Source of the DNA: an uncultured Pseudomonadota bacterium
GTDB lineage: Bacteria > Myxococcota_A > UBA796 > SXON01
Assembly: GCA_903921785.1 (NCBI GenBank)
Contig: CAIXRH010000008.1
Coordinates: 1-41,394, forward strand
Reading direction: 5' to 3'
Length of the DNA stretch: 41,394 nucleotides
The position numbers and the translations under genes are program-made. Positions within the stretch are counted from its first letter, which is position 1; each line of letters begins with the position of its first letter. Below are positions 1 through 41,394 of the stretch, piece after piece. The notes under the pieces are model-generated. The model was not told where the DNA came from. It did not search any database and saw only the letters and a program-made list of their open reading frames with translations.

Positions 1-188
1 AAGCGAGCCGAAAGGCGCGCCTCGGGCCGTTCTCTGAAGGGGATCCGCCCCCATCCAGCCCGGATGCCAACCACGACCCCGGACACCGCAAGGTGTCCGG
101 GGTCGCCGGCTTTTGCCGCCGAGGCACCGCGAGGCGCCGCAGCTCCCGCCCGTGTAGGCAGCGGGCCGCGCGCCTCGCCCAGATCGGG
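1..188. other. Noncoding left edge
   Basis: No convincing coding frame is visible. The stretch holds the 74-105 hairpin and otherwise GC-rich sequence downstream of the stop of the minus-strand nucleotidyltransferase gene. Confidence 0.5.
74..105 (+). terminator. Strong 14-bp hairpin with GCAA tetraloop
   Basis: Positions 74-87 and 92-105 form a perfect 14-bp stem closed by a GCAA (GNRA-type) tetraloop. The run TTTT follows at 111-114, after five GC-rich bases. This resembles an intrinsic terminator for a plus-strand gene lying left of the window. The gap before the T-run makes it imperfect. On the minus strand no T-run follows, so it is less likely to serve the gene at 189-752. Confidence 0.6.
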
Positions 189-752
189 CTAAAATTGACC
201 TGAATACGGCGGACCTTGCGCCGCGAGCCAGGCCGCCCACTCCGCGGGGGTGTTGAGGTTGCGCACGATGTCGGGATCGTCCGTCTCGATGCGCAGGGCG
301 CCTCGGAGGCGCTCGTCGAGTCGCAGCTGGGGGTGAGGCGGATCGAGGCGGACCGGGTGGCCGTCCACGCCGCAGTGTCGGAGCAGGGCTGGGCCGTCCG
401 CATCGAGCAACCGCTGGAGGTCCGGGAGGCGCGCAGGCGGCACGTCCACCGGCGTCACGAGCGCGGGACCCAGCCCCTGGAGCGCCACGAAGGCGGACTC
501 CGCCGGGCCGCTGGTGGCCCACGCAGGATTGTGGTGAACCGTGACGTGGTCCGGAAGGACCGCCCGAAGCGTCGCTTCATACGCGCCGAGGACGACGTGG
601 ACGCGGAGGCCGAGCGTTGAGAACGTGCGTACATGGTGGAGAAGGAGCGGGCCCCCCCCAACCTCCAACAACGCCTTGGGTCGACCCATCCGGGTGGAAG
701 CCCCGGCCGCGAGCACGACCGCGTCTTGTACGCTTGACCCCCTCCCGCCCAC
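189..752 (-). CDS. MobA/MocA-like nucleotidyltransferase
   Basis: A 187-residue protein of the NTP-transferase fold used to build molybdenum cofactors (MobA/MocA type) or other nucleotide-linked cofactors. Near the N-terminus it has the canonical LAAGxSxRMGxxKxLL signature (LAAGASTRMGRPKALL), which binds the NTP phosphates. The mid-protein TPVDVP segment matches the metal-binding Asp motif. Its length is normal for the family (about 190-200). The start may be the first Met or the GTG about seven codons in, just before QDAVVLAAG. It is divergent from the Crp gene, and no molybdenum enzyme lies nearby, so the substrate (CTP or GTP) cannot be assigned. Cytoplasmic. Confidence 0.85.
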   Translation of the reverse strand: MGGRGSSVQDAVVLAAGASTRMGRPKALLEVGGGPLLLHHVRTFSTLGLRVHVVLGAYEATLRAVLPDHVTVHHNPAWATSGPAESAFVALQGLGPALVTPVDVPPARLPDLQRLLDADGPALLRHCGVDGHPVRLDPPHPQLRLDERLRGALRIETDDPDIVRNLNTPAEWAAWLAAQGPPYSGQF

Positions 753-824
753 CTCCGCCTCCTCTTCGTGGCCGCCCCTGCGTTACATAGTCTGCTGCGC
801 CGGACCGGCGCGAATGAGGCGTCC

Positions 825-1517
825 GTGATCACCAAGACCAAGGCCTGGTTCATCCGCCAGACGACGATGCTCGCCGATCTCTCCGAGCGGGAGCATGAGC
901 TGTTGGACCAGGTGAGCGAGTCTCTCGACCTTCGCCGCCGCACAAAGGTCTGGGAGCCGGGCGATGCCTGCGGCACGATTTACATCGTGCGCGCTGGCAT
1001 CGTGAAGCTCAGCAAGACCAACGATGAAGGCCGGGAGCTCACCCTCGGGTTCCACACCCGCGATGCCCTCATCGGCGAGCTCGGCCTGGTCAACGAGACC
1101 CCGCACGACACCACGTGCGAGGCCTACGAAGACACCCAGCTCCTCGCCATCCCCAAGGAAGACTTCGTGAAGGCGATGATGCGCCATCCGCCGCTGGCGA
1201 TGCGCATGGTCCGGCTCGTCGGCGAGCGCCGTCAGCGCCTCGAGAACCGGGTGGAGAGCTTGCTCTTCAAGAGCGCGCATTCGCGGCTCGCGGCGTTGTT
1301 CCTGGATCTGGGCGACAGCTTCGGCGTGCGGGACAGCCGCGGCCGCATCGTGAACCTCAAGCTCACCCACAAGGAGATCGCGAGCCTCATCGGCGCCACC
1401 CGCGAGACCGTGAGCTTCGCCATCCTCGATCTTCGCAAGGATGGCCTCATCCAGACCGAGGGCAAGCGAGTGATCCTCGTGGATGAAGCCAAGCTCCGGG
1501 CGCTCCGCGACTCATGA
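825..1517 (+). CDS. Crp/Fnr-family transcription regulator
   Basis: A 230-residue cytoplasmic DNA-binding regulator. Residues about 25-125 form a cyclic-nucleotide-binding-type beta roll, including GELGLV before the effector helix region. Residues about 150-225 form a Crp-type winged helix-turn-helix, with the recognition region around KEIASLIGATRETVS. No N-terminal cysteine cluster is seen, so an Fnr-type Fe-S sensor is unlikely. The GTG at 825 is chosen because GAGG lies at 816-819 with good spacing and it gives the usual family length; a GTG at 768 would add 19 residues without a clear ribosome site. Its stop overlaps the next ATG (ATGA), so it heads a coupled three-gene unit. Which ligand it binds is not visible. 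Confidence 0.92.
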   Translation: MITKTKAWFIRQTTMLADLSEREHELLDQVSESLDLRRRTKVWEPGDACGTIYIVRAGIVKLSKTNDEGRELTLGFHTRDALIGELGLVNETPHDTTCEAYEDTQLLAIPKEDFVKAMMRHPPLAMRMVRLVGERRQRLENRVESLLFKSAHSRLAALFLDLGDSFGVRDSRGRIVNLKLTHKEIASLIGATRETVSFAILDLRKDGLIQTEGKRVILVDEAKLRALRDS

Positions 1518-2299
1518 TCCTGTGGGCCCTCGCGGCCTGCCTCCCGCACGGCGCCGCCGGCCGCGCGGAGGAGCAAGAGGCTACGGTCTACGAGCTGCGC
1601 GCCTCAGCAAGCGCGCCGGCTGAGCGACTCACTCGCCAGTATGCGAGGGAGTTCCCGGATGGGACCGTCGGCTGGCTGGTCTGCCTCGATGCACCTGGGC
1701 TCTGCGTGGAGCTCCGCACCTTCCCGACGGGTGAGGTGGTGCAGCTCCGCGGACTGGGCGCGTGGCCGGTGGAAGAGCGGGTCCGCTTCGCAGGGTTCTG
1801 GCCGGCCTTCTCCCCGCACCTCGACGAAGAACGGGACTTGTTCACCGGTTGGCCCATGGGGACGGTGGCGAGGCGCCCGGCGCGACTCGTCGCGCGAGGC
1901 GGATGGGTGAAGAAGGCGGACACCTGGAGCTGGGCGGCGGACGTCGGCGCCCAGGAGGTCCCTGGGGTCTCGCTTGCCGGAACGCTCACGGCCACCGTGC
2001 GCGTGGACCGGGCGGGCGTTCGCGAAGGCACGTGGCGCGCCGAATTGCCGTGGTGTGCGGATGGGGCCGGATGCGTGCCCTGGTCGGGCGGCGGGAGCTT
2101 CGTCCGCGTGGGGACCCAGCCGCCCCGGGCCGTGGTGCCCTGCCCCCAGTCCGCGGAGCCCGCGTCGCGCGCTCCGCTGTGCGTCGAGGGTGGAGCGCCG
2201 ATCGAGGAGCCACCCGGGGGCTTCGACCTCATTTCCTTCCTGGGTGGCGACCCCGCGCAGGCGAACAAGAGTACGATGGGGGCGGAGGCGCCCCCTTGA
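1514..2299 (+). CDS. Exported protein of unknown function, coupled to Crp
   Basis: A 261-residue protein I do not recognise. It starts with a short hydrophobic segment containing LAAC, which could be a lipobox with Cys9 as the lipidated residue, although the n-region lacks a positive charge. The body is rich in Trp, Gly and Val and has a few Cys residues, consistent with a secreted beta-rich fold. Its ATG overlaps the Crp stop, and its TGA overlaps the TTG start of the next gene. The three genes are therefore probably co-translated. No catalytic motif is visible. Confidence 0.7.
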   Translation: MILWALAACLPHGAAGRAEEQEATVYELRASASAPAERLTRQYAREFPDGTVGWLVCLDAPGLCVELRTFPTGEVVQLRGLGAWPVEERVRFAGFWPAFSPHLDEERDLFTGWPMGTVARRPARLVARGGWVKKADTWSWAADVGAQEVPGVSLAGTLTATVRVDRAGVREGTWRAELPWCADGAGCVPWSGGGSFVRVGTQPPRAVVPCPQSAEPASRAPLCVEGGAPIEEPPGGFDLISFLGGDPAQANKSTMGAEAPP

Positions 2300-5151
2300 G
2301 TCTCGACCTCGTCTCCCGCTTGATGCGCGGCGCACGATGGGCCACCGAGGGGTCGAACCCCGCCGGCCACGCCCTCGCCCTGGTTCCCGAGCTCATGGAG
2401 GGACTGCCGGCGGTGGATCCCGGTCCAGGGGACCGACCCGTCACGCTTCCTGTCGCGTGCACCCAGGTGCTCGCCGGCTCCGTCGAACGGGTCATCCGCG
2501 CCTCGCTCGATGCTGCCTTGGCCGATCTGCGCCCCGAGGCCGACGACGAACGTGCGGCTCGACTCCAGACGGACGCGCTCACTCAGGCGCTGCGCCGCGT
2601 CATCGCGGAGGGCGCCTCGGTGTCCACCGGCGGGGCGGCGATGGCGGGGCTGGAGCTGGCCCGTTTGTCGGCGCGGCACCTCGCGACGCCTGGATCCGGC
2701 CTCTCGGAGCCGGTCAAGGCGCTGCGGGCGCTGCCCCCCTACGAGCGGGGACGTGCTCTGGCCCGGGTGGCCGACGAGCTCCAAGCGCGCCTCGCCGCCG
2801 CGTGTCTCGACCTCGCCAGGCACGGGGTCCGCGTCCCGGCGTTGCTCACGCGGCTCGCGGCCTCGCCGTTGCCCTGGGTCTTCGACCGTTCTGTTCTCCC
2901 GTCCGATGTGTTGCTCCTCGCGGGTGCCCTCGCGGTCCCCGTCCCCGTGGAGCGCCTTCAGGGCGCCGTCGTGGCCTTCGACCGCGCGGCGGGCGGGGTG
3001 CTCGAACGCCTCGCGGGGCGGCGGGGTACGCCAGAAGATCACGCCTTCGGGATGCGCTTTTGCGCCCCACGGTTGCTGGCCATGGGGGTGGAGGCCGCCG
3101 TCGCTTCGCTTCGGGTCGAGGCCGACGCCTGGACCGCGCTGCTCCCCCGCCTCTCTCGGTTCGTGGGCGAAGCCGAGCTTCGCGACGCAGGGATCGCCCC
3201 TGAGCTCGCGGCGGACCTGCTGCGGCCGGAGGTCGGCGTCGGCTTCGCGTCCACGTTGCACGACGCCCTTCGCGCCTATGACGTGTGGGAGGTGTACTCC
3301 CTGGTGATCGCCGCGATCGGCCCGGCCGTGGAAGGAACGATCGAACGGCGTTTCCTGGTGCCGCGGTCGGCGCCTGCGGTGGGCACGGTGGTGGCGGTGT
3401 CGCTCGGGGCGATGCGCGCCGCCGTGGCGGAGCCGGTCGCGCTGGCAGCCGAGGTGGACCAGGCGGTGGCGGGTTGGGGCGCGTCGGTCCGGAACGCGGC
3501 GATCTGGGCTCACGCGGGTGAGTGCGCACTGTTCGTGTTTGCGGAGCCGCTCGCCGCGCTTCGATTCGCGTTGTCCCTACGGAATCGGCCCGCCGCTGGG
3601 CTCCCCGTCCCCGGCGCTTCCGTCGCTCATGGAGAGGTCAACGGGGGCACCGACGGCGGCTCGGTCCGCGTCAGCGGAGCCGCGGTGAACGCGGCCCTGC
3701 GCCGCCTGCCCCACGCGGCTCACGGCGCGGAGCTCCCACCCGTCCTCGCCCCAGTAGGGTTGGAGGAAGGCGTGCTCGCGGGAGAGGGCGTGGTCTTGGA
3801 CGCGTCCGTCGTCGACGCGCTCCGCGCGCTGGGCCTGCAGGCCGTCCAAGGCGCGCGCCCCGCGCCCGTCACCGACGCATGGGACGTCGAGGCCGAGGTG
3901 ATCGCGCTTGTCCCGGTCGCTGGGGTCAGCGGAGCGTACAACGCGAGCGCTCATGCGGAGGCGGATTGGGTGGCGCTGGCGGCGGCGCCCGCCCTGGCGT
4001 CCCCGGTCGTGGCCGTCCCCGGGGCTACCTCGCCGGCCCTTCCTTCGTCGGCGCCCCCCCCCGCGGCCTCCCCCCCTCCGCCGGCGTCGCCGTCCCCCGC
4101 GCCGACCCCGTCGTGGCCGACATCGGGCGGAGAGACCGGGGGCTACGAGGTCTCTCGGACACCGCGCCCGTCGGTGGCCTCTCCCCCGCCTCGCGCCTCG
4201 TCGACCGGTACGCGCACGTCGCTCCCCCCCGCCGCCTCAGAGGCGGCCGACGATCCGGCGTCCGCTTCATCGGGAGGCCATGAGGTTCGTCGTCCCCGGC
4301 CTGCGGCGACCCCCGCGGCCTCGCCGCCCGACGTCGCGCCGAAGGCGTCGACAGGTCCACTCGCGGCGCCGGCCCCCGACACGGCTGGCTTCTTGTCCGC
4401 GTCCGCGGGGAGCGAACCGTCGGCGACCACCTCGCGCTCGGGTGATCCTTTCGCAGGCGGAGGCGATCCCTTCGCGTCGGGCGGCGACCCGTTCGGTGTG
4501 GCCAGCGGCCCGTCCGCCGCGGCCCCTTCCGGCGACCCGTTCGGCTTCGGCCCCAGCGCGCCAACGCCCGCTGGTTCAGTCCCGGCGTCTGTGGCGCCCG
4601 TCGTGCCGCCGCCCAAGCCACCCGCCCCCGCGGACGACCTGGCGAACATTTTCGGCGTGCCCGTCGGGGATCGGGATGCGCCGCCGCCGACCGCCCCGCC
4701 GCCCGCTTTTTTCGAAGGGGCGGTGGGCTTCGGCGTGGCCGAGGACGTCTCCGACAGCCCCTCGGCGATGTCCCGCCGGCTGGAGGTCGCCAACGAGGGG
4801 TTCTCGGTCCCTCGGTTCGAGGGAGAACCACACGTGTCGGCCACCACGCAGGCTCCCGCGCGGCCGCGCAAGGCGCCGGCCGTGGACTTCGGCTTCCTGC
4901 TCAACGGCTACGCGGTTTTCGTGGAGCGGGAGCGCGTGGTCTTTGGCCGCCCGTACGGGACGCGCCTCATCGACCTGCATGCGTACGACACCGGCGGTAA
5001 CCTTGATCGCGCCTACCAGATGTTCGTCCAGGCGAAGATCCGCGAGGGGTTCATCCCCCAGACGGAGCTCACCGGCGATCTTCCTCGGGGCGTCACCGTA
5101 ATGCCGCTGGACCTCGACCGGGTGAAGGCGGCCTGGAGCGTCATCACCTGA
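2296..5151 (+). CDS. Large protein with degenerate nucleotide-cyclase-like segment and Pro-rich linker
   Basis: A protein of about 951 residues. The TTG start at 2296 is supported by GGAGG at 2284-2288 and by overlap with the preceding stop. Residues 1-350 are mostly helical and unrecognised. Residues about 355-480 resemble a class III adenylate/guanylate cyclase homology domain: a GECALFVFAEP segment matches the family GDGxxAVFxxP, and GEV...VSGAAVNAALR matches GEV...GxAVNxAAR. The metal-binding Asp positions seem replaced (VSLGAM where DIVGxT is expected, and GE for GD), so it is probably inactive. Residues about 565-855 are a Pro/Ala/Ser linker with four GDPF repeats near 716-752. A conserved-looking globular end (about 861-951) follows; its function is unknown. 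No signal peptide is seen. Confidence 0.8.
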   Translation: MSLDLVSRLMRGARWATEGSNPAGHALALVPELMEGLPAVDPGPGDRPVTLPVACTQVLAGSVERVIRASLDAALADLRPEADDERAARLQTDALTQALRRVIAEGASVSTGGAAMAGLELARLSARHLATPGSGLSEPVKALRALPPYERGRALARVADELQARLAAACLDLARHGVRVPALLTRLAASPLPWVFDRSVLPSDVLLLAGALAVPVPVERLQGAVVAFDRAAGGVLERLAGRRGTPEDHAFGMRFCAPRLLAMGVEAAVASLRVEADAWTALLPRLSRFVGEAELRDAGIAPELAADLLRPEVGVGFASTLHDALRAYDVWEVYSLVIAAIGPAVEGTIERRFLVPRSAPAVGTVVAVSLGAMRAAVAEPVALAAEVDQAVAGWGASVRNAAIWAHAGECALFVFAEPLAALRFALSLRNRPAAGLPVPGASVAHGEVNGGTDGGSVRVSGAAVNAALRRLPHAAHGAELPPVLAPVGLEEGVLAGEGVVLDASVVDALRALGLQAVQGARPAPVTDAWDVEAEVIALVPVAGVSGAYNASAHAEADWVALAAAPALASPVVAVPGATSPALPSSAPPPAASPPPPASPSPAPTPSWPTSGGETGGYEVSRTPRPSVASPPPRASSTGTRTSLPPAASEAADDPASASSGGHEVRRPRPAATPAASPPDVAPKASTGPLAAPAPDTAGFLSASAGSEPSATTSRSGDPFAGGGDPFASGGDPFGVASGPSAAAPSGDPFGFGPSAPTPAGSVPASVAPVVPPPKPPAPADDLANIFGVPVGDRDAPPPTAPPPAFFEGAVGFGVAEDVSDSPSAMSRRLEVANEGFSVPRFEGEPHVSATTQAPARPRKAPAVDFGFLLNGYAVFVERERVVFGRPYGTRLIDLHAYDTGGNLDRAYQMFVQAKIREGFIPQTELTGDLPRGVTVMPLDLDRVKAAWSVIT

Positions 5152-5204
5152 CGGTAGCGTGCGCCCGGGGCACGGGGTATACGGCGACCCCTCTTGGTGC
5201 GACC

Positions 5205-5723
5205 ATGAAGCTCTACCGCGCCCGCATCGCCCCGATCGCCCACGCCGTGATCGAGCGCCTCTCCGTCGATGGGGACATCGAGGTCGCCAACACCGACAAG
5301 GAAGAGGCGGCGAGCGACCTGGTGGCGATCATGGAGATGTACCTCCGCCGCGACAACGACCTGCGCGAGGCCGTCCGCGAGGCGATGGAGCGGAAGAACA
5401 TCCCGTTCGATCAGTACGGAAAGGTCAAGGGTGAGATCTGTGAGCAGTGGGGCCACCCCACGGGCGACGAGGTGGATCGGTACCTCGCCCGCCAGTTCAT
5501 CGAGAACTTCATGATCTCCAACTTCGTGGGCGAGGTCTTCACCGAGGATCGCGAGCTCTTCAAGAAGATCATCGAGGTGATCAAAGGCTTCGATGTCGAC
5601 GAGCGCGCGCTCCGCTCCGAAGCCGAGGATCGGATCAAGAACATCAAGGAAGGCTCGGTGGAGCGCCAGGACGCGCTCAATCGCGCGATGCGCGAAGTCC
5701 GTAAGAAGCACGGCCTGAGCTGA
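5205..5723 (+). CDS. DUF507 family protein
   Basis: A 172-residue soluble, charged and mainly helical protein matching DUF507, a family common in former Deltaproteobacteria. It appears to hold two related halves of about 85 residues, each starting with an alternating charged and hydrophobic helix and containing a phrase about fixed-interval Glu/Asp (first half GDIEVANTDKEEA, second half GEVFTEDRELFKK). No catalytic motif or membrane segment is visible, and the function of the family is not established. The ATG start gives the conserved N-terminus MKLYRxRI. It stands alone, with 53 nt before it and 26 nt after it. Confidence 0.88.
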   Translation: MKLYRARIAPIAHAVIERLSVDGDIEVANTDKEEAASDLVAIMEMYLRRDNDLREAVREAMERKNIPFDQYGKVKGEICEQWGHPTGDEVDRYLARQFIENFMISNFVGEVFTEDRELFKKIIEVIKGFDVDERALRSEAEDRIKNIKEGSVERQDALNRAMREVRKKHGLS

Positions 5724-5749
5724 GCGCGGATCCGCGGTACGATCCGGGG

Positions 5750-7069
5750 ATGCGTGCGTCCGTCCTCGCCCTCGTCCTCCTCGGGTGCTCCGACTACGGC
5801 ATCAACGAGAAACGGCCGGTGACCGAGGTTGATCCACCGGCGATCTCGGTAGACCCCGGGTCGATCGAAGCCACGGGCTTGTGCGCGGCGACCGAGCAGG
5901 AGGTCCGTGTCCGCAACGACGGGGAGGGAGCGCTCACGATCGCCGACGTGGCGGTGGAGGGCGATGGGTGGACGGTCACTTCCGCGCCTTCCCTGCCGCT
6001 GGTGCTGGCGTCCGGCGAGTCGACGATCATCGAGGTGGAAGGCACGGCAGGGGAGGCGAACCTCATCGTGCGTTCGGACGACCCGGTCCATCCCCGGGTG
6101 GACGTACCGCTCCTCGCCGCGCTCAACACGCCGCCCACCGTCTCCATCGCCGCGCCAACCTCCGGGGTGATCTTCGCCGAAGGTGCGGACTACCTCCTCG
6201 AAGGCAGCGCCACCGACGCCGAAGATCCCGCCGAAACCCTCAGCGTCGAGTGGCTCGGAGGGGTGGACGGGCTCATCGGCTCGGGGAGCCCGGCGGCCGA
6301 CGGCACCACCACCTGGAATTGGGCCGCTTCGAGCCGTTCGGCGGGTCCGCAGGGCGTCACGCTGACGGCCACCGACGCTTGCGGCGCCACCGGCTCGGCC
6401 TCTACGGACATCTGCCAGGACGGCGCCAACACCTACGATGCGCTCGCGCTCTCCGCGTGGCACTACGAAGGGTCCGCCGCGTGGGATGCGGGCAGCTCCA
6501 ACCTGTTGCTTACCCCGGCCACCACCAACCAGGTGGGCAGCGCGTTCGAGACGTCGAGCCCGGTCAACGCCGACAACGTCGACATCGACTTCTACGTCTA
6601 CATCGGCGGCGGCACCGGGGCGGACGGGCTGTCGTTGACCGCGCTCGACACCGCCCGCTACGCCACGTTCCTCGGCGGCACGGGCTGCGGCATCGGGTAC
6701 GGCGGCAGCGCGGACTGTACGGCCGGTCCGGCGCTCCCCGGGTGGACCCTGGAGATCGACACGTATTACAACGGCGGGGTCGACCCGACGGCGGAGGACC
6801 ACCTCGCCTTCACCTTCGACGGCGACGTCGACGCGTACCAGGCCTGGGCCACGCTCCCCGAGATGGAGGACACCGGCTGGCACTACGTGGAAGTCAGCGT
6901 GGTCGCCCCGCACGTCAGCGTGGCGATCGACGGGGTCTTGTACCTCGACCAGGACATCCCCGGGAACTACGCTTTCTCCGCCTTCGTGGGGTTCACCGCG
7001 GGCACCGGCGGCGAGACCAACGAACACCGGATCGACGAGCTCACCGTCACCGACTACTCCTGCGACTGA
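5750..7069 (+). CDS. Lipoprotein with Ig-like and legume-lectin-like domains
   Basis: A 439-residue surface lipoprotein. The signal peptide ends in the lipobox LLGC (Cys13). Residues about 30-125 look like an Ig-fold (ASH/choice-of-anchor type) domain, with the phrase DDPVHPRVDVPL typical of such repeats. Residues about 125-215 look like a cadherin- or Ig-like domain (NTPPTVSI...). Residues about 225-439 resemble an L-type (legume) lectin or ConA-like fold, with DGLSLTALD and a long run of beta strands ending in a Cys near the C-terminus. A carbohydrate-binding or adhesive role is inferred. It sits just upstream of a two-component system, but a 13-nt gap leaves co-transcription open. Confidence 0.8.
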   Translation: MRASVLALVLLGCSDYGINEKRPVTEVDPPAISVDPGSIEATGLCAATEQEVRVRNDGEGALTIADVAVEGDGWTVTSAPSLPLVLASGESTIIEVEGTAGEANLIVRSDDPVHPRVDVPLLAALNTPPTVSIAAPTSGVIFAEGADYLLEGSATDAEDPAETLSVEWLGGVDGLIGSGSPAADGTTTWNWAASSRSAGPQGVTLTATDACGATGSASTDICQDGANTYDALALSAWHYEGSAAWDAGSSNLLLTPATTNQVGSAFETSSPVNADNVDIDFYVYIGGGTGADGLSLTALDTARYATFLGGTGCGIGYGGSADCTAGPALPGWTLEIDTYYNGGVDPTAEDHLAFTFDGDVDAYQAWATLPEMEDTGWHYVEVSVVAPHVSVAIDGVLYLDQDIPGNYAFSAFVGFTAGTGGETNEHRIDELTVTDYSCD

Positions 7070-7082
7070 TCCGGGTTCCCTC

Positions 7083-7775
7083 ATGGCGCGCATCCTCGTC
7101 GTCGACGACGACCCCAGCCTCCGCGAAGTGCTCCGGTACGCCTTGTCCCGCGACGGGCACGAGGTGCGCGAAGCGAAGGACGGGGCCGAGGCGCTCCGCC
7201 TCGTCGCGGCGGAGGCCCCCGAGCTGGTGGTGCTCGACATCGTGATGCCCGGGATGGACGGCCTGGAGGCGTGCCGGGAGCTGCGGCGGAAGAGCACGGT
7301 GCCCGTCGTCTTCCTCTCCAGCCGCGACGAGGAGCTCGATCGGGTGCTCGGCCTGGAGATGGGCGGCGACGACTACCTCACCAAGCCGTTCTCCACGCGC
7401 GAGCTCTGCGCGCGGGTCAAGGCGGTGCTCCGCCGCGCGCGCCCCGCCCCGCGCGACGCCGACGAGCCCGCCGATCTGCGGTCGGGCCGCCTCCGCCTCG
7501 ACCTCGCCGAGCACCGCCTCTGGGTCGACCAGCCCGCCGGCCCGCACGAGGTCGTGCTCACCGTCACCGAGTTCAGCCTGCTGAAGGTGCTGATGACGCG
7601 TCCGGGGCGGGCGTACACCCGCGAAGACCTCACCGACCGCGCCTACGGCGAGGGCTATCACCTCGCGGAGCGGACGCTCGACAGTCACATCCGCCGGATC
7701 CGGGCCAAGCTCCGGGAAGAAGGCCTCGATCCCATCGAGACGGTCCACGGGCTCGGCTACCGGCTCCAGGCGTGA
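7083..7775 (+). CDS. OmpR-family response regulator
   Basis: A 230-residue two-component response regulator. The receiver domain (1-120) has the acidic pocket at D8-D10, the phospho-acceptor D52 in VVLDIVMPGMDG, and K101 in LTKPFSTREL. Residues about 130-230 form an OmpR/PhoB winged-helix DNA-binding domain ending in the typical HGLGYRL. The kinase gene starts 16 nt downstream, so this is almost certainly its partner. The pair resembles CreB/CreC in layout, but the signal and target genes cannot be told from the sequence. Cytoplasmic. Confidence 0.95.
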   Translation: MARILVVDDDPSLREVLRYALSRDGHEVREAKDGAEALRLVAAEAPELVVLDIVMPGMDGLEACRELRRKSTVPVVFLSSRDEELDRVLGLEMGGDDYLTKPFSTRELCARVKAVLRRARPAPRDADEPADLRSGRLRLDLAEHRLWVDQPAGPHEVVLTVTEFSLLKVLMTRPGRAYTREDLTDRAYGEGYHLAERTLDSHIRRIRAKLREEGLDPIETVHGLGYRLQA

Positions 7776-7791
7776 CCCGGAGCGCCCCGGG

Positions 7792-9198
7792 TTGACCCGC
7801 TTCCCGCTCCTCCCTCGCCTCCCGCTCCAGCTCTGGCTCCTGGGTAGCTACGTACTGGTGCTCACCCTCCCGCTCTTCGCGCTGCTCGGCACCGGCGCCC
7901 TCGCGTGGGACCTCGTCAACCAGACGCGGGAAGACCTTCAGCATCAAGGTGCCCTGATCGCCATGGTCGCCGAAGAGCGCATGGGCGATCCGGAGCGCCT
8001 CTCCGAGATGCTGGCCGCGGCCAAGGCGCAGACGCTCTCCGGCATCCGCATCGTGGACGACGCGGGCGTGGTGATCGCCACCAGCGGCGGGGTCGTCGGT
8101 GAGGACCTCTCCGACGACGCAGAGGTGCGGACCGCGCTCGAAGGCGCGGAGGGCCTCGCCATCAAGCCGCGTCCCCGCGTCGCCGAAGTGCGTCGGCTCG
8201 GGCCCGACGATTACAGCACCCCGGCTCGCCACGCCGACATCCGGGTCTTCGTGGCGGTGCCGATCGAGGCGCAGGGGAAGGTGATCGGCGCGGTCGTGCT
8301 CTCGCGCACCCCCCGGGAGGAGTGGCAGACGTTCTGGCAGATGGCGCCGCGGCTCACCGGAGGGGCAGTGGTCGCGCTCTCCCTCACCACGGCGCTCGCG
8401 TTGTTCGCCGGGTGGCGTGCGTCGCGGTCCTTGCGGATGCTGGCGCGGGTGAGCGAGCGCATCGCCTCGGGGCAGGCGCTCGACGAAGCCACGCTGGCGG
8501 ACGCGAGGGGCTCGCGCATCCTCGAGACGGCCCTGCTCGCCGAGGCGATGGGCGTGATGGCGGCCCGGCTCCGCGCCCGGGTCGCCTACATCACCGAATT
8601 CGCGGGCAATGTCTCCCACGAATTCAAGACTCCGGTCTCGGCGCTGCGCGGCACCATCGAGCTCCTCCGGGACGATGACGAGATGCCGCCGGAGCAGCGC
8701 GCCCGCTTCCTCGACAACGCCCTCGGCGATCTGGACCGCCTCTCGAACCTCGTGGGAGGCCTGCTCCGGCTCGCCCGCGCGGAAGAAGGCGGCGTACGCA
8801 CTCCTCTGGACCTGGACGCGCTCGTGGACGAGGTCGCCGCTCGCTTTCCTGGGGTCGCCGTGGCAGGGAGCGCGGGCGCTGTCCGCGGCGTCCGCGAGCA
8901 GTTGGACACCGCCCTGGCCAACCTCCTGGGCAACGCGCGGCGCTACGGCGGCGCGATGGTGCGGGTGGAGCGGACCGGAGGGGCTCGCCCCGGATTCGTG
9001 GTGGTGGACGACGGGGCCGGCATCGACCCGAGCCACCTCCCGCACCTCTTCGAGCGGTTCTACACCACGGACCGGGCGCGCGGCGGCACGGGCCTGGGGC
9101 TCGCGTTGGTGCGCGCGGTCGCGGAAGCGCACGGGGGCGGGGTCGACGTGCAGAGCCGCCCCGGCGAGACCCGCTTCACGTTCTGGGTGGGTCCGTGA
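7792..9198 (+). CDS. Membrane sensor histidine kinase
   Basis: A 468-residue inner-membrane kinase partnering the response regulator upstream. TM1 spans about 14-39. A periplasmic sensor region of about 150 residues (40-189) contains GIRIVDDAGVVIATS, as in Cache/PAS-like sensors. TM2 is about 190-209, followed by a HAMP-like linker. The dimerisation helix has the phospho-acceptor H276 in SHEFKTP. The ATPase domain has an N-box (LANLLGNARRYG), G1 (DDGAG), an F-box (FERFYTTD) and G2 (GGTGLGL). The start is TTG at 7792. Its last bases overlap the next GTG (GTGA), tying it to the radical SAM gene. Confidence 0.95.
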   Translation: MTRFPLLPRLPLQLWLLGSYVLVLTLPLFALLGTGALAWDLVNQTREDLQHQGALIAMVAEERMGDPERLSEMLAAAKAQTLSGIRIVDDAGVVIATSGGVVGEDLSDDAEVRTALEGAEGLAIKPRPRVAEVRRLGPDDYSTPARHADIRVFVAVPIEAQGKVIGAVVLSRTPREEWQTFWQMAPRLTGGAVVALSLTTALALFAGWRASRSLRMLARVSERIASGQALDEATLADARGSRILETALLAEAMGVMAARLRARVAYITEFAGNVSHEFKTPVSALRGTIELLRDDDEMPPEQRARFLDNALGDLDRLSNLVGGLLRLARAEEGGVRTPLDLDALVDEVAARFPGVAVAGSAGAVRGVREQLDTALANLLGNARRYGGAMVRVERTGGARPGFVVVDDGAGIDPSHLPHLFERFYTTDRARGGTGLGLALVRAVAEAHGGGVDVQSRPGETRFTFWVGP

Positions 9199-10673
9199 AC
9201 CCCCGAGCGCTCCGCGAGACCCTGACGCGCCGCAAGGGGCTGGAGCACGGGGAGCCGTTCCCGCGCGGCCGCGACCGGGTGGCGATGCTCTACCCCTCGC
9301 CGTACCGCGCGGGGATGTCGTCGCTGGGTTTCCAATGGATCGCCACCTTGCTCGCAGAAGCGGGCTTCGGCGTGGAGCGGGTGTTCCTCCCGGATGATCC
9401 GGAGGCGTGGCGGAAGGCGCGGCTGCCCCCCCTCTCCATCGAGACGCAGACGCCGCTGGGAACGTTCCCGCTCCTGGCGGTCTCGGTGGCCTACGAGCTC
9501 GAGCTGGCGGGACTGGTGGAGGTGCTCCGCCTGGCCGGCATTCCGCCGCTGCGCCGGGATCGCAACGAGGGGCACCCGAAGGTGCTGATCGGCGGCCCGC
9601 TCACCTTCTCCAACCCGTTGCCCTGCGCCCCGTTCGCCGACGCGATGATCTTCGGTGAAGCCGACGATGTGGTCGTGCCCGCGGTGGCCGGCTTCTTCGA
9701 TACTGGCTCCCTCGACCACGTGGCGAGCCTCCCGGGCGGCTGGACGCCCGAGCAGGGTGCGGCGACCGTGCCCGTGGCCAAGGCGGACGACACCCACCTG
9801 CCCGCGCGCTCCCGCATCTGGACCCGAGAGGCCGAGCTCACCGACATGATCCTGGTGGAGGGCGAGCGGGGGTGCCATCGTGCGTGTTCGTTCTGCGTCA
9901 TGCGCCGGAGCACGAACGGCGGAATGCGCCTGGTGTCCCCGGACCGCCTGCTGGAGTTGATCCCGGAGGAGGCGCCCCGCATCGGTCTCGTCGGCGCGGC
10001 GATCAGCGATCACCCCCAGCTGGTCGGGCTGCTCGAGCGCATCGTCGAGAGCGGGCGCGGGGTGGGCATCTCCTCGTTGCGCGCGGATCGCGTGGCGCTC
10101 AAGCCCGACATTCCGCGGCTGCTGCGCAAAGGCGGCTACCAGACCCTCACCGTCGCCAGCGACGCCGCAAGTCAGCGCCTCCGCCGCCAGTTGCAGAAGG
10201 GCACCACGGAAGGTCACTTGCTCGCGTGCGCAGAGGCGGCGAAGGAGCATGGGTATCGTCAGCTGAAGGTCTACATGATGCTCGGGGTACCGGGGGAAGG
10301 GGAGGCCGACATCGAGGAGCTCATCGCCTTCACCCGGCGCCTCGCCGAGATCCACCCCACCGCGCTCGGCATCGCCCCCTTCGTCCCGAAGTTCAACACG
10401 CCGATGGATCGCGCTGAGTTCGCGGGGATCAAGGTAGTTGAAGGGCGACTGGAGCGGGTTCGGGAGGGGCTGAGGGGCACGCGCGTGGAGGTCCGTCCCA
10501 CCTCCGCTCGATGGGCCTGGGTCGAAGCGCGCCTCGCGCAGGGCGGGCCGCTGGCCGGCGAGGCGGTGATGCGGGCGGTGGAGGCGGGCGGCAGCTTCGC
10601 GGCATGGAAGCAGGCGCTTGGGGAGGCGGGGGTCGAGGAGCCGCAGCGCGCCGCGGTCGGCACCCTCGGCTGA
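9195..10673 (+). CDS. B12-binding-type radical SAM protein
   Basis: A 492-residue radical SAM enzyme. An N-terminal region (about 25-170) resembles a cobalamin-binding Rossmann domain, with YPSPYRAGMSSLGFQ and LIGGPLTFSNP. The 4Fe-4S/SAM motif CxxxCxxC is at C227, C231 and C234 (GCHRACSFC). The following barrel has KVYMMLGVPGEGEADIEEL, typical of the class that includes TIGR03960-like proteins and MiaB/HemN relatives. The exact substrate is unknown. The GTG start overlaps the kinase stop by 4 nt, which suggests co-expression with the two-component system. The stop lies 9 nt from the convergent ABC gene. Confidence 0.85.
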   Translation: MNPRALRETLTRRKGLEHGEPFPRGRDRVAMLYPSPYRAGMSSLGFQWIATLLAEAGFGVERVFLPDDPEAWRKARLPPLSIETQTPLGTFPLLAVSVAYELELAGLVEVLRLAGIPPLRRDRNEGHPKVLIGGPLTFSNPLPCAPFADAMIFGEADDVVVPAVAGFFDTGSLDHVASLPGGWTPEQGAATVPVAKADDTHLPARSRIWTREAELTDMILVEGERGCHRACSFCVMRRSTNGGMRLVSPDRLLELIPEEAPRIGLVGAAISDHPQLVGLLERIVESGRGVGISSLRADRVALKPDIPRLLRKGGYQTLTVASDAASQRLRRQLQKGTTEGHLLACAEAAKEHGYRQLKVYMMLGVPGEGEADIEELIAFTRRLAEIHPTALGIAPFVPKFNTPMDRAEFAGIKVVEGRLERVREGLRGTRVEVRPTSARWAWVEARLAQGGPLAGEAVMRAVEAGGSFAAWKQALGEAGVEEPQRAAVGTLG

Positions 10674-10682
10674 CCGCCCGCG

Positions 10683-13229
10683 TTACTCCCGGCGACGGGT
10701 GACCATCAACAGCGCCACCAGCAGAAACGCCGCAGCAAACAGGGATAACCGCAGGGTGAGCGCGGGGATCCCCAGCCCCATGTCGTCCGCGCCGGAGCCC
10801 TTGAAGCCGAGGTTGTACAGCGTGCCGGTGAGCTGCATGGCGTCCCAGTCGAGGCCGCGGCTGCGGGGGGCGCCGAGCTGGTTGCCGGTCTTCAAGAGCG
10901 CGTCGTAGGCGAAGCGGGCGGGGTTCCAGTTGGTGAGCTGAAACGCCAGCGGGGGCATCCGGTTGAGGCTCAGGAGGATGCCGGAGAAGGCGATCTGGGG
11001 GATGAGCAGGAGTGGGAGGCTCCCGACCGCGCCCTCGCTGCTGGAGTTGATGGCCGACACCAGGAGCCCCAGCGCCATCCCGACCAGCCCCGTGAACGCC
11101 GACACCAGCACGAACCCCGTGATCCCGTACCCATAGGTGCTCACCAGGATGGGATGGAGGAGGAGGTTCAGCAAGGCGAAGCCGGCGCATTGTGCCGACA
11201 CCAGCGCGCCCAGCACCCCGACCTTGCTCGCCACGTAGGGTGCGGGCCGCACGCCGATGCGCCGCTCCCGGAGCCAGATCACCCGGTCGGAGATGAGCTC
11301 GCGCACCGCAGCGCTCATGCCGAACCACATGCACGACAACGAGAGCATGAACATCATCTCCCGCGTGGGGAGCGGAAAGACGATGCGCATCACCAACGCG
11401 AGTACCGGCGCCTGGGCCACGAGCACGGCCAGCCCGCCGAGGTCCCGGAGCTTCACCTTGCCGTATCGCCGCACCAGGGTGCCCACCTGCTCCATCGGGC
11501 CGGGGCGGCGGATCGCGCCGGGGGGAGGGGTGGTCGCGGAGCGGTCGAGGGTGCCTTCGCGGAGCTGGCGCAGCTCCTCTCGCATCGCCACGTAGGTGCG
11601 TGCGTCGTCGCTGGCGCGGTAGGCGGAGCCCCACTCCTCAGGTTTTTTGTCGGTGAAGCGGTTGAAGATCGCGTCAGGCGTCGGCACCGAGAAGTAGCGA
11701 CAGGCCGCGGCGGGCGGGCCGAAGTAGGCGAGGCGGCCGCCCGGCGCGAGGACGAGCAGGTGGTCCACCTGGGCGACGATCTGGGGAGTGAGGTCGTGGG
11801 TGACCACGAAGACGATGCGCCCCCGGTCGGCGAGCTGGCGTACCAGCCGCACGATGTCTTGCGATGCGCGAGGATCGAGGCCGCTGGTGGGCTCGTCGAG
11901 GAACAACACCCGCATCGAGCGGGCGAGCAGCTCCTGCCCGAGGTTCACCCGCTTCCGCTGCCCGCCGGAGATCCCGCGACGCAGCGCGTCGCCGATGCGG
12001 GAGTCGCGGATGTGCTCGATGCCGAGCTCTCCGAGCACGCGCTCGACCTCGAGCTTCACCTCTGCGTCGGTGGCCGCGGCAGGAAGGCGCAGGCGCGCGC
12101 CATAATTCAGGCTCTCTTCGACCGTGAGCTCAGGATGGACGATGTCGTCTTGCGGGACGATGCCCACGCTCTCCCGCTCGGCGCGGAGCTCCGCGTGGAA
12201 GTCGAGGCCGTCGAGGGTGACGCTTCCGCTGTCCGCCGGGGTGACGCCGGCGATGGCGTTGAGCAGCGTGGTCTTGCCCGAGCCCGAAGGCCCGATCATC
12301 GCCACGACCTCGCCGGAGAACACGGTGAAGCTCACGTCGTCGAGCAGGTACTTCCCGTTGATCTTCCGAGTGAGCCCGCGCATGGTGAGGGCGGAGAACG
12401 CCTGCTCGCCGGAGATCTCCAGGGCGTCTGCCGCGGCGGTGAGCTTGAGCACGAACGGGCCGATCCGCAGCTCGTCCCCGGGGTTGAACGGGGCCGCGGT
12501 GATCGGGGTGCCGTTGAGCACGGTCGGGCGACCGGACTCGGCGTCGACCACCCGCCAGCCGGAGCCCGTGCGCTTGAGATCGGCGTGCCGGGAGGAGACC
12601 CGGGGGTCGCCCAGGAGGACATCTCCGGCCGTGGACCGACCGATCCGCACCGAATCGCCCTCGATGGGCACGGTCCAGCGGCCGCTGGCGAGCGCCGGGT
12701 CGTGCTGGCGGTAGAGGGTGTAGAACGCGACGGGATCAATCCCGAGCTCCTCGGCGGCCGCGCCGAGTCGGAGCAGGTCCTCCCGGACGAGTGGCCCGGC
12801 AGCCGCGAAGACGGCGAACAGCGCATCGAGGAGCAGGAGGGCGTGGCCGCCTCCATACTGCCGGGCAAACCCAGACATGCCCACGTCGGCTTGTTCGAGC
12901 ACCACCAGGGCGCGCCCGGCGGTGTCCCCGAAGCGGGCGACATAGGCCTCAAGCTCGGCTTCGGTGAGGCGGGCGCGGAACTCCGGCGCTTCCGCGAGCT
13001 CCAGAAGCGCCGCTGCCGCATCCGGGCCCAGCTTGGTTCGCCGCTTGATCGCCACCAAAAGCGGCGCGTGACGCAGCTCGATGAGCTCCAGCGTGGTGAG
13101 CGCGGTGGAGACCAGGAGCAAGGTGAACTCGACCGCGTAGACCGCGGCCGCGTTGTCGGGCAAGGCACAGCCAGAAGCGCGAAGCGCGCCCAGCAGCCGC
13201 TCGCCGCGAGAGCCGCCCCCGGCCGACAC
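10683..13229 (-). CDS. TerB-like/FHA/ABC-2 transporter fusion (ABCG-like)
   Basis: An 848-residue half-transporter. Residues about 1-185 are helical, and the LLLLDALFAVFAAAG...LGID part resembles TerB-like helical domains. Residues about 194-262 are an FHA phosphothreonine-binding domain (RIGRS...SSRHADL). The ABC domain has Walker A GPSGSGKT (313-320), signature ISGGQ (420-424) and Walker B VLFLDEP (441-447). Residues about 600-845 hold some six ABC-2-type transmembrane helices. Domain order ATPase then membrane is that of the ABCG/WHITE group, and FHA-ABC fusions occur widely in bacteria. The substrate is unknown. FHA implies control by a Ser/Thr kinase (inference). The GTG start lies 3 nt after the preceding stop. 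Confidence 0.92.
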   Translation of the reverse strand: MSAGGGSRGERLLGALRASGCALPDNAAAVYAVEFTLLLVSTALTTLELIELRHAPLLVAIKRRTKLGPDAAAALLELAEAPEFRARLTEAELEAYVARFGDTAGRALVVLEQADVGMSGFARQYGGGHALLLLDALFAVFAAAGPLVREDLLRLGAAAEELGIDPVAFYTLYRQHDPALASGRWTVPIEGDSVRIGRSTAGDVLLGDPRVSSRHADLKRTGSGWRVVDAESGRPTVLNGTPITAAPFNPGDELRIGPFVLKLTAAADALEISGEQAFSALTMRGLTRKINGKYLLDDVSFTVFSGEVVAMIGPSGSGKTTLLNAIAGVTPADSGSVTLDGLDFHAELRAERESVGIVPQDDIVHPELTVEESLNYGARLRLPAAATDAEVKLEVERVLGELGIEHIRDSRIGDALRRGISGGQRKRVNLGQELLARSMRVLFLDEPTSGLDPRASQDIVRLVRQLADRGRIVFVVTHDLTPQIVAQVDHLLVLAPGGRLAYFGPPAAACRYFSVPTPDAIFNRFTDKKPEEWGSAYRASDDARTYVAMREELRQLREGTLDRSATTPPPGAIRRPGPMEQVGTLVRRYGKVKLRDLGGLAVLVAQAPVLALVMRIVFPLPTREMMFMLSLSCMWFGMSAAVRELISDRVIWLRERRIGVRPAPYVASKVGVLGALVSAQCAGFALLNLLLHPILVSTYGYGITGFVLVSAFTGLVGMALGLLVSAINSSSEGAVGSLPLLLIPQIAFSGILLSLNRMPPLAFQLTNWNPARFAYDALLKTGNQLGAPRSRGLDWDAMQLTGTLYNLGFKGSGADDMGLGIPALTLRLSLFAAAFLLVALLMVTRRRE

Positions 13230-13232
13230 GCC

Positions 13233-13643
13233 TTACTTGTAGGTGACCGCGGTCGAGACGCCCGCCTTGCCGGCGCCTTCCTTGGTCTTCGTGGCGTGAA
13301 CCGCGATGTAGAAGGTGTCGGTGGCGCCGGCCTTGAACGAGACCACGGGCTCGCGATCGGCGGTGTTGTCCCGGGCGACCTCGTTGCCGAGCGAGTCGTA
13401 CAGCACGATGTCGGCGTTGACGAGCGCGTCGTCGCCGCAGACGGAGAGCTTGTACTCGGTGCCCGCGTACAGCGTGACCAGGTAGATGCGGTGCTCGCCC
13501 TGGGCGAGCGAGGCATTGGTGACCGTGCGGACGGCCCAACCCTGGTTGTAGCCCTCCCAGATCTTGGCCTTCAGGCACGCCTCTGCGGCGGCCTCGTCGG
13601 CGTAGGCGGGAGTGATGGCGGCGAAAAGAAGCGCGGAAAGCAT
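13233..13643 (-). CDS. Small exported beta-rich protein, PPC-like
   Basis: A 136-residue secreted protein. The signal peptide is at residues 1 to about 15 (cut after AYA). The rest has alternating beta strands (GTEYKLSVCGDD, ADIVLYDSLGNEVARD, TDTFYIAVHAT) resembling bacterial pre-peptidase C-terminal (PPC) domains, which are non-catalytic beta-sandwiches. Two Cys residues could form a disulfide. AGGAG lies just upstream of the ATG. It sits 8 nt after the lipoprotein gene and 3 nt before the ABC gene, so it may be an accessory periplasmic partner of that transporter. Confidence 0.75.
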   Translation of the reverse strand: MLSALLFAAITPAYADEAAAEACLKAKIWEGYNQGWAVRTVTNASLAQGEHRIYLVTLYAGTEYKLSVCGDDALVNADIVLYDSLGNEVARDNTADREPVVSFKAGATDTFYIAVHATKTKEGAGKAGVSTAVTYK

Positions 13644-13651
13644 CGTGGCTC

Positions 13652-14485
13652 CTACAACAGCGCCAGCACGGCGTCGGTCTGGGACTTGACTTCCTTCACG
13701 TCGTCGATCGTGAGGGTCGGCTTGCTGGCGATCTCCTTGAGCTTCAACAGCGTGGAGTTCAGCTGGCCGATGACCTCGTCGGGCGCCTTGCCGGCCCCTT
13801 CGGTCTGCACGTACTTGAGGAAGTACTCGGCGACCTGAGGCTGGCGGAGCAGCTCGGTGCCGGCGGTGGGGTTGTTGGCGTCGATGATGGCGGCGGCCAC
13901 GAGGTTGCTGCCCTCGAGCCAGCTGCCGGCCTGGATGAGCGGCACCACGCGATCGCCCGCCTCGAACTTGATCTCGGGGATGATGGCGCCGTGCATCTCA
14001 TCGAGCTCCTTCACCAGGTCTTCCCGGGAGACGGAGCCGTTGGTGACGCGGCCGTTGATGTCATCGATGGTGGCGCCGATGTCGGTGCCGCCGCCGAGGG
14101 TGGTCATGCCGGCCTTCACGGTGGTGAGGCGCGCGACGAGCTTCTCGGGCGGCGCGTCCTTGACGGTGAGCAGCGCGTCGGCCATGGCGACGCCGGTGCG
14201 GACGGCGACGACATCCTTGTTCGAGATGTCCATCTTGAGCGGACGATCGACCACCTTGCCGCTGAGGCCGGTGGCGATGCCGTTCTTCTCCAGCGCCTTC
14301 TGCATCTCGGCGGGGGACGGCACGAGCGCGATGTTCTCGGCGGCCGCCTTGAGCTCCTCCATCCCGATGGCGGGCGGGACCTTCTCGACGGGCTTCTCCA
14401 CCGGGGGCGTGACCTCGGCCACCTTCTCCTCACTACTGCAGCCGGTGAGGTTGAGCAGGCCGACAAGCAGAACGGACGACAGCAT
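13652..14485 (-). CDS. Lipoprotein heading the FHA-ABC unit
   Basis: A 277-residue lipoprotein with the lipobox LTGC (Cys16) after a short hydrophobic signal. A Pro/Glu/Val-rich stalk (PPVEKPVEKVPP) is followed by a mostly helical, Ala/Lys/Glu-rich domain of about 230 residues with no Cys and no catalytic motif. I do not recognise the family. GGAGGAG precedes the ATG at a good distance, fixing the start. It leads the run 14485 to 10683 and probably shares a transcript with the exported protein and the transporter. Confidence 0.78.
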   Translation of the reverse strand: MLSSVLLVGLLNLTGCSSEEKVAEVTPPVEKPVEKVPPAIGMEELKAAAENIALVPSPAEMQKALEKNGIATGLSGKVVDRPLKMDISNKDVVAVRTGVAMADALLTVKDAPPEKLVARLTTVKAGMTTLGGGTDIGATIDDINGRVTNGSVSREDLVKELDEMHGAIIPEIKFEAGDRVVPLIQAGSWLEGSNLVAAAIIDANNPTAGTELLRQPQVAEYFLKYVQTEGAGKAPDEVIGQLNSTLLKLKEIASKPTLTIDDVKEVKSQTDAVLALL

Positions 14486-14590
14486 CGAATTCTCCTCCAG
14501 CGGGATCTATCAGGCTCGAGGCCTGCGGGGCGAGCAAGGGTACGCCACGGTCGGCGGTCGCGCAAGCACGACGGGCAGCTTTCGCGAATC

Positions 14591-15992
14591 CTACACCAGC
14601 GGGCGCACGCCCACCCCCACCAAACCCGCGCTCCCCGCCTCGTAGACGCGGAGATCGGAAAGCCCGCCGGCGGACAAGAGTCCCCGCAGCGTGGCGGCGC
14701 TCCTTCGGATCATCGGCCAGTTGAGCAGGTGGCGGAACACCAGCTCATCCGGCGCGGGGCCGATGGCCGTGACCACCACCCGCCCACCCGGCGCGAGCCA
14801 GTTCACGGCGGCCTGGACCAGCGCGACGAGCACGCGTTCGGGGAGGTATTCCAGGAGCCCGTCGATCACGACGATGTTCTGGGGCGGGTACCGCACGCGC
14901 GCTTCGCCGTTGGCGAGGGCGGCGAGGTCGTCTTGGATCAGGCGCAGCTTCACCGTTCGTGGGCGATTCTGCAGGTCGCTGTCGACCACCGACAGCGCCT
15001 CGCGGACCGACTCGACACACACGATCTCTCCGCCCAGCCGCCCCATCGGCTCCAGCTCGGTCGACAGGAGGCTGCCGCTGGTCGCACCGAGGCACAGGAT
15101 GCGCACCGGCGGCGTTCCGGGGAGACACTCGGTGACGAGCTGGGCGGCGAGCGCCCCGGCGTTCGCGGAGGGCCTTGGCGGTGGGCAGGTCGAGGAGCCA
15201 GCCGTCGATCATCTCGCCGAGGGGACCATCGCCCATCGACTTTCGCGCGGCGACGTGAGCGATGGCCCAACTGTCCCCCGCCCACCCTTCCACCCGATCG
15301 TTGGCCATCTCGCCGAGGTGGGAGCGCATGATGTATGGGTTGAGCTCGCGGGCGATCTCGGCGCCTGCGGCGAGCTGGTCGGCGCGGCCGAGGCGCGCGA
15401 AGGTGGCCTCGGCTTCCGCCTGGCAGTTGTGGAACACGGCGAGCACCCTGGCGTGTGCGGCAGTGCGATCACGCCGGATCAGGGGCTCGATCTCCGCGAG
15501 CGCGGTGCGGACCTTCCCCGAGATCGTCCGCGCTTGCTGCAGGACGGTCTCGCTGCCGGTGCCCTTGCCGCCGGCCAGCGCGCCGAGCATCGCGGTGGTG
15601 GTGATCGCCCGGCTACGGTCCACCGCGAGGCCGGCGAGGGCCCGGTAGAAGGCGGCGGCGAACGGAGGGTCCCCATCGAGGACCTTGAGGAGCGAGCCTC
15701 GGTCCCACCGTTGGCAGACGCTCGTTTCACCGGCACGGACGTCTGCCGTGCGGACCTGCTCCTGCAAAAAGCCCATCTCCCCGACCATCTGCCCGCGGCC
15801 GATCACATCCAGCACCACGGCCGGTTGTTGGCGACCGTCGATGACTTCCAGTTCGCCCTCGACCACCCGGTACACATCTCCTCCACGTTCGCCACGGCGA
15901 ATCAGGTAGTCGCCCCGGGCGAGGCGCACCGTGGTGGCCGCGGCGAGGAACCGGTCCCGATCTCGGTCGCTGAGCCGCTCGAGGAAGTCCAC
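14591..15992 (-). CDS. cNMP-binding/SAM methyltransferase fusion, apparent frameshift
   Basis: A cyclic-nucleotide-binding-type N-terminus (LARGDYLIRRGERGGDVYRVVEGEL) is followed by a helical linker and a class I SAM-dependent methyltransferase (ILCLGATSGS, VIDGLLEYLPERV, LAPGGRVVV). The layout and the YLPxRV region match a family often annotated as extracellular-factor or 3-hydroxypalmitate methyl ester biosynthesis enzymes. One base appears missing near 15161-15164: the frame from 15992 reads LPTAKALRE and then turns into Arg/Pro-rich nonsense, while the next frame resumes NAGALAAQLVTECLPG. Read as two frames it would be about 470 residues. The GTG at 15992 has AAGG upstream; a start at 16010 or 16061 is possible. 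It could be a pseudogene or an assembly error. Confidence 0.78.
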
Positions 15993-16044
15993 GATGCCCT
16001 TATAGCCCACGGAGCCGGTTAAGGGGCCGGTCACCGAGGGACAC

Positions 16045-16560
16045 ATGGAGCTGGTCAACACGCTGGTTTCCCGCCTGCGTCAGGCGTCGTACGCCGAACG
16101 CGAGGCGATCAAGGCCGAGATGCTCGCCGCGATCCGCGGGCCCGATGGTGCTGCCGTGCGCGAAGGGCTGGAGTCGGCGCGGAAGGGCGAGCTGCTCGAG
16201 GTGCAGTGGGAGATCGAGGAAGTGCTGGAGCAGACGGCCGCCCCGAAGCCCGCCGCCGCCCCGCCGCCGCCCCCGCCGGAGCCCCCTCCCGACCCCAACC
16301 GGCCGCTCAGCGCGAAGGACCTCACGCTGGTCTACGACGACCCGCGCGGGCTCCTCATCCACAAAAGCAAGGTCGGAGAACGCTGGTTCGCCACCCAGGT
16401 CGACCCGCGTACCCGCCAGCCGCAGACCTTCGAGCTCCACCCTGAGGAGGTGGAGGGGCTCAAGGTGAAGCTGGCCGGCAGCCCGTACTGGGTGGTCGGC
16501 TCCGGCGCGCTCGACGCCGGGCCCGTCGCGCCGCCCCCCCGCAAGCCGGCCCCGCGTTGA
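16045..16560 (+). CDS. Small coiled-coil protein with Pro-rich linker
   Basis: A 171-residue soluble protein. Residues 1-65 form a charged helix or coiled coil, residues about 66-90 are a Pro/Ala linker (PPPPPPEPPP), and a small beta-rich domain of about 70 residues follows (VYDDPRGLLIHKSKVGERWFATQVD). The end is again Pro-rich. I do not recognise the family. GAGGG at 16036-16040 supports the ATG. It is divergent from the methyltransferase gene, and its stop overlaps the TTG start of the next gene (TTGA), so the two are co-translated. Confidence 0.72.
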   Translation: MELVNTLVSRLRQASYAEREAIKAEMLAAIRGPDGAAVREGLESARKGELLEVQWEIEEVLEQTAAPKPAAAPPPPPPEPPPDPNRPLSAKDLTLVYDDPRGLLIHKSKVGERWFATQVDPRTRQPQTFELHPEEVEGLKVKLAGSPYWVVGSGALDAGPVAPPPRKPAPR

Positions 16561-17027
16561 CGCGCGAGGCGTACGTCGCCGCAGCCCGGGCGCGGGCGGA
16601 GTTGCTGTATCTGGGCGAGCAGGTGGCACATCGGAGCTGCGGAATCGCCCTTGCGGAGACCTTCGGGGTGCCCTCCCGGAGCTACCAGGCGCTGCGGAAG
16701 GGCGGGCTCACCGGCGAAGGAGCTTGTGGGGCGTTACAGGCCGGGGTTTTGGTGCTCGGCGAGCTGCTGGGCGATCCCGAGCCGACGGGCGGGCCGACGG
16801 CCGCGCTCAAGGAAGGAGTGGTGAAGTACCGGGCGGCGGTGGCGAGCCAGGTGAGCGGTCCGGTCGACGCCTCGTGCAACACCCGCACGGCGCCGTTCCC
16901 GGAATTCGGCGGGCGTCCTCGGCTCCTCGCGTGCACGGCGCTCGCGGTCACGGCGGCAGGTGAGGTGGCCGGCGTGCTCTGGGACCTGGGACGGGCCGTG
17001 TCGATCCCTGAAGCGCCCTCGCGTTGA
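16557..17027 (+). CDS. C_GCAxxG_C_C-type redox protein
   Basis: A 156-residue protein with the cysteine pattern of the C_GCAxxG_C_C family, which is thought to be redox-active: C28 in RSCG, C57 in ACGALQAG, C107 in ASCN and C126 in LACT. The helices between them are Ala/Gly-rich, with VLVLGELLGD after the CGAxxG motif as in the family. It lacks an obvious signal peptide. The TTG start at 16557 overlaps the preceding stop. Partner proteins and the electron pathway cannot be read from the context. It converges on the outer-membrane gene across 385 nt. Confidence 0.65.
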   Translation: MTREAYVAAARARAELLYLGEQVAHRSCGIALAETFGVPSRSYQALRKGGLTGEGACGALQAGVLVLGELLGDPEPTGGPTAALKEGVVKYRAAVASQVSGPVDASCNTRTAPFPEFGGRPRLLACTALAVTAAGEVAGVLWDLGRAVSIPEAPSR

Positions 17028-17204
17028 TCCTCGTGGTTCCCGGGGTGGGCTCGGGTGCCACCCAGTCCGCCTCCTGCCCAGGGTCGGCGTAGGTTGGGCG
17101 CCAACCACCGTGGGTGCCGGCCCGACCGGCGTCAGGCGCAACGACCGTCAGCGCTCCACTTCAACCGCCCGCCCCGGCAGCGTTCCGGCGTGTGGGTGGG
17201 CAAC

Positions 17205-17252
17205 GACCGCGTACGGCAAGGACCGCGTGCGGCAAAGACCGCGTGCGGCCGT
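17205..17252. repeat. Three tandem 16-bp repeats
   Basis: Three head-to-tail copies start at 17205, 17221 and 17237, each beginning GACCGCGTRCGGC. The first two end in AAG/AAA and the third diverges in its last bases. The copies are too few and too short for a CRISPR, and no spacers exist. Confidence 0.75.
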
Positions 17253-17278
17253 AGGCCGCTGAGCGGCGCGCCTCGGAG

Positions 17279-17307
17279 CCCCTCGCCCCCACCCGGGGGG
17301 CGAGGGG
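17279..17307. terminator. Perfect 12-bp GC-rich hairpin between convergent genes
   Basis: CCCCTCGCCCCC (17279-17290) pairs with GGGGGCGAGGGG (17296-17307) around a 5-nt loop. No T-run follows on either strand. It could stall transcription from both convergent genes, but is not a standard intrinsic terminator. Confidence 0.45.
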
Positions 17308-17412
17308 TTGGGGAGTGGGGGGTGGGGAGCCGCGCGCGTGAGCGCGAGGCGGGACCCAAAATAACAAAGCTCGCTCGGACCGAAAGCCTAAGGCCTAACG
17401 CCTCCGGCCTCC

Positions 17413-17880
17413 TCAGAACCAGTAGTGCACCGTCGCCGCCGGACCGCCCGCGAACGTCTCGAAGATGAAGGGCTCGCCGATGTCGATGTTGAAGCCCCAC
17501 TCCACGCCGAAGCCGAGGTTCTCCAGCCCAAAGAGGAAGAACTCCGCGCCCATCGCCGGCTGCACCCGGATCAGGCTCGTGCCCCCCGCGGCCTCGTACG
17601 CGGCGCCGCCCGCGACGTAGAGCGAGAGGTTGTCCTCCGCGACGACCCCGTAGAGGAACCGGCCGCCCGCGACGACACCCAGCGGCGCGTCGCTCTCCAC
17701 CTTCACGCCCGCGTCGAGCTCGACCTGGAGGTTCACCGCTTTGCTCGCCGTGGGAAAGGCGTAGCGCAGCGACAGGGCCGGCGTGGCGCCGAGACCGGCG
17801 TGGAAGCCGAACCCGAACCGGCCGCGGAGGTCGGCGGCTTCGGCGGGCGGGGTGGTGAGGGCGGCGAGGGCCAGGAGCAT
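17413..17880 (-). CDS. Small outer-membrane beta-barrel protein
   Basis: A 155-residue exported protein. A signal peptide covers about residues 1-16 (AEA cut). The rest is alternating amphipathic beta strands with Gly turns (GRFLYGVVAEDNLSLYVAGGAAYE) and ends in the aromatic HYWF, typical of the C-terminal Phe recognised by the outer-membrane assembly machinery. The length suits an 8-stranded barrel. It lies 38 nt after the gene at 17919 and may be the last gene of the kinase-led unit. No function can be assigned. Confidence 0.78.
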   Translation of the reverse strand: MLLALAALTTPPAEAADLRGRFGFGFHAGLGATPALSLRYAFPTASKAVNLQVELDAGVKVESDAPLGVVAGGRFLYGVVAEDNLSLYVAGGAAYEAAGGTSLIRVQPAMGAEFFLFGLENLGFGVEWGFNIDIGEPFIFETFAGGPAATVHYWF

Positions 17881-17918
17881 CGGCGGCCGCTAACCGGGCG
17901 GGTCCGCGCGCGCCGCGC

Positions 17919-18782
17919 TCACGGCTCCCACGGCGCAGGGGCGGTTCGGAGCAAAAGCACCCCGGTCCAGGACGGGGCGCCGTCGACGGAGATCCGCGCC
18001 CGACGGAGCGTGAGCTCGGGCAGCCGATAGCCGACGGCCCAGGCCAGCAGGCGCTCGGGGAGCAAGGTGGTGTCGTCGGGCCGCTCGATGTACTCCTGCC
18101 TCCCGACGTGAACCTCCAGCTGATGACCGCCGAAGTTGAGGACGAACTCTTCGTCCGGCGCGGGCGCGATCCACGGCGGGGGGCCGGTCTCCGTCACCCC
18201 GTCGACCACCAGCGCCCCCGGGCAGCTCCCGCGGGGATCGAGCAGGATCAGTCCCCGGTTGTCCACGGCGTAGAGCGCGGCGCCCGCTTCGTTGCCGACG
18301 GCGTGGGTGCGGGCGAGGAGCACCCGGCCGTCGAGGTTGGCGCCCTCGCCATTTCCGCGGTCGTCGTTCGGCACGTCGAGGATGCCCGTCGCGCGCCCGG
18401 GCGTCGGGGGACAGCCGGCGGCGACGTCGCGCGAGCTGCCGCGCACCCGCATCGCTTCCCCCTCGACCCGCCAGCTCCAACCGCCCGGTTCATGGGTGAG
18501 GCCGTCCGCGGTGCCGTGGATGCCGTCGTCGTCCACCGTGGCTGGGCCGCTCACCGCGCGGTGGGCGAGCACCGAGCCCTCACGCCGCAGGACCGTCACC
18601 CGGCTGGTGAGCTGGTCCGCGAACAAGCCGGTGTTAGCGACCGTGTAGTCCACGACCGACACCGACTCGTCGTGCCCTGCGCCGATGACCAGCCAGTCGT
18701 CGCGCTCGGGGCGCACCCCCAGCCGCGCCGCGACCAGGCCGAGGAGCCCCACGGCGAGCCAGGCGCTCACCCACCGGGCCAT
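17919..18782 (-). CDS. Membrane-anchored protein of unknown function
   Basis: A 287-residue protein. The Met at 18782 gives an N-terminal hydrophobic anchor or signal (WVSAWLAVGLLGLVAARLG) and overlaps the upstream gene by 16 nt. The remainder is beta-rich with many Asp/Gly/Trp residues, reminiscent of a lipocalin- or beta-propeller-like extracytoplasmic fold, but no motif is firm. Two Cys residues are separated by about 60 residues. It is preceded by a run of lipoprotein genes on the same strand, so it probably acts in the periplasm with them. Confidence 0.65.
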   Translation of the reverse strand: MARWVSAWLAVGLLGLVAARLGVRPERDDWLVIGAGHDESVSVVDYTVANTGLFADQLTSRVTVLRREGSVLAHRAVSGPATVDDDGIHGTADGLTHEPGGWSWRVEGEAMRVRGSSRDVAAGCPPTPGRATGILDVPNDDRGNGEGANLDGRVLLARTHAVGNEAGAALYAVDNRGLILLDPRGSCPGALVVDGVTETGPPPWIAPAPDEEFVLNFGGHQLEVHVGRQEYIERPDDTTLLPERLLAWAVGYRLPELTLRRARISVDGAPSWTGVLLLRTAPAPWEP

Positions 18783-19567
18783 TGGCGGTGCTCCAGGAAG
18801 ATGGGGTTCCACGAACGGCCAGTCTCCAGGCCGTTGCCCTTGGCGGCGCAGCCTCGGGTTCGCCCGGTGAGCGCTCGCTCGCGCATTCGCTCGTCCGGTA
18901 CGTACAACTTGGGGAAGACCGCCTCCAGGTCGGACACTTCGCCGCGGCAGGCGCGACTTTTGAGGTGGGTGGGGATCGGCGAGTCGGTGAACGCGGTGGC
19001 GACGGCGCGCTCCGCGAAGGCCAGGGTCCCGCGCTCACAGGTCGCGGCGTCCGCCCCGGGGAGCGCCGCACAGTCTGCCAGGTTGGCGGGCGGGTTTCGT
19101 TTCAACGCGAAGTACCACCAGTCGTTCCACATCTGCGCGTCGGCGCTGCCGGCGATGGTCTGGAGCTGGCCCCAGTACGCCACCAGCGCCCTCCCGGTCT
19201 CGACCTCGTCGTTGGCCCGCCCGCCCCCGTGCACCGCCGCCTGCATCTCGTACGTCCACGCGTGGTAGAGGCATTCCGCGTAGTAGGTGCCCGCCTGTCC
19301 GCACGCGGCCAGGGCCTCCCACCGTTCGTGCTTTCGTGCGTGTTTCTCCGCCACGGTGAAGGAACACTCGGCGCGCCACTTGGCGCTGTGGATCGCCGAG
19401 CAGTCTCCCACCTCCGCTTCGGGGTGCGCGCGGATCACCTCGGCGCGGCAGGACTCAGCGCGATCGCCGGTCTCGTCGCAGCGGGCCATGGCCACCGGGA
19501 GTGCGAGCCCCGGCTCGAGGGCGGCGGCCCACGCCTCCGCCGCCGACGGCGCGCAGCCGAGCAGCAT
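18767..19567 (-). CDS. Cys-rich protein, paralog of its upstream neighbour
   Basis: About 266 residues, starting MLLGC, which would be an unusually short lipoprotein signal; export is therefore uncertain. It shares a domain with the gene just upstream: AECSFTVAEKH...CGQAG...ECLYHAWTYE here against ADCEFRVAEAK...CSRAG...DCRLHVWSASF there, with a further Trp/Cys-rich segment in both. Conserved, evenly spaced Cys residues suggest disulfides. The ATG overlaps the preceding stop by one base (TGATG), so it is coupled. Function unknown. Confidence 0.68.
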   Translation of the reverse strand: MLLGCAPSAAEAWAAALEPGLALPVAMARCDETGDRAESCRAEVIRAHPEAEVGDCSAIHSAKWRAECSFTVAEKHARKHERWEALAACGQAGTYYAECLYHAWTYEMQAAVHGGGRANDEVETGRALVAYWGQLQTIAGSADAQMWNDWWYFALKRNPPANLADCAALPGADAATCERGTLAFAERAVATAFTDSPIPTHLKSRACRGEVSDLEAVFPKLYVPDERMRERALTGRTRGCAAKGNGLETGRSWNPIFLEHRQWPGG

Positions 19568-20213
19568 CAACCAGGGCAAAGGTCGGTCCGGCTCGCGCGG
19601 AGCGCGTCGAGCTCCGGGTCGGGCGTGCTCTGCAACAGGCCGGGGAGCGGCCCGCCGTCGCAGGGGTAGAGGTGACGGTCGCGGGCGACGTTGAGCAGAT
19701 CTCCGTAGAGCGCGAGCCCGGTCTGGAGGCAGGCTTCTCGGTGGTCCGGGGCGGCGATCTCTCGACACGCGGCGCGATCGAGCGGGCGCATGCGCCCCAG
19801 GGACCAGCGGTACCACGCGGACCAGGGGCGCGGATCGTCGGCCGCGAAGCCGTAGCCATCCAGCTCCGCCGTGACGATGGGCTCGGCCTCCGCGAGCGTC
19901 TTGCCCTTCGGTGCCCAGTCGTGGAACGAGGCGCTCCACACGTGGAGCCGGCAGTCGTCGACCCAGGGACCGGCGCGCGAGCAGCCTTCCGGGTCGCCCT
20001 TGGCTTCGGCGACCCGGAACTCGCAGTCGGCGCGGCCGCGCTCGGACTCCACCTGGTCGCATCGGTGCACCTCGATCCAACAGGCCTCACGCAGGTCCTC
20101 GCCGGGGACGCGGGAGCAGTCCTTGGCGGTCAGCCCGTCGCGGAGCGCGGTGGCGGCGTCAGGAGAGCAGGAGGTGAGCCCGAGCGCGGCGAGCGCGCCG
20201 AGCTGCTTTCGGC

Positions 20214-20217
<4 letters not shown>
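19567..20217 (-). CDS. Cys-rich lipoprotein, first of a tandem paralog pair
   Basis: A 216-residue lipoprotein. The signal is MSRKQLGALAALGLTSC with lipobox LTSC (Cys17) and a proper positive n-region. The mature part has about eight Cys residues in short repeating blocks (RxDCEFRVAEA, DDCRLHVWS, RAACREIAAPDHREAC), suggesting a disulfide-bonded helical fold. It is similar to the next gene downstream, so the two arose by tandem duplication. It overlaps the preceding gene by ATGA. No catalytic or binding motif is recognised. Confidence 0.72.
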
Positions 20218-21628
<1,411 letters not shown>

Positions 21629-21629
<1 letters not shown>

Positions 21630-22360
21630 CAGAACTGCCCCTGGATCGCCACGTAGCCCGGGCCGAGCATGAGCGGTCCGCCTTCCCCCCACAGGCCGAG
21701 CGCGATCCCCCCGCCCAGCCCGAGCGCCCCGGTGATCATCAGGATGTCGGCGGCCAGCGCGTCGCCGCGCTCGGCGTCCAGGGCGGCGGCGGAGGAGGAG
21801 GAACAACGGAGGGCGCCGCCCGCGTCGGGCGCGCAGCCGTCGGCGGCCTCGGTGTGGGCGCCGACGGCGCCGCCGCCGAGCCCAGCGCCGATCCCCAGGG
21901 CGACCAGCCCCGCACCGGAGACGGCGAGCGGGAGCGGGCGGAAGAGGGTGGTCTTCGTGGGTTCGGGCGTCGGGGTGGCGACCACCACGGCCGCGGGCGC
22001 CGGCGGGGGGGGTGGAGGAGCGGCGGCGGCGGCGGCCTTCTGCTCGGTGGCGCGGCGTTCGAGCATGGTGATGCGCCGGTCGAGCGTCTCCCGCTCGTCG
22101 GCGGGAGCGTAGGCGCGGTAGCGGGAGAGCACGTCCAGCGCCTCATCGTACCGGGCGAGCCGCTCCAGCGCGTTGGCGATGTTGAACAAGAGCGCGGGGC
22201 GTTTGCTCAGCCGATACGCCTCCTCGAACGCGGCCACGGCGTCTTCATACCGGCCCTCGTCGTAGAGGGTGGCGCCGTTGTCGTACAGCTCTCGCGCCCG
22301 CGCGTCGTCGCCGTCCTGGGCGTGAGCGAGGTGCAGGGCGAAGAGCAGCGCGAGGGTCAT
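21629..22360 (-). CDS. Exported TPR protein with C-terminal membrane helices
   Basis: A 243-residue protein. A cleavable signal (ALLFALHLAHA) precedes at least two TPR units (residues about 22-90; ARELYDNGATLYDEGRYEDAVAAFEEAYRL and a second copy). A short coiled coil and Ala/Pro linker follow, then two glycine-rich hydrophobic stretches, LPLAVSGAGLVALGIGAG (about 160-178) and ILMITGALGLGGGIALGL near the end. This TPR plus paired helices layout is common in Myxococcota proteins next to Ser/Thr kinases and may link periplasmic lipoproteins to the membrane. The start overlaps the kinase stop (ATGA). Confidence 0.8.
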
Positions 22361-23922
22361 GGGCTCCAGGGGTCCTTGAGGTCTGAGCCGCTCGTCCGCT
22401 TCGTCGGGGCGGTCGGGGTTTCGGGCGAGGAGGTCGTCGGGGGGAGGGGCGCGCCCGTTTCGGGCGCCGCGGTTCCGGGACCGCGCTTCGCGGGTTCCTT
22501 CGGTACAGCGGCCGTGGGGTTGAGCACGACCTGTCGCCGCACCGAGTCCCACGGGATGCGGATGCGCACGGTGGTGTAGCCGGGCGCCGCCACCTCGACC
22601 TCCCAGACTTCGCCCGAGGGGATGGTGAGCGTGACGGATCCGGACCCCAGGACCGCCCCGTCTCGCCGAACGGTGGCGGCGGCGGGGATGGTGCTGAGCA
22701 CGACCGGGGGCGCGGGGCGGGCCGGGGCCGCGAGGACCGCCTCGGGCGCCGACGTGGGCGTGGAAGCGGCGGCGTCGCCGCGCTGCGAGCTCCACCACCA
22801 GGCGCCGAGCGCGAAGATCACGACGGCGGCCCCGAACATCATCAGCGCGGCCATCGCGCCGGTGGCGGCGAGCAACGGACCCTTTCGGCTTCGCACCGCG
22901 GAGACCATGGTGGACGCGCTCGGCTCCGGGGTTGGCGCGGGGGCCCGCGGCGGCGAGGGGGTGCGCGGGGAGCTGGGCTCCCGGACGAGTCGGCCCTGCC
23001 GAAGCTGGGGCGGCGCGACGGCCTCACCGCGGAGCTCGGCCTCGCAGAGCCGCAGCGCTCGAAGGAGCTCCTCCACGTCGGCGAACCGGCGCTCGGCCGT
23101 CTTCTCCAGGCAACGCTCGACCACCCAGCCGAGCGTGGGGCAGGCCACCAGGGCGGGGGCGTTGGCTTCGAGACGCGGCGGGGGCTGGTTGAGGTGCGCC
23201 AGCAGGACCCCGACGGAGTTGTCCGCGACGAAGGGGGGACGGCCGGCGATCGCGGTGTAGAGGATGACGCCGAGGGAGTAGATGTCGGAACGGCCGTCCA
23301 GCCGCTCGGCGCGAATCTGCTCGGGGGCCATGTAGGACGGAGAGCCGACGACCGCGTCGGTGCCGGTGAGCTCGTCGTCCGTCCGCATCTGCTTGACCAG
23401 CCCGAAGTCGAGCACCTTCACGAAGTCTTCGTCTTCGTCGTGGTTGAGCAGGACCACGTTCGCGGGCTTGAGGTCCCGATGGATGAGCCCGAGGCCGTGC
23501 GCCTCTCGCAGCGAGCCGCAGACCTGGCGGGCGATGTTGACGATTCGGGAGGCGGGGAGCGAGCCTTCGGCCTTGATCACCTGGTGGAGCGTGCGCCCGT
23601 CCAGGTACTCCATCACGATGTAGAGCAGCTCGTCGCCCACCTGGCCATGGTCGAACACGCGCACGGTGTTCGGATGGGTGAGCCGCGCGCAGACCGCCGC
23701 CTCCAGCAGGAAGCGTTGGCGGAACTCCTCCGCCTGCTCGGCGCCCCCGCTCAGCGCGAGCACCTTCACCGCCACCGTGCGCCCGAGCGGGTGTTGTTCC
23801 GCCCGGTACACGCGACTCATCCCTCCGCGGGCCAACGCAGAGGTGATCTCGTAGCGCCCGTCGATCTTCCGACCGATCAGCGGATCCCGGTCGCCGAGGG
23901 TCGGTGGGCGGGCCTCAGCCAC
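22357..23922 (-). CDS. Membrane Ser/Thr protein kinase with PEGA-like domain
   Basis: A Hanks-type kinase of about 521 residues. An N-terminal kinase domain has the glycine loop (LARGGMSRVYRA), catalytic HRDLKPANV, DFG in LDFGLVKQ and APEQ in YMAPEQI, so it looks active. A Pro-rich linker and a single TM (ALMMFGAAVVIFALGAWWW) follow. A periplasmic PEGA-type beta domain (STIPAAATVRRDGAVLGSG...GYTTVRI) and a Pro/Thr tail complete it. GTG at 23922 has AAGGGG six bases upstream; ATG at 23946 is possible but GGGGAG touches it. It leads the seven-gene unit and probably signals with those lipoproteins. Confidence 0.93.
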   Translation of the reverse strand: MAEARPPTLGDRDPLIGRKIDGRYEITSALARGGMSRVYRAEQHPLGRTVAVKVLALSGGAEQAEEFRQRFLLEAAVCARLTHPNTVRVFDHGQVGDELLYIVMEYLDGRTLHQVIKAEGSLPASRIVNIARQVCGSLREAHGLGLIHRDLKPANVVLLNHDEDEDFVKVLDFGLVKQMRTDDELTGTDAVVGSPSYMAPEQIRAERLDGRSDIYSLGVILYTAIAGRPPFVADNSVGVLLAHLNQPPPRLEANAPALVACPTLGWVVERCLEKTAERRFADVEELLRALRLCEAELRGEAVAPPQLRQGRLVREPSSPRTPSPPRAPAPTPEPSASTMVSAVRSRKGPLLAATGAMAALMMFGAAVVIFALGAWWWSSQRGDAAASTPTSAPEAVLAAPARPAPPVVLSTIPAAATVRRDGAVLGSGSVTLTIPSGEVWEVEVAAPGYTTVRIRIPWDSVRRQVVLNPTAAVPKEPAKRGPGTAAPETGAPLPPTTSSPETPTAPTKRTSGSDLKDPWSP

Positions 23923-24059
23923 GGAACGCCCCTTTGGGGAGACCATCTCCCCATTCTGCGGGCCGGGTGTCGCGTTTGGCAGGCATCCTGGACCCCCCGA
24001 TCGTAGCACGCCCGGCCCATGGATCGGCGCCGACCTTCATGAACGGGATGCAATACCGC

Positions 24060-24087
24060 TTGCCGAATCTGCGGAAGCTTGTATCTT
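24060..24087 (+). promoter_or_regulatory. Candidate sigma-70-type promoter for bcsA
   Basis: TTGCCG (24060-24065) and TATCTT (24082-24087) are spaced by 16 nt, matching 4 of 6 bases in each element. The start would be about 24094, giving a very short leader before the ATG at 24105. In a GC-rich genome this is only a candidate. Confidence 0.4.
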
Positions 24088-24104
24088 GGCGCCGCTGACC
24101 CCCC

Positions 24105-26246
24105 ATGGACACCACCCCATCCGAAGTCGTCGATATTCGTCGTGAGCGATTCCTTGATCGGCTCGCGCGTGAAGTGGTGGCTTCGCCGTGGCTGATGGCC
24201 ACGGCGATCGTGCTGTCGCTGCTCCCTGCATGCGTATTTGCCTTTGCGGACCTTCCCCTACGGTCGCACGCGATCATCTCCGCCATCGTCATGGCGCTGT
24301 CCCTTTTGCTGCTTCGGCGGTTTCCGCGGTGGCGCCTCACGGTGGCGATGCTCTCGGTGTGCATGTCCGTCCGGTATGTGGTGTGGCGCGGCCTCACGAC
24401 CCTGGCGCTCGATCGCCCGGAGGACGCGGTGCTCAGCCTCCTGCTGTACGGGGCGGAGCTCTACGGCGTGGGCGTGCTCATCCTCGGCTACTTCCAGACC
24501 TCGGTCATGCACCCCCGGGTTCCCCTGGCGCTCCCGGTGGACGAGGAGCTGCCGACGGTGGACGTATACGTGCCCACGTACAACGAGGGGGTGGAGATCC
24601 TCCGCCGTACGCTCATCGGCGCCCGCGCGCTGGACTGGCCTCGTAAGAAGGTCTACCTGCTCGACGACGGGCGGCGTCCCGAGATGAAGGCGCTCGCCGC
24701 CGAGCTCGGCGTCGAGTACCTCGTCCGCGCGGACAACAAGCACGCGAAGGCGGGCAACATCAACGCGGCGCTCAAGCTCACCCAGGGCGAGTACATCGCG
24801 ATCTTCGACTGCGATCACGTGCCGGTCCGCAGCTTCCTCCGCCTCACCATGGGGTTCTTCCTCAAGGACCCGCGGATGGGCTTCGTGCAGACGCCCCATC
24901 ACTTCTACAACCCCGATCCGTTCGAGCGGAACCTGTGGTTGGAGGAGATGGTGCCGCCGGAGCAGGAGATGTTCTACCACGCGGTCCAGATCGGGAACGA
25001 CTTCTGGAATTCCTCGTTCTTCTGCGGGAGCTGCGCGGTTCTCCGTCGCTCGGCGATCGAGAGCGTAGGCGGAATCGCGGTGGAGACCGTGACGGAAGAC
25101 GCCCACACCGCCCTGCGGATGCACTCCGAAGGGTGGCGCTCCGCCTACCTGGACATTCCTCAGGCCGCCGGCCTTGCCACCGAGCGCTACGCCTACCACG
25201 TCGCCCAGCGGATGCGCTGGGCCCGGGGGATGACCCAGATCCTCCGCCTCGACAACCCGCTGTTCAAGAAGGGCCTCACCTTCGCCCAGCGGCTGAACTA
25301 CCTCAACGCGATCCAGCACTTCCAGTTCGGGATCCCCCGGCTGGTGTACCTCACCGCGCCAGCCATCTTCCTGATCTTTGGAATCCACCCGCTGCGCGCC
25401 AACCCGTGGGAGGTCATCGCCTACGCGATGCCCCATGTGTTCTTGAGCCTCATCGGCGGCCTCGCCGTGTCCCGCTCCGTGCGCCACGCCTTCTGGGCCG
25501 AGGTGTACGAGACGAGCCTTGCCCCGTTCACCGCCATCGTCACCACCCTCGCGCTGCTGGCACCGCGGAAGGGCAAGTTCAACGTGACCGTGAAGGGCAC
25601 CCAGCTCGACCGCGCCGCGTACGACCTCAAGCACGCGTTCCCCAACCTCCTGGTGCTGGCCCTCTGCGGTGTGGCCCTGTTCATGACGCCCTCTCGTTGG
25701 GAACAGTTCCCGCTCGAACGTGGCACCCTGATGGTCACGGCGATGTGGAACCTCTACAACGTCGGCATCATCGGGGCGGCCGTCATGGTGGCGCTTGAGC
25801 GTCCCCAGCGCCGGAAGACCTGGCGCGTGCGGCGGGAGCACCTCGTCCGGGTGATTCCGCAAGACCACCCCGAGCTGGGGGTGCTGATCGGCGAGTCCGT
25901 CGATCTGAGCGAGGGCGGGGTCCGCATCCGCCTGCCCAAGCTCCCCAAGGAGGTCAAGTCCGTCCTGGTGGAGATCGAGAGCAGCTTCCACACGTCGGCG
26001 CGGCTCCCGGGCCATGTGGTGAACCGGTTCGAGGTCAAGGGTGAGGTCGACCTCCGCGTGGAGTTCGACGCTCTCTCCGCGCCGGAAGAGGAAGAGTTGG
26101 TCGAACTGATGTTCACCGATCCCGACGCCTGGACCCACCGACCGATCAGCCAGCATCCGCTCCAGTCGCTGCTCACGGTGCTCTACGCCCCCTGGCGCGC
26201 GCTCGTCCTGAGTCTTCGGGACGATGAGCAGGAGGCCGACGCATGA
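24105..26246 (+). CDS. bcsA: Cellulose synthase catalytic subunit
   Basis: A 713-residue inner-membrane glycosyltransferase (family GT2) that polymerises UDP-glucose into beta-1,4-glucan. About eight TM helices flank the GT domain. Catalytic motifs are all present: DDG (187-189), DCD (235-237), TED (330-332) and QRMRW (368-372), plus FFCGS (305-309) and KFNVTVKG (491-498). The C-terminal PilZ domain (about 575-660) normally binds cyclic di-GMP; here DLSEGG is intact, but the RxxxR segment reads RREHLVR, so binding may be altered. The ATG overlap with the next gene (ATGA) and a bcsB/Z/C run confirm identity. Regulation by c-di-GMP is inferred. Confidence 0.97.
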   Translation: MDTTPSEVVDIRRERFLDRLAREVVASPWLMATAIVLSLLPACVFAFADLPLRSHAIISAIVMALSLLLLRRFPRWRLTVAMLSVCMSVRYVVWRGLTTLALDRPEDAVLSLLLYGAELYGVGVLILGYFQTSVMHPRVPLALPVDEELPTVDVYVPTYNEGVEILRRTLIGARALDWPRKKVYLLDDGRRPEMKALAAELGVEYLVRADNKHAKAGNINAALKLTQGEYIAIFDCDHVPVRSFLRLTMGFFLKDPRMGFVQTPHHFYNPDPFERNLWLEEMVPPEQEMFYHAVQIGNDFWNSSFFCGSCAVLRRSAIESVGGIAVETVTEDAHTALRMHSEGWRSAYLDIPQAAGLATERYAYHVAQRMRWARGMTQILRLDNPLFKKGLTFAQRLNYLNAIQHFQFGIPRLVYLTAPAIFLIFGIHPLRANPWEVIAYAMPHVFLSLIGGLAVSRSVRHAFWAEVYETSLAPFTAIVTTLALLAPRKGKFNVTVKGTQLDRAAYDLKHAFPNLLVLALCGVALFMTPSRWEQFPLERGTLMVTAMWNLYNVGIIGAAVMVALERPQRRKTWRVRREHLVRVIPQDHPELGVLIGESVDLSEGGVRIRLPKLPKEVKSVLVEIESSFHTSARLPGHVVNRFEVKGEVDLRVEFDALSAPEEEELVELMFTDPDAWTHRPISQHPLQSLLTVLYAPWRALVLSLRDDEQEADA

Positions 26247-26842
26247 ATACGGAGTGGGAATGCCCGCTCTGCCGGTCGACGAACCTCGTCCCGGCGCCGA
26301 TCTGCCGCGTCTGCAGGACCCCCTGGCCGGGGATCCGCGCGATGGGGGAGGGCACGCTCGACGAGGACGAAGACCTCCCGTCGCTCTTGGCTTCCCTCCC
26401 TGCGCCGTTGGTGCTGTCGTTCCTGGCGGCGGTGCTCTTCTTCTGGTGGGAGCCGGTCACGCGCCCGCTCTCCGTGCCCTCGGAGCACAGCGGTTGGACC
26501 GCCGCGGTCGGCACCGAGCGCCGGGAGGAGCTCCGCGTGGCCCGTCGGCAACTCCAGGCCCTCGCCGAAGAGATGCGCACCACGCTCGCCGAGGACAAAC
26601 CACTGGCGCCCGACTGGAACGAGCGCCTCAGCGCCTGTCGGCAGCGCTGGCAGATCTACGGGGAGCACGACCGCGCCCCCGCCCTCGGCGCCGCCGAGGT
26701 GAAGCTCCACAGCGCCGTGCTGGAGCTCGCGTCGATCCGTTTCCAGCTCTCGGCGGGCACCACCCCGTCGGAGCTCATCCAACGTCTGGACACCGTGAAC
26801 GCCGTCCTTGAAGAGGTCGGCGAGGAGCTCAACAATGCGTAG
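26243..26842 (+). CDS. Zinc-ribbon membrane protein in the bcs operon
   Basis: A 199-residue protein not found in canonical bcs operons. Cys7, Cys10, Cys21 and Cys24 form CxxC-x10-CxxC, a cytoplasmic zinc-ribbon. A single TM segment lies at about 52-69 (LVLSFLAAVLFFWW). The rest (about 86-199) is a helical coiled coil, probably in the periplasm. It overlaps bcsA by ATGA and its stop lies inside the start of bcsB (8-nt overlap), so it is translated with both. It may be an assembly or regulatory subunit of the synthase (inference). I do not recognise a named family. Confidence 0.82.
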   Translation: MNTEWECPLCRSTNLVPAPICRVCRTPWPGIRAMGEGTLDEDEDLPSLLASLPAPLVLSFLAAVLFFWWEPVTRPLSVPSEHSGWTAAVGTERREELRVARRQLQALAEEMRTTLAEDKPLAPDWNERLSACRQRWQIYGEHDRAPALGAAEVKLHSAVLELASIRFQLSAGTTPSELIQRLDTVNAVLEEVGEELNNA

Positions 26843-28970
26843 CCTCTCCCCCACCTCCATGCTGCTGTTGCTCGCCGCGTTGCCGGGGGCGGCCCACGCG
26901 CAGGACGCCGCTCCGGAAGGAAAGACCGGCGTGTACCACGCGGGGCTGGCGGACGAATTCTACCTCGCGGAAGACGTGATGCTCTCTGGCGTTCACGCCA
27001 CGCAGGACATCACCTTCACCCGCCCCCAGGCCTGGCGGCTCACGGGCGACCCGATCGTCCACGTCGTCTTCGAACACTCCGCGGCGCTCATCCCCGCGCG
27101 CTCGCACCTCACGGTCAGCGTGAACGACCAGCCGCTCGGCTCGGTCACGCTGGGAACGGACAACACCGGCACCACCACCTACGACGTGACGGTGCCTCGC
27201 TCCGCGCTTCAGGACTACAACCACCTGAAGTTCGATGTCGACCAGCACTACACGGACGACTGCGAAGATCCGTTCGATCCTGCGCTCTGGACGCGGGTGC
27301 GCACCTCGACCAGCATCGACCTGCCCTTCGAGCGTCGTCGGGTTGAGGGTGAGCTTCTCAAGTGGCCCTACCCACTGGTCGACAAGCTCGGCTACGGCCC
27401 GACCGAGGTGACCCTCGTCACTCCGGGTGGCCCGTCCAAGGACACGGTCGACGCGCTCGGCGTGCTCGGCTTCTCCCTCGGCCGCATCGCGGACTACCGG
27501 GAGATCGACCTGGTCGACCCCGTCGTGAGCGCGTCCGAGGCGCGCACTGCCGCGTTGATCATCGGCACCGCCGCGGAGGTCCCCGAGGCGCTCACGCTGG
27601 CGGGCGTGACGGAGCTCGGTCCGGAGGAAGGGCTCGTGGCCCTCGTGCCCAACCCGTCGGACGAGACGCTCCCGGTGCTCATCGTCACGGGCGGCGGCCC
27701 GGTCGGGCTCGCGAAGGCGACCGCCGCGCTGTCCGGCCAGGACCGCTACCAGGTGCTCTCGGGCAGCGTGTCGCGGATCACGGCGGTCTCTCCGTCCAAC
27801 CCGCCGCCCACCCGGCAGAAGCCGCTCGCCGCACCGCCGGCCTCGTCGTTCTCGCTCAAGGACCTCGGGATGGAGGGCCGCACGGTGCGCGGCTACTACC
27901 CGGCCCCGATCCGCATCCCGCTCAAGCTTGAGGGCGACGCCCTCGCCCAGCCCAGCGGCGGGAGCATCCGCGTCGACTACGCCTACTCCGCGCAGCTCGA
28001 CAGCAAGCTCTCCACCATGGAAATCCGCCTCGGCGGCCTCACCCTGCGGAGCGTCCCGCTGGAGAAGGTCACCGGAGAGTCGCAGGCCTCCGTCACCGTC
28101 CCGCTGCCCCAGGACCTCCTGGACCCCGCGGCCAACGTCGATGTGGTCTTCCACCTCTTCCCTCGCGACTTCGATGAGTGCGATCGGGTCTCCGACAAGC
28201 AGATCTGGGGCACCGTCTTCGCATCCTCCACGATCGACCTCGCTCGGGATCACGTGGCCGACATGCCGGACCTGAGCCGGCTCCGCTACGGAAACTGGCC
28301 GTTCAATGCCCTCGCGCCCAACGGCGGCACCGTCATCGTCCTCCCGGACGCGCCGGACGGTCGGGCGGAGTCCGCCGGCTTCATGCTGGCCACCCGGCTC
28401 GGCAAGCTCACCCAGAGCGCGCAGCCGGACTTCGCGATGCTCCGCGCGGTGGACGCCACGTTCACCGACAAGGCCGACAAGAACTTCATCCTGCTCGTCG
28501 ATGGTACGCCGAGCTCGGCCTACGACGCGCTCGCCAGCGCCGGAGCCCTCACCCTGACCGGAGGGCCGGAGCGGCTCCTCGCCAACGGCAAGGAAGTGCT
28601 CCTCGACGCCACGGTCGGCACCCCCTACGGCACGATCGAGGAGGCGTTCTCCCCGGCCAACGCCAAGCGGGCCGCGCTGGTGATCCGCGCGCTCCGTGAG
28701 GACGGCCTCACCCCGCTCGTCGAGTCGGCCACCGACCTTGGCAAGGTGAAGAAGCTCTCTGGCAACCTGGCGATCATCGGCGCCGACCTTGACGTGCGCA
28801 CGATGGACGTCGCCACCCACCAGGCCTGGGGCCGCGTGGCGGTGTCCACGGCGGCGACCCGCGAGATCCAGCACAACTACCCCGTGCTGCTCGCCGCGGT
28901 CATCGGCGGGCTCCTCCTCTTGACCGCGATCTTCCGTCGGTTCGTCGCGGCCCGCACCGACCGCGAGTAG
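26835..28970 (+). CDS. bcsB: Cellulose synthase regulatory/periplasmic subunit
   Basis: A 711-residue periplasmic protein anchored by a C-terminal TM helix (LLAAVIGGLLLLTAIF). The signal peptide ends in AHA. The body has the alternating carbohydrate-binding beta-sandwich and flavodoxin-like domains of BcsB, with DDCEDPFDPALWTRV and DFDECDRVSDKQIWG as characteristic segments. BcsB guides the growing glucan across the periplasm and is needed for BcsA activity. The Met at 26835 is preferred over an in-frame TTG 27 nt upstream, since it gives a clean signal peptide. The stop is 9 nt before bcsZ. Confidence 0.95.
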   Translation: MRSLSPTSMLLLLAALPGAAHAQDAAPEGKTGVYHAGLADEFYLAEDVMLSGVHATQDITFTRPQAWRLTGDPIVHVVFEHSAALIPARSHLTVSVNDQPLGSVTLGTDNTGTTTYDVTVPRSALQDYNHLKFDVDQHYTDDCEDPFDPALWTRVRTSTSIDLPFERRRVEGELLKWPYPLVDKLGYGPTEVTLVTPGGPSKDTVDALGVLGFSLGRIADYREIDLVDPVVSASEARTAALIIGTAAEVPEALTLAGVTELGPEEGLVALVPNPSDETLPVLIVTGGGPVGLAKATAALSGQDRYQVLSGSVSRITAVSPSNPPPTRQKPLAAPPASSFSLKDLGMEGRTVRGYYPAPIRIPLKLEGDALAQPSGGSIRVDYAYSAQLDSKLSTMEIRLGGLTLRSVPLEKVTGESQASVTVPLPQDLLDPAANVDVVFHLFPRDFDECDRVSDKQIWGTVFASSTIDLARDHVADMPDLSRLRYGNWPFNALAPNGGTVIVLPDAPDGRAESAGFMLATRLGKLTQSAQPDFAMLRAVDATFTDKADKNFILLVDGTPSSAYDALASAGALTLTGGPERLLANGKEVLLDATVGTPYGTIEEAFSPANAKRAALVIRALREDGLTPLVESATDLGKVKKLSGNLAIIGADLDVRTMDVATHQAWGRVAVSTAATREIQHNYPVLLAAVIGGLLLLTAIFRRFVAARTDRE

Positions 28971-28979
28971 GGAGCCGTC

Positions 28980-30068
28980 GTGGCCCTCGCCGCCGCGCTC
29001 GCCGCGCTCTCGTTCGTCGTCGCGCCTGCGGGCGCGACGGTGCGGGCGGAACTGCGCGAGACGTGGACGGCGTACAAGAAGGTGTACGTGAGCGAGGACG
29101 GTCGCGTCATCGACTATCGGGCGGCGTCGGCGACGACGTCCGAGGGGCAATCCTACGCGCTCGTGCGCGCCGTCTGGATGGATGACGCCGCCACCTTCGA
29201 ACGGGTGCGGCGATGGACTGTCGCCAACCTCCAAGGCGGCGACGCCGAGCAGCTCCCCGCCTGGAAGTGGGGCCAGGGCGAGGACGGCACGTGGGGGGTT
29301 CGGGACCCCCAGCCGGCGTCGGACGCCGACCAGCTCTACGCCTGGGCGTTGCTCAGCGCGGCGAAGCGTTGGAAGAAGCCGGAGTACACCACCCTGGCCT
29401 ACCACTTGCTGGTGCAGCTCTGGGCCCAGGAGGTCGACGAGGTCGCCGGCCGGATGGTCGTTCTCCCCGGGCCGTGGGCGCGTGGACAACAGCCGACGCG
29501 GCTGAACCCCTCCTACTTCCTTCCGTTCGCCTGGCGTGACTTCGCTCGCGCCGACCTGTCGCACCCTTGGGGGCGCCTCGTGGATGACGGCTACGCGCTG
29601 CTCACGGCCTGCCGTTCGCCGGGGGGGCTCGCCCGGGACTGGTGTTACCTCGACGCCTCTGGGGCGGTGGTCCCCGCCGCTGAACCGGCCCACGACGCGT
29701 TCGCGTTCGAGGCTCTCCGCGTCCCCTGGACGCTTGCGGCTGAGGTGCGGTGGCACCACGAGCGGCGCGCCCGGGTGCTCCTGCGCCCCTACGAAGCGCT
29801 GCTCTCCCGCACGAAGGCTCCGTCCTTGCTCCCCGGCATCATCCTCCCCGACGGCCGCGGAGCGGTAGACTGGGAGTATCAGGGCATGGTGGGCGCCCTG
29901 CTGCCGGTGTGGGCGCTGCACCACCCCTGCGTGACCCGCCGTCTCTACGCCGATCGTCTCGCGACCACGCGGGGCGACCATGGCTGGGGGGACCCCAACG
30001 ACTACTACGGGCAGAACTGGATCTGGTTCGGGCTCGCGCTCTGGAAACTTGAGGAGATGTCCGCATGA
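28980..30068 (+). CDS. bcsZ: Endo-1,4-beta-glucanase, GH8
   Basis: A 362-residue secreted glycoside hydrolase of family 8 that cuts beta-1,4-glucan in the periplasm during export. The signal peptide is at about 1-19. Catalytic-site motifs are present: E55 in SEGQSYAL (general acid) and SDADQLYAWAL (residues 114-124; D115 and D117). LNPSYFLPFAWR and WDYQG-like segments (here WEYQG) also match the family. The start is GTG at 28980. Its stop overlaps the ATG of bcsC (ATGA). The position between bcsB and bcsC is typical of Bcs operons. Confidence 0.94.
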   Translation: MALAAALAALSFVVAPAGATVRAELRETWTAYKKVYVSEDGRVIDYRAASATTSEGQSYALVRAVWMDDAATFERVRRWTVANLQGGDAEQLPAWKWGQGEDGTWGVRDPQPASDADQLYAWALLSAAKRWKKPEYTTLAYHLLVQLWAQEVDEVAGRMVVLPGPWARGQQPTRLNPSYFLPFAWRDFARADLSHPWGRLVDDGYALLTACRSPGGLARDWCYLDASGAVVPAAEPAHDAFAFEALRVPWTLAAEVRWHHERRARVLLRPYEALLSRTKAPSLLPGIILPDGRGAVDWEYQGMVGALLPVWALHHPCVTRRLYADRLATTRGDHGWGDPNDYYGQNWIWFGLALWKLEEMSA

Positions 30069-33000
30069 TCGCGCTCTTGGCCTGGACCCTCTGGGCCTCG
30101 CCCGCGGCGGCGGCGCCGTCCGCGGAGGTGCTCGCGCTGGCGGATGCCCCATTCTCTGGCGAACGGCGGCTCGCGCTCGCTCGCGCGCTGCTCGCGCGCG
30201 GAACACCGGGAGAGGAGGGAATCGCGGCGCTCGAACGGCTGCTGGACGACCCCACCGTAGGCGAGAAGGCCCGGGACACCCTGGTCGACGTGCTCGGAAA
30301 GCAAGACGCCGCGCCGCGATGGGGGGGCATCTACGCCCGACTCCTCAAGGCGCCGCAGTTCACGGGCCGGGACCGGATCGAGGTGCTCCGCGCCGAGCTC
30401 CGGCTCGCCGATCCCCGAACGCACGCGTCCGCCCTGGCCGATCTCGACCGGCTGACGACCTTCGCCACCGGCGACACCGCGCGCCTCGTCGGCCGCGCCC
30501 TCCTCCGCGGCGGCGAACCCGCTCGCGCGGCTACTGCCTTTTCTCTGGTGGGCGACGGTTCGGCCCGAGGGTTGGAGGCCCTCGCCGCGCTCGCAGCGGG
30601 GGATACTCACCGCGCCCAGACGCTCGTCGATCTTGGCGTCAAGCTGCCCGGGCTGAAGGAGGCGCTCGCCGACCCGACGCCCCTGGCGAAGGCCGATGCG
30701 CTCGCGCAGAACGGCTACACCCGGGCGGCGCGGATACTGCTCGAGGGGGAGCGCCCGGAGGCGGTGGGCTTGCAGCTCGCCGGCCTCGAACGTGGAGAAG
30801 CTCGCCTTCCTGAGGCCACCGCTGCCCTGATCGCGTGGCGGCGGGTGCACCCCGACGACGAGGCCGCTCGTCGCGCGCTGGTGGACGTGTACGAAGCGCG
30901 GTCGCGCTACTCCGACGCCCTGAAGCTCGTCCCCGCCGGGGATCCGGCCTACGGGTCCCTCGCGGCCCGGGCGGCTTTCCGCAAAGCCTGGGAGTCTCCG
31001 AAGAAGAAGGGCTTCGACGACGCCCTGGCCGCGGCCTGGGCCGTCGCACCGACCGATCCGTTCATCGCCCGGGAATGGGCCAAGTCGCGCATCGCCGCGC
31101 GCAAGCCGACGGAGGCGCTCGCCCCGCTCCAGGGGCTGTTCGCCGAGCACGTCTTCGACAAGGACGCCCTCGGCCTCTACAACATGGCCGCGGTCGATGC
31201 TGGCGTGCCCGAGAAGGCGGTGGTCTACCAACTGGAGGCGGCCTCGGTTGCGAGCACGCCCGAAGCCCGCCGCACCCGGCTCGCGGATGTCGCCGACCTG
31301 CTGGCGATCTGCGCCGAGGCTGCAAAGAAGAAGGGAGACGCGGAAGGCGCGCTCGAGCCCTACTTCACGTCGTTGTTGCTCGACACCCCCGACGGTGGGC
31401 AGCTGATGGGCGCGGGCGGGCTGCTCTGGCAGGCCAAGCACCCCGAGGGCGCCGAGGCGCTCTACGCCGCGGCCTACGCCGAGGACCCCAGGCTCGTCGA
31501 CGCCCTCGTGGCCACGACCCGATTGCTGCTGCAGATGGGTCGGGACAGCGAGGCGCTCGCCATGCTCGAAGCGTCCACCAGCCGGGACCCTAAGATCAAG
31601 CTCCTCCGTGCCACGGTGGTCAGCGCGTTGCGTGCTCGCGACGCCCGCGAGGCCCAGGCTTCGGGGGACCTTGAGGCGGCGCGAATCCTCTGGGAGCAGC
31701 TCGCCGCTCAATACCCCGAAGACGCCAGTTTCCGGCATGGTCTCGGCGACACCCTCGCCGGCCTCGGCGACCTCGAGCACGCCCTCGAGCAGTATCGGAA
31801 GACCATCGAGCTCGATCCCACGGACCCTTGGGCGGTGCTCGCCGCCGGCAACGTTCTGGTGGGCCTGCACCGGCCGGAGGAGGCACGGGAGCTGGTCTCC
31901 ACGAGCTACCCCGAGGGGGTCGACGCTTCGGCGGACGCCGAGAAGATCCACGTCGTCGCGCGTGCCTGGCGAGAGAGCGCGGCGCGGGAGCAGTCGGCTG
32001 GCAACATCCTGGAGGCCTTCGCCGACTGGCGCGAGGCCTACCTCGTGGAGCACGATCCCTGGTCGATGAACGGGCTGGCCGGTCTCTACCTCACCCGCGA
32101 ACAGCCCGAGGTGGCGCTGATCTTCTCGGAGGAAGTCCTGGCGGGAGATGCGGGAAATGAGGAGGCGCTGGTGGGTCGGGCGTTGGCGCTCGAAGCCCTC
32201 GGCAGGTGGGACGACGCGCGCGCTGCCGCCATCGCGATCCAGCGCCCCGAGGCCACGTCGGCGGCGCTCCAAACCCGGAAGACCCTGCTCCAGCGGCTCG
32301 CGGTCGCCCAGTCGGAGTACCAACGACGGATTGGCGAGGTTGACGCGGCGGTGGCGCGGCTGACGACCACCATCCACGATGAAGGCCCGACGGTGGAGCT
32401 GTGGACGGCGCTCGCGTCCGCCCAGCTCGACGGGCATGACTGCCCTGCGGCGATGGACAGCGTCCCGCGGGCGCTGGATCTGGCCCCGAAGAGCCGTTGG
32501 GCGCTCGGCATCGCGCTCCGCGCCGAGGCCGTCTGCAAGACGGCGGACGAAGTTTATCCCAAGTTGCAGGAGGCCGATCGCCGCGCTGGAGTGGGCTACG
32601 CGGCCGCGGAGCTCCGGGCGTCCCGCTTCGAGCTCGACCTGCAGCGCGCCGAGCGGCTCGCGGCGGCCGGGCGCGGGGGCGAGGCGCTCACCCCAATCGC
32701 GGAGGCGCAGTCCCTCGGCGACCTCTCGGCTGACGAGTGGGCGCGACTAGGTGGGGTCTGGCTCGCCTTGAACCGGCCGAAGGACGCGGTGGCCGCGTAC
32801 GAACACACGCTGGCGATCGACCCTACGCACGTGCCCGCGATCATCGGCGAGGCCGGAGCGTGGCGCGCGGCGGGGCGGCTCCAGGCGGCGGAAGCGCACC
32901 TGGAGGAGGGCTGGGGGCGGGTTCGCGATCCGCGCGTCGGCCTTCAGTTGGTGCAGACGCTCATCCAGCAGGGGCGCTACGACAAGGCCGCGACCGTGCT

Positions 33001-34237
33001 GGCCGACGTGAAGACGGCGACGCTGCCGCCGGAGCCGGCCGCGCCGCGCGATCCGTCGCCGAGCCCGCTCCCGGTCCTGGAGCTCCCTTCGGGGCGTGTT
33101 CCCGGTCCTCGCACGTACGCGCCGGTTCCGCCGCGCGACCTCCAGCCCCGATGGCTCGTCGATGCGGTGAGCTCGGTGGACATCGACCTCGCCCGCGAGC
33201 GCGGCGTCGAGGTCGTCGTGGGCGCCGGCGCCTTCGCGAAGCCCGGCACCGACGGGGAGCAGCGCCTTGACGGCTGGTATGTGCCGGTTCAGGCGGTCTT
33301 CCCGCCGATCGGTCTCTTCCGTCCCAACGCGGACGTGGTGCTCGTGCACCTCGACGACGGCGTCGACCAGGCCATCGGCGTGGCCCCAGCAGTGGGCATC
33401 GCCACCCCGCCCTACCGCAGCTTCTTCGCCACGGCGCGGATCGGTACGTCCCCGATCGGCTTCGACCAGGTGAACGTGCTCTGGCACGGTCATGCGCGTC
33501 TCGGTGTCGCACCGCACCTCGCGGTCGGCCTGCTCACGGCGCGCACCCCCAAGTCCGACTCGCTGCTCTCCTGGGCCGGCAAGACCGACCCGACCACGGG
33601 GCAATTCTACGGCTTCGTCAGCGAGCTCTGGCTCGCCGGATACGCGAGCTGGTCGCCGGCGCCGTACGACCTCGGTGCTCAGCTCAAAGGGGGCTACACC
33701 GAGGGCTACGGAGTGGACCCGAACCCCTTCGCGGAGCTGGTGATCTGGGGCGGCGGACGCCTCGGCAATGACCGCGCGAACGTACGCATCGGCGGACAGG
33801 CGGTTGGCATCACCAACGAGCGGCAGGAAGACAGCTTCCTGCTGCCTCACGGGGGGTACTTCAGCCCGCCCTTCTTCGTCATGGCGGTCGCCGAGGCCAA
33901 GGGCACCTTGGCGTTCTCGGGGAACCGGGGGCGGCTCTGCGCGGCGCTCAGCGGCGGTCCGCAGTACGTCGACGGCAACGACTCGCTTTGGTTCGGCTCC
34001 GGCCTCAGCGCTACGGCGCGCGCCGGGCTCGGTGCGAGCTGGCGGGTCTCCCCGTGGGTGGCGCTCGGCGCGGATGGCCGGATGCAGCAGTCCACCTCCG
34101 GCTGGCACCAGGAGGCCGCGATGGCCCATGTCACGTTCGGGTTGCCGCCTCAGGGGCCCTCCGCCCCGACCATGGCGACGACCGCCTCGGCCGGCTCGAT
34201 CGTGCTCGCCACTGACGACCTCTGCAGCGTGGATTGA
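30065..34237 (+). CDS. bcsC: Cellulose export TPR/outer-membrane barrel protein
   Basis: A 1390-residue exporter. The signal peptide is at about 1-18. Residues about 20-985 are TPR-like helical repeats (for example YPEDASFRHGLGDTLAGLGDLEHALEQYRK) forming a periplasmic scaffold. A Pro-rich hinge (about 985-1020) precedes the C-terminal barrel (about 1030-1370), whose GGYFSPPFFV motif is characteristic of BcsC barrels. It is longer than E. coli BcsC by over 200 residues, mostly in repeats. The barrel is followed by about 20 residues ending in DLCSVD rather than an aromatic. The ATG overlaps bcsZ and the end overlaps the CotH gene. Confidence 0.92.
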   Translation: MIALLAWTLWASPAAAAPSAEVLALADAPFSGERRLALARALLARGTPGEEGIAALERLLDDPTVGEKARDTLVDVLGKQDAAPRWGGIYARLLKAPQFTGRDRIEVLRAELRLADPRTHASALADLDRLTTFATGDTARLVGRALLRGGEPARAATAFSLVGDGSARGLEALAALAAGDTHRAQTLVDLGVKLPGLKEALADPTPLAKADALAQNGYTRAARILLEGERPEAVGLQLAGLERGEARLPEATAALIAWRRVHPDDEAARRALVDVYEARSRYSDALKLVPAGDPAYGSLAARAAFRKAWESPKKKGFDDALAAAWAVAPTDPFIAREWAKSRIAARKPTEALAPLQGLFAEHVFDKDALGLYNMAAVDAGVPEKAVVYQLEAASVASTPEARRTRLADVADLLAICAEAAKKKGDAEGALEPYFTSLLLDTPDGGQLMGAGGLLWQAKHPEGAEALYAAAYAEDPRLVDALVATTRLLLQMGRDSEALAMLEASTSRDPKIKLLRATVVSALRARDAREAQASGDLEAARILWEQLAAQYPEDASFRHGLGDTLAGLGDLEHALEQYRKTIELDPTDPWAVLAAGNVLVGLHRPEEARELVSTSYPEGVDASADAEKIHVVARAWRESAAREQSAGNILEAFADWREAYLVEHDPWSMNGLAGLYLTREQPEVALIFSEEVLAGDAGNEEALVGRALALEALGRWDDARAAAIAIQRPEATSAALQTRKTLLQRLAVAQSEYQRRIGEVDAAVARLTTTIHDEGPTVELWTALASAQLDGHDCPAAMDSVPRALDLAPKSRWALGIALRAEAVCKTADEVYPKLQEADRRAGVGYAAAELRASRFELDLQRAERLAAAGRGGEALTPIAEAQSLGDLSADEWARLGGVWLALNRPKDAVAAYEHTLAIDPTHVPAIIGEAGAWRAAGRLQAAEAHLEEGWGRVRDPRVGLQLVQTLIQQGRYDKAATVLADVKTATLPPEPAAPRDPSPSPLPVLELPSGRVPGPRTYAPVPPRDLQPRWLVDAVSSVDIDLARERGVEVVVGAGAFAKPGTDGEQRLDGWYVPVQAVFPPIGLFRPNADVVLVHLDDGVDQAIGVAPAVGIATPPYRSFFATARIGTSPIGFDQVNVLWHGHARLGVAPHLAVGLLTARTPKSDSLLSWAGKTDPTTGQFYGFVSELWLAGYASWSPAPYDLGAQLKGGYTEGYGVDPNPFAELVIWGGGRLGNDRANVRIGGQAVGITNERQEDSFLLPHGGYFSPPFFVMAVAEAKGTLAFSGNRGRLCAALSGGPQYVDGNDSLWFGSGLSATARAGLGASWRVSPWVALGADGRMQQSTSGWHQEAAMAHVTFGLPPQGPSAPTMATTASAGSIVLATDDLCSVD

Positions 34238-35415
34238 TGATGTTGCTCTCCCTGCTTCTGGCCTGTGGCCACCCCCTCGACTCCGGCGACTCGGACAGCG
34301 GCGCCACCGCCGGCTGGGACTTCGACGACGAAGCGTGGCTCTACGGCGATCGCACGCTCGACTTCGACATCGAGCTGGACCAGGCCGCGCTCGACGCGCT
34401 CGCCGCCGCCCCCAAGGACAACGTCCACGCTACGTTTTCCTGGGAGGGAGAGAGCTACGATGTCGGCCTGCACCTCAAGGGCAGCGAAGCGGGCTCTTTC
34501 CGCGACCTCAGCAAGAAGGCTTCGTTCAAGATCGACTTCCACGAGTGGAATCCGGATCAGCGGTTCCACGACGTGAAGCGGTTGACGCTCAACAACATGA
34601 TCCAGGATGGGACGATGTCCCATGAGCACACGGTGTACTGGCTCATGCGTGATCTTGGCGTCCCCGCGCCACGCCATGGCTACGCCCGGGTCACGGTCAA
34701 CGGGGAGCTCTTCGGGCTCTACAGCCTGCCCGAGTCGATGGACGAGCAGTTCATCAACCAGGGCTTTCCGGAGGACGACGCTGGGAACCTGTACGAGGGG
34801 GGCTACGGCGGCGATCTGAAGTCCGGGCGCGAAGCGAACTTCACGCTCCAAGAGGGCGACGAGACCACCACGGCCGATCTCACCGAGCTGATCGCGGCCG
34901 TTCAAGCCGCCCCGGCGAACGGCGCGCTCCCGATGATCCAGGCCAACTTCGAGGCCGATGACCTCTTCCACCAGTGGGCGGTGGAGTTGGTCGCCGCGGA
35001 CATCGACGGGTACTCGACCGCGGCGAACAACTTCCTGATCTACCACGCGCCGATCGCGGGCCGGTGGTCGATGATCCCGTGGGGGCCCGACCAGGCGTTG
35101 GAGACCGACCAGGGGCTCTACATCGAGGAGAGCTCTTTTGGGGGCTCCATCGGTGAGCTCACCCGGCGCTGCCACGCCGATGCGGCCTGCATGGACGCGC
35201 TCGACGCCGCGATCACCGACGTGCTCACCTCGTGGGAGGGCGGCGCATTCTACGACTTCGTCGACACGGAGACCGCGCGGATCGAGGCGGATTGCCGTGC
35301 GGATCCTCGCAGCGAGTGGGGCGACTACGGTTGCCGGGATGCGCAGGCGGCGCTCCGCGACTGGGTGCGGGCCCGGCCCGCGAAGGTGCGGGCGGAGCTC
35401 GGCCAGCACGACTGA
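34237..35415 (+). CDS. CotH-family kinase-like lipoprotein coupled to bcsC
   Basis: A 392-residue surface lipoprotein with lipobox LLAC (Cys10). A short Asp/Ser/Gly linker leads into a CotH-type domain: LHLKGSEAGSF...KKASFKIDF, NGELFGLYSLPESMDEQF, and WSMIPWGPDQAL, where the conserved WxPWDxD-type metal segment is modified to WGPDQ. CotH proteins are atypical kinases that phosphorylate coat proteins in Bacillus; other members occur on Myxococcota surfaces. The gene starts on TGATG, overlapping bcsC, so it belongs to the cellulose operon. A role on the exported polymer or on surface proteins is only inference. Confidence 0.88.
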   Translation: MMLLSLLLACGHPLDSGDSDSGATAGWDFDDEAWLYGDRTLDFDIELDQAALDALAAAPKDNVHATFSWEGESYDVGLHLKGSEAGSFRDLSKKASFKIDFHEWNPDQRFHDVKRLTLNNMIQDGTMSHEHTVYWLMRDLGVPAPRHGYARVTVNGELFGLYSLPESMDEQFINQGFPEDDAGNLYEGGYGGDLKSGREANFTLQEGDETTTADLTELIAAVQAAPANGALPMIQANFEADDLFHQWAVELVAADIDGYSTAANNFLIYHAPIAGRWSMIPWGPDQALETDQGLYIEESSFGGSIGELTRRCHADAACMDALDAAITDVLTSWEGGAFYDFVDTETARIEADCRADPRSEWGDYGCRDAQAALRDWVRARPAKVRAELGQHD

Positions 35416-35449
35416 GCGGGCGGCGGTCGCACCGCGGGCGTTCACTATT

Positions 35450-35479
35450 TTCACGTCCGTCACATAGGGCGCTTAGACT
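35450..35479 (+). promoter_or_regulatory. Candidate promoter for an orphan response regulator
   Basis: TTCACG (35450-35455) and TAGACT (35474-35479), 18 nt apart, match 4 of 6 bases each, in an AT-richer patch. A start seven bases on would fall at the GTG (35486), which would make the transcript leaderless. Tentative. Confidence 0.3.
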
Positions 35480-35485
35480 GGGCGC

Positions 35486-36211
35486 GTGAACGAACCTGGC
35501 TGCATCCTGGTGGTCGACGACGAGGAGGACCTTCGGAACCTCCTCCAACATGCGCTCGGAAAGGAGGGCTTCCGCGTCCACGCGGTGGGCTCTGGCCCTG
35601 AAGCGCTCGCCCTGGCGCCGACGCTGCGCCCGTCCCTCGTGCTGCTCGACCTCATGCTTCCTGGCATGCAGGGGACCGAGGTCTGCCGTCGTCTTCGGGC
35701 GGATGCGAGCCTTGCGGGCATGCCGATCATCATGCTCACTGCCCGCGGCGAAGAGCTCGATCGGGTGGTCGGGCTGGAGCTCGGCGCGGATGACTACGTC
35801 ACCAAGCCTTTCTCCACGCGCGAGCTGATCCTCCGCATCCGCGCGGTGCTGCGTCGTTCGGCGGGTCCGCCGCCCAACGAGCCGGAGTCGAGCCTCCGCC
35901 TTGGTGCGCTGCGGATCGACGCCGCCGCCCACCGCGTGTGGGTCGACGAGGAGGAGGTTCAGCTCACGGCAACCGAGTTCCGCCTGCTGACGTGCCTGGC
36001 CCGGCGCAGCGGTCGGGTGCAGACGCGTGGACAGCTCCTCCAGGAAGTCTGGGACATGCCGCCCGACCTCAGCACCCGCACGGTCGACACCCACATGAAG
36101 CGGCTCCGCGAGAAGCTCGGGGCGGCCGGGGATCGGATCGAGACCGTGCGCGGGGTCGGCTATCGCCTGGTGTCATTCTCACCGCCCGCGAGCGCTGCGC
36201 CAAGGGCTTGA
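35486..36211 (+). CDS. Orphan OmpR/PhoB-type response regulator
   Basis: A 241-residue response regulator with no kinase next to it. The receiver has DDE at 11-13, phospho-acceptor D55 (LLDLMLPGMQG) and K107 (VTKPFS). The winged-helix domain (about 140-230) ends in RGVGYRLV. The last ten residues are Pro/Ala-rich and probably disordered. The start is GTG at 35486, with no clear ribosome site. It follows the bcs/CotH operon by 70 nt and could regulate it, but nothing in the sequence shows this. Confidence 0.93.
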   Translation: MNEPGCILVVDDEEDLRNLLQHALGKEGFRVHAVGSGPEALALAPTLRPSLVLLDLMLPGMQGTEVCRRLRADASLAGMPIIMLTARGEELDRVVGLELGADDYVTKPFSTRELILRIRAVLRRSAGPPPNEPESSLRLGALRIDAAAHRVWVDEEEVQLTATEFRLLTCLARRSGRVQTRGQLLQEVWDMPPDLSTRTVDTHMKRLREKLGAAGDRIETVRGVGYRLVSFSPPASAAPRA

Positions 36212-36383
36212 ATCCGAAGACCGTCGGTTTCAACGCGGTCTCTTCGTCCGCGCGGCCCGGGAGCCCGTCGTGCCATTCTCGCCGCCGGTGGTTCCTCGAC
36301 CGCCGACGTGGCGGCTGGGCAGGCCGGGTCTCGTCCGCCACCCCCTTGACCTCCTCCCCGAATGGGTCGGTGGGCAGTGTCGC

Positions 36384-36647
36384 TCAATCCGGCGCGGCGT
36401 GAGCCGTGTACGAGCCTCGACTGACGCAGGCGCCGTAGTCGATGTCGAGGGTGCCGATGACGGGGGTGTCGGTGCCATCGACAGCTCCGTCCAGGCTGAC
36501 GAGGGTGCCTCCCCACTTCTCCCAGCAGCCGAAGGACGCGCCGTCCCACGAGCACCAGAGCGGCCAGCCGATCGGGTCCAGCACGATCGCGAAGTCGCGG
36601 GGGTAGCAGGTGAGCGTGGCGGACCAGGGGTTCGGGTTTCCAGCACC
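36384..36647 (-). pseudogene. In-frame continuation past an amber codon
   Basis: Beyond the TAG at 36648-36650 the same frame stays open for 87 more codons to TGA at 36384. It reads as Cys- and Trp-rich protein (NPNPWSATLTCYPRDFAIVLDP, WCSWDGASFGCWEKWGG), matching the style of the preceding lipoprotein. This suggests one gene (36384-37088, about 234 codons) broken by a single nonsense codon or sequencing error. Confidence 0.6.
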
Positions 36648-37088
36648 CTATCCGCAGGTGTCCACCTCGAAGGCGAACTCCATCTCCCACCGGTCGGTGC
36701 CGAGGGGGCAGTTGGCCGCGTCGGGGATCGGCGACCGCCCGGTGTCGCCGGTGTCGCTCCCGGGGTCGCCGCCTCCGGTGTCGGCGCCCGAACAGTCCGG
36801 GGAGTAGACCTCCCGGAGGGACTCCAGGCCGTCGAGGCACTCCCGCCGACACTCCGCGGGGGTCTCGTAGCCGGAGGTCCAGCAGGTGCCGCCTTCGCCC
36901 AACCGCGCCTCGATCGCCGCGGCGTGCTCGGGGATCGCCAGCGCCGCGCACGCCAGATACTCGACGCATGCCTCGGTGAGCGAGCCGCTGTCGTCGTCGG
37001 GCGGGGACGTCGTGTCCAAGGGCGGCGCGTCGTTCGGCGCACAGGCCGTGGCCATCAGGACCAGCGTCGCGACCGATGGCAACCGCAC
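36648..37088 (-). CDS. Lipoprotein ending at an internal amber codon
   Basis: A 146-residue lipoprotein with a signal ending in ATAC (Cys16). An acidic Asp/Thr/Ser linker follows, then a Cys-containing helical domain (EACVEYLACAALAIPEHAAAIEARL...CWTSGYETPAECRREC). A DTGGGDPGSDTGDTG linker then leads into a second domain (CPLGTDRWEMEFAFEVDTCG) that is cut short by TAG. The domain most likely continues downstream in the same frame. Function unknown; surface exposure is inferred from the lipobox and linker. It follows the rhomboid gene on the same strand by 8 nt. Confidence 0.72.
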   Translation of the reverse strand: MRLPSVATLVLMATACAPNDAPPLDTTSPPDDDSGSLTEACVEYLACAALAIPEHAAAIEARLGEGGTCWTSGYETPAECRRECLDGLESLREVYSPDCSGADTGGGDPGSDTGDTGRSPIPDAANCPLGTDRWEMEFAFEVDTCG

Positions 37089-37096
37089 GGTCTCTG

Positions 37097-38824
37097 CTAT
37101 CTACCCCCGTTCTCCGGCGCCAAGATCGAGGGTTCACCCGATGCTCCCCCGACCGGCGCGGGGGGCACGGGCACGCCGAGCTCCTCCAGCAAGTCTTCGG
37201 CGACGCGCCGGGACCGGTCGCTGGGGGCGGACGCGTAGAGCTCGAGGGCGGTGCTGGCCGCGCGGTCCTGGTCGCCGAGGAGGGCCCACGCGCGGGCGGC
37301 TGCGGCGAGGACGCGGCGGTCGTCGGGGTGGGCGGCGAGGGCGGCGTCGATCTTCGCGCGGGTGTCGGGCTCGCCGAGCGCGGCGTAGACCCCGAGCTCG
37401 GCGATGTCGACGCTCGCGGAGTCGCCGTTTTGGCGTGCGGCGGTGAACAGCGGCGCGGCGGCGGCGAGGTCGCCCAGCTCGGCGGTGGCGATGGCCGCGG
37501 CGAGCCGCCCCTTCCACCCTGGGGACCCCGCACCTTCGAGATCGTCGACGACGGCGTCGGGAGGGGTGAGCGTGGGGGACTCCAGCGTGTGCAGCCGCAG
37601 CTCCGGGGCCATGGGGGCGCCGACGCGGGTGTCGACCCCGAAGGTGGTGACGTAGAGCCCTCGCTGGACCACACGGAGCTCCAGCATCCGCTGTTCCCCA
37701 CCCGGGTTGTAATGGAACAACGCCCGGTCTTCTCCCTGGGACTCCATCGTGGCTGCGGAGTCCGCCGTGCGCAGCGCTTCCAGCCGCTCGGCGAAAACCG
37801 CGGCGTTCGGCGAGCGCACCCCATGTCGGGTGGTGTCCACGGACACGGCGGAGCTCCGGTCGGCGTTTCCATAGCCGCCAAGCCCAGAACGGCTCACCTG
37901 ATAGCTCCACCACGCGGGGCGGGTGGCGATGGCGCCATCGGCCTTCCACTCGGTCCACGGGACGAGCTTCGGGCCGATCAGGATCGGCCCGGCGCAGAGC
38001 AGCACCAGGACCCCGGCCATCGCGGCGTCCATCGCCCGGTTGTACGGCTCCCAGGCGGGGATCCGCGGACGGTACGCCGCGCCGATGACCAGCCCGCCGA
38101 GGAGGCCGCCGAGGTGGCACCAGGTGTCCACGTGCTCGCCGAACGCCGTGGAGAAGAAGGTGTAGGCGGTGAACAACGCAGCGACGGCACCGAACGCCAC
38201 CCGGGCATTGCCAGGGATGGAGTCACCGAAGCGGATGCCGAGGATCGCGCACGCGGCCATGAGCCCGAAGTCTCCGCCGGAGATCCCCGCCGAGGTGATG
38301 TCGGGGAGGAAGACCGCGCTGAGGGAGCCGCCGAGCGCGGTGGTGACCAGGAGCGTGAGCAGCGTCGCGCGGGCGCCGAGGAGCTTCTCCAGCCCCATCC
38401 CGGCGATGGCGAGCGCCGCCGCGTTGCCGAGGATGTGCTCCACGTTGGCATGGAGCATGCCGTAGGTGAGGAGCCGCCACCCCTCGCCCCGCTCCAGGAT
38501 CGCGGTGGTGTCCCGGGTGAGCGCCTCCAACCACCCGGTGTGGCCGCGGAGGGCGAGGGGGATGGTGAAGACGTGGACCTGGAACAGCACGCCGAGGGTG
38601 ATGGCGGTGACCCAGGGGACGGGCCGTTGCGCCCAGAGCGCGCGCATCGCCGCCTCGGGGGAGGCGCGGAGCGTGTCCCAGCTCGGCCAGTCGCGCGCGG
38701 CGCTCCAGCGCCCGTCCACACAGACCGGCTCTTCGGGCGAGAGTTCGCCGGCCCGTATGCGGGCCTCCAGCTCCTCCACCGTGATGCGCCGCTCGACCCC
38801 ATCCTGTTGGACGCGAAGGACCAC
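37097..38824 (-). CDS. Rhomboid intramembrane protease
   Basis: A 575-residue inner-membrane serine protease. The catalytic pair is intact: S182 in GISGGDFGL and H237 in CHLGGLLGG. HANVEHILGN (about 125-134) matches the oxyanion/HxxxHxxxN motif. Residues 1-50 form a small soluble domain (VLRVQQDGVERRITVEELEARIRAG...DGRWSAA) like GYF_2/DUF4339-type modules. After six or so TM helices, residues about 270-575 include a soluble beta region and TPR-like helices. The GTG start at 38824 gives a short gap to the divergent gene. Substrates are unknown; the adjacent lipoprotein is a conceivable partner. Confidence 0.9.
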   Translation of the reverse strand: MVLRVQQDGVERRITVEELEARIRAGELSPEEPVCVDGRWSAARDWPSWDTLRASPEAAMRALWAQRPVPWVTAITLGVLFQVHVFTIPLALRGHTGWLEALTRDTTAILERGEGWRLLTYGMLHANVEHILGNAAALAIAGMGLEKLLGARATLLTLLVTTALGGSLSAVFLPDITSAGISGGDFGLMAACAILGIRFGDSIPGNARVAFGAVAALFTAYTFFSTAFGEHVDTWCHLGGLLGGLVIGAAYRPRIPAWEPYNRAMDAAMAGVLVLLCAGPILIGPKLVPWTEWKADGAIATRPAWWSYQVSRSGLGGYGNADRSSAVSVDTTRHGVRSPNAAVFAERLEALRTADSAATMESQGEDRALFHYNPGGEQRMLELRVVQRGLYVTTFGVDTRVGAPMAPELRLHTLESPTLTPPDAVVDDLEGAGSPGWKGRLAAAIATAELGDLAAAAPLFTAARQNGDSASVDIAELGVYAALGEPDTRAKIDAALAAHPDDRRVLAAAARAWALLGDQDRAASTALELYASAPSDRSRRVAEDLLEELGVPVPPAPVGGASGEPSILAPENGGR

Positions 38825-38866
38825 CGTGCCTACCGTTTGCCCAACCCTGTATCCGAAGGAGCCCAC

Positions 38867-39520
38867 ATGACCCCACAATCCCTCGCCGAGAGTGTCGCCG
38901 CGCTCCGTGTCTTCCCCCTCCCGGGCACGGTGCTCCTGCCCGGCGCGTCGCTCCCGTTGCACGTCTTCGAGCCGCGCTACCGCCAGCTGGTGGCGGACGC
39001 GCTGGCGGGCGACCACCTGCTCTGCGTCCCCCAGATCCTCGAGGAAGAGGAGGCCGGGCATCTCGACGCGCCGGCGCTGTACCCCTACGCGGCGGTCGGC
39101 CGGATCACGACGCACCACCTGCTCCCCGACGGGCGGTACAACATCGTAGTGGAGCCGGTGGCGCGGGTGCGGCTGGTGAAGGAGCTGGAGTCCGCTACTC
39201 CGTATCGGGTCTTCGAAGCCGAGCTCTTGTTGGATGCCGAGGGCGACACCCCCAAGGTGGACGCCGTTGGACGTCGCCTCATCGGCCTGCTCGGCCCGGT
39301 GCTCGCCGGGCTGGGCCCGCGGGGCGCTGCGCTCTCCAAAGGGCTCCAGGCCCTGCCGAGCGGGCGGGTGCCGGCGGCCGTGGCCCCGCTCGTGGTGCAG
39401 GGCGCGGTGCCGCGGCAGGAATACCTCGCGGAGAACGACCAGGTTCGGCGGGCCCAGCTGGTGGAGACGATGCTGCTCACCCGCCTTGCGGAGTCGCGTC
39501 CGGCGACGGCCGAGGCGTAA
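38867..39520 (+). CDS. LON substrate-binding-domain protein
   Basis: A 217-residue cytoplasmic protein matching the N-terminal (LAN, PF02190) domain of Lon protease but without its ATPase or protease parts. The signature LRVFPLPGTVLLPGASLPLHVFEPRYRQLV is at residues 12-41 and GRYNIVVEPVARVRLV near 90. The rest is helical. Such proteins may bind unfolded substrates; the role is unproven. AAGGAG at 38856-38861 fixes the ATG at 38867. It is divergent from the rhomboid gene across 42 nt. Confidence 0.93.
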   Translation: MTPQSLAESVAALRVFPLPGTVLLPGASLPLHVFEPRYRQLVADALAGDHLLCVPQILEEEEAGHLDAPALYPYAAVGRITTHHLLPDGRYNIVVEPVARVRLVKELESATPYRVFEAELLLDAEGDTPKVDAVGRRLIGLLGPVLAGLGPRGAALSKGLQALPSGRVPAAVAPLVVQGAVPRQEYLAENDQVRRAQLVETMLLTRLAESRPATAEA

Positions 39521-39543
39521 GGTCGGTTCACGATTGAGGAGCA

Positions 39544-39564
39544 GGGGGACAAGATTCTGCCCCC
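39544..39564 (+). terminator. Weak hairpin after the LON-domain gene
   Basis: GGGGG (39544-39548) pairs with CCCCC (39560-39564) around an 11-nt loop (ACAAGATTCTG). No T-run follows. This could be a weak terminator or a repeated palindromic element; only one copy is seen here. Confidence 0.25.
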
Positions 39565-39617
39565 ACCGGTCCAGGTGTCGGCCACTCACCCGTTGAGAGG
39601 CTCGATCCGGGATCGCG

Positions 39618-41165
39618 ATGTTTCTCCTCCTCCTCGCCTGCGCCACCGAAGCCGTCGACACCGGGGCTTCGGCCACCGTCGAGGCCTGCTCCGTCGTGGG
39701 TGACCGTCCCGCGGGGTGGGGCGAGGCGACGCACGACAATTCTGCCGAGCCTGACTACGACCACGTCTTCGATCGATCCTCGGTCATGCGGATCGACCTC
39801 GCGGTGTCGTCGGACGACTACACCGCCGCCTACGCGGAGCTGACCGAGCTCCTCGGCACGGAGTTCGGCGCCGGCGGCGGCGGTCCGGGCGGCGGAGGGC
39901 CGCCCGACAACGGCGTGGACCCTCGGGAGGCCATGGACGCGTGCCTCGGGCTCGCGGAGGGGGACGCCTGCTCCGTCGCGGTGGACAGCGTGGACACCGA
40001 GGGCACCTGCGCCGTGGCGGGGCCTCAGGGGGAGCTGATGTGCACGCCCGACGGCGGGGGCGGTGGCGGTGGGGCCAACCTGGACTTCACGGGCTCAGAC
40101 CCGAGCTACTTCCCGGCGACGGTCACGGTGGAGGACGAGACGTGGTGCTCCGTGGGCATGCGCTTCAAGGGGAACTCCACGCTCTCTTCGGCGTGGTCCG
40201 AGGGGGTGGAGAAGCTCCCATTCCGGCTCGACTTCGACCGGTTCGAGGATGAGCACCCCGAGGTCGACGACCAGCGATTCTATGGGTTCTCCGATCTGAG
40301 CTTCGGCAACAACTACAGCGACGCCACCTACATCCGCGACGTGATGTCGTCGGTGATCCTGGAGGACCGCGGCGTCCCCGCCGCCCGCAACCGCTTCGCG
40401 GCCGTGTACCTCGACACGGGCGATGGTCCCGTCTACCTCGGGCTCTACACCCTCAACGAAGACCCCTCCGATGCGCTCCCCGATCGCCTCTGGGGCACCG
40501 ACGATGGGGAGCTCTACGAGGCCGATGGCACCTGCGCGAACCTCGCCTGCTACGACGCGGACAGCTTCACCGCGAAGCTCCACGACGGGGATGGCGCCGA
40601 GGTACAGGCGCTCGTCGCCGCCCTGGCGGCGGACCGAAGCGACGCGGCGGCGTGGCGTGCGGGCCTGGAGGCCACGGTGGACGTGGACGGCTTCCTGAAG
40701 TGGTTGGCGGTGAATTCGGCGATCGAGAATTGGGACGCCTACGGGGTGATGGCGCACAACTACTACCTCTACGCCCTCCCCGAGGCGGGCGGCCAGCTTC
40801 AGTGGGTCCCCTGGGATCACAACATGGCGCTCGCCGATGGGATGATGGGCTCCGACGACCCCTTGCTCGCCGATGTGACCGACGACTGGCCGCTGATCCG
40901 CCTCACGTTGGACGACGAGGAGTACGCCTCGATCTATCGAGAGGATCTCGCGGACGCGCTCACCGGGGCCTACGCCACCGAGACCTTCGAGGCCACCGCG
41001 GAGCAGTACCGCACGCTCCTGGAGCCCTATGTCGTCGGAGCGGACGGCGAGCGAGCGGAGAGCACCTTCGTGGGCAGCGAGGCCACTTGGACCAGCGCGT
41101 ACGAAACGTTCTATTCCCACGCGCAGAGCCGCCGGGAGACGGTGGAGGAAGCGCTCGGTCGGTAG
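39618..41165 (+). CDS. CotH-family kinase-like lipoprotein with Cys-rich insert
   Basis: A 515-residue surface lipoprotein with lipobox LLAC (Cys8). The CotH fold is evident: MRFKGNSTLSSAW, KLPFRLDFDRFED, LGLYTLNEDPSD, AIENWDAYGVMAHNYYLY and QWVPWDHNMAL, with the PWDxx metal/ATP segment conserved. Two glycine-rich strings near residues 93-101 and 147-154 flank a four-Cys module (DACLGLAEGDACS...GTCAV...LMC) that looks inserted in the domain. It is a second CotH protein, about 4 kb from the bcs-linked copy, and differs in length and sequence. The kinase activity and target are inferred. Confidence 0.9.
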   Translation: MFLLLLACATEAVDTGASATVEACSVVGDRPAGWGEATHDNSAEPDYDHVFDRSSVMRIDLAVSSDDYTAAYAELTELLGTEFGAGGGGPGGGGPPDNGVDPREAMDACLGLAEGDACSVAVDSVDTEGTCAVAGPQGELMCTPDGGGGGGGANLDFTGSDPSYFPATVTVEDETWCSVGMRFKGNSTLSSAWSEGVEKLPFRLDFDRFEDEHPEVDDQRFYGFSDLSFGNNYSDATYIRDVMSSVILEDRGVPAARNRFAAVYLDTGDGPVYLGLYTLNEDPSDALPDRLWGTDDGELYEADGTCANLACYDADSFTAKLHDGDGAEVQALVAALAADRSDAAAWRAGLEATVDVDGFLKWLAVNSAIENWDAYGVMAHNYYLYALPEAGGQLQWVPWDHNMALADGMMGSDDPLLADVTDDWPLIRLTLDDEEYASIYREDLADALTGAYATETFEATAEQYRTLLEPYVVGADGERAESTFVGSEATWTSAYETFYSHAQSRRETVEEALGR

Positions 41166-41166
41166 C

Positions 41167-41190
41167 GCACGTCCACCGGGGGGACCGTGC
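41167..41190 (+). terminator. Imperfect hairpin after the CotH gene
   Basis: GCACGTCC (41167-41174) pairs with GGACCGTGC (41182-41190) around a 7-nt loop with one bulged base. The following TATCCTT is only moderately T-rich, so it is a weak terminator candidate. Confidence 0.35.
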
Positions 41191-41243
41191 TATCCTTCCC
41201 GCTCACAGCGGTTTGCTTGCAGGTCGATCCCGAATAATCCGCC

Positions 41244-41272
41244 TAGACAGATTGCTTTCTTCTTGTTAGGAT
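41244..41272 (+). promoter_or_regulatory. Promoter for the transposase gene
   Basis: TAGACA (41244-41249; 5 of 6 to TTGACA) and TAGGAT (41267-41272; 4 of 6 to TATAAT) with an ideal 17-nt spacer, in a locally AT-richer stretch. The start would be about 41279. Confidence 0.6.
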
Positions 41273-41298
41273 GATCGGGCTTTTGAGGCTGATCATCC
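41269..41298. repeat. 8-bp inverted repeat flanking the transposase ribosome site
   Basis: GGATGATC (41269-41276) and GATCATCC (41291-41298) are perfect inverted copies 14 nt apart. The left arm overlaps the -10 element, and the right arm ends at the base before the ATG. GAGG (41285-41288) lies in the loop. It may be an operator or an RNA hairpin controlling transposase expression. Confidence 0.65.
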
Positions 41299-41394
41299 AT
41301 GCCACGTCCCTATCCCGTCGAACTCCGTGAGCGAGCGGTTGCCGCTTCCGATGCCTACGGTCTGCTCCGCGCGTCCATCCTCTTCAAGGTCGGC
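41299..41394 (+). CDS. IS630-like transposase, N-terminal fragment
   Basis: Only the first 32 codons are in the window; the frame runs off the edge. MPRPYPVELRERAVAA resembles the helix-turn-helix start of IS630-family transposases (MPxPYSxDLRERVVAA) and the following residues fit the first DNA-binding helix. The gene has its own promoter and a possible operator at 41244-41298. The element's left terminal repeat was not located with certainty. Fuller identity needs sequence past 41394. Confidence 0.7.
   Translation, partial: MPRPYPVELRERAVAASDAYGLLRASILFKVG

Follow-up and report, generated by a model that had tools for sequence, protein, structure and literature searches.

CotH proteins are widespread, and to our knowledge a substrate is known for few of them outside the spore coat. 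According to the available text of one report, the Pel operons of streptococci, clostridia and bifidobacteria adjoin CotH genes, and its authors propose regulation through the phosphorylation of proteins (PMC7112168). In Streptococcus intermedius, a strain deleted for SIR_1594, a CotH gene, made less Pel and in one medium aggregated less than half as much (PMC12345266). In the stalk-forming system of the Zetaproteobacteria, the CotH-SH3 protein Sfz6 accompanies BcsA-like and BcsB-like genes, again in the portion of the article that was available (PMC8250860). CotH is absent from the main text of a systematic classification of cellulose operons (PMC7112194), and among the papers listed by a literature search, in which few subscription journals were covered, none dealt with a CotH gene in a bcs operon.

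Here we describe such a gene, cotH type a, in the window (the whole stretch of 41,394 nucleotides that was analysed). Its start/stop overlap with bcsC and a gene order conserved in relatives identify it as a member of the window's cellulose operon, to which the earlier note had assigned it, and as the final bcs-linked gene there (Table 1). The locus resembles the Gram-positive Pel accessories, of which SIR_1594 is an example, in that a CotH, secreted there and putatively secreted here, is encoded beside a synthase-dependent exopolysaccharide operon (PMC7112168, PMC12345266), but in the available descriptions those accessories serve Pel and not cellulose, belong to Gram-positive bacteria and are accompanied by a polyphosphate polymerase and a DUF4956 protein. 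No such Pel-type set was found among the genes profile-scanned beside the window cotH; a polyphosphate link was also discarded at the level of the genome, where the sole VTC match lies on contig C285, which has no CotH match. With Sfz6 the locus shares the association of a CotH domain with a cluster that encodes BcsA-like and BcsB-like proteins, but Sfz6 is an SH3-CotH fusion of 1,415-2,270 aa, sometimes lies far from the cluster and belongs to a stalk polysaccharide, and the accessible part of the report mentions no coupling to BcsC (PMC8250860). More remote is the Fam20 family (the xylose kinase Fam20B, and Fam20A/Fam20C), whose members are secretory kinase-fold proteins and include a glycan kinase as well as a pair made up of an active kinase and a pseudokinase; these are animal proteins, however, and their fold likeness to the window protein, CotH-a, is distant (Z of about 10). 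A CotH beside a polysaccharide synthase was already known; what appears to be new is a BcsC-coupled CotH, with two clades occupying one slot.

The genes 5′ of cotH are, in order, bcsA, orf199, bcsB, bcsZ and bcsC. The coordinates, reading frame and TGATG junction claimed for cotH in the earlier note proved correct: the bcsC stop codon (TGA, 34235-34237) and the cotH start codon (ATG, 34237-34239) have one base in common, an overlap from which we infer probable translational coupling of cotH to bcsC. The start of bcsB was set with a codon-usage script, its PF03170 match having been obtained with a longer reading from 26808. A profile search of the window genome gave a single BCSC_C match, the bcsC of this operon. 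orf199 had no match in Pfam or NCBIfam and, by eye, has Cys motifs in pairs and a single hydrophobic stretch. On the 3′ side, the response regulator starts 70 bases after cotH; a sensor-kinase-like gene, recognized by eye, follows the regulator in three relatives (G008, G010 and G012; e.g. L102: 13142-14371) and is not present in the window. Upstream, a gene divergent from bcsA (22357-23946, minus strand) resembles by eye a Ser/Thr kinase (HRDLKPANV, DFG), and G004, G007 and G009 have similar genes in this position.

Table 1. Features of the bcs operon and of cotH type a in the window.
Feature	Position	Strand	Basis
bcsA, cellulose synthase with PilZ domain	24105..26246	+	Pfam GT2, Cellulose_synt, PilZ
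orf199, protein of unknown function in the bcsA-bcsB interval	26243..26842	+	homologues in the same interval in family relatives
bcsB	26835..28970	+	PF03170, 306 bits
bcsZ, GH8 endoglucanase	28980..30068	+	PF01270, 164 bits
bcsC, TPR and outer-membrane barrel	30065..34237	+	PF05420, 66 bits
bcsC stop / cotH start overlap, TGATG	34235..34239	+	read from sequence
cotH type a, 392 aa, putative lipoprotein with kinase fold	34237..35415	+	PF08757 and structural alignment to 5jd9
Asp257 codon, corresponding to catalytic D228 of B. subtilis	35005..35007	+	alignment to 5jd9
Asn265 codon, equivalent of PKA N171	35029..35031	+	alignment to 5jd9
Trp282-Gly283-Pro284-Asp285 codons; Gly283 in the position of the metal-binding Asp	35080..35091	+	alignment to 5jd9
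OmpR-type response regulator after the bcs operon; near bcs in relatives too	35486..36211	+	PF00072, PF00486

Membership of CotH-a in the CotH family is firmly established by sequence and fold, which bears out the description of a CotH kinase-like protein in the earlier note. The PF08757 profile matched residues 87-382 with an E-value of 2.9e-33 and 116.2 bits against a cut-off of 23.8, and an NCBIfam search gave no family for either CotH type a or the type b described below. A first structure model, built from 10 rows, reached a pLDDT of 64.6, with the active-site loop below 50, and was too poor for geometry; its top Foldseek ranks were the Bacillus CotH structures 5jd9 and 5jda (E 2.9e-12 and 4.6e-12), with a Z of 19.9. 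A second model, from 15 rows, reached 80.8, residues 281-290 averaging 58, and aligned to 5jd9 (VIA-align) with a Z of 33.4 and an rmsd of 2.5 Å over 334 residues; the next family after CotH was PI4K II, at a Z of 11.5. CotH-a shares with the Bacillus spore-coat kinase its fold, its Pfam family and the positions of the catalytic Asp, the Asn and the adenine-stacking Trp, but differs from it in having 17% identity, in being a putative lipoprotein of a bcs operon and not a spore coat protein, and in carrying Gly for the metal-binding Asp. The N-terminus, MMLLSLLLAC, ends in an LLAC lipobox read by eye (Cys10 codon at 34264..34266, plus strand) and has no basic residue before the hydrophobic run; the C10 column is at least 90% conserved among 10 homologues, and the N-terminal shape recurs in homologues. 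In CotH-a N-termini such as that of L109: 6034-7248, the linkers after the lipobox are Asp-Thr/Ser runs such as DTSDTSDTSDT, which are also present in other lipoproteins of these genomes and may be acidic Ser/Thr kinase targets.

Adjacency of cotH and bcsC in one genome is weak evidence because the window genome is rich in CotH, with 29 matches in 7.48 Mb, or about one per 258 kb. The bcsC-cotH order, whose absence from related genomes together with loss of the key kinase residues the earlier note had named as counting against its reading, was kept when adjacency was surveyed in the taxonomic family. This sample comprised 22 genomes, 18 of them with bcs genes (17 by BcsB and G017 by BcsC), and 19 bcsC loci with a PF05420 match; G013, whose diverged bcsC lacks that match and is followed by a gene other than CotH, falls outside the 19. 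In 13 of the 19 loci cotH lies directly 3′ of bcsC: type a alone in the window, G005, G011, G017, G018 and one of the three G019 loci, type b alone in G002, G004, G006 and G009, and type a followed by type b in G007, G008 and G010, where the tandem genes overlap by 4 nt. The bcsC-cotH junction is an overlap or a gap of 4-8 nt, except in G004, where the start is uncertain. In G007 and G010, cotH-b is followed by another protein of secreted appearance, 185-189 residues long (L105: 15699-16256; L136: 3952-4521); the window operon does not have it. The remaining six loci (G001, G012, G015, G016 and two of G019) have no cotH adjacent to bcsC; in G001, of the same genus as the window, a response regulator comes next with no cotH between, and in G012 the next gene encodes, by eye, a GGEEF-motif protein. 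Outside the taxonomic family, 16 genomes of a 377-genome phylum sample carry the bcsC domain, and CotH follows bcsC in none of the 15 loci in which the contig continues (in G148 it ends after bcsC); in several of them the slot is occupied by an OmpA-type repeat protein, recognized by eye, and in G046 a type-b-like CotH lies about 1.9 kb before bcsA, with an opposed reading frame between. On this gene-order evidence, conservation of the slot goes well beyond chance adjacency.

The bcs-linked genes of type a (WGPDQ in the window gene) and type b (WDKDQ) formed separate, well-supported groups both in a careful tree of 65 rows, from which two short rows had been dropped beforehand, and in a quick tree of 77 rows, which included more paralogues, most own-genome paralogues being dropped and some rows failing the length filter. 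Because the types are separate clades, the slot either was filled more than once or has kept two ancient paralogues: types a and b were recruited to it separately, or a tandem pair was there and was lost piecemeal, with moves to other parts of the genome. Type a copies away from bcsC, found in G002, G004, G016, G038 and G049, lie inside or beside the type a group. The type b CotH of the window genome (WDKDQ) likewise lies inside or beside the type b group; it stands alone on contig C251 (L150: 2478-3773, plus strand), away from bcs. Both types are present in G000 (the window genome), G002, G004, G005, G007, G008, G010, G017 and G019, and type a occurs without type b in G011, G016 and G018. As judged by dN/dS, which ranged from 0.24 to 0.43 for type a (5 pairs) and from 0.08 to 0.43 for type b (10 pairs), both types evolve under constraint.

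The two types also co-occur with bcs genes. Type a proper, a 14-row group of the 77-row tree, comes from 14 genomes, all 14 with bcs genes, and type b at E 1e-40 or better was present in 17 of 186 genomes, 16 of the 17 with bcs (the one without is G039). Within the taxonomic family, type a or b was found in 17 of the 18 bcs-positive genomes (the exception being G013) vs none of the four bcs-negative ones (G003, G014, G020, G021), for which the Fisher value of 6.8e-4 is only a guide, as the genomes are related, the groups were defined after the tree and incomplete assemblies can hide genes. Relatives in genus g6 have 6-13 type-a-like matches per genome at E 1e-60, the bcs-linked copy included. 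A contig titled as a Bifidobacterium breve MAG (CALQBK020000293.1, L098) carries a type-a CotH with 50% identity; its genome groups with the taxonomic family of the window, and the title looks wrong. No viral relatives were confirmed among nine candidate stretches. A second CotH lies in the window itself (39618-41165, plus strand; 515 aa; PF08757, 161 bits) and has the canonical first Asp (WDHN); it was rejected as a part of the system, since the slot genes were the only CotH genes found at the bcs loci retrieved from members of its genus (L102-L105, L108, L111, L113).

The alignment to a CotH structure proposed in the earlier note gave a divided answer: CotH-a retains Asp257, Asn265 and the adenine-stacking Trp282, and Gly283 of the WGPDQ segment (residues 282-286) stands where B. 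cereus CotH (5jd9) has the Asp of WDYD. PKA-like residues of CotH and a Tyr142/Trp245 sandwich are described in the available text of one study (PMC12189002), and in B. subtilis CotH the D228Q and D251A substitutions are inactive, according to the accessible part of another (PMC7821199). Because the two Asp of 5jd9 are 23 residues apart, like 228 and 251, D251 would correspond to Gly283 of CotH-a. We class CotH-a as a member of the CotH family, rather than as an established kinase, in which Gly283 replaces the metal-binding Asp of the Bacillus-type active kinase. Type a proteins linked to bcs keep Asp257 and Asn265 in 9 of 9 cases, and type b keeps WDKD in 7 of 7. The Asp257 column is conserved in 92 of 94 complete rows, while the residue at 283 is Gly in 53 of the 94 and Asp in 36, these rows being related and drawn by likeness to P0001 (CotH-a) and P0002, so that the shares are not those of the whole CotH family. 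Asp285 is present in all 53 rows with Gly283 vs 35 of the 41 others (Fisher 0.0055). The WGPDQ segment pointed out in the earlier note does replace an Asp, with one correction: because Gly283 is common and Asp285 is then always present, WGxD is a conserved subfamily motif and not a lesion confined to the window gene. Decay of the CotH-a active site was ruled out by a dN/dS below 0.45 in all 15 pairs and by the constant Asp285. Either Asp285 would take over the metal in CotH-a, or the protein would be a pseudokinase.

Our preferred reading, which we hold tentatively and with a probability of roughly 0.45, is that CotH-a assists cellulose secretion as a kinase of the outer membrane, with a protein target at the BcsC exit. 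CotH would be made together with BcsC and tethered through its lipid to the outer membrane, where Asp257, Asn265 and Asp285 would hold ATP and metal, Asp285 standing in for the missing Asp at position 283. It would then phosphorylate a partner at the surface or in the matrix, near the BcsC exit. The most probable target is a protein, either BcsC or one secreted into the matrix, and this phosphorylation may tune the assembly or the retention of cellulose at the cell surface. Several points count against this reading: the equivalent by spacing of the essential D251 is Gly in CotH-a, no substrate candidate stands out in the bcs operon, the source of ATP in the periplasm or at the surface is unexplained, and six of the 19 family bcsC loci have no cotH, with type a copies lying away from bcsC in five genomes.

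The same Gly283, at a place mapped to a residue whose Ala mutant is inactive in B. subtilis according to the available text (PMC7821199), also fits a pseudokinase accessory that has lost phosphotransfer and would either provide a scaffold or allosterically activate an active type b, in the way of Fam20A for Fam20C, the precedent given in the accessible part of PMC5865150. This possibility, which we rate as rather doubtful, agrees with the intact WDKD of all seven type b proteins, with the a-b tandem in three genomes and with the presence of both types, in tandem or at separate loci, in most members of the genus, but it sits uneasily with the retention of Asp257 and Asn265 in every bcs-linked type a protein and of Asp285 in every Gly283 protein, and with the three genomes (G011, G016, G018) that have type a and no type b.

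By analogy with Fam20B and POMK, CotH-a might instead be a glycan kinase that phosphorylates the cellulose chain at the BcsC exit and so gives an anionic matrix. The position of cotH near bcsZ and bcsC, with no evident protein substrate in the operon, would suit such an activity, as would the recurrence of CotH beside three polysaccharide systems (Pel, stalk Sfz and Bcs) and the fold match to 5xoo, a hydra Fam20 structure with bound sugar (Z 10.0, 4.4 Å, 236 residues). A Z of 10 fits lipid kinases and HipA as well, however, and CotB, the known substrate of CotH, receives its phosphate in Ser-rich protein repeats as far as the available text tells (PMC7821199), and we regard this reading as quite unlikely. 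Comparably improbable is the bolder proposal that CotH-a and CotH-b are dedicated cellulose-exporter kinases, whose target at the outer membrane would be the glucan as it emerges or a partner bound to BcsC; if it were true, bacterial cellulose could be modified with phosphate by an enzymatic route other than the phosphoethanolamine one, and the type a metal site would read WGxD in place of WDxD.

That one copy of a CotH-rich genome simply came to lie behind bcsC, where it is expressed but has no role in cellulose production, is disfavoured given the conservation survey, and seems very improbable: the 29 CotH matches, the second window CotH, which lies 3.4 kb from the response regulator and was not found at the bcs loci of relatives, and the confinement of the bcsC-cotH linkage to one taxonomic family would agree with it, but the 13 of 19 loci, the two clades in one slot, the tight overlaps and the co-occurrence with bcs argue against it.

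Together with the Pel and stalk cases, the occurrence of two CotH clades in one bcs slot suggests that CotH generally takes part in building polysaccharide matrices, in Gram-positive and Gram-negative bacteria alike. The bcs-linked CotH genes offer a small, testable system, and WGxD as a conserved alternative to WDxD lets one ask whether a large part of the CotH family consists of kinases or of pseudokinases.
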